Source: Dehalococcoidia bacterium (GTDB lineage Bacteria > Chloroflexota > Dehalococcoidia > DSTF01 > JACRBR01). Taken from it: a DNA stretch of 64,000 nucleotides. Shown here piece by piece: positions 1-64,000 of the stretch. The notes under the pieces are model-generated. The model made no database searches. It had not been told where the DNA came from and was given only the letters and a program-made list of their open reading frames with translations. A program made the position numbers and the translations under genes. The DNA lies in contig JAJTXQ010000046.1 of NCBI GenBank assembly GCA_021462855.1, forward strand, positions 1 to 64,000. Direction: 5' to 3'. How positions within the stretch are numbered: position 1 is the first letter of the stretch; the number at the start of each line of letters is the position of its first letter.

Positions 1-99
1 AAGGCGAAGCCCGCCGCGAAGAAGGCCGCGCCGAAGGCGAAGCCCGCCGCGAAGAAGGCCGCGCCGAAGGCGAAGGCGGCGCCGAAAAAGGCCGCGCCG
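1..99 (+). repeat. 33-bp tandem coding repeat
   Basis: Bases 1-33 and 34-66 are identical 33-bp units, each coding KAKPAAKKAAP. Bases 67-99 are a diverged third copy. The repeat encodes the basic tail and probably expands and contracts by slippage. Confidence 0.85.
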
Positions 100-141
100 A
101 AGACGAAACCGGCCGCCAGGAGGGCCGGGAAGAAGAAGTAG
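1..141 (+). CDS. C-terminal tail of a Lys/Ala/Pro-rich protein (5' end outside window)
   Basis: The frame is open from base 1 to a TAG at 139-141 and encodes 46 residues built from KAKPAAKKAAP-like units, ending RAGKKK. This is the low-complexity basic tail seen on histone-H1-like or HU-type nucleoid proteins and on some bacterial enzymes. The globular part lies outside the window, so no function can be given. The next gene's ATG follows the stop with no gap (TAG then ATG at 142), which suggests translational coupling to the DUF35-thiolase genes, though the tail itself says nothing about that pathway. Confidence 0.75.
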   Translation, partial: KAKPAAKKAAPKAKPAAKKAAPKAKAAPKKAAPKTKPAARRAGKKK

Positions 142-579
142 ATGGTGGCGGCCGGCGGCACGCAACGCGTCCCCCTGCGCGAGGGCACATTCACGATCCC
201 CGAGGACGGCGGACCGCCGCGCCTCTGCGGCACGCGCTGCCCGTCGTGCGGCGCGACCTACGCCGGCCAGCGCGTCATCTGCCTGGGCTGCGCGCGCCGC
301 GGGCTCGAGCCGCACGCGCTGTCGCCGTCCGGCACGGTGTGGACGTTCACCATCGTCCGGCAGCAGCCGCCGGGTTCCATCATGAAGGCGCCTTACCCGA
401 TCGGGCAGGTCGCGCTCGATGACGGCCCGATCGTCGCCGCTGCGTTCATCGACATCGCGCCGGAAGACGTGCGCATCGGCATGCCGGTGGAGATGACGCT
501 CGTGCCGATCCGCAAGGACGACAACGGCAACGAGGTCGTGGCGCACGCCTTCCGCCGGCGAAAGGAGGCCGCGCGATGA
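142..579 (+). CDS. DUF35 / OB-fold zinc-ribbon protein, partner of thiolase
   Basis: This 145-aa protein has the DUF35 (ChsH2-like) layout: an N-terminal rubredoxin-like zinc ribbon with Cys33, Cys36, Cys47 and Cys50, followed by an OB-fold from about residue 60 to 135. Such proteins bind acyl-CoA and form obligate complexes with SCP2-type thiolases or aldolases, which is exactly what the next gene encodes. The genes overlap as ATGA (576-579), so equimolar synthesis by translational coupling is likely. The start at 142 directly abuts the previous stop; no separate strong ribosome binding site is visible. Substrate is unknown; side-chain or fatty acyl-CoA degradation is an inference from the operon. 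Confidence 0.85.
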   Translation: MVAAGGTQRVPLREGTFTIPEDGGPPRLCGTRCPSCGATYAGQRVICLGCARRGLEPHALSPSGTVWTFTIVRQQPPGSIMKAPYPIGQVALDDGPIVAAAFIDIAPEDVRIGMPVEMTLVPIRKDDNGNEVVAHAFRRRKEAAR

Positions 580-1703
580 GCGATGGCGTCGTGGTGCTTG
601 GTGTCGGCCTGCACCCGTTCGGGCGGTTCCCCGAACTGACGATCGATGACCTGGCGCGTGAAGCGGCGCTCGCCGCCCTCGACGACGCCGGCATCACCTT
701 CCGCGAGATCGAAGCGGGCCTCGTCGGGCGCGTCGGCGGCACGGGGCCGCCGGTGGGCGTGGGCACGCACCTGTTCGCGCAGCTCGGCCAGCACGGCATC
801 CCGGTGACAAACGTCGAGCTCGCGTGCGGCAGCTCGTCGCGCGCGCTCATGCACGCCGCGGACATGATCCGCGCCGGGACCGCCGACACGGCGATGGTGA
901 TCGGCGTCGAGAAGATGGAACGGGGCATGCTGCGCGTCGGCGGCGCCAGCGAGAACTACGCGTCGCTCATGGGCCTGAACGTCATGCCGGCCGCGTACGC
1001 GATGCGCGCGCAACGCCACATGGCGGACTACGGCACGAAGCCCGAGCACTTTGCGCAGGTCAGCGTCAAGTCGCACCGCAACGCCATGAGCAATCCCTTC
1101 GCGCAGTACCGCATCGCCATCACACTCGAGGAGGTGCTGAACTCGCGCATGGTCTGCGACCCGATCACGCTCTACCAGTGCTGCCCCACGAGCGACGGCG
1201 CGTCGGCGGTGATCCTGGCGTCCGAGGCGTTCGCGCGGACGCACACGGCGTCGCCCGTCTTCATGCGCGCGTGGGCCGGCGGCTCGCCGGTCTACGACAA
1301 CGGCCGCGAGGGCGAGGGCGAGGGACCGACGTCACTCGTCGCGAAGCGTGCGTACGAACGCGCCGGCATCGGCCCCGGCGACATCGACGTCACGCAGTTG
1401 CACGACGCGTTCACGCCGGGCGAGATCCTGACGATCGAGGACCTGGGCTATGTGCCGCGCGGGCAGGGCGGGCCATTCGTCTTCGAAGGCGGCACCGAGA
1501 TCACCGGCGAGCGCCCGGTGAACACCGACGGCGGCCTGCTCAGCCGCGGCCACCCGATGGGCGCGACCGGCGGCGCGATGGTCACGGAGATCGTGCGCCA
1601 GCTGCGCCGGCAGGCGGGCGAGCGCCAGGTGCGGAACTGCCGCACCGGACTCGCGCAGAACGCCGGCATCGGCGGCGTCAACGTGCTCGTATTCTCGACC
1701 TAG
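576..1703 (+). CDS. SCP2-type thiolase / lipid-transfer-like thiolase
   Basis: A 375-aa thiolase-superfamily protein. The nucleophile is Cys84 in ELACGSSS. The SCP-x style HDAF motif replaces the NEAF of classical thiolases, and the GHPMGATGG histidine motif lies near residue 325. The second catalytic cysteine of classical thiolases is absent: the C-terminal motif reads QNAGIGG. Enzymes with this pattern, partnered with a DUF35 protein, either thiolyse 3-ketoacyl-CoA or, in the Ltp2 branch, carry out a retro-aldol cleavage. The presence of Cys84 favours thiolase chemistry, but the substrate cannot be read. It is followed 10 bp later by an acyl-CoA dehydrogenase, so the three genes look like a beta-oxidation-type module. 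Confidence 0.88.
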   Translation: MSDGVVVLGVGLHPFGRFPELTIDDLAREAALAALDDAGITFREIEAGLVGRVGGTGPPVGVGTHLFAQLGQHGIPVTNVELACGSSSRALMHAADMIRAGTADTAMVIGVEKMERGMLRVGGASENYASLMGLNVMPAAYAMRAQRHMADYGTKPEHFAQVSVKSHRNAMSNPFAQYRIAITLEEVLNSRMVCDPITLYQCCPTSDGASAVILASEAFARTHTASPVFMRAWAGGSPVYDNGREGEGEGPTSLVAKRAYERAGIGPGDIDVTQLHDAFTPGEILTIEDLGYVPRGQGGPFVFEGGTEITGERPVNTDGGLLSRGHPMGATGGAMVTEIVRQLRRQAGERQVRNCRTGLAQNAGIGGVNVLVFST

Positions 1704-1713
1704 GAGGGACCCC

Positions 1714-2937
1714 ATGCCGGCGATCGACCTGAACTTCGAACTCACGCCCGACCAGGTGCGGTTGCGCGAGCAGACGCAGCGCTTCGCGCTCGAAGTCATG
1801 CGCCCCGCCGCCGCCGAGCTCGACGGCATGCCGCCCGACGAGGTGATCGCGCCCGAATCGCCGCTGCGCCGCGTGTTCGCCCAGGCCTACAAGCTGGGCT
1901 ACCACCTGCGCGCATTCCCGCCCGAGCTCGGCGGCCCCGGCTTCGCGCCCATGGACGGCTGGGTCGTCGGCGAGACGATGGGCTGGGGCAACTCCGGCCT
2001 GTCCATCAGCCTCGGCGTCACATCGATGCCGTTCCGGTTCGCCGCGATGACCGGCAACCCCGACCTCATGCGGGATCTCGTGCGCCCGTATCTCGAGGAC
2101 ACCGAGGGCAAGTACATCGGCTGCTGGTGCGCGACGGAGCCGCAGCACGGCTCCGACGCCATCCTGTACACCGGCGAAGCCGCGCGCCCCGACATCCACT
2201 TCGAGTGCATGGCGCGTCGCGTCGGCGACGAGTGGGAGATCAACGGGCAGAAGTCAGCGTGGGTGTCGAACGGCACCATCGCTACCCACACGCTCGCGTT
2301 CCTCTGCGTCGAGCCCGAGAAGGGGATGTCCGGCACGGGCGTGGCCGTGATCCCGCTCGACCTGCCGGGCGTGAGCCGCGGCAAGCCGCTCAACAAGCTC
2401 GGCCAGCGCGCGCTCAACCAGGGCGAGATCTTCTTCGACAACGTGCGCATCCCGCGGCACTATATGCTCGTCGAGCCGGGCGCATTCGCGCTTGCGGGCG
2501 ACAACACGCTCGCGCAGGCGAACGCCGGCATGAGCACCACGTTCTCCGGCGTCGCGCGCGCGGCGTTCGAGGAGGCGCTCACGTACGCGCAGCAGCGCGT
2601 GCAGGGCGGCGTGCCGATCGCCAGCCACCAGCTCGTGCAGCGCAAGCTGTTCGACATGTTCTCGCGCGTCGAGTCGGCGCGCGCGCTGTCGCGCACGGCG
2701 AACCGCCGGCTCGCCACCGGCCAGCCAACCGCGCACTACTCCATCGCCGCCAAGACATACTGCACGCAGACCGCGCTCGATGTCGCGAACGACGCGATCC
2801 AGATCTTCGGCGGCATGGGGCTCGTCAAGGGCGTGCTGGTGGAGATGCTGTATCGCGACGCGCGGGCATCGCTCATCGAGGACGGCGCGAACGACGTACT
2901 GGCGCTCGCGGGATTCCGGTCACTGCTCGGAGAGTGA
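1714..2937 (+). CDS. Acyl-CoA dehydrogenase family protein with Asp at the usual catalytic Glu position
   Basis: A 407-aa flavoprotein of the acyl-CoA dehydrogenase family, with an all-alpha N-terminal domain, a central beta domain (CATEPQHGSD flavin/substrate motif near residue 137) and a C-terminal four-helix domain (FGGMGLVKG). The C-terminal motif that normally reads IYEGTN reads IEDGAND here, so aligning on the Gly-Ala-Asn puts Asp390 (2881-2883) where the family's catalytic Glu sits, with Glu389 just before it. It would oxidise an acyl-CoA to an enoyl-CoA using FAD. The start has an AGGAGGGACCCC ribosome binding site. The 3' end overlaps the convergent MFS gene by 18 bp. Confidence 0.9.
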   Translation: MPAIDLNFELTPDQVRLREQTQRFALEVMRPAAAELDGMPPDEVIAPESPLRRVFAQAYKLGYHLRAFPPELGGPGFAPMDGWVVGETMGWGNSGLSISLGVTSMPFRFAAMTGNPDLMRDLVRPYLEDTEGKYIGCWCATEPQHGSDAILYTGEAARPDIHFECMARRVGDEWEINGQKSAWVSNGTIATHTLAFLCVEPEKGMSGTGVAVIPLDLPGVSRGKPLNKLGQRALNQGEIFFDNVRIPRHYMLVEPGAFALAGDNTLAQANAGMSTTFSGVARAAFEEALTYAQQRVQGGVPIASHQLVQRKLFDMFSRVESARALSRTANRRLATGQPTAHYSIAAKTYCTQTALDVANDAIQIFGGMGLVKGVLVEMLYRDARASLIEDGANDVLALAGFRSLLGE

Positions 2938-4266
2938 GGTCCGCGCCCCGCCGGATGCCGTGACGGGTTGCACGTAGGGTTCGCTCGGCGCGGCCTCGCG
3001 GCCCGCGCGCCGCAGCGATGGCTGCGTCAGCGCGATCGCCGCCACGCCGGCCAGGCAGACCCATCCCATCAGCGGCATCACCAGCTCGAATGTCGCCCAC
3101 TGCGCCAGCGCGCCGACGGGCAGCGTCAGCACCTGCGAGATGCCCGCGCTCATCATGAACAGGCTCATCACCCGCCCCTGCATCTCGTTGTGCACCATGC
3201 GCTGCACGAGCGAGGTCGCCGCAACACCGCTGACGGCAAGCAGCCCGCCGAGCCCCAGGTTAATCACCGCGCTCAGCGGGATGATCCGCGAGTAGCCGAA
3301 GAGCACGACGCAGAGCGCGAACCCCGCCGCCGCGCCGATGAGCAGGTACCCCTTCCCGCGGAAATGACCGACGCTCGTCATCGCCAGCGACGCAACCATT
3401 GAACCGACGCCCCACGTCATCGCCAGCAGCCCGACGCCGGTCGGCGAGAGGCCGAGCACGCGGCTCGTCCACACCGGCCCGAGGTTGGCGACGACCGGCA
3501 GCCCGAAGCCGTGCACCGCGAACATCACGGTGATGATCGAAAGGATCGCCGGCCGCTCGCGCGCGTACGCCAGCCCGGACGCGATGTCGCCGAAGATCGA
3601 GCGTCGCCCGGCGGGCGCAGCGCGCTGCGGGCGATAACGCATCAGCGCGACGCTGGCGATGATCGCCGCATACGCGCCGAGCGTGAACACGTACGTCGAG
3701 CCGAAGCCGATGGCATCGATCAGCACGCCGGTCAGCGGCAGCCCGAGCGGAAAGCCGACCTGGAACGCCACGGCGTCAAGCGCGATCGCGTTCGGCAGGT
3801 CCTCGCGGCCGACGAGCTCCGGCACCATCGACAGGCGCGTCGGGCTGTCGATCGCGCCAAGCCCCGAGGCGACGAACACGAGCGCGATGAACAGGCCGAT
3901 CGTCAGCGTCTGACCGCCGGGCGTCGTGAACATGACGGCGGCGATGCACGCGCCGGTCAGCAGCCCCGCGCTCTGCGACACGATGAGCAGGCGCCGCCGG
4001 TCGAAGCGGTCGGCGAGGGCGCCGCCAAACAGGCCGAACGCCAGCATCGCCGCGCCGCGTGCGGCGCCGAGCAGCCCCGACAGCACGAGCCGCGAGTCCT
4101 CGTCCGTGTACTCGACGATGAACAGCACCTGCGTGACGAACTGCATCGGCACGAGCGCGCTTCCGAAGAGAATGCCCGCCCACAGCAGGCTGTAGTCCCG
4201 GTGGCGCAGCGCGCGGATGGGCGACCGGTGCGGCGCGGCAAGGCCGGGCGTGGGTTGCTCGGGCAT
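2920..4266 (-). CDS. MFS transporter, MFS_3/DHA3-like
   Basis: A 448-aa membrane protein with about 12 hydrophobic segments. It carries the MFS loop 2-3 signature as GGALADRFDRRRLL near residue 80. The short cytoplasmic N-terminus (PIRALRHRDYSLLWAG) is typical of the EntS / MFS_3 drug or metabolite efflux group. Substrate is unknown. It stands alone on the minus strand, tail-to-tail with the acyl-CoA dehydrogenase gene and overlapping its stop, so no separate terminator exists between them. A second protein of the same family lies at 17506-19008. Confidence 0.85.
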   Translation of the reverse strand: MPEQPTPGLAAPHRSPIRALRHRDYSLLWAGILFGSALVPMQFVTQVLFIVEYTDEDSRLVLSGLLGAARGAAMLAFGLFGGALADRFDRRRLLIVSQSAGLLTGACIAAVMFTTPGGQTLTIGLFIALVFVASGLGAIDSPTRLSMVPELVGREDLPNAIALDAVAFQVGFPLGLPLTGVLIDAIGFGSTYVFTLGAYAAIIASVALMRYRPQRAAPAGRRSIFGDIASGLAYARERPAILSIITVMFAVHGFGLPVVANLGPVWTSRVLGLSPTGVGLLAMTWGVGSMVASLAMTSVGHFRGKGYLLIGAAAGFALCVVLFGYSRIIPLSAVINLGLGGLLAVSGVAATSLVQRMVHNEMQGRVMSLFMMSAGISQVLTLPVGALAQWATFELVMPLMGWVCLAGVAAIALTQPSLRRAGREAAPSEPYVQPVTASGGARTSLSEQ

Positions 4267-4341
4267 TGGATCATTGTTCGCGGCGCGCCCGTGTCCCGCG
4301 ACGGCCGAACGTCCCCGCTTGGCCCGCGAATCGGCCCGAAG

Positions 4342-5475
4342 CTAGCGAGCCGCGACGTTGATGACGCCGCCCATGCCCGCGAACACGTGCAGCGTGCAGG
4401 TATACGCGTAGCGCCCGGGCGTGGTGAACGTCAGCCGCCAGACAATCCGCGGCATCGTGATGCCCATCGAGCCGGACGACAGGAACGTCGCAGGGTCGAA
4501 CCCGCCGGGCGGCGGGGCGGCCGGCCGCGCCGACGCCTTGTCCATCGCGACGTTGATGCCGCCGCCCCCCGGGTCAGCGTAGACCGTGTACCCCGGAGGC
4601 GGCTCGGGCCGCGACCCCTTGAAGACCACGTTGTGGAAGTTCCGGTCGTCGTTCTCGAAGATCACCGTGTCGCCGGCCGTGATATTCAACTCCGGGGGCA
4701 CGAACGCCGCCACCTGCCCGAAGTTCGTCGTCAGCCCCACGGCCACCCGGTGCACGCGCGCGCCGCCGACGGCCGGGTGGGTGCGCTGGACCGCCTTCGC
4801 GCTCGCGAGCTCCGCCTCGGCCACGGCCTTGTACCGCGCGAAGTCAGCGGCCCCGCGCGATGCGACGTCCTCCGGCGAGTCGACGGCCGCGTCCGGCGCC
4901 TCGACCGCGACGCTGCCACGCATCATGAACGGGTGGACGACGCACAGGTACTCGTATAGCCCACGCTTCGTGAACGTCAGCGTGTACGTCTGCTCGACCG
5001 GGATGCCGAAGAACCCGGAGTTCACGTACGCGCCGTCGCCCGCCACGATGTTGCCACCGCGACGATAGGCGAACTCGGGGTTGAAGACGGCCTGCTCCGG
5101 GTCCTGCGGGTCGGGCTGCAGGTACTCGGCCATGATCGCCTGCAGTTGCGGCTCCGTACCGAACGTGACCGTGTGCCCTTCGATCCCCGATGCGGTCCAC
5201 TCGATACTGTCACCCTCGCGGATGCGCACGTCCTGCGGCATGAACATCTCGACATCGATCGCGCCTTCAGCCTTGCCGCCGATGACGCGGAACGTCGCGG
5301 GCCCGGGCGCCGCCGTCGCCACCGCGGCCGGCGCGGCTGTCGCCGTCGTCGCGGCGTAGGGAGCGGCGCCGGTGGCCGTGGCTTGCGGCGCCGGCGCGTC
5401 GTCGTCGTCACACGCGTACGCGGCTACGGACAGCGCGACGACGGCGGCGAGCAGCAGGCGGGCGGTGATGCGCAT
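4342..5475 (-). CDS. Lipoprotein with two cupredoxin domains
   Basis: I place the start at 5475, where AAGGGGG precedes ATG and a signal peptide [20 protein letters not shown] follows, with Cys22 as probable lipidation site although the lipobox (AYAC) is weak. The longer upstream frame would run into the divergent mutase gene. The 377-aa product has an Asp/Ala/Thr-rich linker and then two plastocyanin-like domains. Each ends with a type I copper signature: CVVHPFMM in the first and CTLHVFAGM in the second, with upstream histidines GHTV and FHNV. It should be a membrane-anchored extracytoplasmic copper electron carrier, perhaps serving the bc complex at 36-40 kb (inference). Confidence 0.85.
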
Positions 5476-5578
5476 CGGTGTCCCCCTTCGAATGCCCGCC
5501 ATCATACGCGCCAACTGCGCAGTGAACGAGGGCCACACAGCCTGCGCATCGGGTACGCTGACGGCGAGCGGAGGAGAC

Positions 5579-7189
5579 ATGGCGGACGACGGGCGGACAC
5601 AGCAGCCGGAAGGCGAGCGGGCGGACGCGTTCACCACCGTCTCCGGCCGCCCGATCCGGCGCCTGTACGGCCCGGGCGATGCGCCGGGCGCCCTGCCGGA
5701 GCCGGGCGACTATCCGTTCACCCGCGGCGTGCACGCCACCGGCTACCGCGGCAAGCTCTGGACGATGCGCATGTTCGCCGGGTTCGGCAGCGCCGAGGAG
5801 ACGAACGCGCGCTTCCGCTACCTCCTCGAACAGGGACAGACCGGCCTCTCGATCGCCTTCGACCTGCCGACGCTCATGGGCTACGACACCGACGCGCCCG
5901 AGGCCGCCGGCGAGTTCGGCCGCTGCGGCGTCGCCGTCTCCTCGCTCCCCGACATGGAGCGCCTGCTCGACGGCCTTCCGCTCGGGGACATCACCACGTC
6001 GATGACGATCAATTCGCCGGCGGCCGTGATCTGGGCGATGTACATCGCCGCCGCCGAGAAGCGCGGCGTGCCGCGAGCACGCCTTGGCGGCACGCTGCAA
6101 AACGACATCCTCAAGGAGTACATCGCGCAGAAGGAGTACATCTTTCCGCCCGCGCCATCGATGCGACTCGTCGTCGATACGATCGAGTTCGGCGCGCGGG
6201 AGATGCCGCTCTGGAACACGATCAGCATCTCTGGCTACCACATCCGCGAGGCCGGAGCGACGGCGGCGCAGGAGCTCGCGTTCACGCTCGCCGACGGCAT
6301 CGCCTACGTGCGCGCGGCGCTCGACCGCGGGCTGGCGATCGACGAGTTCGCGCCGAGGCTGTCGTTCTTCTTCAACTGCCACAACGACCTGTTCGAGGAG
6401 ATCGCGAAGTTCCGCGCGGCGCGCCGCATCTGGGCGCGCGAGATGCGCGAAACGTTCGGCGCGCAGGACCCGCGCTCGTGGCGCATGCGCTTCCACACGC
6501 AGACAGCCGGCGTCTCGCTCACCGCGCAGCAACCCGAGGTCAACCTCGTCCGCACGACGGTTCAGGCGCTCGCCGCCGTCCTCGGCGGCACGCAGTCGCT
6601 GCACACGAACTCGATGGACGAGGCGCTCGCGCTCCCGAGCGAGCTCGCCGCGACGCTGGCGCTCCGCACGCAGCAGGTGCTCGCGCACGAGACGGGCGTC
6701 GCGAACACCGTCGACCCGCTCGGCGGCAGCTACTTCGTGGAATCGCTCACCGACGAGATCGAGGCGGACGCGCGCGCCTACATCGACCGTATCGAGGACC
6801 TGGGCGGAGCGGTCGACGCGATCGAGTCCGGCTACATGCAGCGCGAGATCGCGGAGTCCGCGTACCGCCACCAGTCCGAGGTGGACCGCGGCGAGCGGGT
6901 GATCGTCGGCGTGAACGAGTACGTGTCGGGCGGCCCGGTCGAGATCCCGATCCTCGAACACGACCCGCAGGGCGAGGCGAGGCAGCGGGAACGGCTGCGC
7001 CAGGTGCGCGCCGGGCGCGACGGCCGCGCGCTGACCGCCGCCATGCGCGATGTCGAGACGGCGTGCCGTTCCGGCACGAACGTGATGCCGGCCCTCATCG
7101 ACGCCGTCCGCGCGCACGCGACGCTCGGCGAACTGTGCGACGTGATGCGTGGCGTCTTCGGGCTCTACACCGAGACCGCATTCGTCTGA
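5579..7189 (+). CDS. Acyl-CoA mutase large subunit, isobutyryl-CoA-mutase-like
   Basis: A 536-aa TIM-barrel subunit of the B12-dependent acyl-CoA mutase family. The start at 5579 follows GGAGGAG. The family landmarks are clear: [20 protein letters not shown] and SISGYH (His221). By ungapped alignment with the Propionibacterium methylmalonyl-CoA mutase numbering I recall, Tyr89 is Phe66 and Arg207 is Gln184. That pair is the one described for isobutyryl-CoA mutase, not methylmalonyl-CoA mutase. The C-terminal cobalamin domain (DxHxxG) is absent, so a separate small subunit must exist elsewhere; none is in this window. With an ilv-leu operon and a liv importer nearby, valine/isobutyrate metabolism is plausible. 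Confidence 0.88.
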
Positions 7190-7312
7190 CGCCGCATCCG
7201 CCGCCATCCGGCACCCGATACGAGCATGGCGATCGGCTCTGGTGCGACGCTCGCCCGCCGTTGATACTGCCGCGGGGCTGCTGAGCGCCCTGCGCCAGAA
7301 ACGGAGCGCCTG

Positions 7313-9481
7313 TTGACCTCACCCCCTCGCACGCCGTCGCTGCTCGAGCGATGGGCGCGCTTTTCCTGCCGCCACGCGTGGCCGATCGTCGGCGCGTGGC
7401 TGGGGATCCTCGCCGGCCTGACGTTCGCGAACATGCGCTTCGGCGGTGAGTTCATCACCGTCTTCCGCATCCCCGGGTCCGAGGCGCAGGAGGCGCGCGA
7501 CCTGCTCCGCGACCGCTTCCCGGGCCGCGCCGGCGATAGCGGGAGTGTCGTGTTCAAGTCCGAGCGCAACATCGCGTCCGACGCCCCGACGCGCGATGCG
7601 ATCGGCGCGGTGCTGGCGGCGGTCGACGAGATCCCGACGGTCGCGTCGATCGAGTCGCCGCTCGACAACGCCGGCTTGATCAGCGCCGACGGGACGATCG
7701 CGCGCGCCGCCGTGCACTTCAGCGAACGGTCGAACGACCTACCTGACGGCGACGTCAAGCGCTTCATCCGCATCGCCGACGACGCGAACACGCCGGGACT
7801 GCGCGTCGAGGCCGGCGGGCACGTGGTCGGCGAGCAGGAGCGGCCCGATCTCGGCTCGGAGTGGATCGGCCTCGTGGCGGCGATGTTCATCCTGCTCGTG
7901 GCATTCGGCTCCGTCGCCGCGATGGGCCTGCCGATCGGCGCGGCGATCTTCGGGCTTGGCGCGGGGTTCGCGCTCGTCGGCCTCGCTGCGAACGTCGCAG
8001 CGATCCCGTCATTCAGCCCGCAGTTCATGGCGATGATCGGGATCGGCGTCGGCATCGACTACAGCCTGCTCATCGTCACGCGCTTCCGCGAGGGGTTGCA
8101 CGCCGGTGAGTCCGTGGAGGACGCCGTCATCCTCGCGACGTCGACATCCGGCCGCGCGGTGGCCTTCGCCGGCGCCGTCGTGGCGGCCGCGTTCCTCGGC
8201 CTGACGGTGATGGGCGTGCCGTTCGTGGCCGCGCTCGGCGTCGCGGGCGCGACCGTCGTAATCGCGGCTGCGCTCGTCGCGCTGACGCTGATGCCGGCGG
8301 CCCTCGCGCTGATCGGCCACCGCGTCGACCGGTGGCACATCCCGCTCCTCCACTCCACCGAGGGCGTCGACGAGACGAGCTGGTGGTTCCGGCTCAGCGC
8401 GGCCATCCAGCGCCGGCCGATCCTGTACATGCTCGCCGCCGCGGCGGTGCTGGTGACGCTCGCGACGCCGGTGCTGACGATGCGCCTCGGCTTCACCGAC
8501 GACGGCAACAACCCGACGAGCTATCACACGCGCCGCGCCTACGACCTGCTCGTCGAAGGCTTTGGACCGGGGTTCAACGGGCCGCTGATCCTCGCCGCCA
8601 AGCTCCCCGAAGGCCGGCCCGCCGGCGCCGGCACGCTCGACGCGATCGCCGCGGCCGTCGCCGGCGACCGTGGCGTCGCCGAGGTCAACCCGCCGATCGT
8701 CAGCCCGACGACCGGGACGGCGGCCGTGATCCAGGTGTACCCGCGCACGTCGCCGCAGGACGGTGACACGCAGCGCCTCGTGCACCGCCTGCGCGAGGAC
8801 GTGCTGCCGAGCGTCACCGCCGGCTCGGGCATCGAGGTGTACGTCGGCGGCGCGACGGCGAGCACGATCGACGCGCGCGACCGCATCACCTCGCGCATGC
8901 CGTACCTGTTCGCCGGCGTCATCGGCACGAGCTTTGTGCTGCTGACGGTCGTGTTCCGCGCAGTCGTCGTCGCCGCGAAAGCGGCGATCGTGAACCTGCT
9001 GTCGATCGGCGCCAGCTACGGCGTGCTCGTCGCCATCTTCCAGTGGGGCTGGGGCGCCAGCCTCTTCGGCGTCGAGCCCGGACCGATCGAGACGTTCCTG
9101 CCGATGATGATGTTCGCCATCCTCTTCGGCCTGTCGATGGACTACGAGGTGTTCCTGATCAGCCGCGTGCGCGAGGAGTACGCCCGCACGCGCGACAACG
9201 CGAACTCGGTAAGCCACGGGCTCGCCGCCACCGCGCGCGTGATCACCGCCGCCGCCGCCATCATGGTCGCCGTCTTCCTGACGTTCGTATTCGGCGACGT
9301 GCGCGTGATCAAGGAATTCGGCATCGGCCTCGCCACGGCGATCTTCGTCGATGCCACGATCGTCCGCCTGGTGCTCGTGCCATCGACGATGGAGCTGCTC
9401 GGCGACCGCAACTGGTGGCTCCCGCGCTGGCTCGACCGCATCCTCCCCCACATCCACCTCGAAGCGGCGCCGGAGCCGTAG
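7313..9481 (+). CDS. MMPL-family RND transporter
   Basis: A 722-aa protein with the MMPL layout: one N-terminal transmembrane helix, a large outside domain, five helices, then the same again. The two proton-relay motifs are visible as GIDYSLLI (about residue 247) and SMDYEVFL (about residue 609), each preceding an FREG or VREE cytoplasmic turn. Family members export lipids, glycolipids or drugs. The start is TTG at 7313 with GGAG about 6 bases upstream; no better ATG lies near. It stands 123 bp downstream of the mutase gene, and no terminator is evident between them. Confidence 0.88.
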   Translation: MTSPPRTPSLLERWARFSCRHAWPIVGAWLGILAGLTFANMRFGGEFITVFRIPGSEAQEARDLLRDRFPGRAGDSGSVVFKSERNIASDAPTRDAIGAVLAAVDEIPTVASIESPLDNAGLISADGTIARAAVHFSERSNDLPDGDVKRFIRIADDANTPGLRVEAGGHVVGEQERPDLGSEWIGLVAAMFILLVAFGSVAAMGLPIGAAIFGLGAGFALVGLAANVAAIPSFSPQFMAMIGIGVGIDYSLLIVTRFREGLHAGESVEDAVILATSTSGRAVAFAGAVVAAAFLGLTVMGVPFVAALGVAGATVVIAAALVALTLMPAALALIGHRVDRWHIPLLHSTEGVDETSWWFRLSAAIQRRPILYMLAAAAVLVTLATPVLTMRLGFTDDGNNPTSYHTRRAYDLLVEGFGPGFNGPLILAAKLPEGRPAGAGTLDAIAAAVAGDRGVAEVNPPIVSPTTGTAAVIQVYPRTSPQDGDTQRLVHRLREDVLPSVTAGSGIEVYVGGATASTIDARDRITSRMPYLFAGVIGTSFVLLTVVFRAVVVAAKAAIVNLLSIGASYGVLVAIFQWGWGASLFGVEPGPIETFLPMMMFAILFGLSMDYEVFLISRVREEYARTRDNANSVSHGLAATARVITAAAAIMVAVFLTFVFGDVRVIKEFGIGLATAIFVDATIVRLVLVPSTMELLGDRNWWLPRWLDRILPHIHLEAAPEP

Positions 9482-9609
9482 GCAACCATGCCAACCGGCG
9501 GCGCGCGCCGTGACGATCGGCATACATCCGCGGCGCCGAGCGGACGTACACTCATCTTGGGCGCGCAGCCCGGCATCTCGCGATTCAGGCATCGGTACAG
9601 GAGGTCACC

Positions 9610-10368
9610 ATGAACGAACTCCAGCACAAGGTCGCCGTCATCACGGGCGGCGCGTCGGGGATTGGCCGCGCGGCCGTCGAGTTGTTCGCCGCCGAGGGCG
9701 CCGCCGTCGTCTGCGCCGATGTGCAGGACGACGCGGGGCGCGCGCTCGCCGACACGCTGTCAAGTGGCGGCAAGTCGGTCGTCTACATCCACACCGACGT
9801 GTCGCGCACGGAGGATGTGCAGGCGATGATCCAGCTCGCCGTCAGCCGCTACGGCCGGCTTGACGTGCTGTTCAACAACGCCGGCATCGAGGGCGACCAG
9901 GCGACCACGCACGACGCATCGCTCGAGAACTGGGAGCGCGTCATCAACATCAACCTGCGCGGCGTGTTTCTCGGCATGAAGTACGGCATCGCCGCGATGC
10001 TGCAGCACGGCGGCGGGTCGATCATCAACAACGCCTCGGTGGCGGGCCTGATCGGCTTTCCCGCGATCCCGGCGTACTGCGCATCGAAGGGCGGCGTCGT
10101 GCAACTGACGAAGACCGCGGCGCTCGAGTACGCGACGCGGGGCATCCGCGTGAACTGCGTGTGCCCGGGCGTCATCGACACGCCGATGGTCGACCGCTTC
10201 ACGCACGGGCAGGCCGAGGCCAGCGCGGCGATGGCGGCGATGGAGCCGGTCGGGCGGATGGGCACATCGCTCGAGGTCGCGCAGCTCGCGCTATACCTCG
10301 CGTCCGACCGCGCATCGTTCGTGACGGGCGCGGCGATCCCGGTCGATGGCGGCTTCGTGGCGCGCTGA
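9610..10368 (+). CDS. Short-chain dehydrogenase/reductase
   Basis: A 252-aa classical SDR. The Rossmann motif TGGASGIG is at residues 12-19, NNAG at 89-92, and the catalytic residues are Asn114, Ser143, Tyr156 and Lys160 (YCASK). The C-terminus GAAIPVDGG is typical of FabG-like 3-oxoacyl reductases and related alcohol dehydrogenases. Asp37 after the second strand suggests NAD(H) preference. The start is supported by AGGAGGT 5 bases upstream. Substrate unknown. It runs head-on into the minus-strand redox locus, with only 8 bp between stop codons. Confidence 0.88.
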   Translation: MNELQHKVAVITGGASGIGRAAVELFAAEGAAVVCADVQDDAGRALADTLSSGGKSVVYIHTDVSRTEDVQAMIQLAVSRYGRLDVLFNNAGIEGDQATTHDASLENWERVININLRGVFLGMKYGIAAMLQHGGGSIINNASVAGLIGFPAIPAYCASKGGVVQLTKTAALEYATRGIRVNCVCPGVIDTPMVDRFTHGQAEASAAMAAMEPVGRMGTSLEVAQLALYLASDRASFVTGAAIPVDGGFVAR

Positions 10369-10376
10369 CCCCGCGA

Positions 10377-10874
10377 TCAGCCGCGGCGTGTGACCGTCCC
10401 CGTCATGGTGCCGGTGAACGCGCCGTCCCCCGTCGTGCGGAAGCGCGCGGTGACGTCGATCCGTGAGCCCGCCCATGCGCCGGCGCCGTCGCAGGTCAGG
10501 CTCATCCCGCTGTTGTCGAGCCGGGTGACCGTGCCGGTGCAGATCGTGGCAGCGGTGTCCACCGCCAGCAGGCGGACATCGTTGCGGACGATCCGCGTGC
10601 CACCGCGGTGCTCTTCGTATTCGTCGTCGCCGTCGCCGTCATCGTCGTGCTCATCTTCGTCGTCGCGGTCTTCGTGGTCGTCGTCGTCGCGGTCGTCGTC
10701 GTCGTCGCGGTCGTCGTCGTCATCGTCCCGATCCTCGGCCGCGTCATCGTCGTCGTCATCGTCGTCGAACTTCTCCGAGACGGCCGTCGTCGCCGCCACC
10801 TGCTGGACATCGATGATCAGCCGGATCGGTTGCTCACCGACGCCCTCGCCGGAGATGTGCAGCCGTGTGCTGCT
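10377..10874 (-). pseudogene. C-terminal part of the ferric-reductase-like gene beyond an in-frame TAG: poly-Asp linker and beta domain
   Basis: The frame of the upstream reductase gene (10875-11600) continues after its TAG for 165 more codons. It begins SSTRLHISGEGVGEQ, passes through about 50 residues that are nearly all Asp/Glu/Arg, and ends in a Ser/Thr/Gly-rich beta domain (LTCDGAGAWAGSRID) before TGA. The strand pattern before the TAG (EVAGTIRVTRG) and after it looks like one domain split in two. No good ribosome binding site or ATG starts the second part; the only nearby candidate is GTG at 10799. It is therefore a nonsense-interrupted gene, a read-through product, or a sequence error (CAG to TAG is one base). 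Confidence 0.6.
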
Positions 10875-11600
10875 CTAGCCGCGCGTGACACGGATGGTGC
10901 CCGCGACCTCGTTCGTGAACCGCCGGGCCGCCGGCGCATCGACCGTCGACGCCGAAGCCGTCGCGAGCGTCCGCGGCGAATCGCCCTTCACGGAGATGTA
11001 CGCGAGCATCGCCGCCACGAGCACCACCGTCACCCCGGCGGCCGCAACGCGCAGCTGCCGCCCCGGGCCGGCGGCTGGCAGCCGGCGCTGCAGGCGGTAC
11101 GCCAGCAGCGCAACCGTCCCGCCCACCGCGATGAAGTAGATCGCGTTTGCCCAGCCCTCGCCGGTATCGCTGCCGGCGGTGAGGCCGTGCAGCGTCGCGA
11201 GCGCGAACAGCGCGAACGTCGCGAAGTGCAGCGTGCGCCACGCGCGGTAGCCGAGCAAGCCCCGCGCGAAGAAGCTGCCGATGACAATCACCATCGCGTA
11301 GAACGCGAGTGAGCCCATCGCCACCTGCCAGCCGCGGTACGGTGACAGGAACGGCACCGTCAGCTGCCACACGTTGAAGCCGATGTACTGGTCGGCAAGC
11401 AGGACGTACGTGTGCAGCAGCGAGAAGCCGAGCGCCATCAGCGATACGAAGCGGTGCATGTCGAACATCGTGTTGCGGCGGATGAACCGCTCGGCGAGAC
11501 GCGTGTTCTGCAGTAGCCCCAGCGCCACCGAAGCGAAGATGAGCAGGTACGCGGTGAACCCCGCCGCGCGCGAGATGTACCAGAATTCGTGGTTCGTCAT
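10875..11600 (-). CDS. Ferric-reductase-like heme membrane protein
   Basis: A 241-aa protein of the ferric-reductase-like transmembrane domain family with about six helices. Two histidine pairs, His49/His63 and His125/His138, sit one turn-set apart on neighbouring helices, as expected for two b hemes in the membrane. The last hydrophobic segment (residues 185-202) is followed by an outside segment that ends abruptly at TAG 10875-10877, though the frame continues as a plausible domain. The gene starts inside the stop of apbE (ATGA overlap at 11597-11600). With ApbE next door, it probably passes electrons from quinol or cytoplasmic donors to a covalently flavinylated acceptor (inference). Confidence 0.82.
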   Translation of the reverse strand: MTNHEFWYISRAAGFTAYLLIFASVALGLLQNTRLAERFIRRNTMFDMHRFVSLMALGFSLLHTYVLLADQYIGFNVWQLTVPFLSPYRGWQVAMGSLAFYAMVIVIGSFFARGLLGYRAWRTLHFATFALFALATLHGLTAGSDTGEGWANAIYFIAVGGTVALLAYRLQRRLPAAGPGRQLRVAAAGVTVVLVAAMLAYISVKGDSPRTLATASASTVDAPAARRFTNEVAGTIRVTRG

Positions 11601-12520
11601 GCCAGGTACTCCTCCAGTCTCCCCAACAGCACCGTCGCGCCGTCGCGCGTGACGGCGATCCCCGCCGCGCCGTGCTGTTCGAGCGCCGCTGCGGCGCCGT
11701 CGAGCCCGAGCACGAACGCCGTCTTTGCCAGCACGTCGGCCTCGGTCGCGCTGGCGGCGACGACGGTCACCGTCAGCAGCCGGCCTTCCGCGCTCGTTCC
11801 GGTGCGCGGGTCGATGATGTGGTGCATCTCGCGCCCGCCGGCGGTCCAGCGCCGCCGCACGCGGCCCGACGTCGCGACGCCGCGGTCGCGCACGCTCAGC
11901 AGCGCGATGTCCTCGTCTGGCCGCGAAGGGTGCTGCACGCCGACCAGCCAGCCATCGCCATCAGGTCCGCCGCCCGACGCATAGATGTCGCCGGACGCGA
12001 CGACGAGCGCATCGGCGCCCGTGCCGAGTGCGCGCGCCGCGCGGTCGACGGTGAACCCCTTGCCGATCCCGCCGAGATCGATGCGCACGCCGCGCGGCAG
12101 CGTCACCTCGCGGCGAGACGCATCAAGCGAGATGCCGCGCCACGCACCGGCCAGCGGCGAGGCCGCGGGCGCCGCGCCGCGGGCCGTCACAGCGTCGAAC
12201 GTGCGGTCATAACCGGCGCGCTCGAGCGCGTCGAGCACGGTCGGGTCGAAGATGCCGTGTGTGCTGCGCGCCCACGCCGTCGCCTGGGTGACCGCGTCGT
12301 ACAGCAGCGGAGAGGCCACGAACGGCGCGCCGCCGGCGGCGTTGAGCCGGCACAGCTCGCTGTCCGGCGAGAACCGGCTCAGCGCGCGCTCGGCCTCGCC
12401 GAACATCGCCACAGCGCGATCGACGTCGCCGTCGCTGCCGCCGCGGATCTGGACGCTGGCGTAGCCGCCCATTGCGGGCCACGTGCGCTCCGCGACATCA
12501 GGATGCGTGAGTGCGTGCAC
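11597..12520 (-). CDS. apbE: FAD:protein FMN transferase ApbE
   Basis: A 307-aa ApbE-family enzyme, which attaches FMN from FAD to a Thr/Ser of partner flavoproteins using Mg2+. Visible motifs are the GGIGKGFTVD FAD-binding motif near residue 150, the ASGDIYASGG motif, and HHIIDPRTGT near 230. No lipobox is present, so this copy may be cytoplasmic, or the true start may differ (an internal ATG lies at 12472). It overlaps the upstream small gene by 23 bp and the downstream reductase by 4 bp, so the three form an operon. No FMN-binding-domain substrate protein is recognisable in the window. Confidence 0.9.
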   Translation of the reverse strand: MHALTHPDVAERTWPAMGGYASVQIRGGSDGDVDRAVAMFGEAERALSRFSPDSELCRLNAAGGAPFVASPLLYDAVTQATAWARSTHGIFDPTVLDALERAGYDRTFDAVTARGAAPAASPLAGAWRGISLDASRREVTLPRGVRIDLGGIGKGFTVDRAARALGTGADALVVASGDIYASGGGPDGDGWLVGVQHPSRPDEDIALLSVRDRGVATSGRVRRRWTAGGREMHHIIDPRTGTSAEGRLLTVTVVAASATEADVLAKTAFVLGLDGAAAALEQHGAAGIAVTRDGATVLLGRLEEYLA

Positions 12521-12764
12521 TCGGCACCCTCACGATCGAGTTCGCGGGCGCCCGGGATACGCCCCTGCCGTCATCGTCATCATCGTCGTCGTCGTCGTCG
12601 TCGTACTCGTACCGCTGCGCCGGCGCCGAAACAGGCGCCGCCGCGCCCGTCGCCTCCGGCTCGCCGGACGCGATGTCGCGCACAAGCGCCCACGTGCCGG
12701 TGAACGCCGCCACCGTCGCCAGCAGCACGGCGAGCTTCGCTGCGAAGTTCTGCTTGATCCGCAT
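12498..12764 (-). CDS. Small membrane protein with poly-Asp tract
   Basis: An 88-aa protein with a short basic N-terminus, one hydrophobic helix (residues 8-28) and an outside tail holding YEY followed by eleven Asp residues. The Asp codons form a GTC/ATC trinucleotide run on the plus strand (12572-12602), so length may vary by slippage. It opens the apbE-reductase operon, preceded by GGAGGGACACAG. The tail is likely extracytoplasmic and could bind cations. Function is unknown; a role in assembly or metal presentation for the reductase is speculation. Confidence 0.6.
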   Translation of the reverse strand: MRIKQNFAAKLAVLLATVAAFTGTWALVRDIASGEPEATGAAAPVSAPAQRYEYDDDDDDDDDDDGRGVSRAPANSIVRVPSARTHAS

Positions 12765-12802
12765 GTCTGTGTCCCTCCACGAGCACCCTATCGGACACGC
12801 GT

Positions 12803-12846
12803 GCCGGCGGGGGTTGCGGAATGGTTAGGTGCGGCTCCCCGCCGGC
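12803..12846. repeat. Inverted repeat in the divergent intergenic region
   Basis: GCCGGCGGGG (12803-12812) pairs perfectly with CCCCGCCGGC (12837-12846) around a 24-base loop. It lies between the divergent poly-Asp gene (start 12764) and the SDR gene (start 12950), so it is not a terminator. It may be an operator or a structured 5' leader of the SDR mRNA. Confidence 0.5.
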
Positions 12847-12949
12847 GATGTCGGGCCATCCGGCCCGGGGAGTGGCGCGGGAGCGGCGCGTCGCCCATCA
12901 TGCAGCCGCAGCAGCGCGCCCGAGCGCGCCGGGACGAAAGGACGTACCA

Positions 12950-13723
12950 GTGAGCGAGCTCTTCTCCATCGCAGGCAAGACGGCCGTGGTGACCGGCGGG
13001 GCGCGCGGCATCGGGCTGATGATTGCGCGCGGATTCGTCGAAGCGGGCGCGCGCGTGTACATCTCCGCGCGCAAGGCCGAACAGTGCGATGCCGCCGCCG
13101 CCGAGCTGTCGAAGTCCGGCGCCTGCATCTCGTTCCCCGCAGACCTCGGCACCGAGGCCGGCTGCCGCGCCCTCGCCGAGGAGGGGGCCAGACGCGAGGA
13201 GCAGGTGCACATCCTGGTGAACAACGCCGGCGCGAACTGGGGCGCGCCGCTCGAGGAGTACCCCGATTCAGCGTTCGACAAGGTGTTCGCGATCAACGTG
13301 AAGGGCGTGTTCCACCTCACGCGCGCGCTGCTGCCGCTGCTCCGGCGCGCAGCCAGCGACGATGACCCCGCGCGCGTCATCAACATCGGCTCGATCGACG
13401 GGGTGCAGGCGCCCGCGCTCGAGACCTATGCCTATTCCTCCAGCAAGGCCGCGGTGCACCACATGACCCGCGTGCTCGCGCACCGGCTCGCAGGAGACCG
13501 CATCACCGTCAACGCGATCGCGCCCGGCCCGTTCGAAAGCAAGATGATGGCCGAGACACTGCAGCGCTTCGGCGATTCGATCCGCGCATCGTGTCCGCTG
13601 GGGCGCATCGGCCGGCCGGACGACCTGGCGGGGACGGCGATTTTCCTCGCGTCGCGCGGGGCGGCGTACATCACCGGCGCCGTGATCCCGGTCGACGGCG
13701 GCATCTCCACGCGCCACCAGTAG
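12950..13723 (+). CDS. Short-chain dehydrogenase/reductase
   Basis: A 257-aa SDR starting at GTG 12950, chosen because GAAAGGA lies 7 bases upstream and the protein then begins at the usual SELFSIAGKTAVVTGG. The cofactor motif TGGARGIG is at residues 15-22, NNAG at 91-94, and the catalytic residues are Ser148, Tyr162 and Lys166 (YSSSK). A SAR after the second strand (residues 39-41) hints at NADPH preference. It resembles rhamnolipid-biosynthesis RhlG-type 3-oxoacyl-ACP reductases, with the same INIGSIDG stretch, but the actual substrate is unknown. A hairpin terminator follows at 13748. Confidence 0.87.
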   Translation: MSELFSIAGKTAVVTGGARGIGLMIARGFVEAGARVYISARKAEQCDAAAAELSKSGACISFPADLGTEAGCRALAEEGARREEQVHILVNNAGANWGAPLEEYPDSAFDKVFAINVKGVFHLTRALLPLLRRAASDDDPARVINIGSIDGVQAPALETYAYSSSKAAVHHMTRVLAHRLAGDRITVNAIAPGPFESKMMAETLQRFGDSIRASCPLGRIGRPDDLAGTAIFLASRGAAYITGAVIPVDGGISTRHQ

Positions 13724-13747
13724 CCGCGGCATCGCGCGAGACGGCGA

Positions 13748-13775
13748 AAGGCCGGAGCGGGATCGCTCCGGCCTT
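13748..13775. terminator. Bidirectional hairpin between convergent genes
   Basis: AAGGCCGGAGCG (13748-13759) pairs perfectly with CGCTCCGGCCTT (13764-13775) around a GGAT tetraloop. It sits between the SDR stop (13723) and the stop of the dockerin protein on the other strand (13804). There is no long T-run, but the AA/TT base works in both directions. Confidence 0.75.
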
Positions 13776-13803
13776 CGCGCGTGCGTCGTTGCCGGTTACG
13801 CGG

Positions 13804-15747
13804 TCACGGGCACGGCCCGGCCCGCGCCGCCACGAACTGCAGGTCGATCACGTTGATAAAACCATCCTTGTTCATATCGAAGTTCACGAAGTAGCCGGCC
13901 ATGCCAGTCGGCGGCACGCTCAGCGCCACCTGCTGCAGGTCGATCACGTTCACCACCAGGTCGCCGTTGATCGATGCGATCTCGCAGCCGTCGTCGCGCG
14001 TATCGCCGTCGGTGTTGGCCAGCGTAGGATCGGAGTTGTAGTAGCAGATCTCGCGCGAGGTCGTAACGCCGTCGCCGTCTCCGTCACCAGCAGCCTGGCA
14101 CACCGCACCGGGTGGGAAGCTCGCCGCCAAGTTCGGGTTCGTGCCGTTCGCGCACTCAGCGCCGTCGAGGACGCGGTCGCCGTCGGTGTCGCGCACGGTC
14201 GAACCGGTCGGCCCGGTCGCGGAGATGCACGGCGGGCCGCTGGTCTCCGTGGTATCGAGCAGGGCGTCGTTGTCGTCGTCGGTGTCGCAGGCGTCACCCT
14301 GCGCATCCGAGTTGACCCAGGTCAGGTCGTCGTACGCCTTGGGCGGGTTCATAGAGACGAAGTTGCCGTCGCTGTTCGTCTGCGCCGGATTCCACACGCC
14401 GATGCAGTTGTCGACGGCCGGGTTCGTGTTCGCCGGCCCCTGGTGGCTCGTCGGCGGCGCATCAGCGAAGCCGTCGCCGTCGGCGTCAGGGTCGATACCG
14501 TTGCCGGCGCCGTCGCCGTCCATGTCCGGGTCGCAGGCGGCGTCGACCAGGTCCCCATCGATATCGGACCCCTCGAAGCCGTTGCACATGTCCAACGCGT
14601 CGATTTCATCGTCGGTCGGCGCGCCGGTGCGCATGGTGGCGAGGCCAAGCTGCTCGGCATCGATGTAGGCGCCCGCGCCGCCGATGCCCACCGGGGCGAA
14701 CAAAATGAACAGGTCGGCCGATGTTGCCATCCCCGGCCCGAAGCACGCCGGCGTGAGCGGGACCATACCCGTGCCACCGCTCGTCGGCGCAAGCGACGGC
14801 GAACCCGCCGCGAGCGAGAACACGATGTGGCCGACGGGCATGAAGTCCCATCCGATGCCCCCGGGCGGCACCAGGGCGCCGGGCGGGAAGTTCACCGCCA
14901 GCGCATCGATGTCGTCGCCGGGCACCAGGCCAAGCGCACCGGCCGTCGCGTAGATCGCCGGACCACCGATTGCGGGGTTCCATGCGAGGATGTCGCTCGG
15001 ACCAGGCATCGCCGCGCCGCCGCCCGGCGCGGGGATGGGGAATGGCCACATCCCGGCGGTCGCCGCATCGATCGTAAAGAACACCGGGAGGTCCGGCACA
15101 CCAAACGGCAGCGCGGTGTCGACCACCGTCTCGTCGCTGCGCTCGTACGCATCGACGTTACTGCCCGGCTCGGGCATGCCCAGGCCGAGGCGTGGCGGCC
15201 CGAACGGCGGACCGGCCGCGCCGTCGCCGTCGAGGATCTGCCGGTTAGCCCCGATGCCGCAAGGCGGCGCACCCCCGATGGGAGCGGGGAAGTTCTGGTA
15301 CACGTCGGACGCCGTCATGCCGTCGCCAACCGGCGGCGGGAGGAACGCGCCCGCCTCCGTGCGGACATCGAACGCCAGCGGCGGCGGCAGTGGCGCGCCC
15401 GGGTGGCCGGTCGACGGGCCGCCGAAGCCAGGCCCTACCGAGAACTCGATGGTCACCGGCGCGATGACCGCGTTCTCGTCCCCGTACGAGATGTCCTGCA
15501 CCTCGCCCAGACCCGGCGGCAGCGGCGGCGAAATAAGGCTGGCGAGCACGACCGCCGGCGGTGGGAGCACGGGACCGAGCGCCGGCGCGCCTGGCGGCGG
15601 CTCGATCACGGTGTCAGCGGCCACCCCGACGACCGGAACTGCCGCGTCGGAGCCGATGCCCGGCTCCGCGTCGGCGCGCTGGTCCATCGCCACCATGGCG
15701 GCCATCACGACCATGAACCCGAGGGCTGCCCGGAATACGGTGCGCAT
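13804..15747 (-). CDS. Secreted protein with thrombospondin type 3 and dockerin-like calcium repeats
   Basis: The start at 15747 is supported by AAGGAAGGTGACGAC and a signal peptide (MRTVFRAALGFMVVMAAMVA, cleavage after about ADA). The 647-aa product has a long Pro/Gly-rich first half without recognisable fold. Asp-rich calcium loops of the thrombospondin type 3 kind follow (DPDMDGDGAGNG, DPDADGDGF, DTDDDND). The C-terminus is two dockerin-like repeats, INGDLVVNVIDLQQVA and DMNKDGFINVIDLQFVA. Dockerins dock onto cohesins, but no cohesin is in the window. The protein is probably a calcium-stabilised exoprotein; its ligand is unknown. Confidence 0.8.
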   Translation of the reverse strand: MRTVFRAALGFMVVMAAMVAMDQRADAEPGIGSDAAVPVVGVAADTVIEPPPGAPALGPVLPPPAVVLASLISPPLPPGLGEVQDISYGDENAVIAPVTIEFSVGPGFGGPSTGHPGAPLPPPLAFDVRTEAGAFLPPPVGDGMTASDVYQNFPAPIGGAPPCGIGANRQILDGDGAAGPPFGPPRLGLGMPEPGSNVDAYERSDETVVDTALPFGVPDLPVFFTIDAATAGMWPFPIPAPGGGAAMPGPSDILAWNPAIGGPAIYATAGALGLVPGDDIDALAVNFPPGALVPPGGIGWDFMPVGHIVFSLAAGSPSLAPTSGGTGMVPLTPACFGPGMATSADLFILFAPVGIGGAGAYIDAEQLGLATMRTGAPTDDEIDALDMCNGFEGSDIDGDLVDAACDPDMDGDGAGNGIDPDADGDGFADAPPTSHQGPANTNPAVDNCIGVWNPAQTNSDGNFVSMNPPKAYDDLTWVNSDAQGDACDTDDDNDALLDTTETSGPPCISATGPTGSTVRDTDGDRVLDGAECANGTNPNLAASFPPGAVCQAAGDGDGDGVTTSREICYYNSDPTLANTDGDTRDDGCEIASINGDLVVNVIDLQQVALSVPPTGMAGYFVNFDMNKDGFINVIDLQFVAARAGPCP

Positions 15748-16003
15748 GTCGTCACCTTCCTTTGTGATGCGCGGCGGGGTTCGAGAAAACGCGCAAAGCC
15801 GGCCCGCTGCCGGCTCCAATCCATGGCATGAATGACCGGGCTCCCCCCAAGAGACGCCGGCCCGCGCGTGCTGTGCGTATTTGGCATCAGCCTCGCGCCG
15901 CTGTCAAGATGGCATCGGCACGATTTGTTGACGCGGGTGCGATCTCTGTCTGCGCGCGACGCGCTCGACCTCCCGCCCGCCCGCGCGTATCCTGACGCTC
16001 GCG

Positions 16004-17509
16004 ATGGCCGACCCAATCCTTGTCGCGAAGGGCGAGCGCGAAATCCACCTGCTGCCGCGGATGGCGAACCGCCACGGGCTGATCGCGGGCGCCACCGGCA
16101 CCGGCAAGACGGTCACGCTTCAGGTGCTCGCCGAGGCCTTCAGCGACCTCGGCGTGCCGGTGTTCATGGCCGATGTGAAGGGCGACCTCTCCGGCATCAG
16201 CTCCGCCGGCGGCGGCAATCCGCGAGTCGATGAGCGCCTGGCGACACTCGGCATCGCCGGCCGCGAGTTCCGCGGCTGCCCGACCGTGCTCTGGGACGTC
16301 TTCGGCGAAGGCGGCCACCCCGCCCGCACCACGATCTCCGAAATGGGGCCGCTGCTGCTCGCGCGGCTGCTCAACCTCAACGACACGCAGTCCGGCGTGC
16401 TGACCCTCGTCTTCCGCGTCGCCGACGACCACGGGATGCTGCTGCTCGACCTGAAGGACCTGCGGGCGATGCTCCAGTTTGTCGGGGATAACGCCGCGCA
16501 GTTCAAGACGCAGTACGGCAACGTCTCGGCCGCCAGCATCGGCGCGATTCAGCGGGGGCTTCTCGCGCTGGAAGAGGCCGGCGGCGACCGGCTCTTCGGC
16601 GAACCGTCGGTGGACCTCGACGACCTGCTTCAGACCGACGCCGGCGGACGCGGCATGATCAACATCCTCGTCGCGGACAAGCTCCTCCATAACCCGCAGA
16701 CCTACACCACGCTGCTCCTCTGGCTGCTCTCCGAGCTCTTCGAGCAGCTGCCGGAGGTCGGCGACCAGGACAAGCCCCGGCTCGTCTTCTTCTTCGACGA
16801 GGCCCACCTGCTGTTCGACGACGCCCCGAAGCCGCTGCTGGACCGCGTCGAGCAGGTGACGCGGCTCATCCGCTCGAAGGGCGTCGGCGTGTACTTCGTC
16901 ACGCAGAACCCGCTCGATGTGCCGGACGAGATCCTCGGCCAGCTTGGCAACCGCGTCCAACACGCGCTCCGCGCGTTCACGCCGCGCGACCAGAAGGCGG
17001 TGAAGGCCGCCGCCGAGACGTTCCGCACGAACCCGAAGCTCGACGTCGAGGAGGCGATCACGCAGCTCGCCGTCGGCGAAGCGCTGGTGTCGATGCTCGA
17101 CGACAAGGGTGCGCCGGGCGTCGTCGAGCGCGCGCTGATCCTGCCGCCGCGCAGCCAGATCGGCCCGATCACCGGCGAGCAGCGCAAGGCGCTGATCGCG
17201 TCGTCGGTCCTCGCCGGGCACTACGAGGCCGCGGTCGACCGCGATTCCGCGTACGAGATGCTGAAGGTGCGCGCCGAGCGCGTCGAGGCCGAAGCGGCGC
17301 GGGAGGCGGCCGAGGAAGCGCAGCTCGCCACCGCCCGCGGCGAAGTCGCACGCGCGCCGCGGGGGCCACGCCGCACCACCGCAAAGAAGCGCGAGCCCGG
17401 CAGCGTCCTCGACGCCTTTGCCAAGAGCACGGCGCGGGCCGTCGGCAGCCAGGCCGGCCGCAGCCTGACGCGCGGCATCCTCGGATCGTTGTTCGGCAGG
17501 CGCCGCTAG
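16004..17509 (+). CDS. HerA-like ATPase (DUF853)
   Basis: A 501-aa FtsK/HerA-superfamily ATPase of the DUF853 (YjgR-like) type. The Walker A motif GATGTGKT is at residues 29-36 and the Walker B motif LVFFFDEAHLLF near 265. A sensor-like TQNPLDVPDEI lies near 304. The C-terminal 100 residues are basic and helical (AKKREPGS), ending LGSLFGRRR. Family members are hexameric motor proteins of uncertain role. There is no NurA nuclease neighbour, which argues against the archaeal-type end-resection pair. The stop overlaps the convergent MFS gene by 4 bp. Confidence 0.87.
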   Translation: MADPILVAKGEREIHLLPRMANRHGLIAGATGTGKTVTLQVLAEAFSDLGVPVFMADVKGDLSGISSAGGGNPRVDERLATLGIAGREFRGCPTVLWDVFGEGGHPARTTISEMGPLLLARLLNLNDTQSGVLTLVFRVADDHGMLLLDLKDLRAMLQFVGDNAAQFKTQYGNVSAASIGAIQRGLLALEEAGGDRLFGEPSVDLDDLLQTDAGGRGMINILVADKLLHNPQTYTTLLLWLLSELFEQLPEVGDQDKPRLVFFFDEAHLLFDDAPKPLLDRVEQVTRLIRSKGVGVYFVTQNPLDVPDEILGQLGNRVQHALRAFTPRDQKAVKAAAETFRTNPKLDVEEAITQLAVGEALVSMLDDKGAPGVVERALILPPRSQIGPITGEQRKALIASSVLAGHYEAAVDRDSAYEMLKVRAERVEAEAAREAAEEAQLATARGEVARAPRGPRRTTAKKREPGSVLDAFAKSTARAVGSQAGRSLTRGILGSLFGRRR

Positions 17510-19008
17510 GCAGGCGGCCGCGGCGCCCCGCCTTCGCGCCCGTGCATCGGCTCCGGCTCCTCCCAGAACGACTCCAGCACCTCGGTGCGGGTCAGCGGCC
17601 GCTGTCCGGCGTAGCGGAAGCTGAACTGGATCAGCGCGTACGCCAGCGCGACCAGCACGAACGGCATCACCGCCAGGATCGGCTCAACGCCGACCACCGT
17701 CGCGATCGCGCCGAGCGACAGCAGCGGCGCGATCGCCACGCCGTTCTTCAGCGCGCTCTGCATCGCGAACACGCGGCCCTGGTAGGAGAGAGGCACGCGC
17801 CGGTTGATGTATGTCTGCACCGCCATCGCCACGATCGTCACGCCGAAACCCACGGGGATCGCGAGGAACCCCGCCGTCGCCAGGCGTTCGCCGATGTGGA
17901 TGCCGATCCGGTCGAGCTCGAGCAGGAAGTTCACCGGCCGCACCAGGTCGGCCGCGTAGTCGAGCGTGCCGAGCAGGAACAGCGCCGTCGCCGTCGCACC
18001 GAACCCGAGCAGCGCCGTCACCCGCTCGCCGATGACGCGGATCAGGATCGGCCCAAGCACCATCGCCGCAATCATGCCGATCGAGGAAGGCGCAAAGACG
18101 TACACCGAGTCCGCCGGGTCGACGCCGATCGCCGACTGCACATAGCGCGGCGCCATTGTCTGCAGGATCGTGTTCGATACGCCGGATAGCGTCGCCACGA
18201 GGATCATCGTGGCGACCGCGCGGTGCGCCAGCAGCCAGCGGATCGATGATCCCCAGCCGATCCCCGTGCGATCCCAGTCGATCTTGCGCACACGCTCGCT
18301 CGAGGCAGGCAACTCGGTGATCCGGCTGGCGGCGAGCAGCAGCAGCGCGCCGGCGAGGTACATCACCGGCTCGACGCCGATCAGGCGCACGAGCAGCGGG
18401 GCAAACAACGCCGTGCCGAACGCCGTCCCCGCCGCCGACGAGAAATGCAGCAACGAGTTCGCGCTCGCCATCTGCTCGCGCGAGGCGACAAGCGGCACCA
18501 CCGACGACTCCGCCGGGCCCGACACCTGCCCGATCGAGTGCACGGCGATGATCAGGAACATCACGTCGCTGATCCCCGTGCCGAGCACCGTCGGCACGAT
18601 AAAGCACAGGGCCGCCTGTGCGAGGTAGCCGATGGCGAGCGCCATCTTCTTCGGGATGGCATCGGCGATGACGCCCCCCGCGAGGCCGACCGTGGCCGGC
18701 GGGATCAGCGCGGCGATGCCCACGAGCGCGGCCTGGAACGCCGAGCCGCCATCGCGCACGACCGCGACGATTGCGCCATACGCGAGCGACTGCTGCGCCG
18801 CATCGGACAGGAAGCGCGACGCCATGACGTGCTGGAAGCGCCAGTCGCGCGAGGGCGACGTGTCCGGCAAGAACAGCCAGAAGAAGCGGAACACGCGGTT
18901 CTGACCACGGTCAATCGCCGAGGTGGCGCGGCGGTACATCGCCTGCGGCGAACGCGGCGTGCGCGCGCGGCGAGTGCCGCGCGTCGGCGGCGGCGGTTCA
19001 GCGTCCAT
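17506..19008 (-). CDS. MFS transporter, MFS_3-like
   Basis: A 500-aa membrane protein with about 12 hydrophobic segments after a roughly 60-residue basic/aromatic cytoplasmic N-terminus. The loop motif GVIADAIPKKMALAIGY corresponds to the MFS signature. Sequence style is close to the transporter at 2920-4266, although it is longer and has a Glu-rich C-terminal tail (ESFWEEPEPM). Probably an efflux pump; substrate unknown. An alternative start at 18942 (MYRRATS) is possible. It lies 24 bp upstream of the stop of no co-directional partner, so it appears monocistronic or follows the CaiB gene's transcript. Confidence 0.82.
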   Translation of the reverse strand: MDAEPPPPTRGTRRARTPRSPQAMYRRATSAIDRGQNRVFRFFWLFLPDTSPSRDWRFQHVMASRFLSDAAQQSLAYGAIVAVVRDGGSAFQAALVGIAALIPPATVGLAGGVIADAIPKKMALAIGYLAQAALCFIVPTVLGTGISDVMFLIIAVHSIGQVSGPAESSVVPLVASREQMASANSLLHFSSAAGTAFGTALFAPLLVRLIGVEPVMYLAGALLLLAASRITELPASSERVRKIDWDRTGIGWGSSIRWLLAHRAVATMILVATLSGVSNTILQTMAPRYVQSAIGVDPADSVYVFAPSSIGMIAAMVLGPILIRVIGERVTALLGFGATATALFLLGTLDYAADLVRPVNFLLELDRIGIHIGERLATAGFLAIPVGFGVTIVAMAVQTYINRRVPLSYQGRVFAMQSALKNGVAIAPLLSLGAIATVVGVEPILAVMPFVLVALAYALIQFSFRYAGQRPLTRTEVLESFWEEPEPMHGREGGAPRPPA

Positions 19009-19032
19009 GCGCGGATCGTACCGCGGCCACGC

Positions 19033-20190
19033 TCACGGTTCGATGCCGAGCTCGCCCAGGATCGCGGCGCGGTCGCCGTCCAGCGCCGGCGCCGGCGCCC
19101 GCGTCGGCGGGTCTGCGACCCCGGAGAGTTTCAGCGGGTTGCCGGCCATCCGCAGCCGGCCCGCGTCCGGATCGTCGGCGGTCACGACCATGTTGCGCGC
19201 GGCGATCTGCGGGTCGGCCATCACCTGCGCGACATCCTGGAGCGGCCCGCACGGGATGCCGTGGCCTTCGAGCAGCGCAAGCCACGCCGCCGACCCGCGC
19301 GATGCGAGCGCCCGTTCCATCTCCCGCTTCAGCGGCTCGTGGTTGCGCGTGCGCAGGTCGTTCGAGGTGAAGCGCGCGTCGCCCGCCAGCTCCGGCGCGC
19401 CGATCGCCTCGCACATGCGCGCGAACAACGGGTCGTTGCCCGCGGCGATGACGATGTAGCCGTCGGCCGTCGCATACGCCTCGAACGGCGTGATCGAAGG
19501 ATGCCGTGACCCGATCGGCCCCGGCGCCTCGCCCGTCGCGACGTAGCGGGCGATCGCGTTCTCGAGGATCGCCAGCTGGCAGTCGAGCATCGCCACGTCG
19601 ATCATCATCCCCTCGCCGGTGCGCTCGCGGTGGAAGAGCGCGGTGCCGACGCCGATGGCCGTGAACAGCCCCGCGGCGATGTCGCCGATCGACGTGCCGA
19701 CGCGCGTCGGCGGGCCGCCCGGGTGCCCCGTGAGGCTCATGATGCCGCCCATCGCCTGCACGACCATGTCGTACGCCGGGCGTGCGCGGTACGGCCCCGT
19801 CGCGCCGAATCCCGACGTGGCCGCGTAGATCAGGCGCGGGTACGACGCGTGCAGGCGCGGCCAGCCGTAGCCGAGCCTGTCGAGCGTGCCGGCACGGTAG
19901 TTCTCGGCCAGCACGTCGGCGCGCGCGAGCAGCCGCTCGAAGATCGCGCGGTCGCGCTCACGCTTCAGGTCGAGCGCGATGCTCTCCTTGCCGCGATTGA
20001 GCGACATGAAGTACGCCGACCGGCCGTTGATGAACGGGCCGATGTGCCGCGCATCATCGCCGCGCGCGGGCGCCTCGACCTTGATCACCCGCGCGCCGAG
20101 GTCGGCGAGGACCATCGTGCAGTACGGCCCCGCGAGCACCCGCGTGAGATCGATGACCGTGACGCCGGCGAGTGGCCCCGTGTCCCTCAC
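19033..20190 (-). CDS. CaiB/BaiF family (class III) CoA-transferase
   Basis: A 385-aa family III CoA-transferase, which moves CoA between carboxylic acids through an aspartyl-CoA intermediate. The N-terminal block GVTVIDLTRVLAGPYCTM, the RFDVLAENYRAG-like ADVLAENYRAG segment and the catalytic Asp in SIGDIAAG are all visible. I start it at GTG 20190, four bases after the stop of the LLM oxidoreductase gene, because upstream codons in this frame lie inside that gene. The pairing suggests that the two enzymes act on the same acyl-CoA or carboxylate, which cannot be identified. Confidence 0.88.
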   Translation of the reverse strand: MRDTGPLAGVTVIDLTRVLAGPYCTMVLADLGARVIKVEAPARGDDARHIGPFINGRSAYFMSLNRGKESIALDLKRERDRAIFERLLARADVLAENYRAGTLDRLGYGWPRLHASYPRLIYAATSGFGATGPYRARPAYDMVVQAMGGIMSLTGHPGGPPTRVGTSIGDIAAGLFTAIGVGTALFHRERTGEGMMIDVAMLDCQLAILENAIARYVATGEAPGPIGSRHPSITPFEAYATADGYIVIAAGNDPLFARMCEAIGAPELAGDARFTSNDLRTRNHEPLKREMERALASRGSAAWLALLEGHGIPCGPLQDVAQVMADPQIAARNMVVTADDPDAGRLRMAGNPLKLSGVADPPTRAPAPALDGDRAAILGELGIEP

Positions 20191-20194
20191 GCCG

Positions 20195-21220
<1,026 letters not shown>

Positions 21221-21330
21221 GTCGTTCTCCTTACTTGCGGTTGATGCTGCGCGGATCATACCGGCGCGGTAACGCTCGGCATACCCGCAGGGGCCACCCG
21301 GTCGGGATCGAAGCGGGAGCGGGCCCGGGC

Positions 21331-21966
21331 TCAGCGCGCGGCGCGGGCCGCCGGGACGGGGCGCTTCACGCGGAACGTGCAACAGTCGTCGCCGCGCAGC
21401 AGGCTCGTCGTCAGGCGCGCGTCGGAACCGGCGAGCTGGCGGATGAACTGCACATCGAGCGCGCAGACGGCGCTGTTTCGCGTCGCGACATTCCAGAACG
21501 GGCACGTGTGCTTGCGGATGTAGTACGCGCCGTCATCGCCGCTGGCCACCGCCACGTTGCCGCGCTCCTCCAGGATCTCCCCGACCGTCTCGATCCGCTC
21601 GGCATCGCCGAGCCCGTCGAGGCGCGGCATGTAGGGGCCGGCGAATCGCGCCGCGACGGTCTTGAGCAGCTGCTGCAGCGCCTGCGACCCGAGGATGTTG
21701 CGCGCCTCTTCGATCAGCGCGTTCGCGAGCTCGTCGTACCTGGTCGGATACAGCGCATGCCCCGCCTCCGACAGCCGGTAGACGAGCGCCGGGCGGCCGA
21801 CGTGCCCGCGGTCCTCCCGCGCCAGCACCAGGCCGTCGCGCTCGAGCACCGTCAGGTGCTGGCGGATGCCGGTCGACGTCAGGCCCAGCACCTCGCCGAT
21901 CTCCTTGACCGTCGCCTGGTGCCGCTTCCTGAGGTGGTCGAGGATGTCCTGGCGGGTCGCCTGCAT
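21331..21966 (-). CDS. SufR-like DeoR/ArsR-type winged-helix regulator with Fe-S cysteines
   Basis: A 211-aa regulator. Residues 4-65 form a winged helix (HLRKRHQATVKEIGEVLGL, then the wing GRPALVYRLSEAG). The C-terminal half has Cys155, Cys168, Cys195 and Cys196 in the pattern CPFWN-VCALD-GDDCC, as in SufR-type repressors that bind a 2Fe-2S or 4Fe-4S cluster. It probably senses iron-sulfur status or redox. It is divergent from the cupin gene, and the 80-bp gap holds an unusually AT-rich patch (21993-22003) likely to contain the -10 elements and an operator. Targets beyond its own promoter are unknown; the Fe-S enzymes CofG, CofH and LeuC nearby are candidates. Confidence 0.82.
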   Translation of the reverse strand: MQATRQDILDHLRKRHQATVKEIGEVLGLTSTGIRQHLTVLERDGLVLAREDRGHVGRPALVYRLSEAGHALYPTRYDELANALIEEARNILGSQALQQLLKTVAARFAGPYMPRLDGLGDAERIETVGEILEERGNVAVASGDDGAYYIRKHTCPFWNVATRNSAVCALDVQFIRQLAGSDARLTTSLLRGDDCCTFRVKRPVPAARAAR

Positions 21967-21992
21967 CGGAATTTCGCCTCTTTACGCTTCTC

Positions 21993-22003
21993 CAAATATA
22001 TCA
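21993..22003. promoter_or_regulatory. AT-rich promoter patch between regulator and cupin genes
   Basis: CCAAATATATC is a rare AT-rich stretch in this GC-rich DNA. It reads TATATT on the minus strand (22000-21995), a near-consensus -10 for the regulator gene. No convincing -35 is visible in either direction, as expected for an activated or autoregulated promoter. Confidence 0.4.
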
Positions 22004-22046
22004 TGGGCGCTGAGGCGCAGGACGCCGCGCCCGGAGACGAAGCGCG

Positions 22047-22343
22047 ATGCTGACTTGCGGCGACGGGACATTCGACGAGGCAGCATCCGGGCGCGCGTTC
22101 GCCAGCGAGGGTCTGTCGCCCACTCGCTGGTCCGCGCCCGCCGGCGACGCCTTCGCGCCGCACCGCCACGCGCGCGACAAGGTGCTGTTCTGCGTCAGCG
22201 GCAGCATCGTCTTCACGATCGAGGCCTCGGGCGCGCGCATCGCGATGGCGCCGGGCGACCGGCTCGACCTCCCGGCCGGCGTGGCGCACTCCGCCGTCGC
22301 CGGTGAGCGCGGCGTGACCTGCATCGAGGCGATGCGGCGGTAG
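22047..22343 (+). CDS. Small cupin-domain protein
   Basis: A 98-aa single-domain cupin. The first motif, HRHARDKVLFCVSGS (residues 32-46), and the second, APGDRLDLPAGVAHSA (70-85), supply the metal-binding His residues and the small barrel fold. Such proteins often bind metal ions or small ligands rather than act as enzymes. It is divergent from the SufR-like regulator and likely under its control. Its stop is 2 bp from the convergent cofH stop. Function unknown. Confidence 0.8.
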   Translation: MLTCGDGTFDEAASGRAFASEGLSPTRWSAPAGDAFAPHRHARDKVLFCVSGSIVFTIEASGARIAMAPGDRLDLPAGVAHSAVAGERGVTCIEAMRR

Positions 22344-22345
22344 CC

Positions 22346-23677
22346 TCAGGCGCCGGGCGTGCCCGCGGGCGCTGGCGCTGGCGCCGGCCGATAGTGCTCC
22401 GCGAACTTGAACGCCGCATCGTGCGTGAGGCGCGCGTACGAGCCGAAGCGCTCGTCGCCCTCGGCCACGCGGTCGAGCGGGTCGTAATGGTCGTCCTCGT
22501 CGGGCCCGAACGCGCGCACGATGTCGTACAGCGTGTTCCGCTCCGCCGGGATGCGGCCGGCCTCGCGGATCAGCGCCCGCATCTCGCGCGGCGCCATGCG
22601 CTGGCCGTAGATCGCCCCGGCCGACGTGCTGATGCTCTCGTTGATCAACGTGCCCATGAAGTCGTTGCAGCCCGCGTTGAGCATCACCTGCGCGAGCTTC
22701 GGGCCTTCCTTCACCCACGACGCCTGGATGTTCGGGATCCAGTTGTTGAGCATGATCCGTGCGACGGCGTACATCTTCAGCACCTCGGCGCCGGTGGCGC
22801 CGCCGCGCAGCCCGGGCACGAGGCTCTTGGCGTACATCGGCGCTTCCGACGCGATGAAGCTCAGCGGCACGAACTCCGTGAAGCCGCCCGTATCGCGCTG
22901 GATCTCCCGCAGCAGCGCGATGTGCTCCGCACGCTGCCGTGCCGTCTCGATGTGCCCGTACATGATGGTCGACGTCGTGCGCAGGCCCGCGCGGTGCGCC
23001 GATGTGATCACCTCCACCCACTGATCGCGCGTGATGCGGCCCGGCGAGATGCGGTCGCGCACCTCCTGGTCGAGGATCTCGGCCGATGTGCCGGGCAGGC
23101 TGCCGACGCCGGCGTCGCGCAGCGCGCGCACGTACTCGTCGATCGTGCAGCGGGCGCGCACGGCGCCGTACAGCACTTCCTCCGGCGAGAAGCCATGGAT
23201 GTGCATGCCGGGTAACTCTCGCTTGATCGCCTTCGTCAGGTCAACGTAGTAGTAGCCGTCCATCTTCGGCGGCAGGCCCGCCTGCACGCAGATCTCCCGC
23301 GCGCCGAGGTCCCATGCCTCGCGCGCGCGGCGGATCACCTCCCCCTCCGGCAGGAAGTAGCCCTCCTCCTCGCGGTGGTCGCGGCTGAACGCGCAGAACC
23401 CGCAGTGCTTGATGCAGACATTCGTGAAGTTGATGTTGCGGTTGATGACATACGTCACGACATCGCCGGCCGTGCGCCGCCGCAGCTCATCGGCAACGAG
23501 CGCGATCGCGTTCATTGATGCGCCGCCGGCCTCGAACAGCGTCACCGCATCGTCGACGCCGATGTCCTCGCCCGCGAGCGCGCGGTCCAGGACCGTGGCC
23601 ACCTCGCGGTCGATGCGCAGCGTCGTCTGCCACGCGCGCGTCGCCGCGCTCTCCGCGCCGTTCGTGCTCTCTACCAT
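22346..23677 (-). CDS. cofH: FO synthase subunit 2 (CofH), 5-amino-6-(D-ribitylamino)uracil--L-tyrosine 4-hydroxyphenyl transferase
   Basis: A 443-aa radical SAM enzyme with CIKHCGFCAF (CxxxCxxC) near residue 85, which binds the 4Fe-4S/SAM cluster. CofH joins a tyrosine-derived 4-hydroxybenzyl group to 5-amino-6-ribitylaminouracil, the first step to the F420 chromophore FO. The MMGLPPKMD-like segment (QAGLPPKMDGYYY) and GTSAEIL, where the SAM barrel is closed, are typical of the family. The start at 23677 follows GGGAGGAGGAACG and overlaps the cofG stop (23671) by 7 bp, so the pair is translationally coupled. A Pro/Ala-rich tail ends the protein. Confidence 0.95.
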   Translation of the reverse strand: MVESTNGAESAATRAWQTTLRIDREVATVLDRALAGEDIGVDDAVTLFEAGGASMNAIALVADELRRRTAGDVVTYVINRNINFTNVCIKHCGFCAFSRDHREEEGYFLPEGEVIRRAREAWDLGAREICVQAGLPPKMDGYYYVDLTKAIKRELPGMHIHGFSPEEVLYGAVRARCTIDEYVRALRDAGVGSLPGTSAEILDQEVRDRISPGRITRDQWVEVITSAHRAGLRTTSTIMYGHIETARQRAEHIALLREIQRDTGGFTEFVPLSFIASEAPMYAKSLVPGLRGGATGAEVLKMYAVARIMLNNWIPNIQASWVKEGPKLAQVMLNAGCNDFMGTLINESISTSAGAIYGQRMAPREMRALIREAGRIPAERNTLYDIVRAFGPDEDDHYDPLDRVAEGDERFGSYARLTHDAAFKFAEHYRPAPAPAPAGTPGA

Positions 23678-24876
23678 CGTTCCTCCTCCCGCCGGACGAG
23701 GCCATCGTCGCCGGCGCGCTGCGCCATCGCCGCGCGTATGCGTCCCGGCACAAAGCCCTCGAACCCGGCATCCTCTCGCACGTACGCGGGATAGATCCCG
23801 AACCGCTCCCGCAGTTCGAACCCTGCGTCGGAGCACGTGTCGCGCAGCTCGGCGATCTGCGGCCACGGGCGCTCCGGGTTGATGTGGTCCTTCGTCACGG
23901 GCGAGATCCCGCCCCAGTCGTTGATGCCCGCGAGCAAGTACATGCCATGCGCGTCCGGCGTCAGGTTCGGCGGCGCCTGCAGGTTCATCTCGCCGCCGAG
24001 CACGAGCCGCGCCGTCGCGATCGTGCGCAGCATCTCGAACACACTCGGCTCACCCTTATGTCGCATGGCGATGTCTTCCTTCACGCGGAAGTTCTGCACG
24101 ATCACTTCCTGGATGTGCCCGTACCGTTCGTGTAGCTCGCGGATGGCGAACAGTGAGTCGACGCGCTCCTCGCGCGTCTCGCCGATGCCGATGAGGATGC
24201 CGGTCGTCCACGCCACCCGGAGCTCGCCGGCGGCGCGCATCGTCCGCAGGCGCTCCTCCGGCAGCTTGCCCGGGCAGTTCCAGTGCGCCATGCCCCGCTC
24301 GTGCAGCCGCTCCGACACCGTCTCGAGCATCATGCCCATCGAGGCATTGACGTCGCGGAGCGCGGCGATCTCGTCACGTTCCATCACGCCCTGGTTGGCG
24401 TGCGGCAGCAGGCCCGTCTCCCGCAGCACCAGGTCGCACATCTCGCGCAGATACGACGACATCGTCCGGTGCCCGAACCGCGCGAGGTCGGCGCGCACAT
24501 CCTCGTAGATCTCCTCCGGCCGCTCGCCGAGCGAAAACAGCGCTTCCTTGCACCCCTGCCGCTGTCCCGCGCGCGCGACGGCCAGTACCTCGTCGGGCGA
24601 CATCGTGTGCGCGATCGGGTCGCGCGGGCCGCGGGCGAACGTGCAGTATCCGCACTTCTGCCGGCACAGGTTCGTCAGCGGGATGAACACCTTGCGCGAG
24701 TACGTCACCGTTCGCCCGTGTCGCGCGTCGCGCAGGCGCGATGCCGCCGCCATCAGCGCGGCGAGATCCGCGCCGTCGGCGTGGATCAGCCGGTACGCCT
24801 CGGCCGGCGTCATCCGCTCGCCATGAGACGCACGGTCGAGGATCTCCGGGACTTCCGGTGCGATGGCCTGCTGCAT
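23671..24876 (-). CDS. cofG: FO synthase subunit 1 (CofG), 7,8-didemethyl-8-hydroxy-5-deazariboflavin synthase
   Basis: A 401-aa radical SAM enzyme with CRQKCGYCTF near residue 68. CofG closes the deazaflavin ring of the CofH product to give FO. The HTMSPDEVLAVARAGQRQGC and GINDWGGISPVTKDHINPE motifs are characteristic. I start it at ATG 24876 with GGAG 6 bases upstream. The same frame stays open back to GTG 24984, but that stretch carries a hairpin with a T-run and lies just downstream of a promoter, so I read it as leader RNA. FO is the precursor of F420, the likely cofactor of the three LLM oxidoreductases in this window. Confidence 0.95.
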   Translation of the reverse strand: MQQAIAPEVPEILDRASHGERMTPAEAYRLIHADGADLAALMAAASRLRDARHGRTVTYSRKVFIPLTNLCRQKCGYCTFARGPRDPIAHTMSPDEVLAVARAGQRQGCKEALFSLGERPEEIYEDVRADLARFGHRTMSSYLREMCDLVLRETGLLPHANQGVMERDEIAALRDVNASMGMMLETVSERLHERGMAHWNCPGKLPEERLRTMRAAGELRVAWTTGILIGIGETREERVDSLFAIRELHERYGHIQEVIVQNFRVKEDIAMRHKGEPSVFEMLRTIATARLVLGGEMNLQAPPNLTPDAHGMYLLAGINDWGGISPVTKDHINPERPWPQIAELRDTCSDAGFELRERFGIYPAYVREDAGFEGFVPGRIRAAMAQRAGDDGLVRREEERW

Positions 24877-24894
24877 TCGGCTCCAAACGGCGAC

Positions 24895-24921
24895 AAAAAA
24901 GCCGCACCGCGGACGCGCGGC
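24895..24921 (-). terminator. Intrinsic terminator inside the cofG leader
   Basis: On the minus strand GCCGC (24921-24917) pairs with GCGGC (24905-24901) and six T residues follow (24900-24895). The hairpin ends only 18 bases before the cofG ATG. This is one of only two such T-runs behind a hairpin in the whole window; the other is the T-box terminator. Confidence 0.65.
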
Positions 24922-24990
24922 CACGCGCATCCTGCGGCCCGGCGACTGGCTTCCACCGCCAGCAGGCATCACCCGCCAGGTCACTACCTG
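24895..24990 (-). ncRNA. Candidate cis-regulatory leader RNA of cofG-cofH
   Basis: The leader begins at about the predicted transcription start. It opens with three hairpins placed end to end: CAGGT-AGTG-ACCTG (24990-24977), GCGGG-TGATG-CCTGC (24976-24962) and CTGGC-GGTGGAA-GCCAG (24962-24946). A GC-rich stretch and the intrinsic terminator follow. The CCTGC arm of hairpin 2 could instead pair with GCAGG at 24935-24931, giving a mutually exclusive fold. I do not recognise any riboswitch class in it. Another reading is that the frame encodes an extended CofG N-terminus from GTG 24984. Confidence 0.5.
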
Positions 24991-24995
24991 CGGAG

Positions 24996-25024
24996 ATCAT
25001 ACGGACGCGCCGCCGCCCCCGCAA
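24996..25024 (-). promoter_or_regulatory. Probable cofG-cofH promoter
   Basis: On the minus strand TTGCGG (25024-25019), a 17-bp spacer and TATGAT (25001-24996) form a plausible sigma-70-type promoter with a strong -10. The start of transcription would fall near 24989, at the base of the first leader hairpin. Confidence 0.55.
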
Positions 25025-25099
25025 GGCTGATCGGCCCGCCCGGACCGTCCATCCGGCGCTCTCGTTGCGCTCCGATGCCGCCTGCGGTGGAATCTGCGC

Positions 25100-26302
25100 A
25101 TGCCCGCGACGAACCTCCCGGCCATCCGCGCCGCGCGCCGTCGCGACCTGCCGGCGGTGTACGACGTGCTCGAACGCGCGTTCACCGACGCGCCGGTCAG
25201 CCTGTTCATCGCCCAGACGGAAGGCGATTCGACGCTCCGCATGCGCCACGCGCGCATCGCCGTCGCCGGCGCGCGCGTGCTGGCGCACGTGCGCATCTTC
25301 GCTCGGCAGATGCTCGTACGCGGCGTGCCCGTGGCGGCGGGCGGCGTCGGCTCTGTCGCGTCGCATCCCGACGCGCGCGGCGCCGGACTGCCGACGGCGG
25401 TGCTGCGCGACGCCATCGACGTGATGCGCGAGGACGGCGCTGCCGTGTCGTTTCTCTTCACCGGCATCCCGGCGTTCTACGAGCGCGTCGGCTTCCGCAT
25501 CGCCCGTGAGCCATCGTTCGAAGCCGTCGCACGTGCGGTGGCCGCGCTCCCGCACGACGGCGGCTACGAGCTGCGCGCCATCGGCCCGAGCGACACTGCG
25601 GCGCTGCTCGCGCTCTACCGCCGCGCCAGCGCCGGCGCGACGGGCGCCATCACCCGCACGGCGCGCACCTGGCGCGATGCGCAATCGTGGCTTGCCGAGG
25701 ACGCGGCCGCGTGCCTCGTCGCGGAGTGGCACGGGCGGATCGCCGCCTACATCCGCGCACGCGACCGCGAGTACGGCTACCAGGCGCTCGAAGCCGAGCA
25801 CGCGCCCGGCCACGCCGCGGCGATCGCGCCCCTGCTCGCCGCCGTCGGCGCGCGCGCGCTCGCGCTCGGCAAGCGCGTCGTCACCGTCGCGCCCGCGGAC
25901 CATGCGCTCGCCATCGCGCTCCGCTCGCTGCCGTCGACGCGCGAGACCGACGACGTGCGCTACCCGATGATGATGCGCATCATCTCGCTGCGCGCGCTCG
26001 CCGATGCGCTGCTTCCGCACCTCGCGGCGCGCGCGGACGCGCACCGCGGCGCCGCGTTTACGCTCGGGCTGCGCGCGCCAGACGGCGATGCCCTGACGCT
26101 GGACGTGCGCGGCGCGACGGGGCGCGTCGGCCGCGGCGCGCCCGGATACACGCTCGACGAGCATGCCACGCTGGACGCGCTGCTCGGACAACGGCGCGCC
26201 GGCGCCCTGCTGCGCCCGCGCGCGCCCGCCGAGGTCCGCCGCCGCGTCGACGCGCTCCTGCCGGAGACGGCGTTGCACTTCTGGAACTCCGACCGCATCT
26301 GA
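25100..26302 (+). CDS. GNAT-family acetyltransferase, Eis-like
   Basis: A 400-aa protein whose first 130 residues form a GNAT fold: GGVGSVASHPDARGAGLP carries the acetyl-CoA binding turn (residues 77-95), and FLFTGIPAFYERVGF follows. A second, weaker GNAT-like half (residues 150-280) and a C-terminal domain of about 100 residues match the Eis-type tandem GNAT plus SCP2-like layout. It could acetylate aminoglycosides, polyamines or proteins. It is divergent from cofG and ends 145 bp before the HtrA gene. No clear ribosome binding site is seen. Confidence 0.75.
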   Translation: MPATNLPAIRAARRRDLPAVYDVLERAFTDAPVSLFIAQTEGDSTLRMRHARIAVAGARVLAHVRIFARQMLVRGVPVAAGGVGSVASHPDARGAGLPTAVLRDAIDVMREDGAAVSFLFTGIPAFYERVGFRIAREPSFEAVARAVAALPHDGGYELRAIGPSDTAALLALYRRASAGATGAITRTARTWRDAQSWLAEDAAACLVAEWHGRIAAYIRARDREYGYQALEAEHAPGHAAAIAPLLAAVGARALALGKRVVTVAPADHALAIALRSLPSTRETDDVRYPMMMRIISLRALADALLPHLAARADAHRGAAFTLGLRAPDGDALTLDVRGATGRVGRGAPGYTLDEHATLDALLGQRRAGALLRPRAPAEVRRRVDALLPETALHFWNSDRI

Positions 26303-26447
26303 CGCGCGCCGCCGGGGCGCGAGCCTGAGTCCGCGTGGAAGCACGTCGCCCGCCGGCGCGTCCCGTAACATGTTTGAAGCACGGCGCGGCGTGCCCGCGC
26401 GCCATACTGGCGTTGGGGGATGGAGCACAGGAGACAGAGCAGAAGCG

Positions 26448-27560
26448 ATGAGCAGATTCCTCACCACCTTCATCACCGTCATCGCCAGCATGGCCATCGG
26501 TGGCGCGATCGTCGGCGCCGTGGCGTGGCAGGTCGATGACGATAGCGACACCGGCGGTCCGGCCGTCGTCATCGATGACACCGCGCGGCCGGCGGACACA
26601 GGCGACGACGCGCAGGCGCCGGCATCCACCGGGTTCACCGGGCTGTACGAGCGCGTCCGGCCCTCGGTCGTGCGTATCACCACCGGCGAATCCGACGCAG
26701 CCTCGGGCCTCGGGTCCGGCGTCGTGCTCGACGAGGACGGCCGCATCCTGACGAACTACCACGTGGTCCGCGGCGCCGACACCGTCACCGTCACGTTCGA
26801 GGACGGCACCCAGGCGACGGCCGACGTCGTCGGCCGCGACCCGGGCAACGACATCGCGCTGATCGACGCCGACGCCGACCCCTCCGTGCTCGAACCGGCG
26901 AAGCTCGGCGATTCGAGCAACGTCAAGATCGGCGCGCTCGTGGCCGCCGTAGGCAACCCGTTCGGGCTCGACGGCACGTTCACCACGGGCGTGGTCAGCG
27001 GACTCAACCGCACGCTTGCATCGAGCGCCAACGGCCGCCCGATCCGTGGATTGCTGCAGACCGACGCGGCGGTGAACCCGGGGAACTCCGGCGGAGCGCT
27101 CTTCAACACCGCAGGCGAGGTCATCGGCATCAACACCGCGATCGAGAACCCGACCGGAGAGGGCTTCGTCGGCGTAGCCTACGCCGTGCCGATCAACACG
27201 CCGAAGCGCTTCCTCGGCGCGCTCACGTCCGGCGACACGATCGAACACCCGCGGCTCGGCATCGCCGGGCGCACGATCACGGCCGCTGAGGCGAGCGACG
27301 CCGGCATCGACCACGGCGTGCTCGTCATGTCGGTGGAGGAGAGCAGCGGCGCCGACGACGCCGGCCTGCGCGACGCGTCTTCGGCCGATGGCGGCGACAT
27401 CATCACCGCGATCGACGGCAACGAGATGCGCACGTTCGAGGACCTCGCGGACTACATCGACTCGAAGCAGATCGGCGACGAGGTGACCATCACCATCCGC
27501 CGCGGCGGCGAGACGCAGGACCTGCGAGCGACGCTCCAGACGTGGGACAGCACCGCCTGA
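26448..27560 (+). CDS. HtrA/DegP-type serine protease with PDZ domain
   Basis: A 370-aa membrane-anchored trypsin-like protease. A single N-terminal helix (residues 6-28) is followed by a Asp/Ala-rich linker. The protease domain has His105 (TNYHVV), Asp135 (GNDIALID) and Ser214 (NPGNSGGAL), and a PDZ domain follows from about 275 to 365 (GVLVMSVEESSGADDAG). It would degrade or refold misfolded extracytoplasmic proteins. The start is chosen because the transmembrane helix follows immediately; the ribosome binding site is weak. A perfect-stem terminator lies at 27589. Confidence 0.92.
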   Translation: MSRFLTTFITVIASMAIGGAIVGAVAWQVDDDSDTGGPAVVIDDTARPADTGDDAQAPASTGFTGLYERVRPSVVRITTGESDAASGLGSGVVLDEDGRILTNYHVVRGADTVTVTFEDGTQATADVVGRDPGNDIALIDADADPSVLEPAKLGDSSNVKIGALVAAVGNPFGLDGTFTTGVVSGLNRTLASSANGRPIRGLLQTDAAVNPGNSGGALFNTAGEVIGINTAIENPTGEGFVGVAYAVPINTPKRFLGALTSGDTIEHPRLGIAGRTITAAEASDAGIDHGVLVMSVEESSGADDAGLRDASSADGGDIITAIDGNEMRTFEDLADYIDSKQIGDEVTITIRRGGETQDLRATLQTWDSTA

Positions 27561-27588
27561 CGCAGATAAGGCGACATCTTCGCAGCGA

Positions 27589-27618
27589 GAAGGACGGGCC
27601 GCATGCGGCCCGTCCTTC
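27589..27618. terminator. Bidirectional hairpin between htrA-like gene and leuD
   Basis: GAAGGACGGGCCGC (27589-27602) pairs perfectly with GCGGCCCGTCCTTC (27605-27618) over an AT apex. It lies between the convergent stops of the protease (27560) and leuD (27637) and should serve both. Confidence 0.8.
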
Positions 27619-27636
27619 GTGTGCGCGTCTACAGAT

Positions 27637-28233
27637 TCAGGCGATGCCGGCTGTGCTCGGCAGCGTATCGCGCCGCGTCTGCTCGTACGCCGTGATCTCG
27701 CCGGCGTGCTCCAGCGTGAGACCGATGTCATCGAGCCCGTTGAGCAGGCAGTGCTTCACGAACGGCGCGATGTCGAAGTGGCGCCGCTCTCCGCCGAACG
27801 TCACGGTCTGCGATTCGAGGTCCACCTCCGCCGCGAAGCCCGGCGCATCCTCCGCCCGCGCCACCATGCGGTCGATGTCCTCCTGCGGCAGCACGACCGT
27901 CAGCAGGCCGACCTTCGCGCAGTTGTTGCGGAAGATGTCGGCGAACGACGGCGCGATGATCGCCTTCAGCCCCATGTCGCGCAGCGCCCACGGCGCGTGC
28001 TCGCGCGACGAGCCGCAGCCGAAGTTCGGGCCCGTCACGAGGATCGGCGCACCGTCGTAGCGGTGGTCGTTGAGCACGAACGACGGATCTTCGCGCCACG
28101 CGCCGAACGCGAACGGCCCGAAGCCCGTGCGCTCGATGCGCTTCAGGTGTTTCGCCGGGATGATCTGGTCCGTGTCGACGTCGGCGCGGTTCAGCGGAAG
28201 CACCTTGCCGCTCACCCGCGTGAACTTCTCCAT
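27637..28233 (-). CDS. leuD: 3-isopropylmalate dehydratase small subunit
   Basis: A 198-aa LeuD. The NRADVDTDQIIPAKHLKRI block at the N-terminus and GPNFGCGSSREHAPWAL near residue 65 are the swivel-domain signatures. With LeuC it isomerises 2-isopropylmalate to 3-isopropylmalate. I start at ATG 28233, which overlaps the leuC stop as TGATG and has GGAGGG 8 bases upstream; an upstream in-frame GTG at 28248 is less likely. It is the last gene of the ilv-leu operon. No leuB follows. Confidence 0.95.
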   Translation of the reverse strand: MEKFTRVSGKVLPLNRADVDTDQIIPAKHLKRIERTGFGPFAFGAWREDPSFVLNDHRYDGAPILVTGPNFGCGSSREHAPWALRDMGLKAIIAPSFADIFRNNCAKVGLLTVVLPQEDIDRMVARAEDAPGFAAEVDLESQTVTFGGERRHFDIAPFVKHCLLNGLDDIGLTLEHAGEITAYEQTRRDTLPSTAGIA

Positions 28234-29642
28234 CAGTCGGCCCTCCACTCGCGGATGTCCACGAAATGGCCCGCGATCGCCGCCGCCGCCGCCATCTGCG
28301 GGCTCACGAGATGCGTGCGCCCTCCGGGCCCCTGCCGCCCCTCGAAGTTGCGGTTCGAGGTCGAGGCGCAGCGCTCACCCGGCAGCAGGATGTCCGGGTT
28401 CATGCCGAGGCACATCGAGCAGCCGGCGTCCCGCCACTCGAAGCCCGCCTCCCGGAACACCGCGTCGAGCCCTTCCATCTCGGCCTGCGCCTTCACGAGC
28501 CCGGAGCCAGGCACGACCATCGCCCGCACCGACGGCGCGACGCTGCGGCCACGGACGACCGCCGCGGCCGCGCGCAGGTCCTCGATCCGCCCGTTCGTGC
28601 ACGAGCCGAGGAATACGCGGCCGATCGGGATGTCCTCGATTGCGGTGCCCGCCTTCAGGTCCATGTAGGCGAGCGACCGTTCAGCGAGCTCGCGCGCCCG
28701 CTCGTCCGGCATGCTCGCGGGGTCGGGCACGCGGCCCTTGACGTTGACGCTCTGCGCCGGCGTCGTGCCCCACGTCACGCACGGCTCGATCTCCTCGCCG
28801 CGGAGCATGATGGAACGGTCAAACGGCGCGCCGTCGTCGGTGGGCAGCGCGCGCCACGTGTCGAGCGCCCGCTCCCAACTGACGCCCTTCGGCGCGAAGT
28901 TGCGCCCCTCGACGTAGGCGAACGTCGTATCGTCGGGCGCGATCAGGCCGGCGCGCGCGCCAGCCTCGATCGACATGTTGCAGATCGTCATCCGGCCTTC
29001 CATCGACAGCGCGCGAATGACATCGCCGCGATACTCGATGACGTGACCGATGCCGCCCGACACGCCGATCTCGCGGATGATCGCCAGGATCACGTCCTTC
29101 GCCGTGACGCCGGCGTGCAGCGCGCCGCCGACCTCGATGGCCATCGTCTGCGGCACGGCCTGCGGCAGCGTCTGCGTCGCCAGCACGTGCTCCACTTCCG
29201 ACGTGCCGATGCCGAACGCCAGCGCGCCGAACGCGCCGTGCGTCGATGTGTGGCTGTCGCCGCAGACGATCGTCATGCCCGGCTGCGTGAGCCCTTGCTC
29301 CGGCCCGATGATGTGCACGATGCCCTGCCGCCGGTCGCTGACGCCGAACATCGGCACGCCGAAGTCCTCGCAGTTCTTGCGCAGCGTCTCGACCTGCCGC
29401 GTCGAGAGCGGGTCCGGCCACGCCCGGTCGCGGTCCTTCGTCGGCACGTTGTGGTCGACGGTCGCGAGCGTGAGGTCCGGCCGCCGCACCTGGCGCCCGG
29501 CGAGCCGCAGGCCCTCGAACGCCTGCGGCGACGTCACCTCGTGCACAAGGTGCAGGTCGATGTACAGCAGGTCGGGTTTGCCATCCTCGCGCCGGACGAG
29601 GTGGGCGTCCCAGATCTTTTCAGAGAGTGTCCGTGGCGCCAT
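28233..29642 (-). CDS. leuC: 3-isopropylmalate dehydratase large subunit
   Basis: A 469-aa LeuC of the aconitase family. The 4Fe-4S ligands appear in [13 protein letters not shown] and [39 protein letters not shown] is the conserved substrate-binding region near residue 130. It forms a heterodimer with LeuD in leucine synthesis. It starts 22 bp after leuA, so it is transcribed and probably translated with it. Confidence 0.96.
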
Positions 29643-29664
29643 CTCAGTGCGTCCCCGCGCGCGG

Positions 29665-31212
29665 CTACGGGTTCGTCCGTACCTCCTCGTCGCGCCGCCG
29701 CTCGATGTTGAGCATGCGGTTCAGCGCGTTCATGTACGCCTTCGCCGAAGCGACGATGATGTCCGTGTCCGCGCCGCGCCCGACGTACGAGCTGCCGTCG
29801 CGGTCGATGCGGATCGTCACTTCGCCCTGCGCGTCGATGCCTTCGGTGACGCTCTTGACGGAGAACTCCGTGAGCTCGTTCGGCACGTCGATGATCCGGT
29901 TGATCGCGCGGTACACCGCGTCGACCGGCCCCGTGCCGAGCGCGGCGTCGGAGCGGATCGAGCCGTCGGGCGCGATCACGCGCACCGTCGCCGTCGGCGC
30001 CGCGTGGTCGCCGCACGTCACCTGCACGAAGTCCAGGCGGTACACCTCGTCCATCGTCCGCAGCTTGTCGGCGACGATCGCCTCCAGGTCGCGGTCATCG
30101 ATCTCCGCCTTCTTGTCGGCGAGCTCCTTGAACGCCATGAACGCGCGCGACAGCTCCTCCTCGGTCAGCTCGTAGCCCAGCGACTTGAGCCGCGCCGTGA
30201 ACCCGTGCCGCCCCGACACCTTGCCGAGCACGATCTCCGCGCCCCCCGTCGGCAGGCCGATGTCCTTCGCGTCCATGATCTCGTACGTCTCGCGCATCTT
30301 CAGGATCCCGTCCTGGTGGATGCCCGACTGGTGGCGGAACGCGTTCGTCCCCACGATCGCCTTGTTCGGCTGCACGCTCATGCCCGTCAGGTCGGCGACG
30401 AGGCGGCTCGCCCGGTACAGCTCATGCGTGCGGATGTTCGTCTCGACGTTGAAGAAGTCGCGCCGCGTCTTGATCGCCATCACGACCTCTTCGAGCGCGG
30501 CGTTGCCCGCGCGCTCGCCGATGCCGTTGACGCACGTCTCGATCTGGCGCGCGCCCGCCTTCACGGCGGCCAGCGAGTTGGCGACAGCGAGGCCCAGGTC
30601 GTTGTGGCAGTGCACCGAGATCCGCGCCTTGTCGATGTTCGGCACGTTGTTCAGGATGTCGCGGATGAACTCGCCGAACTCCTCCGGCACCGTATAGCCG
30701 ACGGTGTCCGGGATGTTCACCGTCGTCGCGCCGGCGGCGATGCACTGCTCGAGCATCCAGTACACGTACTCGCGGTCGCTGCGCGTCGCGTCCATCGGGC
30801 TGAACTCGACATCGCTGCAGTAACCCTTCGCGCGCGCGACCATCGTCCGCGCCATCTCGAGCACGGTCTCCTTGTCCTTCACCAGTTGGTGGGCGATGTG
30901 GATGTCCGAGCTGGAGAGGAAGACGTGGATGCGCGGCGCCTCGCCGGCCTTCACCGCGTTCCAGCAGTCATCGACCGCATCCGGGTTCGCGTGCGCGAGG
31001 CCGGCGATCTGGCAGCCCCGCACCTCCCGCGCGATGGTCTGCACGGCGTTGAAGTCGCCCGGCGACGTGCGCGGGAATCCCGCCTCGATCACGTCGACGC
31101 CCAGCTTCGCGAGCTGGTGCGCGATCTCCAGCTTGTCCGTCGTGGTCAGCGCGACCCCCGGCGACTGCTCGCCATCGCGCAGGGTGGTGTCGAAGATAAT
31201 GACCTTGTCCAT
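29665..31212 (-). CDS. leuA: 2-isopropylmalate synthase
   Basis: A 515-aa LeuA that condenses acetyl-CoA with 2-ketoisovalerate, the first committed step to leucine. The catalytic DRE-TIM barrel begins [13 protein letters not shown] (residues 7-19), and HCHNDLGLA near 200 binds the metal. The C-terminal regulatory domain (about 385-505) that senses leucine is intact. The start at 31212 follows AGGAG by 7 bases. Upstream is a structured leader with a leucine-containing small ORF, so leuA is probably controlled separately from the ilv genes before it in the same operon. Confidence 0.96.
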
Positions 31213-31230
31213 GGTGTGCTCCTGAGTCGT

Positions 31231-31317
31231 CCCGCGTGCGCGGGCAGCCTGCTCCTACGCCCCGGTGGCCCTCCGAACCGCACGCGCGGCCGAGGGCCGT
31301 TGAAGTGTGAGCGACAG
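31231..31317 (-). promoter_or_regulatory. leuA leader: alternating Leu codons and two hairpins
   Basis: Reading the minus strand: CTG-TCG-CTC-ACA-CTT (Leu-Ser-Leu-Thr-Leu, 31317-31303). Hairpin 1 follows, GGCCCTC/GAGGGCC (31298-31292 with 31273-31267) enclosing a CCGC/GCGG stem. Hairpin 2 is CCCGCG-CA-CGCGGG (31244-31231), and then the AGGAG of leuA (from 31223). The same order and much of the same sequence precede ilvB. There is no T-run, so control may be Rho-dependent or translational. Confidence 0.55.
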
Positions 31318-31338
31318 GAACGACACAGTACGGCGCAT
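31255..31338 (-). CDS. Leucine-containing leader peptide ORF upstream of leuA
   Basis: A 27-codon ORF starting at ATG 31338, which overlaps the stop of the lipoprotein gene as TGATG and has GAGGG 8 bases upstream. The peptide begins MRRTVSFLSLTLQRP, with Leu codons alternating with other residues, and ends ATGA before TAG. Hairpin 1 of the leader starts right after the last Leu codon, so a ribosome paused there would block it. This is the geometry of a ribosome-mediated attenuator. Confidence 0.55.
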   Translation of the reverse strand: MRRTVSFLSLTLQRPSAARAVRRATGA

Positions 31339-31712
31339 CACGATACGCCCTCGCAACTGGTCGCGTTCTGCTGCGGCTGGATATTCCACTGCCCGTCATC
31401 GAGCACGGCGATGTACACGCGGGTCGACGGGTTGGCGCCCGCCGTCTCGCGGTAGGTGTACGGCATGCAGAATCGCGCCGTCGCGCCCTTCACTTCGAGC
31501 GTGCGCACGTCATTCGTGCGAATGCCGATGTCGAACAGCTCGGTGCCACCCGGCAGCAGGCCGCCATCCTTCTCCTGGTTGAAGTACGCGGCGACGGCCG
31601 CGGCGCCGGCGCCTTCGTGCTTCGCCGTGCCGCTCGGGCCATCATCGCCGCCGCAGGCGGCGCTGGCGATCGCTACGGCGGCGATGGCGGCGAGGGAGAC
31701 AGCGACTCTCAT
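31338..31712 (-). CDS. Small lipoprotein inside the ilv-leu operon
   Basis: A 124-aa protein with a lipoprotein signal (MRVAVSLAAIAAVAIASAAC, Cys20), then a GGDDGPSG linker and a small soluble domain. The domain resembles NTF2/DUF4878-type lumazine folds by its start (GAAAVAAYFNQEKDG) but I cannot assign it firmly. The start at 31712 lies 3 bases after the ilvC stop, so it is co-translated with ilvC. No link with amino acid synthesis is known to me. The C-terminal TSCEGVS could form a disulfide with Cys82. Confidence 0.75.
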   Translation of the reverse strand: MRVAVSLAAIAAVAIASAACGGDDGPSGTAKHEGAGAAAVAAYFNQEKDGGLLPGGTELFDIGIRTNDVRTLEVKGATARFCMPYTYRETAGANPSTRVYIAVLDDGQWNIQPQQNATSCEGVS

Positions 31713-31714
31713 TG

Positions 31715-32713
31715 CTAGCGGCTCTTCTTCAGCCACGACATCATGCCGCGGAGCTCCGCGCCCACTTCCTCGATCGGGTGCTCGGCGTTGATCCGCCGCA
31801 GCGCGTTGAAGCTCGGGCGGCCGGCCTGGTTCTCCAGCAGCCACTCCCGTGCGAACGTGCCGTCCTGGATCTGGCGCAGCACCTTCTTCATGTTCTCCTT
31901 CACCCGCTCGTCGACGACCACCGGCCCGCGCGTGTAGTCGCCGTACTCCGCCGTGTCGCTGATCGAGTAGCGCATGTACTCCATGCCGCCCTCGTACATC
32001 AGGTCGACGATCAGTTTCAGTTCGTGCATGCATTCGAAGTACGCGAGTTCCGGCTGGTACCCGGCCTCGGTCAGCGTCTCGAACGCCGCTTTGACCAGCG
32101 ACGTCACGCCGCCGCAGAGCACCGACTGTTCACCGAACAGGTCGGTCTCGGTCTCCTCCTTGAACGTCGTCTCCAGCACGCCGCCGCGCGTCGCGCCGAT
32201 GCCCTTCGCGTACGCGAGGGCGACCTGCCGCGCGTTCTCCGACGCGTTCTGGTGCACGGCGAAGAGCGCGGGCACACCGCCGCCCTCGGTGTACACGCGC
32301 CGGACGAGGTGCCCCGGACCCTTCGGCGCGACCATCGTCACGTCGACATCCTCGGGCGAGTTCACCTGGCCGAAGTGCACGTTGAACCCGTGCGCCCACA
32401 TCACCATCTTGCCCGGCTTCAGCGCATCGGCGATGTGGTGGTCGTAGACCTCGCGCGCGACCTGGTCGGGCGTGAGGATCATGATGATGTCGGATTGCTC
32501 CGCCACCTCGCGCACGGTGCCGACGCGCAGGCCGGACTCCTCGACGAGGCGCCATGATTTCGACCCCGGGTACAGCCCGACGGCTACGTCGCAGCCGCTG
32601 TCCTTGAGGTTGAGCGCGTGGGCGTGGCCCTGGCTCCCGAAGCCGATGACGCCGATCCGCTTGCCCTTGAGCAGCCCGAGGTCAGCGTCCTTGTCGTAGT
32701 ACATCTGAGGCAT
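31715..32713 (-). CDS. ilvC: Ketol-acid reductoisomerase
   Basis: A 332-aa class I KARI. The Rossmann motif [13 protein letters not shown] is near residue 24, and the C-terminal knotted domain ([19 protein letters not shown]) carries the Mg2+ ligands. It converts 2-acetolactate or 2-aceto-2-hydroxybutyrate to the dihydroxy acids of valine, leucine and isoleucine synthesis. The cofactor loop LYPGSKSW keeps the Ser residues typical of NADPH enzymes. The start at 32713 ([12 protein letters not shown]) leaves a 54-bp gap to ilvN; an internal Met at codon 4 is an alternative. Confidence 0.97.
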
Positions 32714-32767
32714 GCGCGTGTTGTTCCTTCGTTCGCCGTTGATTCGCCCCTGCGAGCCTGTCCGGAC

Positions 32768-33343
32768 CTAGATCAGCGTGCCGACCTTCGCCTTGCCTTC
32801 GCCGGCCGAGCGGTAGCGGTGGTACGCTCCGTTCTCCGTCGGCGCGCTCACCGTCGCCGCGCTCCCTCGCACCATCGCCACGCGCCCCGTGCGCACGAGC
32901 TCCTTCAGCCCGTACGGCTTGAGCATCGCGACGATCGCGTCGACCTTGTCCTCCGTGCCGGTCACTTCCACCACCATCGAGTCGGTGCCGACATCGATGA
33001 TGTTCGCGCGGAAGATGTCGACGATCTCCACGATCGCGCTCCGGTTCTCCTTCGACGCGCTGACCTTGATCAACGCGAGTTCCCGCGCCACCGCGGCCTC
33101 GGCGGTGATGTCGGAGATCTTCACCACCTCGATGATCTTGTACAGCTGCTTCGTCACCTGTTCGATGTCGTGCGCCGCGCCGTCGACGGTGAACGTCATG
33201 CGCGACAGCCCCGCCGTCTCGCTCGGCCCGACCGTCAGGCTCTCGATGTTGAAGCCACGCTGGCGCCACTTGCTGGCGATCTTGTTGAGCACGCCGGGCC
33301 GGTTCTCGACCATGGCGACAATAGTGTGCAATCGGGTGGTCAT
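32768..33343 (-). CDS. ilvN: Acetolactate synthase small (regulatory) subunit
   Basis: A 191-aa regulatory subunit. It has an N-terminal ACT domain (HTIVAMVENRPGVLNKIAS, residues 5-75), which binds valine, and a second ferredoxin-like domain to about residue 160. A roughly 28-residue C-terminal extension (VSAPTENGAYHRYRSAG) exceeds the usual length. The start ATG overlaps the ilvB stop (33340-33343, ATGA), so it is coupled to the catalytic subunit it activates and makes feedback-sensitive. Confidence 0.95.
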   Translation of the reverse strand: MTTRLHTIVAMVENRPGVLNKIASKWRQRGFNIESLTVGPSETAGLSRMTFTVDGAAHDIEQVTKQLYKIIEVVKISDITAEAAVARELALIKVSASKENRSAIVEIVDIFRANIIDVGTDSMVVEVTGTEDKVDAIVAMLKPYGLKELVRTGRVAMVRGSAATVSAPTENGAYHRYRSAGEGKAKVGTLI

Positions 33344-35040
33344 CGCGCAAACTCCGGTTCCTGGACCTTCGGCTGGTCGATCGTGTCCGACAGGCTCGCC
33401 CCCGGCGGCATCATCGGGTAACAGTTCTCGATGTCTTCGACCTGGAAGTCGATGACGACGGCGCCCGGGTGCTGCAGCGCCGCCTCGATCGTCGATGCCA
33501 CGAGCGCCTTGTCGCTGACGCGCACGCCCGTGATGCCCATCGACTCGGCGAGCTTGACGAAGTCCGGCTGGAACATCCGCACGGACTCCTTGTTGCCGCC
33601 GTAGTACAGGTCCTGCCACTGCCGCACCATGCCAAGATAGTTGTTGTTGATGATGGCGAACTTCACCGGCAGCTCGTACTCCGTGCAGAGCGCGAGCTCC
33701 TGCAACGTCATCTGGAAGCCGCCGTCGCCGCAGAACGACCAGACCGTGTCGTGCGGGCGCGCCACCTGCACGCCGATCGCCGCCGGCACCTCGAATCCCA
33801 TGGTGCCGAGCCCGCCCGAGGTGACGAACGAGTAGGGGTGGTCGCCCCAGAAGTACTGCGCTGCCCACATCTGGTGCTGACCGACGCCCGTCGCGTACCA
33901 CGCGTCCGGACCCGACAGCTCGTAGATCTTCTTGATCACGTACTGCGGGATGAGCTTGTCCGTCTCCGGGATGGTGATCGACGGGTGTTTCGCGCGCACG
34001 TCGGCGATCCAGCGGCGCCATGCCGTGTGCTTCGCCGGCTTGAGCTGCGGGATCAGCTGCTGGAGCACGTTCTTCACGTCGCCGACGATCGGCACCGCCG
34101 CCTTCACGTTCTTCGAGATTTCCGCCGGGTCGATGTCGATGTGCACGACCTTCGCGTGCGGAGCGAAGTCCTTGAGCGCGCCCGTCACGCGGTCATCGAA
34201 CCGCATGCCGATGGCGATGAGCAGATCGGCATCCTGGATCGCCATGTTGTTCCAGTACATGCCGTGCATGCCGGGCATGCCCATGTTCAGCTCATGCGAA
34301 CCCGGGAACCCGCCGATGCCGAGCAGCGTCGTGATCACGGGGATGTCGGTCTTCTCGGCGACCTCGCGCAGCTCCTCGGCCGCGCGCGCGATGACGACGC
34401 CGTGGCCGGCGAGGATCAGCGGCTTCTCCGCCTCGGCGATGAGCTGCGCGGCCTTCTTGATCTGCTGCGGGTGTCCTTGCGTCGTCGGCTGGTATCCCGC
34501 GAGCTCGATCTTCTCCGGGTACTCGAACTCCGCGACCTGCTGCTGCAGGTCACGCGGGATGTCGATGAGCACCGGCCCGGGCCGGCCCGTCGTGGCGATG
34601 TGGAACGCCTCGGCGATCGCAGGGGCGATGTCCTCGACGTTGAGCACGAGCACGTTGTGCTTGGTGATGGGGATCGTGATGCCGGTGATGTCGGACTCCT
34701 GGAATCCGTCGCGGCCGAGCAGCCACGACACCACCGCACCGGTGATGCACACCAGCGGCACGGAGTCCATCCACGCGTTGGCGATGCCGGTGACGAGGTT
34801 GGTCGCGCCCGGGCCCGACGTGGCCCAGCAGACGCCGGCCTTGCCCGTCACGCGCGCATAGGCGTCGGCGGCGTGCGCGGCCGACTGCTCGTGCCGCACG
34901 AGGATGTGGCGGATGTCGGGGTACTTCTTCAGCGCGTCGTACAGCGGCAGGTTCGCCCCGCCGGGGTAGCCGAACACCACTTCGACGCCTTCCCTGCGGA
35001 GGCTCTCGAGGATGATCTCGGCGCCATTGATCTTCGTCAT
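33340..35040 (-). CDS. ilvB: Acetolactate synthase large subunit
   Basis: A 566-aa thiamine-diphosphate enzyme that makes 2-acetolactate from pyruvate or 2-aceto-2-hydroxybutyrate with 2-ketobutyrate. The catalytic Glu is in RHEQSAAHAADAYAR (residue about 49). The FAD/central domain holds GMPGMHGMYWNN, and the TPP/Mg motif GDGGFQMTLQEL through NNNYLGMVRQWQ is near 430-465. The start follows AGGAGC by 8 bases. Two leader systems lie upstream, a T-box and a leucine small-ORF/hairpin element, so ilvB expression probably responds both to uncharged tRNA and to translation of Leu codons. Confidence 0.97.
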   Translation of the reverse strand: MTKINGAEIILESLRREGVEVVFGYPGGANLPLYDALKKYPDIRHILVRHEQSAAHAADAYARVTGKAGVCWATSGPGATNLVTGIANAWMDSVPLVCITGAVVSWLLGRDGFQESDITGITIPITKHNVLVLNVEDIAPAIAEAFHIATTGRPGPVLIDIPRDLQQQVAEFEYPEKIELAGYQPTTQGHPQQIKKAAQLIAEAEKPLILAGHGVVIARAAEELREVAEKTDIPVITTLLGIGGFPGSHELNMGMPGMHGMYWNNMAIQDADLLIAIGMRFDDRVTGALKDFAPHAKVVHIDIDPAEISKNVKAAVPIVGDVKNVLQQLIPQLKPAKHTAWRRWIADVRAKHPSITIPETDKLIPQYVIKKIYELSGPDAWYATGVGQHQMWAAQYFWGDHPYSFVTSGGLGTMGFEVPAAIGVQVARPHDTVWSFCGDGGFQMTLQELALCTEYELPVKFAIINNNYLGMVRQWQDLYYGGNKESVRMFQPDFVKLAESMGITGVRVSDKALVASTIEAALQHPGAVVIDFQVEDIENCYPMMPPGASLSDTIDQPKVQEPEFAR

Positions 35041-35056
35041 GTCCTGATGCTCCTGT

Positions 35057-35152
35057 CCCGCGCGGTACGCGGGGGTTCAAGCCGGTGTTGGTGTGGGGAC
35101 GTCCCGCGGCGCGGCCGAAGCCGGCTCGGGACCGTTAAAGCGCGAGCGGTAG
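35057..35152 (-). promoter_or_regulatory. ilvB second leader: alternating Leu codons and two hairpins
   Basis: On the minus strand CTA-CCG-CTC-GCG-CTT then TAA (35152-35135) encode Leu-Pro-Leu-Ala-Leu-stop. Hairpin 1 is GTCCCG/CGGGAC (35132-35127 with 35106-35101), hairpin 2 is CCCGCG-TACCG-CGCGGG (35073-35057), and the ilvB AGGAGC follows at 35054. From the first Leu codon to the start of hairpin 1, 19 of the first 24 bases match the leuA leader. CGGGAC also recurs in hairpin 2, so the first arm has two possible partners. Confidence 0.55.
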
Positions 35153-35269
35153 CGCCGCCAGCGGGCGCAACCCCGGCGCGCGGGAGGGTGCTACGACGCG
35201 GCCGCGGCGGCTCCACGCGTGGACCGCCGTGTCCGGGATCACCTCCAGGGGGAACATCTTGCGCGCCAT
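35135..35269 (-). CDS. Small leader ORF between T-box and ilvB
   Basis: A 44-codon ORF from ATG 35269, with AGGAG 5 bases upstream, ending in TAA at 35135. The peptide starts MARKMFPLEVIPDTAV and ends LRPLAALPLAL, so the last seven residues include four Leu. It lies just after the T-box terminator and is translated only if the T-box reads through. Its last Leu codons abut hairpin 1 of the second leader. A leader peptide is more likely than a functional protein. Confidence 0.5.
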   Translation of the reverse strand: MARKMFPLEVIPDTAVHAWSRRGRVVAPSRAPGLRPLAALPLAL

Positions 35270-35299
35270 CTTGCTCCTGGTTCGACCTGCGCCGCGTAC

Positions 35300-35327
35300 A
35301 AAAATACCCGTCCACAAAGGGACGGGT
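35300..35327 (-). terminator. T-box-controlled intrinsic terminator
   Basis: On the minus strand ACCCGTCC (35327-35320) and GGACGGGT (35313-35306) form a perfect 8-bp stem with a six-base loop, followed by A and five T (35305-35300). It lies 3-4 bases beyond the T-box sequence region, as required for the antiterminator switch. Confidence 0.9.
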
Positions 35328-35533
35328 CCTGGCCCGCGGTGCCACCCTTCTTGCTGCCGGCGCACCGGCAACCTCTCGGAGCGATGTAACGGTCGCACCC
35401 GGCCGGGGCTACTTGCTTCGCCCCGACGGCTCCACGCCGAGTTTCCGTCCGCCGTGCCGCCGGCCTTGCACCATCGCCGGCTCGCTATCGAGGCCGCTGC
35501 GGACGTACTACTGCGCTTCTCCGCCTCGTATCG
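35300..35533 (-). ncRNA. T-box riboswitch, probable tRNA-Leu (CUC specifier)
   Basis: The hallmark AAGGGTGGCACCGCGGG is at 35349-35333 (minus strand), directly before the terminator. Stem I is visible: GTCCGC pairs with GCGGAC, the loop-E elements AGTA (left) and GAA (right) flank it, and the distal loop is GATGGTGCAAG. The codon one base after GAA is CTC (35441-35439), a Leu codon, followed by a purine as usual. When tRNA-Leu is uncharged the terminator should be disrupted and ilvB expressed. The variable base of the TGGC bulge is C, whereas a tRNA with A73 would suit T. Beyond the promoter, 35570-35632 holds nothing I can name. Confidence 0.92.
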
Positions 35534-35539
35534 CGCGGG

Positions 35540-35569
35540 AGTATAGCGAAGCCCTCACGGGGGTGTCAA
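35540..35569 (-). promoter_or_regulatory. Promoter of the ilv-leu operon
   Basis: On the minus strand a perfect TTGACA (35569-35564), an 18-bp spacer and TATACT (35545-35540) give the best sigma-70-type promoter in the window. Transcription would start near 35533, at the base of T-box stem I. Confidence 0.85.
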
Positions 35570-35632
35570 TCCGGGAAGGGGCCTGCGGGGGGCGCCGCCG
35601 CCGGCCGCCGATGTCAACGCCCGGCCTTCAGG

Positions 35633-35920
35633 CTAGTCGGCCGAGGGGAGCACCTTCGGCTGCATCAGCTCCATCTTGTCGCCGTTGTAGCGCAGGTCGC
35701 ACGCGCCGGGCTTGATGCACAGCACTTCGATCGAGCCATCGGCCGACGCGTAGCGCTTGCCGAGCGCGACTTCGCCGCCGCTGCCGCCGGCCGCGGGCGC
35801 GCCGTCTTCCTTGAGGTTCAGCGGCGTGTCGCCGTCCTGCAGTGTGCCGTCGCCACCCTTGGTGACGATCAGCTCCGCGCCGCTCATCGCCATGTACCGC
35901 TTTCCGACCTGTGCTGGCAT
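35633..35920 (-). CDS. Degenerate two-repeat desulforedoxin-like small protein
   Basis: A 95-aa protein made of two similar halves that each begin GKRY (residues 7-10 and 54-57). The first reads GKRYMAMSGAELIVTKGGDG, the layout of the small zinc/iron ribbons that normally read GKRYxCxxCGAEVxVTKGGDG. All four cysteines of the first repeat are gone, and the second keeps only two (LCIKPGACDL). It can hardly bind a metal as desulforedoxin does. It has its own promoter (35988-36016) and GGAGGAC before ATG. Function unknown. Confidence 0.7.
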   Translation of the reverse strand: MPAQVGKRYMAMSGAELIVTKGGDGTLQDGDTPLNLKEDGAPAAGGSGGEVALGKRYASADGSIEVLCIKPGACDLRYNGDKMELMQPKVLPSAD

Positions 35921-35987
35921 GTTCTGTCCTCCGCCGGTGTTGACATACGGGCGAGACGCGCCCTTGCGAACGCGTCCCGCGCGAATG

Positions 35988-36016
35988 AGTCTAGATAGCG
36001 CCTTTCAGCGCGTCAA
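35988..36016 (-). promoter_or_regulatory. Promoter of the desulforedoxin-like gene
   Basis: On the minus strand TTGACG (36016-36011), a 17-bp spacer and TAGACT (35993-35988). It begins 8 bp after the stop of the cytochrome c-cupredoxin gene, so this gene is separately transcribed. The 5' leader is about 60 bases. Confidence 0.7.
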
Positions 36017-36023
36017 GCGCCGC

Positions 36024-37235
36024 TTAGCCCGCCGGCGTGGCCTCCGCCGCGGGCGTGCCCGCCGGCGCCGGCGTCGCGTCCGTGGCCGGCGTGCCTGCGC
36101 CCGCCGCCGGCGATGCCGCGCCACCCGCGGCCGCCTCGACTGCCGTCAGCACGCCCTCCATCGCCGGGTGCACGTCGCACACGTAGTAGTAGTCGCCGGC
36201 CTCGAGCGGACCGAAGTTCAGTGTCTGCGTGGAGGGGCCCGTCTCGAGTTCGCTCATCGCGACGCTCTCGCCGCCCGGCTCCGCACCCTGGAAGAAGTGG
36301 ATGTTGTGCGGGATGCGGTTGTCGCGGTTGTCGAGCGTGATCGTAAGCGGCACCCCGGCGATGGCCGAGAGGCGGCTCTTGTCCCACGCGATGCCCTCGG
36401 CGACGATCGTCAGGGTGGCGGAGGGCACTTCCGTCGCCGATGGCGTCGGCTGCACGGGCGCGGCCGTCTGGCCGCACGCCTGCGTCACCGTCGCCGGCGG
36501 GTCCGGCGGTACCGGCGGCTTCAGCACGACCTCTTCGACCGTGTGCGCCTGCGGGCTCGTCGTGCCGATGCCGCGCTCGACCGTGGCGGTTCCGGCCTTG
36601 AGGTCGACCGCCGTCACGAGCATGATCTCGCCCTCGGCCTCGATGCGGATGCCGGGGCTGAGCAGGTCGAGCTTGTTCACCTTCACCGTCGTCGCGCTCT
36701 GCGATACTGCCTCGGTGAAGCGGAGGCCGTCCGACGCGTCGCCGTGCAACTCGAATGCGTGCACGCCCTCGATCGCGAAGTGCTTCGCTTCCTCCCAGGC
36801 CGACCCATCGGTGATGAACAGCGCGAGCTGGCGCAGCTGTTCGTCATTCATGATGCCGCCCTGGGACTGCGCCCAGACCGGCATCGCGCGGCCGACGCGG
36901 CCGCAGGTCAGCGTGTTGACCACGAGCTTGTAGGCCTGCGTGTAGGCGGCGTTGTCGACCTCGCCCTCGAGCTCCTGCCGGCCCTGGAGGTCCGGGCGGT
37001 TGAGCGGAGGCGCCGCGCGCAGCCGGTTCGATGCCGCGCCGCCTTCGCCGCTGTCGCCGTGGCACGTGCGGCAGTTCTGCGAGTACAGCCATGCGCCGCG
37101 CTCCAGCGCGTGGTTCAGCTGCTTCACCTCGGCGTCGTCCTGGCGGCCCGGGTCCCACAGCGTGTACGCGCCCGTGGCGAAGACCGAGGCGAACACCATC
37201 AGGATCATGATGACGATCTGTTTGTTCGTGTTCAT
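36024..37235 (-). CDS. Membrane-anchored cytochrome c-cupredoxin fusion of the bc complex
   Basis: A 403-aa protein with an N-terminal anchor helix (residues 7-25) and a c-type cytochrome domain carrying CRTCH at 55-59 and a likely axial Met in RAMPVWAQ. A middle beta domain (about 165-245) and a Pro/Thr linker follow. The C-terminal cupredoxin domain has copper ligands in PHNIHFF and YYVCDVHPAM, and the tail is Ala/Gly/Pro-rich. It is the last gene of the bc operon, 3 bp after the Rieske gene. It should take electrons from the Rieske centre and hold both heme and copper, replacing separate cytochrome c1/f and plastocyanin. Confidence 0.88.
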   Translation of the reverse strand: MNTNKQIVIMILMVFASVFATGAYTLWDPGRQDDAEVKQLNHALERGAWLYSQNCRTCHGDSGEGGAASNRLRAAPPLNRPDLQGRQELEGEVDNAAYTQAYKLVVNTLTCGRVGRAMPVWAQSQGGIMNDEQLRQLALFITDGSAWEEAKHFAIEGVHAFELHGDASDGLRFTEAVSQSATTVKVNKLDLLSPGIRIEAEGEIMLVTAVDLKAGTATVERGIGTTSPQAHTVEEVVLKPPVPPDPPATVTQACGQTAAPVQPTPSATEVPSATLTIVAEGIAWDKSRLSAIAGVPLTITLDNRDNRIPHNIHFFQGAEPGGESVAMSELETGPSTQTLNFGPLEAGDYYYVCDVHPAMEGVLTAVEAAAGGAASPAAGAGTPATDATPAPAGTPAAEATPAG

Positions 37236-37238
37236 ATG

Positions 37239-37907
37239 CTAGCCCGGCAACACTCCCCGCTCGCCGTTGTTGACGCCGCCGGGCGTGATGTCCCCCGTGT
37301 CGACGGTGATGTTCCCGTTGTCGTCGATCGACAGCGCCATCGTGTCCATCGACCGTGGCGCGGGGCCGAACACGCGGACGCCTGCGTCGCTGTACGTCGA
37401 GCCGTGGCACGGGCACAGGAACCAGCCGGCGTATTTCTCGCCGTTGCGCGGGTCATCGCGCGAGAAGTCGGCGCGGAACGGCACCGTGCAGCCGAGGTGC
37501 GGGCACTTCTGGTAGAGGGCGAGGATCGCGCCTTCCTGTCCGCCGTTGCGGCGGGCCTGTTCGGCGTCGAGCCGCACCAGCCACGTCTTCGCTTCCACGA
37601 TCTGCAGCTTCTTCCCCGGCTCGAGCGCGCTGATGTTGCCGACGAGGATCTTGCCGCCGAACCCCGTGACGCCGCGCGGCCAGAGCGAGTTCAGGATCGT
37701 CGCGCCAATGCCGGCAAGCATCGCGCCCATTCCCGACCAGAAGGCGATGCGCATGACGCCGCGGCGCGACACCTGCGGCAGCGCCGGACCGACAGGCGCC
37801 GGCGGCGCAAGGACGACCGCGTGGCCGCCGGCGGCGGAGACGGCCCCGCCTGAGCGCACTACCGGCGTTTTGCTCTCTGTCTGTGCTTCGTCCTGCTCGT
37901 CAGCCAT
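37239..37907 (-). CDS. Rieske iron-sulfur protein
   Basis: A 222-aa Rieske protein. A long Ala/Pro-rich cytoplasmic N-terminus leads to SRRGVMRIAFWSGMG, a twin-Arg-like export/anchor segment, with one transmembrane helix (about 52-75). The 2Fe-2S ligands are in CPHLGC (Cys135, His137) and CPCHGS (Cys165, His168), with Cys140 and Cys167 forming the disulfide. It oxidises quinol at the outer side of the bc complex. I start at 37907, overlapping the cytochrome b gene's stop by 8 bp, with GAGGGAC upstream. Confidence 0.95.
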   Translation of the reverse strand: MADEQDEAQTESKTPVVRSGGAVSAAGGHAVVLAPPAPVGPALPQVSRRGVMRIAFWSGMGAMLAGIGATILNSLWPRGVTGFGGKILVGNISALEPGKKLQIVEAKTWLVRLDAEQARRNGGQEGAILALYQKCPHLGCTVPFRADFSRDDPRNGEKYAGWFLCPCHGSTYSDAGVRVFGPAPRSMDTMALSIDDNGNITVDTGDITPGGVNNGERGVLPG

Positions 37908-39021
37908 GTCCCTCTGCCCCGCGCCCCCTGTCCGCGAAGACCAGCGGCGTCTCCGGTGGCGGCGCATACCGCTGGATCGACGGGTTGTTCTCGAGGTTTG
38001 GCACCTTCCAGAACGGCACCAGGTTCTGACCCTTGCCCCGGAAGGCCACACCGACGATCGTCAGCGCGAAGTACACGAGGATGAACCCGGTGAACAGCGC
38101 GATCATCGCGTCGCGCACGGTGTGCGCCCAGCCCAGCTTCATCAGGACCCAGATCATCAGCGCCGGCAGCCCGACCATGACGATGATCGGGACGACGTAT
38201 TCCGCGGTGATCGCCGGGATGTCGAGGTGACCGTCGTACGGGTACAGGCGGCGCAGCCAACCGGGCATCCAGCCCGGGTCGCCCCAGTTCCAGATCCATG
38301 TGCCGTTGAGCGGCAGCGGCACTTCCTTGAAGTCCCGCGGCCAGTCGAGGTGCCCGTCGGTGCCCGATCCGGGCTGGAACGGGACCGGCATGCTCCATTG
38401 CCAGTTGTCGCGGATGGCGATGCGGTTGTCGAGGAACACGAAGTCCCAGATCACGCGCAGGAAGTTGCCGCCGGGCCAGTCCTCGAAGAACAACGCCCCC
38501 TTGTGGCCGGGCCACTCCCAGCGCGTGTCGCTGCCCCAGAGCATCGGCAGCCGCTCGTAGATGCGCGCGTGGCTCGAGTTGTCCCAGAGGATGAGCCAGA
38601 CCGTCCACACCGACGCCCACACCAGCGAGAAGACCGTGATGCGGATGGCGTTCGGCGTAGCGAACCAGCCGCCCTGCCCGTCGTTGCTGCGGTCGACGTA
38701 CGGGATGACCATGAGCCCGATCAGCAGCACCGTCGGAACAATGACGCCGGCGAGGCCCGCGTCCATGTGCAGGAGCAGTTCCTGCAGGTTCATGAAGTAC
38801 CACGGCGCCTTCGACGGGTTCGGCGTGATGTTCGAGTTGGCGATGTTCAGCAGCGGCGCGTTGATGAACGTCGAGAGGATGACGAACGTGAGCGTGAACA
38901 GCACTGCCGCGATGAACTCGATGAAGACCAGGTCTGGCCAGACGAGCAGCTCCTGTTCGCGCTCGCGCTTCTGGCGCACGCTCTCCCTGGTGGCGCCTGC
39001 ACCTTGCGTCGCTACCGCCAT
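37900..39021 (-). CDS. Cytochrome b C-terminal subunit (subunit IV-like, extended)
   Basis: A 373-aa membrane protein corresponding to the C-terminal half of cytochrome b. The quinol-site motif that reads PEWY in mitochondrial and b6f complexes is KAPWYF here, in NPSKAPWYFMNLQELLLHM near residue 70. That variant is known in many menaquinol-oxidising complexes. Further helices lie at about 35-55, 90-110, 130-150, 285-305 and 315-340. A hydrophilic, Trp-rich insert of roughly 130 residues (155-280) is much longer than in PetD. It starts 18 bp after the cytochrome b gene. Confidence 0.9.
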   Translation of the reverse strand: MAVATQGAGATRESVRQKREREQELLVWPDLVFIEFIAAVLFTLTFVILSTFINAPLLNIANSNITPNPSKAPWYFMNLQELLLHMDAGLAGVIVPTVLLIGLMVIPYVDRSNDGQGGWFATPNAIRITVFSLVWASVWTVWLILWDNSSHARIYERLPMLWGSDTRWEWPGHKGALFFEDWPGGNFLRVIWDFVFLDNRIAIRDNWQWSMPVPFQPGSGTDGHLDWPRDFKEVPLPLNGTWIWNWGDPGWMPGWLRRLYPYDGHLDIPAITAEYVVPIIVMVGLPALMIWVLMKLGWAHTVRDAMIALFTGFILVYFALTIVGVAFRGKGQNLVPFWKVPNLENNPSIQRYAPPPETPLVFADRGRGAEGHG

Positions 39022-39039
39022 GGTGTTCGTGCCTCCAAC

Positions 39040-39795
39040 TTAGAGCGGGCGCGCCAGGCCGCCATCACGCCGGATCCGCCAGAAGTGGACCGACATGAAG
39101 ATCGCGGCCAGCAGCGGCAGCGCGATGACGTGCAGCGTGTAGAACCGGATGAGCGCGTTCGGGCCGACCTCGAACCCGCCGATGAGCACGAAACGCGACT
39201 CGCCGCCAAGCACCGGCGCCGACCCGGCGATGTTCGTGCCGACCGTGATCGCCCACAGCGCCAGCTGGTCCCACGGCAACAGGTAGCCGGCGAAGGAGAG
39301 CAGCAGCGTCAGCACCAGCAGGATCACGCCGACGACCCAGTTGAACTCGCGTGGCGGCTTGTACGCGCCCATGTAGAACACGCGCATCATGTGCAGCAGC
39401 ACGGTCAGCACCATGCCGTGCGCCATCCACCGGTGCAGGTTGCGGATCAGCATGCCGAACTGCACGTTCGTCTCCAGCGCGGCGATGTCCGTGTACGCGC
39501 GGTCGACCGACGGCACGTAGTAGAACATCAGCATCACGCCGGTGACCGTGAGGCCGAGGAACATGAAGAAGCTGAGCCCGCCGAGGCAGTACGTGTGCGT
39601 GATCTTGACGTGCGTCTTGTGGATGCGCGTCGGGTGCAGGTGCAGGAAGACGCTGGTGGCGATGGCGAGCATCTGGTTGCGCGGCGTGTTCGGGTAGCCC
39701 GAACGAAAGATCGACTGCCAGATGTAGTTGTGGAACAGCTTGTCGTAGATGAACTCGCCGAAGCCGGGGCTCCGTGGCTGCTCCGTCCTCGCCAT
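39040..39795 (-). CDS. petB: Cytochrome b, b6-type N-terminal subunit with heme-ci cysteine
   Basis: A 251-aa four-helix cytochrome b. The heme bL/bH ligands are His121/His135 (14 apart) and His222/His237 (15 apart), the spacing of cytochrome b6. Cys70 in THTYCLGG aligns with the cysteine of IFYCLGG in cytochrome b6, which binds heme ci (cn) covalently. The helix-C surface [11 protein letters not shown] is also b6-like. The start follows GGGAGGTAAGGA. Together with the downstream subunits it forms a split b/subunit-IV bc complex that probably oxidises menaquinol. Confidence 0.93.
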
Positions 39796-39806
39796 TCCTT
39801 ACCTCC

Positions 39807-39941
39807 CTACCGCTGCCACCAGGCGCCGAAGGCGACCATGAGCGCGAACGAGAATGCCATCGTCAGGATGACGAAGACGAGTTCTTCGTAGTCTTTACCA
39901 ACGTATCCGGCGAAGAGGAGCGTGTCGACTGGCACTGACAT
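39807..39941 (-). CDS. 44-aa single-helix membrane peptide leading the bc operon
   Basis: A short ORF from ATG 39941 (GGAG 5 bases upstream) to TAG at 39807. The peptide begins MSVPVDTLLFAGYVGKDYEE, followed by one hydrophobic helix (about residues 22-40) and a WWQR end. It lies 11 bp before the cytochrome b gene and shares its promoter. It resembles in size the small single-helix subunits of b6f and cbb3 complexes, but I see no direct homology. A structural or assembly subunit is likely. Confidence 0.65.
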   Translation of the reverse strand: MSVPVDTLLFAGYVGKDYEELVFVILTMAFSFALMVAFGAWWQR

Positions 39942-40025
39942 GTTGCTCCGACACGTCCTCCGGCGCGGTACGGCGAGCCCCCACAGGGAGCGCCCGGGCC
40001 GATTGTGAAATCCGTGTCAGACGGG

Positions 40026-40054
40026 AATCTAACACCGGCCCTATCCAGTGTCAA
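40026..40054 (-). promoter_or_regulatory. Promoter of the bc-complex operon
   Basis: On the minus strand TTGACA (40054-40049), a 17-bp spacer and TAGATT (40031-40026). Transcription would start near 40019, giving a leader of about 78 bases before the 44-aa ORF. The wider gap 39942-40142 holds nothing else clear. Confidence 0.75.
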
Positions 40055-40142
40055 GGCAACTTGAACGTGCCACAACGGGCGTCGCGGCAGCGTGTCCGTG
40101 CGCCCGGTCGCCGTGTCAATCGCGCGACGTTAGCACACGCCC

Positions 40143-41150
40143 TTAGCTAAGCAAGCGCTCAATGATGCGGCCCATCTCCTCCGGCGTGCGGCCGGGCATG
40201 CTGATGATCGGCAGGTCGACGCCGAGCGCCCGCCGCTCGTCGAGCGCTTCACGGCATTGGTCCGCCGTCCCCACGACTGCCGTTTCATCGAGCATGCGGT
40301 CGGAGACGGCCGCGGCGGCGCCGCGGGCGTCGCGGGTCGCCCACGCCTCGCGGATCTTCGCCACCTCGTCTTCGAAGCCGTTCCGCTGCAACATCTCGTA
40401 GTAGTACGTGCCCATGCGGCCGACGTAGAACGCGATCGGCGCGCGCGCCTGCGCCCGCGCCGTCTCCGCATCCGGCGATTCCGTGACAATCGTCGTCAGC
40501 GCCGGCGCGACCGTAATGTCGGCGCGTGTCTTGCCGGCCTTCTTCGCGCCGCGCATCAGCGTTTCGATGCCCTCGGCGAACTTGTTCTTCGACCAGTACA
40601 ACGGGATCCACCCATCCGCGATCTCGCCGGTCTGTTCCATGCTCTTTGGCGTGATCGATGCGATGTACGTCGGGATGTGGTCGCGATGCGGCGTGAACTG
40701 CATCGTGAACCCGCGTTCCAGCTTGAAGATCTTGCCGTCGTACACCAGCTTCTGCTGCCTCATGATCATGTTGATGATCTCGATGCACTCGCGCAGCCGC
40801 GTCGCCGGGCGATCGAATTTCACGCCGTGCCAGTGCTCGATCACGTTCGCGCCCGAGCTGCCGAGCCCGATGATCGCACGCCCGCCGGACAGGTCGTCGA
40901 GCGTGCCGAACGTCATCGCCAGCACCGCCGGCGTGCGGCTGTAGACGTTGACGATCGCCGTGCCGAGCTGGATCTTCTTCGTGACGAGCGCCAGGTGCGT
41001 CAGCATGCTGAACGCGTCGCGTCCCCACGCCTCGGCGACCCACACCGACTCGACGCCGAGGTCGTCGGCGATCTGCACGCGCTTCACCACGTCCTCGCGC
41101 TCCGAGGGGCTCCCGGCGAACCCGATCTGCAGTCCCAGGCGTTTCGTCAT
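40143..41150 (-). CDS. LLM-class F420-dependent oxidoreductase
   Basis: A 335-aa luciferase-like protein. SVWVAEAWGRDAFSML (residues 35-50) and LSGGRAIIGLGSSGANVIEHWHG (about 88-110) closely parallel the protein at 20195-21220, so the two are paralogues. F420 is the probable cofactor given cofG-cofH. The gene stands alone between the bc promoter and the divergent nagB-like gene, with GGAGTGGC before ATG. Substrate unknown. Confidence 0.87.
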   Translation of the reverse strand: MTKRLGLQIGFAGSPSEREDVVKRVQIADDLGVESVWVAEAWGRDAFSMLTHLALVTKKIQLGTAIVNVYSRTPAVLAMTFGTLDDLSGGRAIIGLGSSGANVIEHWHGVKFDRPATRLRECIEIINMIMRQQKLVYDGKIFKLERGFTMQFTPHRDHIPTYIASITPKSMEQTGEIADGWIPLYWSKNKFAEGIETLMRGAKKAGKTRADITVAPALTTIVTESPDAETARAQARAPIAFYVGRMGTYYYEMLQRNGFEDEVAKIREAWATRDARGAAAAVSDRMLDETAVVGTADQCREALDERRALGVDLPIISMPGRTPEEMGRIIERLLS

Positions 41151-41230
41151 GCCACTCCTCCGTTCGTTGCCGCCGCATGATCGGCGCGCGGCGCATTACG
41201 GTCAACGAACGCGCGATGTAGCATGCCGCC

Positions 41231-41944
41231 GTGCGCATCGAGATCCTGCCGGACGACATCGCGCTCGCCGCGCGCGCGGCCGGCGTGATCTGCGGCGCCG
41301 GCCCGCGAGCGCACATTGGCCTGCCGACCGGCGGCACGCCGGTCCGCGCATACGCCGAGCTCGCACGCCGCGCCGCCGCCGGGGACTGCGACCTGTCCGG
41401 CGTCACGGCATGGGCGGTCGATGAGTTCGCGGGTGTCCCCGCAGGGACACGCGGCACGAACGCCGCGTTCTTCGCCCGTCACATCGCGTTCCCGCTGCGC
41501 GCGCTGCACCTGCCCGATGCCGGCGCCGCCGACGCGGCGGCCGAGGCCGCCGCCTTCGCCAGCCGCCTGCGCGACGCCGGCGGGCTCGACCTTTGCGTGC
41601 TCGGCATCGGCGTGAACGGCCACATCGCCTTCAATGAACCGGGGGCGCCAGCGGATGCGCAGGCGCGCGCCGTCGACCTGGCGCCGGAGTCGCGCGCGGC
41701 GCACGCGGCCGCGTTCGGGTCGCTCGATGCGGTGCCTGAACGAGGCATGACGCTCGGGATCGCCGACATCCTCGCTGCGCGCGCGATCCTCGCGCTTGCC
41801 TCGGGCGCGGCGAAGGCGGAGATCGTGCGCCGCGCGATCGAAGGTGCGCCGTCGGCCGCCGTGCCCGCTTCGTGGCTGCAGCGCCACGGCAACGTCACCT
41901 GGCTGCTCGACGAGGCCGCTGCCGCGTCGCTCGCGCGCCGCTAA
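41231..41944 (+). CDS. nagB: Glucosamine-6-phosphate deaminase-like protein (NagB family)
   Basis: A 237-aa NagB/6-phosphogluconolactonase-family sugar isomerase. The signature LGIGVNGHIAFNEPG (residues 131-145) is intact, as are the phosphate-binding GLPTGGTP near 37 and AVDEFAG near 66. It would convert glucosamine-6-phosphate to fructose-6-phosphate and ammonia. It starts at GTG 41231 without a strong ribosome binding site, 80 bp from the divergent LLM gene. No nagA or PTS gene is nearby. The stop overlaps the convergent EamA gene. Confidence 0.88.
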   Translation: MRIEILPDDIALAARAAGVICGAGPRAHIGLPTGGTPVRAYAELARRAAAGDCDLSGVTAWAVDEFAGVPAGTRGTNAAFFARHIAFPLRALHLPDAGAADAAAEAAAFASRLRDAGGLDLCVLGIGVNGHIAFNEPGAPADAQARAVDLAPESRAAHAAAFGSLDAVPERGMTLGIADILAARAILALASGAAKAEIVRRAIEGAPSAAVPASWLQRHGNVTWLLDEAAAASLARR

Positions 41945-42852
41945 CCGCCGGCCGCCGGAGCCTCGCTTCGCGGCGCGCGCGTGAGCCACGCCCGCGCCGA
42001 CCCGTTTACGGCCATCATCCCGCCAACGATCAACGCGAGCCCCAGCAGCAGCGACAGCCCGATGTCCTCGCCGAGCACGAGCCAGCCGAGCAGCGTCGCC
42101 ACCACCGGGATCAGGTAGCTGACGATCGCGACGTTCGTCGCCGGCATGCGCTGGATGAGGGAGAAGAAGAGGATGTACGCCGCCGCCGACGAGAACAGCC
42201 CGAGGCCGGCGAGCGCCGTCCACGCGCTTGCCGGCGCGCCGCCGTCCGGCACGCCTTCGAACAGCAGCGCGAGCGGCGCCGCCACGACCGCCCCGATGGC
42301 AATCTGCCCCCACGCCAGCGCCACCGGCTCGCCGCGCAACCACTCCCGCGAGATGATCGTGCCCAGCGCGTAGCACAGCGACGCCGCCACGACGGCGAGC
42401 TCGCCCAGCGCGCTCGAGCTCGTCACATCGTCCAGGCTCGGGCCGATGAGCACGGCCGCGCCGATGAAGCCGACGACGACGCCGGCGCCCTTCTCCGGCG
42501 TCGGCGCCTCCGCGCCCATCGCGGCGGCGATGACGAACGTGATCAGCGGCATCGTCGCGATCAGCGTGGCGGCGAGGCTGCTTTCGATGTGCTGCTGCGC
42601 CCACGTGATCAACGTGAACGGCGCCACGTTGTTGACGACGGCGATCACCACGAGCAACGCCCAATTCGAGCGGGCCGGCAGCGATCGCCCCGTCATCAGC
42701 AGCACCGTGCTCAGCGCCAGGCCCGCGATCGCCAGCCGCCCGGCGACGACGGTGAACGGCTCGAATCCTTCGACCACGTAGTCGTTCATCAGGAATGCCG
42801 AGCCCCAGAGCAGGCTCAGCAGAAGCAGCGTCAGCATGTCAAGTGGTTTCAT
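41941..42852 (-). CDS. EamA/DMT-family transporter
   Basis: A 303-aa ten-helix permease with two EamA halves; the N-terminal half starts LLSLLWGSAFLMN and the second SALGELAVVAASLCYALGTI. Members export amino acids, nucleosides or metabolites. I start at 42852 (MKPLDMLTLLLL), where the first helix begins; the longer frame upstream overlaps divergent thiE. Ribosome binding site weak. Substrate unknown. Confidence 0.88.
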   Translation of the reverse strand: MKPLDMLTLLLLSLLWGSAFLMNDYVVEGFEPFTVVAGRLAIAGLALSTVLLMTGRSLPARSNWALLVVIAVVNNVAPFTLITWAQQHIESSLAATLIATMPLITFVIAAAMGAEAPTPEKGAGVVVGFIGAAVLIGPSLDDVTSSSALGELAVVAASLCYALGTIISREWLRGEPVALAWGQIAIGAVVAAPLALLFEGVPDGGAPASAWTALAGLGLFSSAAAYILFFSLIQRMPATNVAIVSYLIPVVATLLGWLVLGEDIGLSLLLGLALIVGGMMAVNGSARAWLTRAPRSEAPAAGG

Positions 42853-42898
42853 CGCAGGTGCGTGGTCCCGGGATCGCGCGGCCGTATGATGCAGCAGC

Positions 42899-43531
42899 AT
42901 GACACACGCCGACACCCATCGCCGGATCGCCGGCCTGTACGCCATCATCGACCCGGCGGCGTGCCGCATGCCCGCCGTCGAGGTCGCGCGCATGGCGATC
43001 GATGGCGGCGCGCGCGTTTTGCAGTGGCGCGACAAGACGCGCGACAAGGGCGCACAGCTCGCCGACGCGCGAGCGATCGCCGCGCTCTGCCGCGACGCCG
43101 GCGTGCTGCTCATCGTCAACGACCACGCGGACCTCGCGCTCGCGTGCGATGCGGACGGCGTGCATCTCGGGCAGAAGGCCCTCCCGATCGGCGCCGTGCG
43201 GCCGATCGCCGGCGCGCGGATCATCGGCGTCTCGACGAACAACGCCGCGGAGGCGCGCGCGGCCGAGGCCGCGGGCGCGGACTACGTCGCCGTCGGCGCG
43301 ATCTTCCCGACGATCTCGAAGGAGGTTACGCGCGTGGCCGACCTCGACCGCATCCGCGCGGTGAAGCGGGCAGTGCGCGTGCCGGTCGTTGCGATCGGCG
43401 GCATCAACGCGTCGAACATCGCATCGGTCGTCGAAGCGGGCGCGGACGCCGCGGCCGTCATCAGCGCCATCTGCGCCGCCGATGACCCGCGGGCCGCCGC
43501 GCGCGTGCTCGCGTCGGCGTTCGGCGCCTAG
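42899..43531 (+). CDS. thiE: Thiamine-phosphate synthase
   Basis: A 210-aa TIM-barrel enzyme coupling HMP-pyrophosphate with thiazole phosphate. Motifs: QWRDK (residues 42-46, usually QLRxK), VNDHADLALACDADGVHLGQ (75-94), GVSTNN, YVAVGAIFPT with SKE, and VVAIGGINASN near 163. Everything needed for substrate and Mg2+ binding is present. It is isolated from other thi genes here, and no TPP riboswitch is visible in the 46-bp gap to the divergent EamA gene. Its stop overlaps the convergent propeller gene by 4 bp. Confidence 0.93.
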   Translation: MTHADTHRRIAGLYAIIDPAACRMPAVEVARMAIDGGARVLQWRDKTRDKGAQLADARAIAALCRDAGVLLIVNDHADLALACDADGVHLGQKALPIGAVRPIAGARIIGVSTNNAAEARAAEAAGADYVAVGAIFPTISKEVTRVADLDRIRAVKRAVRVPVVAIGGINASNIASVVEAGADAAAVISAICAADDPRAAARVLASAFGA

Positions 43532-44460
43532 ACGGTGTAGACCTTCTCCTCCGGGCCCTTGAGCAGCAGCGCCGACGCACCGTCCGGCCGCCAGAACGGG
43601 CCGACGAGGTTGTCGCCGGTCGCGCGTGGCAGCGCCGCCATCGCGAGGCCGTCGTAGCGAAACAGCGCGCCGCCCTCGCCGCACACCAGCGCGTCGCCGC
43701 CGCCCGGCCGCCACGCGGCGCCGAGCAGCGCACCCGGTGACTCGACGGCCGCGCTCGTGAATCCGGCTCCGTCGTACTCGATGATCTTGTTCACGACGCG
43801 CCCGCCGTCGCCGTACGCCAGCACGAGCGCCAGCGCCCGCGGCGGCGACGCGCCCGCGTTCCACGAGACCGCGACGGCGTCGTCCTCGTCGTCGGTGGCG
43901 AGCAGCGCCTGCATGTAGCGTCCGTCGCAGCGGTACAGCGCGTGCGGGCGCGGATAGCCGGCGAAGCGGCTGGCGTAGGCGCCGATCAGCGCGTACGCGC
44001 CGTCGGGGCGCCATGCGATCGACCGCAGCGTGTGCGCGCGGTCGCCGGGCAGCGCGTAGAGCGCGCCCGGCGCCGCCTCGAACCGCAACACGACGCCCGC
44101 GTTGCCGATGATGAGCGCGGACGCGCCGTCCGGCGCCCAGGCGACGCGCCGCAGGTTCTCGGATGTGGCGGCGGGAAGCTCGCGGAAGCGCGCGCCGTCG
44201 TAGTGCATCACCGCGCCGCGGTTGCCGACGAGCAGCGCGCGCGCGCCATCGGGCGACCAGGCGACGCCGCGCAGGTTGTGCTGGCTCCCCGTGTCGACGC
44301 GCGCGAACGACGCACCGTCGAAGCGCCACGCCTCGCCACGGTTGCCGACGACGAGCGCGAACGCGCCATCCGGCCGCCACGCCGCCCAGCGCAGCGGCCG
44401 CGTAGCCGGCGCCTGCAGCGGCGCCAGCGCGTCATCGCGAAAGACGTATGCGGCGGTCAT
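43528..44460 (-). CDS. Beta-propeller protein of WD40-like repeats
   Basis: A 310-aa protein made of about seven repeats of 42-48 residues, each of the form W.PDGA.AL.VGN.G with a strand such as V.RYDG or WRFDG following. Clear copies begin near residues 25, 67, 110, 150, 195, 245 and 290. It has no signal peptide and no catalytic motif, so a seven-bladed cytoplasmic scaffold or sensor is likely. A relation to Ycf48-like or TolB-like propellers is possible but not established. The repeats are also visible at the DNA level, so unequal recombination could change blade number. Confidence 0.7.
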   Translation of the reverse strand: MTAAYVFRDDALAPLQAPATRPLRWAAWRPDGAFALVVGNRGEAWRFDGASFARVDTGSQHNLRGVAWSPDGARALLVGNRGAVMHYDGARFRELPAATSENLRRVAWAPDGASALIIGNAGVVLRFEAAPGALYALPGDRAHTLRSIAWRPDGAYALIGAYASRFAGYPRPHALYRCDGRYMQALLATDDEDDAVAVSWNAGASPPRALALVLAYGDGGRVVNKIIEYDGAGFTSAAVESPGALLGAAWRPGGGDALVCGEGGALFRYDGLAMAALPRATGDNLVGPFWRPDGASALLLKGPEEKVYTV

Positions 44461-44480
44461 GCCGCAGTCTACGCCATGCG

Positions 44481-45503
44481 CTACGCGTAGAACGTCTGCG
44501 CGATGCGCGCGGCGTAGCCCAGCAGCGCGCCCGGCTCAAGCCCATACGATGGCGGCACGAGCGTCGCCGAGTCGGCGTGCTCCCAGATCGCCGACACGCG
44601 CGCGCGCACCTCGTCGGGCGTGCCGCAGACAACGAACGTCTGCGCCATGTCATCGGTCACCAGGTCGCGCACCGACTTGTAGTCGCCGCTGCGCACGCCT
44701 GCCTGGAGCGCCTGCGCCTCCTTGCGGAAGCCGTGCGCCGCAAAGTACTCCTCGTACTGCCCGACGCCGGCGTAAAAGGCGACCGTCGCGCGCGCGTCCT
44801 CGATCGCCTGCCGCTTGTCGGGGTTCGGCGCGACGAACAGCCACATGTTGAACTCGATGTCCTCGCGCTTCCGGCCGCCCTTGTCCAGCCCGCGCTTGAT
44901 GTCGTCCATCACCTTCGTCGTCGCCCAGTCGATCGACCAGATCGGGTGGCCGAGGACGCCGTCGGCGATCTCGCCCGCCAGGCGCAGCACCGGCGTGCGC
45001 AGGCCGGCGATCCACACCGGGATCTCCGTGCGCAGCGGCGCGCCGAGCGGGTTGAACTCGCTGAAGTCGAGATGGTGGTACTCGCCGTCGTAGCGCTTCA
45101 GCTCGCCCGTGTGCGCCTTCGCGATGATCAGCCGCACGATCTCCACGACCTCGCGCATGTGCGCGAGCGGCTTGCCGTACTCCATGCCGAAAAAGCCCTC
45201 GCTCCACGACCGCACACTCGTGCCCAGTCCGAGCGTGAAGCGCCCGTTGCTGATCCGGTCGAGGTCCATCGCCGCCGCCGCCGTCTCGAACGGGCTGCGC
45301 ACGAACGCCAGCGCGATCCCCGTCGCCAGGCGCATCCGCTCGGTGACGCCGGCCGCCGTGGCCAGCGGGATGAACGGCGGGCCGTACACCTGCGGCGCGA
45401 ACACGCCCTCCAGCCCCATCGATTCGAGTTGCTTCGCCTGCGCGGTCAGCAGCTGCGCCGGCAGCGGCGAGACCACGCCCCAGTACTTCGGCTTGTTAGG
45501 CAT
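44481..45503 (-). CDS. LLM-class F420-dependent oxidoreductase
   Basis: A 340-aa luciferase-like protein, more distant from the other two. The barrel core FTLGLGTSVRSWSEGFFGMEYGKPL (about residues 87-111) and the C-terminal VVCGTPDEVRARV segment are typical of the F420-type LLM subfamily annotated TIGR03617-like in actinobacteria (family assignment from memory). I start at 45503, with AAAGGA 8 bases upstream, rather than at the longer frame. It is 20 bp from the propeller gene on the same strand and may share its transcript. Substrate unknown. Confidence 0.85.
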   Translation of the reverse strand: MPNKPKYWGVVSPLPAQLLTAQAKQLESMGLEGVFAPQVYGPPFIPLATAAGVTERMRLATGIALAFVRSPFETAAAAMDLDRISNGRFTLGLGTSVRSWSEGFFGMEYGKPLAHMREVVEIVRLIIAKAHTGELKRYDGEYHHLDFSEFNPLGAPLRTEIPVWIAGLRTPVLRLAGEIADGVLGHPIWSIDWATTKVMDDIKRGLDKGGRKREDIEFNMWLFVAPNPDKRQAIEDARATVAFYAGVGQYEEYFAAHGFRKEAQALQAGVRSGDYKSVRDLVTDDMAQTFVVCGTPDEVRARVSAIWEHADSATLVPPSYGLEPGALLGYAARIAQTFYA

Positions 45504-45646
45504 GCGTCCATCCTTTCGTCCACGCGAGCGTAGGCCGCGCCGCCGGTACGCGCGAGTGCCGTTGGTTGTGACACCGTCGCTTCGACCTGTGCGCCGCCGC
45601 GCATACGCTCGCAGCGACGTTCGGCAGGCGACCAGTGGAGGTGGAC

Positions 45647-46102
45647 ATGGTGGAAGAGATGGACAGCGGCGCGCCGGAACGCACGCCGCCGGAAGACGCG
45701 GCGCCGTCACGCGTCGGCGAGCTGGAGGCGGAGGTGGCGCGGCTCACGGCGGCGCTCGGCGCAGCCGAACGCGACGCCTCGACCGCGCTCGCCGACGCCG
45801 GCGACCTGCGCGGGCTGCTCGACGCATCGGCGCGGCAGGCCGCGGACGCGGCATCGCGCTACCGCGAGGCGCTGCTGCGCGCGGAGCCGTCGCTGCCGGC
45901 GGATATGCTCGAAGGCGAAACGATCGACGAACTCGACGCCGCACTCGAACTCGCGCGCAGCATCGCCGGGCGCATCGACGCGGAGGCGCGCCGGATCGCG
46001 GCGGGCGCGACGCCGGCGGGCGCGCCGGAGCGCGGCGCGCCCAACCTCGCCGGACTCTCGCCCGAGCAGAAGATCCGCATCGGGCTCGAGCGCCTCGGCT
46101 GA
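45647..46102 (+). CDS. Coiled-coil protein upstream of capsid protein (scaffold- or cargo-like)
   Basis: A 151-aa acidic, Ala-rich protein. The start at 45647 is set by GGAGGTGGAC directly upstream. Residues 20-55 form heptads (VGELEAEVARLTAALG), a further helix spans 85-115, and a Gly/Pro-rich linker leads to a conserved-looking C-terminal helix, GLSPEQKIRIGLERLG. This is the shape of a phage scaffolding protein or of an encapsulin-type cargo with a C-terminal targeting peptide. It lies 74 bp before the capsid-like gene on the same strand, and both are flanked by minus-strand genes. Function is inferred from context only. Confidence 0.6.
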   Translation: MVEEMDSGAPERTPPEDAAPSRVGELEAEVARLTAALGAAERDASTALADAGDLRGLLDASARQAADAASRYREALLRAEPSLPADMLEGETIDELDAALELARSIAGRIDAEARRIAAGATPAGAPERGAPNLAGLSPEQKIRIGLERLG

Positions 46103-46176
46103 CCGCACGCCGCACCGACATCCGCACGCACGCGCACGACGCGCGCCGAACGCGCGCTGAAAGGAAGTGACCGCAC

Positions 46177-47064
46177 ATGGCGCTGACCCTGGCGGAGGCC
46201 GCCAAGCTCTCCAACGACATCGTCCTGCAGGGCGTGATCGAGACGATCATCCAGGACTCACCGATCTTGCAGACGCTGCCGTTTATCGAGATCACGGGCA
46301 ACGGGCTGACGTACAACCGCGAGAACGCGAACCCCGCCGTCACGTTCTTCGACGTCGGCGACACGTGGACGGAGAGCACGCCGACGTTCACGCAGATCAC
46401 GGCGAACCTCAAGATCATCGGCGGCGACGCCGACGTCGACAACTACCTGCTGACGACGCGCAGCAACATCCAGGACCTGCGCGCCGCCGTCATCCGCCTG
46501 AAGGCGAAGGCGGTGCAGCAGAAGTTCGAGGACACGTTCGTCAACGGCGACACCGGCGTCGACGCCAAGTCGTTCGACGGCGTCGACAAGCTCAGCACGG
46601 GCGGCCAGGCGATCTCGATGGGCGTGAACGGCGCGACCCTCACCCTCGCGAAGCTCGACGAATTGATCGACCTGGTGAAGGGCGGCAAACCCGACCTCAT
46701 CCTCATGTCGAAGCGCAGCCGCCGCACGCTCAACAACCTCGCGCGGTCGTCCGGCGGCTTCCTCGAAACTGACCGCAACGAGTTCGGCGAGATGGTCCAG
46801 TACTACGACGGCGTCCCCGTCGGCGTGTCCGACTACATCTCCGACGCGAAGACGGTCGGGTCGAGCAGCGACTGTTCGACGATCTACGTGATGCAGACGG
46901 GCGAGGGCGCGGTCTCCGGCCTGACGGCGCCCGGCGGGCTGACCGTCGAGACGATCGGCAGCCTGGAGACGAAGGATGCGACGCGGACGCGCGTCAAGTG
47001 GTACGTGAGCATGGCGCTGTTCAACACCCTCAAGCTCGCGAAGCTTACCGGCGTGCGCCCGTAA
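46177..47064 (+). CDS. Phage-like major capsid protein (HK97-fold type)
   Basis: A 295-aa protein resembling phage major capsid proteins: an N-terminal helix (LTLAEAAKLSNDIVLQGVIE), an extended-loop-like stretch rich in Asn/Thr (GNGLTYNRENANP, residues 42-54), a spine helix (IQDLRAAVIRLKAKAVQQKF, about 100-120), and a C-terminal P-domain-like sheet. GAAAGGAAG precedes ATG by 8 bases. No terminase, portal, protease, tail or integrase gene is found on either side. It is either a fragment of a lost prophage or a domesticated shell protein working with the coiled-coil protein upstream. The frame is intact and codon use matches the host. Confidence 0.72.
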   Translation: MALTLAEAAKLSNDIVLQGVIETIIQDSPILQTLPFIEITGNGLTYNRENANPAVTFFDVGDTWTESTPTFTQITANLKIIGGDADVDNYLLTTRSNIQDLRAAVIRLKAKAVQQKFEDTFVNGDTGVDAKSFDGVDKLSTGGQAISMGVNGATLTLAKLDELIDLVKGGKPDLILMSKRSRRTLNNLARSSGGFLETDRNEFGEMVQYYDGVPVGVSDYISDAKTVGSSSDCSTIYVMQTGEGAVSGLTAPGGLTVETIGSLETKDATRTRVKWYVSMALFNTLKLAKLTGVRP

Positions 47065-47082
47065 CGCGCGCCCGCCCTCACG

Positions 47083-47123
47083 GCAGCGATGGCGTCCGCG
47101 CTCCCGGCGGGCGCCATCGTTGC
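47083..47123. terminator. Long hairpin between capsid and FtsH-domain genes
   Basis: Bases 47083-47099 pair with 47107-47123 over 17 positions (two G-T pairs) around a seven-base loop. It lies between the convergent stops of the capsid-like gene (47064) and the FtsH-domain gene (47125) and probably ends both transcripts. There is no T-run. Confidence 0.65.
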
Positions 47124-47124
47124 G

Positions 47125-47553
47125 TCAGCGCGGGTCGCCGCCGCGGCCGGCGAACCGCAGGTAGGCGCCGAGCGCGAGCACGGCGAGTCCCAGCAACGCG
47201 CCGATGACAAGGAGCACGCGGTTCCAGTCTCGGCCTCCGCCCGCATACGTCAGCTCGACCGTGCCAGGCGACCCGTCGCCGAAGGTCACGCCTTCGGCCT
47301 GCAGCGCGGCAGCGATGTCGGCGCCTTCGGGGACGCGCGTCTCGTAGGTGCGCTCGTCGTCGCGCAGCGTGACCCGCAGCGTCTCGCCGTCCACCTCGAC
47401 GCGTTGCAGCCGGTCATCGGCCGCCGCCTGGACGACGTCCTCGAACGCGATATCGGTGCGCTCGTCGCCCGCGCGAAAGGACAGCAGCGCCGCGCCGGCA
47501 AGCGCGATGAGCGCGACGGCCGCGATTGCGGCGATGGCGATCCAGCGTCCCAT
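47125..47553 (-). CDS. Stand-alone FtsH extracytoplasmic-domain membrane protein
   Basis: A 142-aa protein: helix (residues 4-24), an outside domain of about 70 residues, a second helix (about 112-134) and a short RFAGRGG end. The domain (IAFEDVVQAAADDRLQRVEV, then LRDDERTYETRVPEGAD and LQAEGVTF) looks like the FtsH_ext module that lies between the two helices of FtsH proteases. The AAA and peptidase domains are absent, and no frame downstream supplies them. It begins 8 bp after the acnA stop, so the two are co-transcribed. It could bind or modulate full-length FtsH (inference). Confidence 0.72.
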   Translation of the reverse strand: MGRWIAIAAIAAVALIALAGAALLSFRAGDERTDIAFEDVVQAAADDRLQRVEVDGETLRVTLRDDERTYETRVPEGADIAAALQAEGVTFGDGSPGTVELTYAGGGRDWNRVLLVIGALLGLAVLALGAYLRFAGRGGDPR

Positions 47554-47561
47554 CGAGCGCG

Positions 47562-50345
<2,784 letters not shown>

Positions 50346-50446
50346 GAGACAGCTCCTTCGCAGGTGCAGAGGCGGCGGGGCGCAGGCGCGCGGCGCCTAT
50401 CGATACGTAATTGTACCGGGCAACCGTCTTACGCTCGTGACGTGCG

Positions 50447-51769
50447 TTACTCGTGCCGCAGCGCTTCGATCGGGTCCAGCCGCGACGCGCGCCACGCCGG
50501 GTAGACGCCGGCGACCAGCCCCGTCACCGCCGACACGCCGAGTCCGACGAGGATCCAGAACGGTGTCAGCAGGTACTTGCTCGAGTCGCTCACGCTCAGG
50601 GAGAAGCTCGCGACGAGCAGGTTGATGTCCCAGTCAAGCCCGCGTTCGAGCACACGCGTGATACCCCACCCGATGGCGACGCCCAGCAAGCCCCCGAGCA
50701 GCGTTACCAGGATCGCCTCGACCAGGAACTGCAGCAGGATGTCGACACGCTTCGCGCCGATCGCTTTACGGATGCCGATCTCGCGCGTGCGCTCGGTCAC
50801 CGACACGAGCATGATGTTCATGATCCCCAGCCCGCCGACGAACAGCGAGATGAGCGCGATCGACACGACGAGCACCTGCAACGACTGCTCGACATCGGTC
50901 GCGGTCGAGAGCAGCTCGCTCTGGGTCTGGATCGTGAAGTCGTCCTCGTTGACGTTGTGCCGCTCGCGGAGCAGGCCGCCGATCTCTTCCTTCGCGCGGT
51001 TCGCCTCACCACGGTCGGCGAGCTTGATGTTGATCTGGCTGACGTTGGTGAACCCGCGCGGGTTACGGATGAACGGCACGCGCGCCTGGAACGACGGCAA
51101 CGGGACGAAGACCAGGTCATCCTGGTCGCCGGTCGTCGAGGCGCCCTTCTTCTCCATGACGCCAACGACCGTGAAGTTGAAGCCGATGGCGAACCGGCCC
51201 GGGCCCACGGCGATGCGCACGCTCTCGCCGACCGCGTCCTTCCCGGCGAACAGCTTCTCGGCGACGTTCGCGCCGAGGACGACGGTCAGCGCCTTCTTCG
51301 TCACGTCGTCGTCGCTGATGAACCTGCCGCTCGCCACGTAGAAGTCGCGCACCGACTGGTACGACGGCTCCGTGCCAACGAGCGTCGTGCTGACGTTCTG
51401 CCCGCGGTAGATCGCCTGCGCCGGGAACGGCGATCCCGGGCCACCGGCGGTCCCCTGCGAGGCGATGCCTTCGATGTATTCGAAGTTCTGCGCGGCGATC
51501 GCGTTCGAGTCCTCGAGGAACAGGCTGGGGCCCGACCCTGGAAGCCCCTGCACGCCGCCCGTCGTCACCGCGCCCGGGCGGATGAACATCAGGTTGCTGC
51601 CGAGCCCGCGGATGCGGTCGCCGACGCCCTGCTGCGCGCCCTCGCTCGCCGCCGTCAGCACGATCACGGCGCTGATGCCGATGATGATGCCGAGCATCGT
51701 CAGGAACGTGCGGAGCAGGTTGCTGCGCAACGCCGCGACCGACGTCGCGAAGATGTCGATCAGCGTCAT
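50447..51769 (-). CDS. ABC exporter permease, MacB/FtsX-like
   Basis: A 440-aa permease with the MacB layout: one N-terminal helix (LLRTFLTMLGIIIGISAVIVL, residues 15-40), a large outside MacB_PCD domain (about 45-280), and three C-terminal helices (about 305, 355 and 400) with the TREIGIRKAIGAKR coupling motif. It overlaps the ATPase gene by 4 bp (ATGA). With the adaptor upstream it forms a MacAB-type mechanotransmission exporter for antibiotics, peptides or lipids. It is the last gene of the operon. Confidence 0.9.
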   Translation of the reverse strand: MTLIDIFATSVAALRSNLLRTFLTMLGIIIGISAVIVLTAASEGAQQGVGDRIRGLGSNLMFIRPGAVTTGGVQGLPGSGPSLFLEDSNAIAAQNFEYIEGIASQGTAGGPGSPFPAQAIYRGQNVSTTLVGTEPSYQSVRDFYVASGRFISDDDVTKKALTVVLGANVAEKLFAGKDAVGESVRIAVGPGRFAIGFNFTVVGVMEKKGASTTGDQDDLVFVPLPSFQARVPFIRNPRGFTNVSQINIKLADRGEANRAKEEIGGLLRERHNVNEDDFTIQTQSELLSTATDVEQSLQVLVVSIALISLFVGGLGIMNIMLVSVTERTREIGIRKAIGAKRVDILLQFLVEAILVTLLGGLLGVAIGWGITRVLERGLDWDINLLVASFSLSVSDSSKYLLTPFWILVGLGVSAVTGLVAGVYPAWRASRLDPIEALRHE

Positions 51770-52512
51770 GCGCGCGCCTCCGGCGCCGCTGCGGGCGCAT
51801 GCGGCGGCTCGTGGTGCGGCACAAGCGTCTGCGTCACCGGGATGTTCGGCTTGTCGCTGACGATCAGGCCATCGCGCACCGAGACGATGCGCCGCGTGTA
51901 CGCCGCCACCTCGGGCTCGTGCGTCACGAACGCGATCGTGATCCCGCGCTGCTCGTTGAGCAGCCGGAAGATCTCCATCACGTCGTGGCTCGTGCGCGAG
52001 TCGAGGGCGCCGGTCGGCTCATCGGCGAGGATGATCGTCGGGTTTCCGACGAGCGCGCGGGCGATCGCGACGCGCTGCTGCTGGCCGCCCGACAGCTGCG
52101 TCGGCTTGTGGTCCGCGCGGTTCTCCAGCCCCACCATCTTCAGCGCGGCCATCGCTACGCGGTTGCGGTTCGCCGCGCCGCGGTAGACGAGCGGCAGCGC
52201 CACCTGCGCGAGCGCGTTCATGCGCGGCAGCAGGTTGAACGACTGGAAGACGAACCCGAGCCGCTGGTTGCGGATCTTCGCAAGCTGCGCGTCGCTGAGC
52301 CGGCTGACGTTGATGCCATCGAGCTCGTAGACGCCCTCGCTCGGCCGGTCCAGGCAGCCGATGATATTCATCAGCGTCGACTTGCCGGAGCCCGACGGCC
52401 CCATGATCGCCAGGAATTCGCCATCGTCGATCTCGAGGTCGATGCCGGCGAGCGCGTGCACATACTGCGTGCCGACGTGGTAGGTCTTCTTGATGCGTCG
52501 CAGCCGGATCAT
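51766..52512 (-). CDS. ABC exporter ATPase, MacB/LolD-like
   Basis: A 248-aa ATPase with Walker A GPSGSGKST (residues 39-47), Q-loop FVFQSFNLL, signature LSGGQQQRVAIARAL and Walker B IILADEPTGALDS, followed by the H-loop VTHEP. This pattern belongs to the LolD/MacB type 7 ABC exporters. A Pro/Ala-rich C-terminal tail of about 25 residues is unusual. It begins 5 bp after the adaptor stop. Confidence 0.93.
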   Translation of the reverse strand: MIRLRRIKKTYHVGTQYVHALAGIDLEIDDGEFLAIMGPSGSGKSTLMNIIGCLDRPSEGVYELDGINVSRLSDAQLAKIRNQRLGFVFQSFNLLPRMNALAQVALPLVYRGAANRNRVAMAALKMVGLENRADHKPTQLSGGQQQRVAIARALVGNPTIILADEPTGALDSRTSHDVMEIFRLLNEQRGITIAFVTHEPEVAAYTRRIVSVRDGLIVSDKPNIPVTQTLVPHHEPPHAPAAAPEARA

Positions 52513-52517
52513 CGACG

Positions 52518-54452
52518 CTACCTGATGTTGTTCGGCAGCGGCGTGCGGAGCGCGTTGTTGGCGCCGCCGCTGGCGTCGAGCGACGTCAGCAACGGCACGA
52601 CGACGGATTCACCGTCGGCCAGGCCGGTCAAGACCTCGACGTTGTCGTTGTCCGACACGCCCGTCGTGACCACCTGCTCCACCACGGCGCCGTCGCGGCG
52701 CACATCCACCACCTGTTCGGTGCCCCGGCGGCGGATCGCACGCGGCGGCACGACGAGCACGTCGGGCTTCGAAGCGGTCGTGATCTGTCCGCGCGCGTTC
52801 ATTCCCGGCGCCGGGCGCGGGCTGTCGGGTAACACGACGAGCGATCCCTTCACCTCATACGTCACGACGCCCTGCGTCGTCGTCGGACTCAGGCCGATCT
52901 GCGTGACCTTGAACGGGTACGGCTTGCCCGGGATGCCGTCGAAGATCACGACGCCGCCCTGGTCGATCTTCAGGTTCGGGTAATCCGTCTCGCCGACCTG
53001 CATCTCGAGCAGCAGCGCATCCGGCGTCAGGAGGACCATCGCCGGCTCCGTCGCCGCGGCGCTCGCGAACTCGCCCGGCGTGATGTTCACCGCCGCAACC
53101 GTGCCATCGAACGGCGAGATGATCTGCGCGTCCTCGAGGCGGAGCTGCGCGCCCTCGACGGCGATGGCGGCGGTGCGCACTGCCTGTCGCGCCTGCTCGA
53201 TCGCGTTCGCTTCGGGTCCGCGCCGCGCCTCGTCGAGACGCTCCTGCGCGGCCGCCAGCGCGGCGCGCGCGGCGTCGCCCGCGGCGAGCGCCGTCGAGAC
53301 CTGCAGGTCCGTTGGGCCGTCCTGCACGTCGGCGAGCTTCGCCTCCGCGGCCGCGAGCCCCGCCTCGGCCGATGAGACGGCCGCCTCAGCGGCATCGACA
53401 TCGTCTTGCGATGGCCCGTCGTTCACGGCGTCGAGCCTCGCCTCGGCGGAATTGAGCCCGTCCTGGGCCGCCGCCACCGCCGCATCGGCCGAGGACTTGC
53501 CGTTCGCCGCGACCTTGTACGTGGTGTTCGCCGAGATCACCGCGCTCGCCAGCGCGGCGTTCGGGCCGCCGAGCGCGGCGTCCATCAGCGAGGCGTCGCC
53601 GTTCGAGATCGGCGTCGCCGGGACAATGCAGAACGCCGGCGTGTTGTCCGCCACGCAGTAGCTCGCCTCGGCGTCGGTCAGGCTGCTCGCCGATGACGCG
53701 AGCGTGTCGGCCGCGTTCGCCGCGCTGTTCTGCGCCGCGGTCAACGCCGACTGCGCAGACGCAACGCCCGCCTCCGCCGCCGCCACATCGGCTGCGCTCG
53801 GCGAGTTGTCGAGCTTGTCGAGTGTCGCCCTGGCGCTCGCGACTTGCGCCTGTGCGCCGATCACGCCCTGCTGCGCCCCCGCCAACTCCGCCGCCGACGG
53901 GCCGTCGATCATGTCCGTGTAGTCGTTTTCCGCTTTCGTGAGTGTCGCCTGCGCGGCGGCAACCGCCTGCTCGGCCGCGGCGAACTCGGCCGCCGACGTC
54001 CCGTCGAGCAGATCGTCGAGCTTGAGCTGCGCGCTCCGCTGGCCGGCGCGCGCCGAGGCCAGCGCGTTCGCCAGGCTGTCCGACTCGAGGGACGCCAGCA
54101 CCTGTCCCTGCTTCACCGTGTCGCCGACCTTCACGTCCACGCGCGAGACGCGGCCCGCGGACTGGAACGTCAGGTTGCTGTTCAGCTGCGTATCCGCCGT
54201 GCCGGAGATGATCAGCGTGGAGTTGATCGTCGCGCGCTTGACGGGGATGTCCTCCGTCGGTCGGGTGACCACCTCTTCGTCGCGCAGAAAGAAGTAGTAG
54301 ACGCCGGCCAGGGCGAATGCCGCGACGGCCAGGAAGATGCCGAAGCTGATGGCCCGGCCACGCCAGCCGGCCTCCTGGATTGCCAGTTCCTCATCGAGGT
54401 CAAGAGCTGTCGCCACCGCGGCCTCCGCACTGCCAATCGCCGAATAACGCAT
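52518..54452 (-). CDS. MacA/HlyD-like adaptor with very long repetitive coiled coil
   Basis: A 644-aa membrane-fusion protein. One helix (residues 37-55) is followed by a lipoyl half-motif (AGRVSRVDVKVGDTVKQGQVLASL), then about 280 residues of Ala-rich coiled coil, the second lipoyl half (ISPFDGTVAAVNITPGEF), and beta-barrel/MP domains. The coil contains several units of roughly 35-55 residues ending in DGPS or NSPS followed by a new AAAEAAV helix, which look like internal duplications. The usual length is 380-450 aa, so the hairpin is extended. A TetR-type palindrome touches its start codon. Confidence 0.9.
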   Translation of the reverse strand: MRYSAIGSAEAAVATALDLDEELAIQEAGWRGRAISFGIFLAVAAFALAGVYYFFLRDEEVVTRPTEDIPVKRATINSTLIISGTADTQLNSNLTFQSAGRVSRVDVKVGDTVKQGQVLASLESDSLANALASARAGQRSAQLKLDDLLDGTSAAEFAAAEQAVAAAQATLTKAENDYTDMIDGPSAAELAGAQQGVIGAQAQVASARATLDKLDNSPSAADVAAAEAGVASAQSALTAAQNSAANAADTLASSASSLTDAEASYCVADNTPAFCIVPATPISNGDASLMDAALGGPNAALASAVISANTTYKVAANGKSSADAAVAAAQDGLNSAEARLDAVNDGPSQDDVDAAEAAVSSAEAGLAAAEAKLADVQDGPTDLQVSTALAAGDAARAALAAAQERLDEARRGPEANAIEQARQAVRTAAIAVEGAQLRLEDAQIISPFDGTVAAVNITPGEFASAAATEPAMVLLTPDALLLEMQVGETDYPNLKIDQGGVVIFDGIPGKPYPFKVTQIGLSPTTTQGVVTYEVKGSLVVLPDSPRPAPGMNARGQITTASKPDVLVVPPRAIRRRGTEQVVDVRRDGAVVEQVVTTGVSDNDNVEVLTGLADGESVVVPLLTSLDASGGANNALRTPLPNNIR

Positions 54453-54453
54453 G

Positions 54454-54468
54454 CTGAACGCCGTTCAG
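54454..54468. promoter_or_regulatory. TetR-type operator palindrome at the exporter start
   Basis: CTGAACG-C-CGTTCAG is a perfect 7-1-7 inverted repeat lying 1 bp before the adaptor ATG (54452). Its TGAACG/CGTTCA core is common for TetR/AcrR repressors of efflux pumps. No TetR gene lies in the window. Confidence 0.6.
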
Positions 54469-54480
54469 TGCGCGCAAGAG

Positions 54481-54509
54481 AACGTATGCCCTGCATCGCC
54501 TTACGTCAA
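54481..54509 (-). promoter_or_regulatory. Probable promoter of the MacAB-like operon
   Basis: On the minus strand TTGACG (54509-54504), a 17-bp spacer and TACGTT (54486-54481). Transcription would start near 54474, so the palindrome at 54454-54468 lies just downstream of the start, a good position for repression. The rest of 54510-54626 holds no clear signal. Confidence 0.5.
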
Positions 54510-54626
54510 CGGCGAAGTGGCCCCTCGTCAACGCCGCGTAACGCGTTTGACACAACCCTTCGGTTTGCGCCGGCGCGGCCGAACCTGAGATCGGCCATCC
54601 GTCCGTAGTTCCGGGAGCAGCTCTCC

Positions 54627-56561
54627 ATGCGTTTCACGCTCACGCTCGCCGCGCTCGCCCTCGTGATTACGTCACTCGCCGCCGGCAGGATGCCCGCGCC
54701 GGCCGCCGCCGACGACCAGACGGGCGCCGTCGTCGTTGCCTTCAGGCCCGGCACCACGCTCGCAGAGGTCGCCGACGCCATTGACGACGCGGACGCGGCG
54801 CCCGAGCGGAGCAGCGGCCCGTCGCGGCTCGTGCTCCTCGATCCGGAGCCCGGCCAGTCCGTTGAAGACGCCGTCCGCGCGCTCGACGCCCACGCCGAGG
54901 TAGAGTTCGCGGCGCCCGAGCGCACCGTGAGCCTCGCGCGCACACCGGGAGACCAGTACTACACCGCATACCAGTGGCCGGCTCCGCAGATCGGCCTGCC
55001 GGCGGCGTGGGATGTCACGACCGGCTCATCGAGCACGATCGTCGCCGTCGTGGATACGGGCGTGCAGCTCTCGCACCCCGACCTCGACGCCAGGATCGCG
55101 ACAGGCGCGAACGCCGGCTACGACTTCGCGAACAACGACAGTGACCCGTCGGACGACCACGGTCACGGCACGTTCGTCGCCGGCATCATCGCCGCCGAAT
55201 CGAACACCAGTGGCGCCGGCTCGGGCATCGCCGGTGTGTGCTGGGCATGCCGCATCATGCCCGTGAAGGTGCTCGGCGCCAACGGCTCCGGGTCGACGTT
55301 CACCGTGGCAGCGGGCATCGACTGGGCGCGCACGCACGGCGCCAGGGTGGTCAACCTGAGCCTCGGCGCATCGACCAGCGACCCGACGCTCCAGGCTGCC
55401 GTCAACAACGCGTGGAACGCGGGCGTCGTCGTCGTCGCCGCGTCGGGCAACAGCGGCGGCGCGGTCGCGTATCCCGCCGCGTACCCGAACGCGATCGCCG
55501 TCGGCGCGAACAATTCGTCCGGCGCACGATCGTCGTTCTCGAGCTATGGCCCGCAGCTCGACGTGATGGCGCCGGGCGAAAGCGTGTTCAGCACAACGCT
55601 CGGCGGCGGATACGGGTCCGGCAGCGGCACATCCTTCGCCGCGCCGCACGTCGCCGGCGTCGTCGGACTGATGATCAGCGCTGGCGTGACGTCGCCGGCC
55701 GACATCGCGGCGCGCCTCGCTGCCACCGCCACCGACATGGGCGCATCGGGCTTCGACAATCTCACCGGCTGGGGCCGCGTCGACGCGGCGCGCGCCGTGG
55801 CGCCCGACCAACCCGCGACGTGGGGCGCGCTGAACATCGCCACGAGCGCCGCGCCGGGCGCGGCGATCTCCGGCACGGTGGCCGTCACTAACGGCGGCGC
55901 GAGCGCGTGGCCATCGGCCGGCGCCGGCTACATCAGCATCGACCAGCGCTGGCGCGCCGGCGGCTGCGGCGGCGCAGCCACGGACGCCGGCGAGGCGACG
56001 CTCCCGTCCAGCGTCGAGCCGGGCGCGACGGCGACGGTCGCGCTTGCGCTGACCGCGCCGGCGACCGCCGGCACCTGGTGCCTCGAACTCGATGTGGTGC
56101 GCAACGGGACGCCGCCGTCATCGCTCGGGCCCGTGAAGACGGCCACCGTGCAGGTCGTCGCGGCCGCCTCCTTCGGCGTCACGTGGGACAGCGGCAACGT
56201 CATGCCAGGGTCGATCACGGAGCGCGCGACCGTGCCCGTGACCGTGAGCTTCACCAACAACGGCGCCACGACCTGGCGTGCGGCCGGCGCCGGGAAGGGG
56301 ATGTTCTTCTACCACTGGAAGAAGGGCCGCTGCCCCGGTTCCAGCTACACCGTCCGCGATGGCACGCGCACCGCGCTGCCGGTCGACATCGCACCGGGCG
56401 CGACGGTCGATGACCTCGCGGCCAACGTGGCGGCGCCGTCGCGCACGGGCACCTACTGCCTGCAGTACGACCTGCTGCTCGATAGCGGCACATGGCTGTC
56501 GAACCTGGGTTCGCCGGTCCAGCAGGCGACGGTGAAGGTCACGAGACGCCCGCGCCGCTAG
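54627..56561 (+). CDS. Secreted subtilisin-like (S8) serine protease
   Basis: A 644-aa exported protease with a signal peptide (cleavage near AAA-DD, about residue 28) and a propeptide-like region (33-100). The S8 domain has Asp143 (VVDTGV), His180 (HGTFVAG), oxyanion Asn275 (ASGNSGG) and Ser336 (GTSFAAPHVAG). Two C-terminal beta domains of about 110 residues (410-520 and 525-640), each with Trp- and Gly-rich strands such as YHWKKGRCPGS, may aid anchoring or substrate binding. Paired Cys suggest disulfides. It lies divergent from the exporter operon. Confidence 0.93.
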   Translation: MRFTLTLAALALVITSLAAGRMPAPAAADDQTGAVVVAFRPGTTLAEVADAIDDADAAPERSSGPSRLVLLDPEPGQSVEDAVRALDAHAEVEFAAPERTVSLARTPGDQYYTAYQWPAPQIGLPAAWDVTTGSSSTIVAVVDTGVQLSHPDLDARIATGANAGYDFANNDSDPSDDHGHGTFVAGIIAAESNTSGAGSGIAGVCWACRIMPVKVLGANGSGSTFTVAAGIDWARTHGARVVNLSLGASTSDPTLQAAVNNAWNAGVVVVAASGNSGGAVAYPAAYPNAIAVGANNSSGARSSFSSYGPQLDVMAPGESVFSTTLGGGYGSGSGTSFAAPHVAGVVGLMISAGVTSPADIAARLAATATDMGASGFDNLTGWGRVDAARAVAPDQPATWGALNIATSAAPGAAISGTVAVTNGGASAWPSAGAGYISIDQRWRAGGCGGAATDAGEATLPSSVEPGATATVALALTAPATAGTWCLELDVVRNGTPPSSLGPVKTATVQVVAAASFGVTWDSGNVMPGSITERATVPVTVSFTNNGATTWRAAGAGKGMFFYHWKKGRCPGSSYTVRDGTRTALPVDIAPGATVDDLAANVAAPSRTGTYCLQYDLLLDSGTWLSNLGSPVQQATVKVTRRPRR

Positions 56562-56620
56562 CGCGACGTTGACCTCCGGTGGCTCCTCCGCGACCCTGTG
56601 CGCCGAGGGAGGAGTGCCGC

Positions 56621-57091
56621 ATGGCCGCCCCGTTCGGGCACGCGTTCATCGGCGCGCTGGTCGCGCGGCGCCTCGGCGTGCGCGACCGCCGGCGCCTCGC
56701 GGTCGCCGCCATCGCGGCCAGCCTGCCCGACATCGACATCATCATCAGCGTCGCGATGCACGGCGACCCGCTGCGAATGCATCGCAAGGGCACGCACACG
56801 TTCGCGTTCGCGCTGACGGCGGGCGCGCTCGCGGGCGCCGCAGGCCTGCTCGGCCGCGGCCGCGACAACGGCCAGCGCGACGTGCTCGCGGACACGCTCG
56901 CCGGCGCCGCCGTCATCGGCTCGCACATCCCGCTCGACATCGCGCCGATCCCGCGGATCGCGGTCGGCCCGATGATCGCGGAGATGTACCTCGCGAACTG
57001 GCTGCTCGACCTCGCGCTGTGGGGCGGGCTCGCGCGGGCGCTCTGGCCGCGCGAGGGCGCTCAGCCCGCGCCCGCCGCCGCGACGACGTAG
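56621..57091 (+). CDS. YdjM/DUF457-like membrane-bound metal-dependent hydrolase
   Basis: A 156-aa membrane protein starting at ATG 56621 after GGGAGGAG. Residues AAPFGHAFIGALVA, SLPDIDIIISVAMHGDP and HRKGTHTF carry the His/Asp pattern of the LexA-binding, inner-membrane metal-dependent hydrolase family (YdjM). About four helices are predicted. The activity of this family is not well defined. The last 31 bp overlap the convergent YbaK-like gene. Confidence 0.78.
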   Translation: MAAPFGHAFIGALVARRLGVRDRRRLAVAAIAASLPDIDIIISVAMHGDPLRMHRKGTHTFAFALTAGALAGAAGLLGRGRDNGQRDVLADTLAGAAVIGSHIPLDIAPIPRIAVGPMIAEMYLANWLLDLALWGGLARALWPREGAQPAPAAATT

Positions 57092-57561
57092 CGCGCGCCG
57101 GTAAGCCGCACCAGGTCGTCGACCGCAAGCTCGATATCGACGCCGCGCTTGCCGGCGCTGACGTGCACGCGCATGGCGCCGCGCGCCGACTCGTCGATGC
57201 AGATATCGAACGCCGGGCGCCGCAACGCCAGCGCCGAGATGCCGCCCGCCTGCATGCCGGTAAGGCGCTCCGCCTCGCGCATCGTCGCCATGCGGAGCTT
57301 CTTGTCGCCGAGCGCGCGCGCCAGCGCCTTCAGGTCGAGTTGGTCGAGCGCGCGCAGCATCACCATGATCGGCCGCGCAGGCGCCTGCCCGTCGCGAAGG
57401 ACGACGAGCGTCTTGTACACGCGCTCGGGCGGCGCGCCGAGCAGCGCGGCCGCCTCCTCCGCCGCATGGAACGCGCCCGCGGCGTCGTAGACCGTCGCCT
57501 CGTACGCCACGCCCGCGGCGTCGAGGACGCGCATCGCGTGGGTCTTGTCGACCTTGCTCAC
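57061..57561 (-). CDS. YbaK/EbsC-type aminoacyl-tRNA deacylase (Cys-tRNA(Pro) deacylase-like)
   Basis: A 166-aa editing-domain protein. SKVDKTHAMRVLDAAGVAYE at the N-terminus, RVYKTLVVLRDGQ (catalytic Lys, near residue 45) and KLRMATMREAERLTGMQAGGISAL are typical of YbaK. It removes Cys or similar amino acids from tRNA-Pro. I start at GTG 57561 because homologues begin SKxxKTxA; ATG 57585 is the alternative. A paralogous protein is encoded divergently 66 bp away. Confidence 0.88.
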   Translation of the reverse strand: MSKVDKTHAMRVLDAAGVAYEATVYDAAGAFHAAEEAAALLGAPPERVYKTLVVLRDGQAPARPIMVMLRALDQLDLKALARALGDKKLRMATMREAERLTGMQAGGISALALRRPAFDICIDESARGAMRVHVSAGKRGVDIELAVDDLVRLTGARYVVAAAGAG

Positions 57562-57626
57562 GCGAGCAGGATACGCCGCGGGCATGGCGATGCGGCACAC
57601 GCGCCGCGCTGCTACCATCGGGCGCA

Positions 57627-58124
57627 ATGTCAGGCGACGCCGCCCACGATGACGACGCTCGACGCGCCCGCGTGATGTCCGCGCTGCGCGCGCTCGGCTA
57701 CGCCGGCGACGCCGTCGTTTCGCCGTCCAGCACGCACACGGCAGAGGACGCCGCGGCCGCCGCCGGCTGCGAGCTCGGACAGATCGTGAAGACGCTCGCC
57801 GTCTACGTCGCCGGCGCACCGTTGCTCTGCCTCGTCCCCGGCGACCGGCGGCTCGATGACCGGCTGCTCGCCGCACGGCGGGGCGTCGGCCGGAAGCAGG
57901 TGAAGCTCGCGTCGGCCGAGCAGGTGCTCGCACTCACCGGCTACCCGATTGGCGGCGTCTCGCCGTTCGGCGTGCCATCGCCGCTGCCAGCGCTCGTCGA
58001 TGAGTCGATGCGCCGCTTCGAGACGGTGTGGATCGCGGCCGGCAGCGCCTCGGCAATCCTGCCAATCCGGCTGGACGATCTCGTTCGTTATGTAAGTGCT
58101 GAGTTCGCGCCGATCGCGACGTAA
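57627..58124 (+). CDS. YbaK-domain deacylase paralogue
   Basis: A 165-aa protein with the YbaK fold: HTAEDAAAAAGCELGQIVKTL near residue 37 with the catalytic-type Lys, then KLASAEQVLALTGYPIGGVSPFG (GGVxPFG motif) and the C-terminal strand WIAAGSAS. It belongs to the YbaK/ProX-like group distinct from its divergent neighbour, so the pair may edit different misacylated tRNAs. Ends 8 bp before the liv promoter. Confidence 0.88.
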   Translation: MSGDAAHDDDARRARVMSALRALGYAGDAVVSPSSTHTAEDAAAAAGCELGQIVKTLAVYVAGAPLLCLVPGDRRLDDRLLAARRGVGRKQVKLASAEQVLALTGYPIGGVSPFGVPSPLPALVDESMRRFETVWIAAGSASAILPIRLDDLVRYVSAEFAPIAT

Positions 58125-58131
58125 TCTCCCG

Positions 58132-58159
58132 TTGACGCCGGGATCGCGCGGGCGATAAT
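58132..58159 (+). promoter_or_regulatory. Promoter of the liv operon
   Basis: TTGACG (58132-58137), a 16-bp spacer and GATAAT (58154-58159). The start of transcription would be near 58166, about 54 bases before the substrate-binding protein gene, whose ribosome binding site is GGAGGAGG. Confidence 0.65.
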
Positions 58160-58219
58160 AGACGCGTCCTGCAGCCGGGCAGGGCATGCGGGAAGCGAAG
58201 TTGGAGGAGGGAAACTCGA

Positions 58220-59491
58220 ATGCACGGACGGAATGGGCGCCGGTGGCTCCCGCTTTCGGTCGCGGCGGCGCTGCTCGCGCTGTTCGCGATGGTGGCGGTG
58301 GCCTGCGGTGACGATGACGATGACGGCGGCGGCGACCAGACGCCGGCCGCGACCAAGCCCGCCGGCCAGACGCCGGCCGCGACGCAGCCCAGCGGCGGCG
58401 GCGACACCATCACCATCAAGAAGGGCGACAAGATCAAGGTCGGCATCAGCACCACGCTGACGACCGACAACGCGCAGCTTGGCATCCCGATCCGCGATGG
58501 CGCGCTGCTCGCGATCAAGCAGAAGGGCACGATCAAGGACTTCGAGATCGAGGGTATCGCGGAAGACGACCTGTGCTCCGGCCCGGGCTCCGTCACCGCC
58601 GCCCAGAAGCTCCTGTCCGAGGACGTGGTCGCCGTCCAGGGCGCCATGTGCTCGAGCGGCACCGTCGCCGCGCTCGACACCTACGCGCAGGAGAACGTGC
58701 TCGTGATCAGCGGCTCGTCGACCGGCGTGCAGGTGACCGACCCGCCGAAGGCGAACTTCCTGCGCACGGCATGGAACGACGCAACCCAGGGCGCCGAGAT
58801 GGCCAAGTACGCCTGCACGACGCTCGCCAAGAAGAACGCCGTGCTGGTCAACGACCAGAGCGTCTACGGCAAGGGCCTCATGGACGTCTTCAAGGAGGCG
58901 TACACCGGCGCCGGCTGCACCGTCGCCTCGGAAGAGGCGGTGACGGTCGGCGAGAAGGACTTCAGCCCGGTCGTCACGAAGATCAAGGGTGAGAACCCCG
59001 ACATCGTGGTCTTCGGCGGCTTCATCGCCGAGGGCGCCGTGCTCGTCCGCCAGCTGAGGGACGCGAGCGTGACCGCCGACTTCATGGGCGCCGACGGCAT
59101 CGCCGACGCCAAGTTCATCGAGCAAGCCGGCGGCGCGGCCGAGGGCGCGTACGTCAGCCGCGGCCCGACGCCTGCCGAGAGCACGGCGTACGACAAGTTC
59201 GCCGGCGAGTACGAAGCCGAGTACGGCGAGAAAGCCGGCCAGTTCAGCGAGCACGCCTACGATGCGATGAACGTCATCCTCGCCGCCATCGAGGCGAGCG
59301 CCACGGTGGACGCCGACGGCAACCTCGTCATCGACCGGCAGGCGCTGATCGACGCCGCGCACGACGTGAAGCTCCCGGACGGCGCATCCGGCCCGATCGA
59401 GTTCAACGCGGACGGCGACCGCGTCATCGCCGCCGGCACGGTGAACCGCATCGACCAGGTCAAGGACGGCGCGCTGGAGCGCATCCAGTAG
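58220..59491 (+). CDS. livK: Branched-chain amino acid ABC transporter substrate-binding lipoprotein
   Basis: A 423-aa LivK-type periplasmic-binding protein. It has a lipoprotein signal with Cys29 (MVAVAC), an Asp/Gly then Thr/Pro-rich linker, and a type I binding fold from about residue 60. SSGTVAALDTYAQENVLVISGSSTG carries the amino-acid-binding Ser/Thr residues, followed by SVYGKGLMDVFKEAY and FGGFIAEGAVLVRQL. Ligand could be leucine, isoleucine, valine or another small amide. A strong hairpin follows at once, which would allow this protein to be made in excess over the permeases. Confidence 0.93.
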   Translation: MHGRNGRRWLPLSVAAALLALFAMVAVACGDDDDDGGGDQTPAATKPAGQTPAATQPSGGGDTITIKKGDKIKVGISTTLTTDNAQLGIPIRDGALLAIKQKGTIKDFEIEGIAEDDLCSGPGSVTAAQKLLSEDVVAVQGAMCSSGTVAALDTYAQENVLVISGSSTGVQVTDPPKANFLRTAWNDATQGAEMAKYACTTLAKKNAVLVNDQSVYGKGLMDVFKEAYTGAGCTVASEEAVTVGEKDFSPVVTKIKGENPDIVVFGGFIAEGAVLVRQLRDASVTADFMGADGIADAKFIEQAGGAAEGAYVSRGPTPAESTAYDKFAGEYEAEYGEKAGQFSEHAYDAMNVILAAIEASATVDADGNLVIDRQALIDAAHDVKLPDGASGPIEFNADGDRVIAAGTVNRIDQVKDGALERIQ

Positions 59492-59516
59492 TCCGCGCCC
59501 GGGCAACGTAACGAGG

Positions 59517-59550
59517 GACGCCGGGAGGCCAGCGCTGGCCTCCCGGCGTC
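59517..59550 (+). terminator. 34-bp perfect palindrome between livK and livH
   Basis: Bases 59517-59533 are the exact reverse complement of 59534-59550 (GACGCCGGGAGGCCAGC arm). Without a T-run it is likely a partial terminator or an mRNA-stabilising stem that separates livK from the membrane and ATPase genes. Confidence 0.75.
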
Positions 59551-59580
59551 GTGCAACAGGCCGGGAGCACCGAGGGGCCG

Positions 59581-60488
<908 letters not shown>

Positions 60489-60492
<4 letters not shown>

Positions 60493-61715
60493 TGCAGCGG
60501 TTCGAGGCCACGCGCGCGCTCACCCGCGCGCTCGACAACGCGAACGCCCGCGCGCGCGCCGCCTTCGACGCGATCCCGTTGATCCGCTGGATCCTGCCGC
60601 TTGCGCTCGGCGTCGTCGGCGCGCTTTCGCCGCAGTGGTTCGACACGCGGCCCACCTACGCGCTGATGGTGCTGATCACGTACCTGCTGCTGCGGACCTC
60701 GACGAACGTCTTCGGCCTGGCCGTGCTCGCGGCCATGCTCGTCTACCTGCCGATGGAGATGGACCGCTTCGAGCGCGGCATCCTCTTCGACATCGCGCTG
60801 TACACCATGCTGGGCATCGGGCTGAACATCGTCGTCGGCTACGCCGGGCTGCTCGACCTGGGATACGTCGCGTTCTTCGCGAGCGGAGCCTACATCTTCG
60901 CGCTCGTCGTCGCGCCGGAGGCGGGCGGCGGATGGGACATCGGCGCGAGCTTCTGGCTGATGATCCCGGCGGCGATGGCGCTCGCCGCCGCCCTCGGCGT
61001 CGCGCTCGGGCTGCCGGTGCTGCGGCTGCGCGGCGACTACCTGGCGATCGTCACGCTCGGCTTCGGCGAGATCATCCGGCTCATGCTCAACAACCGCGAC
61101 GACATCACGAACGGGCCGCGCGGCGTCTACCTCATCCCGAAGGCCCACTTCTTCGACAAGGAGCTGACCGGGCCCTACGAGCTGTACTTCCTCGTGCTCG
61201 CCGGCGTGTTCATCGCGGCCTTCGCCGCGGAGCGCATCCGCGACTCGCGCGTCGGCCGCGCGTGGGAAGCGATCCGCGAGGACGAGGACGCGGCCTCGGC
61301 CATGGGCGTGAACACCACGTTCTACAAGCTGCTCGCCTTCGCCATCGGCGCGGCGATCGGTGGCGGCGGCGGCGTCATCTACGCCGCCAAGCAGACGGCG
61401 ATCTTCCCCCGCGACTTCGACCTCGACGTCTCCATCAACGTGCTCGCGCTCGTGATCATCGGCGGCATGGGCAACGTGCGCGGCGTCGTGCTCGGCGCCA
61501 TGCTGCTCATTGGCCTGCCGGAGGTGCTGCGCGACTTCAGCATCGAGTTCGCCTTCATCGACCTGGCGAACATCGGCGCCGACTACCGGCTCGTGATCTT
61601 CGGCGCCGCGCTCGTCGCGATCATGGTGCTCCGCCCGGAAGGGCTGCTCCCCTCTCGCCGCCGCGCCGCGGAGTTCGAGCAGGCCGAGATGCTGGAGTCG
61701 GAGCTCGCGACCTGA
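60489..61715 (+). CDS. livM: Branched-chain amino acid ABC permease LivM
   Basis: A 408-aa LivM-type permease. GLNIVVGYAGLLDLGYVAFFASGAY and LRGDYLAIVTLGFGEIIRLMLNN are characteristic, and the coupling helix is WEAIREDEDAASAMGVN near residue 260. The N-terminus carries a basic amphipathic stretch and extra helices, so it is longer than the usual 320-360 aa. It starts within the livH stop and its stop overlaps the livG start by 1 bp. Confidence 0.93.
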
Positions 61716-62503
61716 TGCCGCCGCTGCTTTCCGTCCGCAACGTCACGCGCAGGTTCGAGGGTCTCACCGCGCTCAACGACGTGAGCATGGAGGTCGAGCC
61801 GCGCACGATCGCCGGCGTGATCGGCCCGAACGGCGCGGGGAAGACGACGCTGTTCAACGTCCTCACCGGCTTTTACCGCCCGACATCGGGCGAGGTGTGG
61901 TTCGAGGGGCGGCGCATCGACCGGCTGCCGCTGCACGGCATCGCCGCGGCGGGCATCAGCCGCACATTCCAGAACATCCGCCTGTTCGCGAACATGACGG
62001 CGATCGAGAACGTGCTCGTCGGGCAGCACATCCACCTCAAGACCAACTTCGCCACGGCGATCGTGCGCCCGCCGTCGGTGACGCGCGAGGAGCGCTCGGC
62101 GGTGAAGACGGCGGTCGAGCTGCTGAGGTTCGCCGGCCTGACACGGCGGGAGAACGAGCTCGCGCGCAACCTCGCGTACGGCGAGCAGCGCCGGCTCGAA
62201 ATCGCGCGCGCGCTCGCCGTCCGTCCGCGCCTGCTGCTGCTCGACGAGCCGACCGCCGGCATGAACCCGGGCGAAGCCGCCGGCATGATCAAGCTCATCC
62301 GCGCCCTGCGCGACGACATGCTCATGACCATCGTCCTCATCGAGCACTCGATGCGCGTCGTGATGGGCGTCTGCGAGCGCATCACGGTACTCGACCACGG
62401 CGAGAAGATCAGCGAGGGCCGCCCGGAGGAAGTACAGCAGGACCGCCGCGTGATCGAGGCCTACCTCGGCACGGGGCAGATCATCACGGACGGGCGGGCA
62501 TGA
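61715..62503 (+). CDS. livG: Branched-chain amino acid ABC ATPase LivG
   Basis: A 262-aa LivG ATPase: Walker A GPNGAGKTT (residues 34-42), Q-loop SRTFQNIRLFANMT, signature LAYGEQRRLEIARAL and Walker B LLLLDEPTAGMNP. The LivG-specific insert between Q-loop and signature (LKTNFATAIVRPPSVTREE) is present. Together with LivF it powers import. Overlaps livF by 4 bp. Confidence 0.95.
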   Translation: MPPLLSVRNVTRRFEGLTALNDVSMEVEPRTIAGVIGPNGAGKTTLFNVLTGFYRPTSGEVWFEGRRIDRLPLHGIAAAGISRTFQNIRLFANMTAIENVLVGQHIHLKTNFATAIVRPPSVTREERSAVKTAVELLRFAGLTRRENELARNLAYGEQRRLEIARALAVRPRLLLLDEPTAGMNPGEAAGMIKLIRALRDDMLMTIVLIEHSMRVVMGVCERITVLDHGEKISEGRPEEVQQDRRVIEAYLGTGQIITDGRA

Positions 62504-63222
62504 CGGCCGAGCGCGCGTATCTCGAGCTGGCTGAGGTCGTCTCGGGTTACGGGCAGATCATGGCGATCAAGGGCGTGTCGTTGCGCGTCGAGCGGGGCGA
62601 AATCGTCGCCCTGATCGGCTCGAACGGCGCCGGCAAGTCGACGACGCTGCGCACGATCTCCGGCCTGCTCCGGCCGCGTTCCGGCGAGATCTGGTTCGAG
62701 GGCAGGCGCATCGACCGCGCGCCGCCCCACGAGATCGTGGCGCGCGGCGTTTCGCACGCGCCCGAGGGCCGCGCCATCTTCGCCCGCATGACGGTGATGG
62801 ATAACCTGCGACTCGGCGCGTACCGCCGCAGCGGCGCCGAGGTCGAGCGTGATATCGAGCACGTACTGACGCTGTTCCCCCGCCTGCGCGAGCGGGGGCG
62901 GCAGGACGGCGGCACGCTCTCCGGCGGCGAACAGCAGATGCTCGCCATCGCCCGCGCGCTGATGGCGCGCCCGCGCATCCTGCTGCTCGACGAGCCGTCC
63001 ATGGGCCTCGCGCCGGTGCTCGTCGAGACGATCTTCCGCACCGTGCTCGAGATCAACCGCGAGGGCACGACGATCCTCCTCGTCGAGCAGAACGCGGCGA
63101 TCGCGCTGCAGGTCGCGCACCGCGGCTATATCCTCGAATCCGGCGCGATCGCGCTCGAGGCGTCGGCCGCGGAACTGCGCGAGAGCGATGCCGTCCGTCG
63201 CACCTACCTCGGCATCGACTGA
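62500..63222 (+). CDS. livF: Branched-chain amino acid ABC ATPase LivF
   Basis: A 240-aa LivF ATPase: Walker A GSNGAGKST (near residue 41), Q-loop HAPEGRAIFARMTV, signature LSGGEQQMLAIARAL and Walker B ILLLDEPSMGLAP, followed by the H-loop LVEQNA. It completes the five-gene liv importer. No terminator is evident in the 192-bp gap to the next gene; that gap holds several TTGACG/TAGGAT-like elements but no clear promoter. Confidence 0.95.
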   Translation: MTAERAYLELAEVVSGYGQIMAIKGVSLRVERGEIVALIGSNGAGKSTTLRTISGLLRPRSGEIWFEGRRIDRAPPHEIVARGVSHAPEGRAIFARMTVMDNLRLGAYRRSGAEVERDIEHVLTLFPRLRERGRQDGGTLSGGEQQMLAIARALMARPRILLLDEPSMGLAPVLVETIFRTVLEINREGTTILLVEQNAAIALQVAHRGYILESGAIALEASAAELRESDAVRRTYLGID

Positions 63223-63414
63223 CACGACGCGGCCGATGCACCTTGACGCCCGCCTGTCACGGAAACGCGACGTGTTACGGTATTGCAAGGCGACGGCGGG
63301 CCAGGGTCACGCTTCGCCCCGCATGCGGCCGCTAGGATCAATAGCGCGACAGCGTCGTCCCACCCACGACCGTGTCGACTTCACGCGTGTATGCCGCTGC
63401 ACAAGGGAGGCCCC

Positions 63415-64000
63415 ATGGCTGCCGAGCCGCTCGTCCTCGCGATCGATGATGAATCGGGCATCCTGCGGTTGATCAAGCTCGAGCTGTCGACCCAGGGGTT
63501 CCGCGTCGTGACGGCCGAGAACGGCGAGGCGGGCCTCCGCATGGCCGAAGAGCACCGCCCGGACATCGTGCTGCTCGATATCGTCATGCCGGACATGACC
63601 GGGCTCGAGGTGATGCGCAAACTGCGCGAGCGCACCAACATCCCGGTGATCCTGCTCACCGCAAAGGGCAGCGACTCGGACAAGGTCAAGGGGCTCGAGA
63701 TGGGGGCAGACGACTATCTCGCGAAGCCGTTCAGCCCGGAAGAGCTGAGCGCGCGCGTACGCGCCGTGCTGCGCCGCACCGTCGGCTCATCGGGGATCGA
63801 GAACGTCGTGCGCGCCGGTGAGGTCGAGGTCGACCTCAACCGGCGCCTCGTCAAGCGCAACGGCGAACTGGTGACGCTCACCCGCACGGAGTGGATGCTG
63901 CTGCAACACCTGGCGGCGAACGCCGGAAAGATCATGCTCAACGCCGAGCTGCTGTCGAAGGTCTGGGGCCCCGAGTACCGCGACGACCTGCAGTACCTGC
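63415..64000 (+). CDS. OmpR/PhoB-family response regulator (3' end outside window)
   Basis: The open frame starts at ATG 63415 after AAGGGAGG and runs off the window after 195 codons. The receiver domain has the acidic pair Asp11/Asp12, phospho-acceptor Asp55 (LLDIVMPD), Thr82 and Lys104 (LAKPF). The C-terminal winged helix begins EVEVDLNRRLVKRNGELVTL and continues through TRTEWMLLQHLAANAG, as in PhoB/KdpE. It regulates transcription when phosphorylated. The partner kinase should lie downstream, beyond the window. Confidence 0.92.
   Translation, partial: MAAEPLVLAIDDESGILRLIKLELSTQGFRVVTAENGEAGLRMAEEHRPDIVLLDIVMPDMTGLEVMRKLRERTNIPVILLTAKGSDSDKVKGLEMGADDYLAKPFSPEELSARVRAVLRRTVGSSGIENVVRAGEVEVDLNRRLVKRNGELVTLTRTEWMLLQHLAANAGKIMLNAELLSKVWGPEYRDDLQYL

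What the first reader, a model, noticed from the sequence alone, without database searches (positions are those of the whole stretch)
10377..11600. In-frame TAG splits a ferric-reductase-like gene next to apbE
Seen: the frame continues for 165 codons past TAG 10875-10877. The residues before (EVAGTIRVTRG) and after (SSTRLHISGEGVG) make one beta-rich pattern, and no start signal opens the second part. CAG to TAG needs one change. Possible explanations: recent pseudogenisation, programmed read-through giving a short and a long form, or an assembly error.
Basis: partly seen in the sequence, partly recalled or inferred. Interest (0 to 1): 0.6.

Follow-up and report, generated by a model that had tools for sequence, protein, structure and literature searches.

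The report
Stop codon inside a membrane reductase gene
In one uncultured bacterium a single stop codon cuts off the outer, barrel-shaped end of a membrane electron-transfer protein that its relatives make whole; it is most likely a recent, ordinary nonsense mutation, though the barrel it removes is an uncharacterised domain that keeps turning up next to a flavin-attaching enzyme.

Summary
An ATG at 11600 opens a 241-codon heme-type ferric-reductase-like membrane gene overlapping apbE (ATGA). It stops at TAG 10877-10875, and the frame stays open for 165 more codons to TGA 10379-10377. The part after the stop is genuinely coding: GC3 is 0.91 against 0.93 before it, and it matches the C-terminal domain of relatives. 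Three same-family genomes, three others in the class and one elsewhere in the phylum carry membrane part and tail as one open frame. Among 8 tail-bearing genomes of 393 searched in the class, only this one has a stop. AlphaFold2 makes the tail an 8-stranded barrel resembling AOC/dirigent barrels. The stop falls in the first hairpin, leaving one strand of eight. The aligned residue varies in relatives. Release factor 1 is present, no CUA tRNA was found, and 0 of 80 other domains tested carry a stop, so there is no general recoding. Best reading: a recent nonsense substitution removing a dispensable outer domain (a same-family relative has lost it outright). Assembly error and read-through are not excluded. 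Ordinary as an event; the domain is worth a look.

The parts
10878..11600 (-). Membrane module before the stop: 241 codons, Ferric_reduct (PF01794), six predicted helices; His49, His63, His125 and His138 invariant in the alignment; ATG overlaps the apbE stop (ATGA)
10875..10877 (-). In-frame TAG, between predicted beta strands 1 and 2 of the C-terminal domain
   Evidence: stop reported inside the profile match only in this genome
10377..10874 (-). Open continuation, 165 codons plus TGA: strands 2-8 of the C-terminal barrel
10605..10769 (-). Acidic run (tail residues 36-90, mostly Asp/Glu/Arg) in the predicted loop between strands 3 and 4; a similar run in G005 (and in tail-less G002), absent in G006 and G007
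11597..12520 (-). apbE (FAD:protein FMN transferase), upstream gene of the same operon
   Evidence: PF02424, 203.5 bits
12498..12764 (-). Small protein (88 aa), one predicted membrane segment by eye and an 11-Asp run; a similar small frame precedes apbE in G005 (BLAST), and by eye in G006 and G002

Best explanation
A recent nonsense substitution in this lineage (or in the strain that was assembled) cuts an apbE-linked, MsrQ-like membrane electron-transfer protein after the first beta strand of its C-terminal domain. The heme-binding six-helix module should still be made; the extracytoplasmic barrel with its acidic loop is lost. The domain is dispensable over evolutionary time: a same-family relative has lost it. 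Shown: one gene, one stop, coding continuation, intact relatives. Inferred: heme binding, extracytoplasmic location, recency, and loss rather than suppression.
For: Intact single-frame relatives: G005, G006, G007, G041, G332 and G357, G571 (weak tail score), and G001 with the tail on an RnfD-like protein. Stop present in 1 of 8 tail-bearing genomes among 393. No second lesion and no codon-position decay after the stop. Tail score 79.7 bits leave-one-out, within the relatives' range of 60.9 to 149.8. Release factor 1 present. Of 44 tRNAs, 43 have named anticodons and none is CTA. 0 of 42 ABC_tran and 0 of 38 adh_short_C2 matches in the same genome contain a stop. Position not conserved: Q/E/G/A/R. 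The tail is lost in G002, where another frame follows soon after the stop, and the membrane gene itself was not found in same-family genomes G001, G003 and G004. Population-level, short-lived in-frame stops are reported as common in bacteria (PMC7918605: abstract and outline, first part of the Results, first part of the Discussion).
Against: No second genome of the same genus is held (one search lists none), so recency and fixation cannot be checked. The unusually strong predicted RNA fold just after the TAG (z about -3.1) is what a read-through site might show. A base-call or consensus error would look the same.
Confidence: 0.62

Rival explanations
1. Assembly or consensus error, or a collapsed strain mixture, in a metagenome-assembled genome: the living population has a sense codon there.
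For: The genome is a 76-contig assembly, 97.5% complete with 4.4% contamination; the rest of the gene is faultless, and a single base explains everything.
Against: 0 of 80 domains tested in the same genome contain a stop, so such errors are not frequent. The TAG lies about 100 bases outside the repetitive acidic stretch, where errors would be likelier, and that stretch is itself in frame.
Confidence: 0.22
2. Programmed read-through: a short membrane-only form and a minor long form carrying the outer barrel are both made from one mRNA.
For: The tail keeps coding character. The 81 nt from the TAG fold at z -3.05, -3.14, -3.19; 14 of 1200 random 81-nt stretches of the window reach -3.14, and the lowest-z of 172 stretches over apbE and this gene overlaps this site. 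Tail-less relatives of the membrane part exist, so a short form is plausible.
Against: Two other stretches tried at the same site gave only z -1.12 and -1.93. The five relatives tested show no such fold there (z 0.83, -0.37, -0.34, -0.74, -1.84) and no stop. No CUA tRNA found among 44; release factor 1 present. The stop cuts inside the domain, after strand 1 of 8, rather than at a domain boundary.
Confidence: 0.11
3. The head is a complete protein and the continuation is a separate gene or chance frame.
For: Head-only relatives of the membrane part exist.
Against: The continuation matches the relatives' C-terminal domain in this frame, strand 1 of the domain lies before the stop, and there is no credible start signal.
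Confidence: 0.05

Closest known systems
MsrQ-like flavinylation gene clusters (Meheust et al. 2021, PMC8238504: passages and the section on MsrQ-like systems read)
   Same: PF01794 membrane protein encoded with apbE; four invariant His fit the two heme sites described.
   Different: [quoted passage not shown] Here no FMN_bind is found anywhere in the genome, and the C-terminal domain is an unnamed barrel.
[quoted passage not shown] 2021, PMC7918605)
   Same: A TAG inside an otherwise coding frame, with sense codons in relatives.
   Different: That study focused on stops shared by two or more species; here only one genome carries it.
AOC/dirigent-type 8-stranded barrels (PloI4, AbyU, dirigent proteins, allene oxide cyclase; the grouping name is recalled)
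   Same: Predicted fold: Z 11.1, rmsd 3.4 over 112 residues to 7x86_B.
   Different: 11% identity; no Foldseek match at E <= 0.001; membrane-anchored; conserved Cys pair; acidic loop. A shared fold shows no function.
RnfD/NqrB-like membrane subunit of G001
   Same: Carries the same tail domain beside apbE.
   Different: A different membrane module (PF03116), and an FMN_bind gene lies upstream of apbE there.

Membership tests
Ferric_reduct (PF01794) heme membrane domain | Profile score above the curated cut-off | tested here: met
   30.2 bits against 28, E 5.3e-07
Ferric_reduct (PF01794) heme membrane domain | Two pairs of conserved His (heme ligands; recalled) | tested here: met
   His49, 63, 125, 138 invariant in 6 of 6 aligned proteins
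MsrQ-like flavinylation cluster | PF01794 gene together with apbE | tested here: met
MsrQ-like flavinylation cluster | FMN-binding-domain gene in the cluster (typical according to the paper, not part of its definition) | tested here: not met
   0 matches to PF04205 in G000; no D-x-x-[ST]-G-A-[ST] in the three operon genes (motif from PMC12052999)
Programmed stop-codon read-through | Stop conserved across relatives while the downstream frame is conserved | tested here: not met
   Stop in 1 of 8 tail-bearing genomes
Programmed stop-codon read-through | Long product made in cells | not testable with these tools
   needs proteomics or a reporter
Genome-wide UAG recoding | CUA tRNA and many in-frame UAG codons | tested here: not met
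   No CTA anticodon among 43 of 44 tRNAs named, one unresolved; release factor 1 present; 0 of 80 domains with a stop
Pseudogene | Loss of selection after the lesion | tested here: inconclusive
   No decay visible, but simulated neutral change of 0.1 per site left no new stop in 53% of 200 runs
AOC/dirigent-type barrel | Fold | tested here: inconclusive
   Z 11.1 to PloI4 on a predicted model; Foldseek E 0.08 at best

The most novel reading that the evidence does not exclude
The stop is a regulated read-through site: the cell makes mostly a bare heme-membrane electron-transfer module and a little of a long form whose extracytoplasmic acidic-loop barrel serves as the electron acceptor or metal-binding head of an apbE-linked system that works without any FMN_bind protein.
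Probability: 0.08. Interest if true: 0.65.

Novelty: new member of a known kind. Interest (0 to 1): 0.28.

Why it matters
As an event, a single in-frame stop in one metagenome assembly is common. It is useful in two ways. It shows that gene callers would miss an outer domain here. And it draws attention to an uncharacterised barrel domain that recurs on two unrelated membrane electron-transfer modules, beside apbE in 6 of the 8 other genomes where a ferric-reductase or RnfD fusion was seen, in a bacterium with two apbE genes but no recognised FMN_bind or NqrB/RnfD acceptor. That makes a testable question: what does this ApbE flavinylate?

Tried and rejected
Searched and led nowhere: a genome-contig scan with the head alone (no relative confirmed); PDB sequence searches with the tail profile and the head (0 matches each); NCBIfam (no useful hit to head or tail); Foldseek with the full-length model (helices of low confidence, no match at E <= 0.001). 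Pfam hits of the tail (DNA_pol_phi and the like) sit on the acidic run, are below cut-off, and were rejected as composition. G656 (E 6.9e-4) was dropped from the fusion count: its 177-aa frame is an acidic-run match without a ferric-reductase hit.

Considered and rejected: selenocysteine (codon is not TGA; recalled); pyrrolysine (no CTA tRNA found; pylS was not searched); genome-wide UAG recoding; internal restart (no start signal, and the barrel would lose its first strand and membrane anchor).

A statement in my notebook, that the tail lies beside apbE wherever the flank is held, is wrong: no apbE was found in the roughly 1.5-kb flanks held for G332 and G357.

A literature search pairing flavinylation/ApbE with allene oxide cyclase/dirigent/ferric-reductase terms found 0 papers holding three of five terms. 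ApbE with Dehalococcoidia/Chloroflexota terms listed 3 papers (4 counted), none of those listed holding the words Dehalococcoidia or Chloroflexota. That covers only this open-access library.

Full report
What is there. The gene lies on the minus strand. ATG at 11600-11598 overlaps the apbE stop (ATGA). After 241 codons a TAG stands at 10877-10875, and the same frame runs on for 165 codons to TGA 10379-10377. The head is a Ferric_reduct protein (PF01794, 30.2 bits, cut-off 28) and the upstream neighbour is apbE (PF02424, 203.5 bits). A convergent short-chain dehydrogenase gene ends at 10368, eight bases from the TGA, so the long reading fills the space between the genes.

Is the continuation coding? 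Without its acidic run, the tail has GC 0.62/0.60/0.91 by codon position against 0.64/0.50/0.93 in the head. A codon score trained on six neighbouring genes gives +0.49 in this frame and -1.29 to +0.03 in the five others. A profile built from seven relatives without the window scores the window's tail at 79.7 bits; the part after the acidic run alone scores 65.4; the seven relatives, each left out in turn, score 60.9 to 149.8. So this is not a chance frame. Simulated neutral change cannot date the stop: at 0.1 substitutions per site 47% of 200 runs gained a new stop, so about that much neutral change would often pass unseen.

Relatives. With the head as query, 14 of 60 genomes had a match, the window's own included. 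In the same family G005, G006 and G007 carry head and tail in one open frame (387, 347 and 347 aa). G041, of another family in the class, does too (401 aa). A tail profile found 8 of 393 genomes in the class, the window's included; the only match with a stop inside is the window's. Two of the new hits, G332 and G357, are again head plus tail in one frame. At phylum level 3 of 400 matched: the window, G571 (head plus tail in one 393-aa frame next to apbE, though the tail score is weak, E 6.4e-4) and G656, which I dropped as an acidic-run match. In G001 the same tail sits on an RnfD-like protein beside apbE and an FMN_bind gene. No convincing stand-alone tail gene was seen. In G002 the head gene ends just after an acidic stretch, no tail is detectable, and another reading frame begins soon after: a natural loss of the tail.

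The residue at the stop. Relatives have Gln (G006), Glu (G007), Gly (G005), Ala (G001) and Arg (G041) there. It is a variable turn position, so nothing suggests a special amino acid.

Where the stop falls. AlphaFold2 gives the C-terminal domain high confidence (blocks of pLDDT about 90 to 96 outside the acidic loop) with eight strands. The stop lies between strand 1 and strand 2, and the acidic run is the loop between strands 3 and 4. The nearest solved folds by VIA-align are PloI4 (Z 11.1, rmsd 3.4, 112 residues), AbyU, dirigent proteins, pyocyanin demethylase and allene oxide cyclases; Foldseek alone gives nothing at E <= 0.001. The domain has no Pfam name here. A cut after one strand of eight should destroy it, unlike a cut at a domain boundary. 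The two Cys of the tail are invariant in 6 of 6 aligned tails. By charge, the loop after helix 1 and the end of helix 5 are Arg-rich, which puts the tail outside the cytoplasm (inference; the helices are low-confidence in the model).

Is it read through? Release factor 1 is present. All 44 tRNA matches were checked: 43 received a named anticodon, none CTA, and one (C3:3362-3435) received a four-base 'ggct' call without identity. The tRNA set is not complete (no Ile-GAT or Ala-TGC was seen), so a missing contig could hide one. In the same genome 0 of 42 ABC_tran and 0 of 38 adh_short_C2 matches contain a stop. For read-through speaks a strong fold just after the TAG: z -3.05, -3.14 and -3.19 for 81 nt; 14 of 1200 random stretches of the window are as strong. 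Against it: two other stretches tried gave -1.12 and -1.93, and five relatives give 0.83 to -1.84 at the same place. It was chosen after the fact, and I count it as weak.

Verdict. The most economical account is one recent nonsense substitution (0.62), then an assembly or strain-mixture artefact (0.22), then read-through (0.11). Published work finds such in-frame stops widespread and mostly short-lived in bacteria (PMC7918605: abstract, first part of the Results, first part of the Discussion).

The wider setting is the more interesting part. The operon fits the published definition of an MsrQ-like flavinylation cluster (PMC8238504, passages and one section read). But this genome has two apbE genes and no match to FMN_bind or NQR2_RnfD, and the three operon genes lack the D-x-x-[ST]-G-A-[ST] motif (motif read in passages of PMC12052999). 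The flavin acceptor is therefore unknown; the barrel or the small upstream protein are guesses.

Noticed in passing
window 11597-12520 and G000 C33:18275-19078: Two apbE genes in a genome where no FMN_bind (PF04205) or NQR2_RnfD (PF03116) protein was found; the flavin acceptor is unknown.
   Followed up: partly
window 12498-12764 (-); L061 about 3260-3410; upstream of apbE in L062 and L060: Small protein with one apparent membrane segment before apbE; in G005, G006 and G002 similar small frames end in TRT-containing C-termini (THTRTHV, VDTRTSVS, DTRTRVS); the window's copy ends SARTHAS and carries 11 consecutive Asp.
   Followed up: partly
L059 5601-7091: The same C-terminal barrel domain fused to an RnfD-like protein, after apbE and an FMN_bind gene, in G001.
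   Followed up: partly
L060 7221-8036: In G002 the orthologue ends just after its acidic stretch and the barrel is gone: independent loss of the domain.
   Followed up: yes
L080 (G000 C3:3362-3435): A tRNA-like gene to which ARAGORN assigns a four-base anticodon (ggct) and no amino acid.
   Followed up: no
L034 (G000 C28:93323-93395): tRNA-Arg with anticodon GCG, while no ACG anticodon appears among the 44 tRNAs; unusual for bacteria as far as I recall.
   Followed up: no

Follow-up and report, generated by a model that had tools for sequence, protein, structure and literature searches.

The gene cofG and, directly after it, cofH lie on the minus strand of the window (the whole 64,000-nucleotide stretch of Dehalococcoidia DNA that was analysed), and their identification in the original prediction as genes for the two subunits of FO synthase agrees with their matches to NCBIfam profiles (Table 1). 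The products of the pair synthesize the core of cofactor F420, on which methanogens, mycobacteria and many soil bacteria depend as a major redox cofactor. A synteny search found the same order, cofH directly following cofG, in the window and in 10/10 relatives' loci. The genes around the pair vary, a divergent acetyltransferase gene being common to four relatives of family f1 and present at none of the family f4 loci, and since the flanking genes differ between loci the RNA considered below travels with cofG rather than with its neighbours. Further along in the window there is a gene for a SufR-like HTH regulator (21334–21966, minus strand), with weak similarity to ATC hydrolase, adjoined by a gene for an LLM-class F420-dependent oxidoreductase (20198–21226); among the relatives examined, just two have the regulator gene close to cofGH.

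Table 1. Features of the cofG-cofH locus and its leader (positions are those of the window)
Feature	Positions	Strand	Basis or remark
Promoter: −35 TTGCGG 25024–25019, 17-nt spacer, −10 TATGAT 25001–24996	24996–25024	−	Direct reading and relatives
P1 5′ strand, GACCUGGC	24975–24982	−	Predicted to pair with 24943–24936
J strand, GGGUGAU	24968–24974	−	6–7 nt in all members, sequence variable (alignment A3)
Putative pseudoknot strand a: GCC in the window, ACC or CCC in relatives	24965–24967	−	Can pair with loop GGU 24957–24955
P3 hairpin, GCUGGC-GGUGGAA-GCCAGU, loop consensus GGKNNRA	24945–24963	−	Two positions covary on both sides
P1 3′ strand, GCCGGGCC, also start of terminator 5′ arm	24936–24943	−	Invariant, 12/12
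Intrinsic terminator: hairpin 24943–24901 and U6 24900–24895	24895–24943	−	Terminators in 12/12 leaders
cofG, FO synthase subunit, regulated gene	23671–24876	−	TIGR03550, 462.6 bits
cofH, second FO synthase subunit	22346–23740	−	TIGR03551, 472.2 bits; synteny

Both ends of the leader are as originally proposed. The promoter, TTGCGG-17-TATGAT at 25024–24996 when read on the minus strand, conforms to the pattern TTGNNN-17/18-TANNNT common to 11/11 cofG leaders, 26–39 nt ahead of a CYUGC element, and in 10 relatives the hexamer at the same place is the stricter TTGACN (TTGACN-17/18-TANNNT), the −35 of the window itself being the weakest. The GC-rich hairpin is followed by six T residues, whose run stops 18 nt short of the cofG start codon (ATG, 24876); 12/12 leaders, this one included, have a terminator hairpin and U-run, at −23 to −43 kcal/mol. 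Runs of at least five T residues are scarce in this DNA, there being only four when the two strands of the 64 kb are taken together (128 kb of strand), and a very stable hairpin directly abuts two of the four, that of the cofG leader and that of a T-box terminator. The earlier statement that only one other hairpin with a T-run exists in the window thus roughly holds if the definition is strict; with looser criteria there are more, ten terminator-like sites being listed in 20 kb versus 4.9 expected.

What the relatives share between promoter and terminator is a core of ~46 nt (45–47 nt across members), which reads, in order, GACCUGGC or UGUCCGGC, 6–7 variable bases, RCCUGC or similar, YRGC, GGKNNRA, GCYRG, 1–2 bases and GCCGGGCC, with the terminator hairpin and U-run following. 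RNAalifold, applied to the 12-sequence core alignment A3, predicts an outer helix P1 (GACCUGGC:GCCGGGCC) enclosing a hairpin P3 of six pairs with GGKNNRA as its loop. P1 is possible in 12/12 leaders, with 88.5% of cells paired, and is a perfect 8-bp helix in leader L009; its changes are wobble only, no P1 pair being altered on both sides. The covariation by which the original prediction was to be judged is present in P3, where two pairs are doubly changed (C-G/U-A and G-C/A-U) with, by hand count on the CofG tree, at least three compensatory events. The three abutting hairpins originally drawn at 24990–24946 did not survive the comparison: only the third (24963–24945, which is P3) is kept in relatives, hairpins 1 and 2 are not conserved, and P1 is shared in their stead. 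Nor is the suggested alternative pairing of CCTGC with GCAGG (24935–24931) seen in relatives. Another candidate helix, in which ACCUGC would pair with the 5′ end of the transcript (GCAGG, GGUAGGU and similar), was dropped, since not all leaders can form it and part of it lies ahead of the expected start site.

The RCC strand probably pairs with the first three bases of the P3 loop in a pseudoknot, to judge from the 12 aligned sequences. Six of these have A-U as the variable pair, three have C-G, two have G-U, and L009 has a mismatch, which amounts to one compensatory event; an invariant U (24964) stands directly after the RCC strand. Loop 1 would then be a single U over a 6-bp helix and loop 3 would be NNRA, giving a canonical H-type pseudoknot, with the J strand, constant at 6–7 nt, apparently of sufficient length to span the distance between P1 and the far end of the pseudoknot. 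Alternatively, the RCC:GGU pairs could belong to a hairpin that replaces P3. In shuffles, which ignore relatedness, 0/500 matched the observed percentage of paired cells, the doubly changed cells or the covariation score, whereas the count of doubly changed pairs was unremarkable (249/500). When the pairing partners were slid against each other the paired cells fell from 93.8% to 14–46%. That there is a real RNA here, structured, conserved and linked to a terminator, can be held with high confidence.

How widely is it used? A search for CofG covered 148 related genomes, and the motif is present, at the same place, ahead of 11/11 same-order cofG genes with a readable upstream region, the 11 loci coming from families f1 and f4 and having CofG proteins that are 67–100% identical. 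A twelfth copy (G016) is on a contig that ends before cofG. This recurrence, in 11/11 leaders and at the contig edge, is more than chance. In one further genome (G013) the contig stops 5 nt beyond a cofG fragment, which places it outside the leader count; a 76% complete genome (G007) and the four from families f2 and f3 gave neither a cofG match nor a copy of the RNA. A covariance model of the core matches 12/393 genomes of the class, one copy each and all in this order, with E <4e-7. A degenerate pattern, blind to members whose conserved letters differ, was run against 84,980 species, each represented by a single genome, and returned 65 loci, of which only ten score >50 bits with the model, all of them Dehalococcoidia/Chloroflexi loci of this group. 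The next-best loci, at 32.5 and 31.4 bits, were rejected, as were many others that are one homologous stretch of Bradyrhizobium. The phylum scan gave no convincing further member outside the order, its best outsider (39 bits, E 5e-4) being inside a penicillin-binding-protein-like ORF, and the viral contigs scanned contained no copy. The RNA is single copy per genome and always ahead of cofG-cofH; CofD-family and F420-ligase genes are present without a second copy. Its distribution is very narrow, one order of uncultured Chloroflexota (class Dehalococcoidia), and the set of twelve sequences from that order is small.

Scans with Rfam 15 (4227 models), at gathering cut-offs and at permissive settings, of the window and eight relatives yielded nothing convincing at the leader, in keeping with the early view that no known class fits; the best sub-threshold match near it is on the opposite strand, at 22.9 bits versus a cut-off of 70. 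The only Rfam match in the window is a T-box leader (RF00230, 35315–35530, minus strand), at 98.6 bits and above the gathering score. It lies upstream of a branched-chain amino acid operon whose first member is an acetolactate-synthase-like ORF (33340–35040), followed by a ketol-acid-reductoisomerase-like ORF and then leu genes. Though the cofG leader resembles a T-box leader in carrying a transcription terminator, it has no T-box sequence and the RF00230 model does not match it. The FMN riboswitch (RF00050) likewise serves a flavin-type pathway but has a far larger multi-helix fold; it matches half of 14 control genomes and none of the 18 genomes of the order searched, that of the window included. 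Closer in scale are the preQ1-I/II, SAM-II and fluoride riboswitches, which share with the core a small H-type pseudoknot with a short loop 1 and an A-containing loop 3, and with the RNA as a whole a helix able to compete with the expression platform; their consensus is different, and there is no Rfam match. The HMP-PP (thiS motif) riboswitch is a very compact aptamer that shares sequence with an intrinsic terminator, and a rare class found ahead of the genes of a convergent cofactor pathway (PMC6478431). The cofG RNA differs from it in having its core upstream of the terminator, of which it shares only the 5′ arm, in the genes concerned, and in the lack of a match in the Rfam scans.

We know of no earlier riboswitch candidate for cofactor F420. 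Within the open-access literature searched, papers containing both terms, F420 and riboswitch, deal with flavin regulation or unrelated matters; the word riboswitch is absent from a 2021 review of F420 biosynthesis, and F420 is absent from a 2022 riboswitch-ligand review in which cofactors for which no riboswitch had yet been described are listed. By the measure of Rfam 15 and the open-access literature, the leader most likely represents a new candidate riboswitch class.

The manner in which it would act is suggested by the double use of one strand. In predicted structures 3–8 bases of the P1 3′ strand pair into the terminator in every member, the overlap being 7–8 nt in 9/12 leaders and 3–5 nt in L010, L011 and L096, where P1 and the terminator can for the most part form side by side. 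Since the P1 3′ strand is also the start of the terminator 5′ arm, P1 and the complete terminator compete, which makes the leader an attenuator. The core folded alone forms P1 and P3 in 10/12 leaders, other local folds beating P1 in the isolated cores of L001 and L003; when the terminator arm is included, GCCGGGCC is predicted to shift partly or wholly into the terminator. By calculation the terminator state is the more stable of the two, and forcing P1 costs 0.4 to 13.4 kcal/mol. Several features expected of a riboswitch are thus found together: a position in the 5′ leader, on the transcribed strand and between a promoter-like site and cofG, in 11/11 loci; compensatory change in the secondary structure (P3 and pseudoknot); and, in the predicted structures, a platform exclusive with the aptamer. 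Accordingly the original proposal of an attenuating structured leader of no described class has gained from the 12-sequence comparison, and the specific fold put forward with it has for the most part been lost. We put at roughly 60% the probability that this is a cis-acting riboswitch-type transcription attenuator ahead of cofG-cofH. In such a device a small molecule would bind the pseudoknotted core, the bound core would prevent the terminator from invading P1, and RNA polymerase would then read through, so that termination would be the default and the switch would be of the ON type, a sign that the geometry favours.

That geometry is also where the opposite sign meets its difficulty. With product feedback the P3/pseudoknot form would be the one bound by FO or F420 and would free GCCGGGCC for the terminator, P1 serving as antiterminator without ligand. 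End-product feedback is the usual logic of cofactor synthesis genes, and the lower energy of the terminator state also speaks for an OFF switch. However, P1 and the pseudoknot look geometrically compatible (0–1 nt between P3 and P1, a constant 6–7-nt J strand and a 1-nt loop over a 6-bp helix). This suggests that P1 belongs to the aptamer instead of competing with it, and an OFF switch is on balance unlikely. Somewhat less probable again is an antiterminator dependent on a protein or a small RNA, in which the hairpin and loop would be bound by some regulatory protein that the order possesses. The narrow distribution, the invariant GCCGGGCC and the conserved loop GGKNNRA would all suit such a site, but the loci show no consistent linkage of a regulator gene to cofGH, there is a single site per genome, and a pseudoknot, probable here, is more often a feature of ligand aptamers.

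Need the leader switch at all? The energetic dominance of the terminator could mean that it fixes expression at a low level, or marks the end of a small RNA; yet an unregulated leader would not need its CYUGC, its loop and its P1 strands conserved across two families, and this explanation is improbable. Most remote is a coding role. The original prediction had raised as a counter-reading that the hairpins could be coding, the frame being open from GTG 24984 in the genome of the window. A coding region here could be an N-terminal extension of CofG or a leader peptide attenuator. Both readings fail on comparison: relatives do not conserve a protein sequence in the upstream frame, leaders L002, L004, L005 and L008 have stop codons in the cofG frame, and core lengths of 45–47 nt break any frame. 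As to a leader peptide, there are almost no start codons in the L005 and L007 leaders, no ORF is shared, and no conserved short ORF overlies alternative hairpins. Given the stops, the variable core length and the want of a shared ORF, neither extension nor leader peptide explains the conservation, and the chance of either is negligible.

For a riboswitch-type attenuator the ligand would, with less certainty than the attenuation itself, belong to deazaflavin metabolism. If the switch is of the ON type, the geometry points to a precursor, most plausibly 5-amino-6-ribitylaminouracil, and a precedent for a precursor-activated cofactor pathway is the HMP-PP riboswitch (PMC6478431, PMC7266159). The complete proposal, that an undescribed riboswitch class senses a compound of the deazaflavin pathway (5-amino-6-ribitylaminouracil, FO or F420), regulates the FO synthase genes through termination of transcription and would be the first RNA sensor of that pathway, is tentative and falls a little short of even odds. 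With its 46-nt core and built-in terminator the RNA is small enough for direct in vitro tests with FO, F420, 5-A-RU, SAM and tyrosine, and if confirmed it could act as a sensor for the F420 pathway.

An F420-ligase gene (PF01996) is present in 18/18 genomes of the order, among them the four f2/f3 genomes without a cofG match (L127–L129 and G008), where it may reflect salvage of FO or another role. The genome of the window has two extra CofD-family genes (L147 and L148, on G000 contigs 11 and 6) in addition to a stronger match that is probably YvcK-like, and in most relatives with cofG there is likewise one extra CofD-family copy or more. REP-like palindromic elements (CTCCACG..CGTGGAGAGGGG..GGCCGAAGG and similar) lie between terminator and cofG at locus L005, and at L004 REP-like palindromic elements are intergenic, near cofH.

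Follow-up and report, generated by a model that had tools for sequence, protein, structure and literature searches.

Which kind of particle, if any, would a bacterium of the class Dehalococcoidia build from a single capsid gene that stands beside its own metabolic genes? The locus that raises this question lies in a stretch of 64,000 nucleotides (the window) on contig C41 of the source genome (G000, 97% complete). It comprises a gene for a major capsid protein (MCP) and, upstream of it, a gene for a coiled-coil partner. The original prediction described the capsid as isolated and proposed that the two proteins could form an encapsulin-like shell.

The capsid gene and its partner

Both genes are intact, lie on the plus strand and have the boundaries that had been predicted for them. 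The partner gene extends from the ATG at 45647 to the stop codon at 46102 (151 aa) and is followed, after a gap of 74 bp, by the MCP gene, which extends from the ATG at 46177 to the stop codon at 47064 (295 aa). A luciferase-like monooxygenase gene on the minus strand (44481..45503; Pfam PF00296, E 1.6e-56) belongs to the host flank and is outside the module of particle genes described below. In several relatives, too, such a gene is near the upstream side of the pair: in L031, L033 and L034 a gene of cluster c13 precedes it directly.

The MCP belongs to the epsilon15 gp7-type family. It matches the NCBIfam profile NF045672 (MCP_gp7_epsi_15) with 223 bits, well above the curated cut-off of 75, and the match covers residues 4-293 of the protein and positions 1-309 of the profile. 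In addition, the protein is assigned to PHROG 212 ("major head protein", E 1e-75), and in Pfam both Phage_capsid and GP7 score above their cut-offs, so that the family match is far beyond chance. The HK97 fold, which had been proposed from the letters of the gene, was borne out by the AlphaFold2 model of the single protein (mean pLDDT 80, pTM 0.75), for which Foldseek finds encapsulins, HK97 and the RcGTA capsid with E values from 5e-17 to 2e-12. In this ranking family 2 encapsulins are at the top (E 5e-17), followed by HK97 heads and the RcGTA capsid. This order favours a protein shell of the encapsulin type, in which the partner would be cargo or tag and which might stand alone or represent a second use of the capsid where the genes have become separated; the distance of the pair from the packaging genes in the window's family also suits it. 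In contrast, a sequence profile of the MCP searched against the PDB matches phage major capsid proteins alone, without encapsulins, and the partner has no recognisable enzyme domain or cargo among the Pfam, PHROG and NCBIfam profiles.

Only one copy of the MCP gene is present in the source genome. Its GC content at the three codon positions (0.56/0.43/0.97) is like that of the adjoining genes, and for the capsid the predicted host-like codon use therefore holds; the partner departs from it, being GC-richer at positions 1 and 2.

That the two genes form a functional pair is supported by their relatives: a partner homologue is recognisable upstream of the MCP in most loci, and in the 39 loci that we mapped it is always on the same strand (39/39), in 30 of them upstream at a distance of less than 300 bp. 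The C-terminus is conserved as PAGAPxR ... LSPxEKI, in which P, G, P, R, K and I are invariant in the 39 homologues, and the motif was also inspected in an alignment of seven homologues. In the window it reads PAGAPxR ... LSPxQKI (46013..46078, plus strand) and could be the capsid-binding end of a scaffold. One homologue (L039) weakly matches PHROG 233 ("head scaffolding protein", E 0.009), and the annotated scaffold of Streptomyces phage Rowa occupies the same place, directly 5' of the MCP gene. Because the conserved C-terminus and the position directly before the MCP match those of a scaffolding protein, the partner is most likely a capsid scaffolding protein. The C-terminal helix had been put forward as either a cargo tag or a scaffold tag; of these, the scaffold end fits better and the cargo tag is less likely.

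Further particle genes in the source genome

Profile searches of the organism's own genome found no gene for portal, terminase, adaptor, propeller protein or 71-aa protein on contig C41, and for these genes it is true that the window holds no phage neighbours. The capsid is nevertheless not isolated, since all five are encoded elsewhere in the genome. Terminase and portal lie at the end of contig C36, and the portal gene runs on into contig C50. The two portal halves share 28 identical residues where the contig ends overlap; therefore the gene is probably whole. The adaptor, the propeller protein (c1) and the 71-aa protein (c4) are encoded on contig C16. Each of these genes is single copy, and the module of G000 occupies three places on different contigs (C36/C50, C41 and C16). 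Because terminase, portal, adaptor and two more particle genes are present in this genome and co-occur throughout the class, the capsid is very likely part of a DNA-packaging particle with a portal vertex.

The terminase-portal locus contains some further genes. Between terminase and portal is the gene of an HTH protein (c6, L230:15546-16004) with a conserved Cys motif. This protein is similar to Mor and late activators of transcription (PHROG 836, E 3.5e-5) and is a candidate regulator of the module. 5' of the terminase sit c67, c33 and a c63-like frame, as in relatives. As a small terminase c33 is a lead only (PHROG terminase small subunit, E 0.14), and for c63, a protein of one helix considered as holin, there is no family match. 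The gyrB gene (L231:6511-8469) is found some 6 kb downstream of the portal gene. In L039 (L039:12988-14943), and likewise in L042 and L055, it directly follows c4, a hint that the old place of the cluster on the chromosome was next to gyrB.

Composition of the cassette

Clustering the ORFs around 60 relatives reveals a recurring cassette: terminase (c8), HTH protein (c6), portal (c5), partner (c2) and MCP (c0), then variable fibre-like genes, the adaptor (c3), c10, c1 (about 660 aa) and c4 (71 aa). The portal matches Pfam SPP1 gp6-like (1.5e-23) and the adaptor SU10_adaptor (1.5e-10) in searches of Pfam and PHROGs. The terminase is divergent and gives weak nuclease-domain matches in these databases; a search of the PDB with its profile gives phage terminase nucleases, and Walker A (RQxGK), Walker B and the nuclease D and HDD residues are retained, also in G000. 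For residues 31-335 of c1 a six-bladed propeller of the sugar-lectin/sialidase type is predicted (Z about 23), while model confidence is low for the C-terminal part. In 50,697 phage records c1 has no sequence match, and neither c1 nor c4 matches a known tail family in Pfam or PHROGs.

Between MCP and adaptor, or just 5' of the adaptor, each lineage has different fibre-like or unknown genes (for example L039:8263-9685, L064:11102-12781, L082:9579-10475 and L232:9901-10908). This variable region may set the attachment specificity.

Among the matches listed for 127 flanking ORFs (25 of 75 PHROG families) there is no integration, replication, tail-tube or tape-measure family, integrases included, and in 26 loci no plus-strand ORF other than c1 is longer than 700 aa. 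With the module we identified no confident candidate for a small terminase, a capsid protease or a lysis gene. Without a tail-tube or tape-measure gene among these matches, the particle would probably be short-tailed, with c1 as a surface-binding propeller.

The same set of proteins would also serve a domesticated DNA-packaging particle with another purpose, such as killing or host protection in the manner of PBSX, without productive gene transfer. PBSX is known for packaging host DNA without transferring it. The anatomy would be the same, and a propeller of the sugar-binding type together with lineage-specific fibre-like genes suits the binding of target cells in either role, killing or delivery. 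No toxin-like gene is found in the cluster, however, and the conservation of the terminase fits DNA packaging, which is compatible with both readings. We consider such a particle unlikely.

Distribution, co-occurrence and arrangement

The MCP is carried by 34 of 60 Dehalococcoidia genomes, with 85% identity within the same family and as little as about 54% in other parts of the class; in about 28 of the genomes it is full-length and without internal stop (54-85% identity). Relatives at the DNA level are nearly all from Dehalococcoidia or other Chloroflexota, the isolate Tepidiforma flava (strain YIM 72310) among them. All of the six module genes tested are present in 25 of the 60 class genomes and none in 15, and some genomes have a part of them. 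Every pair of genes is associated (Fisher p 7.5e-5 to 2e-13, calculated over the 60 genomes with kinship ignored). This bears directly on the encapsulin-like shell: portal, adaptor, terminase and scaffold are conserved together with the capsid across the class, even where the genes are dispersed, which rules it out as the main reading and leaves it very improbable in any form.

The arrangement of the module varies. Some lineages have a compact cluster of 7-11 kb, while in others the genes are found at two to four distant loci. The stretch from terminase to c4 measures 7 kb in G048, where it has housekeeping genes on both sides, and about 10 kb in G058; in G013 the genes are spread over 26 kb. 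In the window's family the module is found at two or three places. As most genomes are fragmented metagenome bins, distances between loci can be read within contigs and in complete genomes. The complete chromosome of T. flava has c1 at 1.112, the portal at 1.221, the MCP at 1.340 and the terminase at 1.343 Mb, a span of 231 kb.

A sample of 301 genomes of the phylum contains 34 with the MCP, and 15 of these are from Chloroflexota classes other than Dehalococcoidia (among them G180, G226, G234, G211, G303, G336, G145, G245 and G096; loci L316-L322, L327 and L328). At these loci a portal gene is nearby, and often terminase and scaffold genes, too. Three species of the genus g149 have one MCP copy each. 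Two far more divergent MCP copies (about 180 bits) in G123, a genome of the class, at C3:10917-11879 and C22:27660-28622, perhaps represent a true phage.

Two genomes of family f17, each a single contig of 1.5 Mb, show a reduced form (L336, G030:C1:373018-376835; L342, G106). The terminase is intact, the portal is cut near residue 276-294, and what comes directly after it is c1, starting at about residue 246, and then c4. This is a shared internal deletion by which scaffold, MCP and adaptor were lost. About 225 stretches in the virus catalogue IMG/VR encode relatives of the MCP, and the partner gene is mostly present as well in the best 80 of these 225 (L090-L169). Probably the catalogue holds many pieces of Chloroflexota chromosomes.

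The deletion that joins portal to c1 in G030 and G106, the IMG/VR stretches and the phage origin of the proteins would also be expected of an ordinary prophage, or of decaying prophage remnants scattered by rearrangement. Against this stand the distant loci, the lack of integration, replication and tail-tube genes among the listed matches, and the descent and conservation of the genes.

Descent and selection

Single-gene trees were compared with the tree of rpoB. The portal shares 14 of 31 splits with it (Mantel r 0.70 within the class), the terminase 11 of 23 (r 0.58) and the MCP 9 of 31 (r 0.36); the maximum in 1000 label shuffles was 3 shared splits (mean 0.3 for the portal). The portal and terminase trees recover host groups above the family level and the MCP tree does so less, with families f3 and f4 of the same order placed elsewhere. 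This weaker agreement of the MCP with rpoB may reflect some replacement or change of rate.

In an MCP tree with nine phages the class forms one clade (93% support), which groups with six MCPs from other Chloroflexota classes at 100%, the phages being outside. A single origin for the whole phylum is not indicated, as the MCPs of G145, G245 and G096 are outside a 79%-supported group that contains proteobacterial phages.

The dN/dS values are 0.04-0.24 for the MCP, 0.05-0.46 for the portal and 0.09-0.48 for the terminase, and somewhat above those of the MCP for the adaptor. Trees and ratios together indicate that the module is under purifying selection and largely of vertical descent, and domestication, as presumed in the original prediction, is supported by single-copy, co-inherited genes under such selection. 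Single copy, dispersal and congruence with rpoB rule out a recent prophage; for prophages in general, the intact genes conserved throughout the class, together with portal and terminase trees that follow rpoB, make this origin of the loci improbable.

Comparison with known systems

The tailed phages with a capsid of the PHROG 212 or epsilon15 gp7 type are the closest in capsid: the MCPs of Streptomyces phage Rowa, Gordonia phage Nyceirae, Pseudomonas phage Ab18 and Salmonella phage SSU5 are 39-42% identical. The gene order of Rowa (terminase, portal, scaffold, MCP, adaptor) is like that of the module. In contrast to the module, Rowa and Nyceirae possess a capsid protease, a tail terminator, a tail tube and a tape measure, none of which was found with the module. 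Its portal (25%) and terminase (31%) match only other, remote phages, and a common PHROG 212 phage ancestor for all module genes is therefore unsupported. No phage carrying the whole module was found. The adaptor matches SU10_adaptor as in the head-tail junction of phage SU10 and podoviruses, and genes for a long tail were not found; unlike in these phages, c1 and c4 have no sequence match to known tail families. With encapsulins, of which families 1 and 2 have been described (PMC8346489), the module shares the predicted HK97 fold and the encoding by the host. It differs from them by the portal, scaffold and terminase partners, and no cargo enzyme or targeting peptide was identified.

Gene transfer agents (GTAs) of the RcGTA type, the Bartonella GTA and VSH-1 of Brachyspira are recognised as viriforms (PMC9662315). 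The definition given there has six features, among them that caudoviricete-derived proteins form caudovirion-like particles, that mostly random pieces of host DNA are encapsidated, that the encapsidated DNA is delivered to other cells, that the GTA genome is not or cannot be fully packaged owing to head size, and that inheritance is mostly vertical with co-diversification with the hosts. MCP, portal, adaptor and terminase are significantly similar to caudoviricete families, and vertical inheritance is seen in the splits shared with rpoB and the MCP clade of the class, although congruence is weakest for the MCP. With a dispersal over 231 kb, joint packaging of the module is very unlikely. Three of the six features fit by sequence, and therefore we call the module a GTA-like element and not a proven GTA.

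Like known GTAs, it consists of caudoviricete-derived head and packaging genes that are fixed in the host genome, often at several loci, and have diversified with the host; VSH-1 likewise has a "divided genome", as a title cited in a 2024 review puts it (PMC11841831). It differs by its Chloroflexota host and in that the searches gave no tail-tube or tape-measure gene with the module, whose particle would therefore probably be short-tailed. A relation to any known GTA was not seen in the searches made, and we found no earlier report of this system in Chloroflexota in the open-access literature.

A proposed GTA-like particle of Dehalococcoidia

The reading that we prefer, with a probability of about two in three, is an ancient domesticated, probably short-tailed phage particle that packages host DNA, that is, a GTA-like viriform of Dehalococcoidia. 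In such a particle the partner would scaffold the assembly of the HK97-fold shell around the portal vertex. The large terminase subunit, encoded at the second locus with the portal and the HTH regulator, would pump DNA through the portal, and the adaptor, the propeller-bearing c1 and the 71-aa c4 from the third locus would form a short tail that closes the vertex; attachment would be the task of the lineage-specific fibre-like proteins. With genes this far apart, and with none for integration or replication among the matches listed, such a particle could scarcely take up the complete module, and most of the DNA packaged would be that of the host; it would have relatives in other Chloroflexota classes.

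Whether it also delivers this DNA to other cells is a narrower claim. A functional GTA, unrelated to the characterised ones, of early origin in Chloroflexota and inherited mainly vertically in Dehalococcoidia, would have genes that drift apart over the chromosome because the host and not the particle keeps them. For this we see the chances as balanced.

The 2024 review raises the questions of how common GTAs are outside the alphaproteobacteria and by which features they can be told from phages (PMC11841831). Here the module contributes an independent case, from a phylum that branches deeply and is abundant in the environment, and every stage is visible in it: the compact 7-11 kb cluster, the partly split and the fully dispersed module, and the remnant with a shared deletion. 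As far as the open-access literature shows, a GTA in Chloroflexota would be previously unreported. The 225 IMG/VR stretches suggest that genes of bacteria are entered as viral in virus catalogues. If functional, the particle would provide a route of gene exchange in the slow-growing, mostly uncultured Dehalococcoidia, and in the cultured carrier T. flava this is directly testable.
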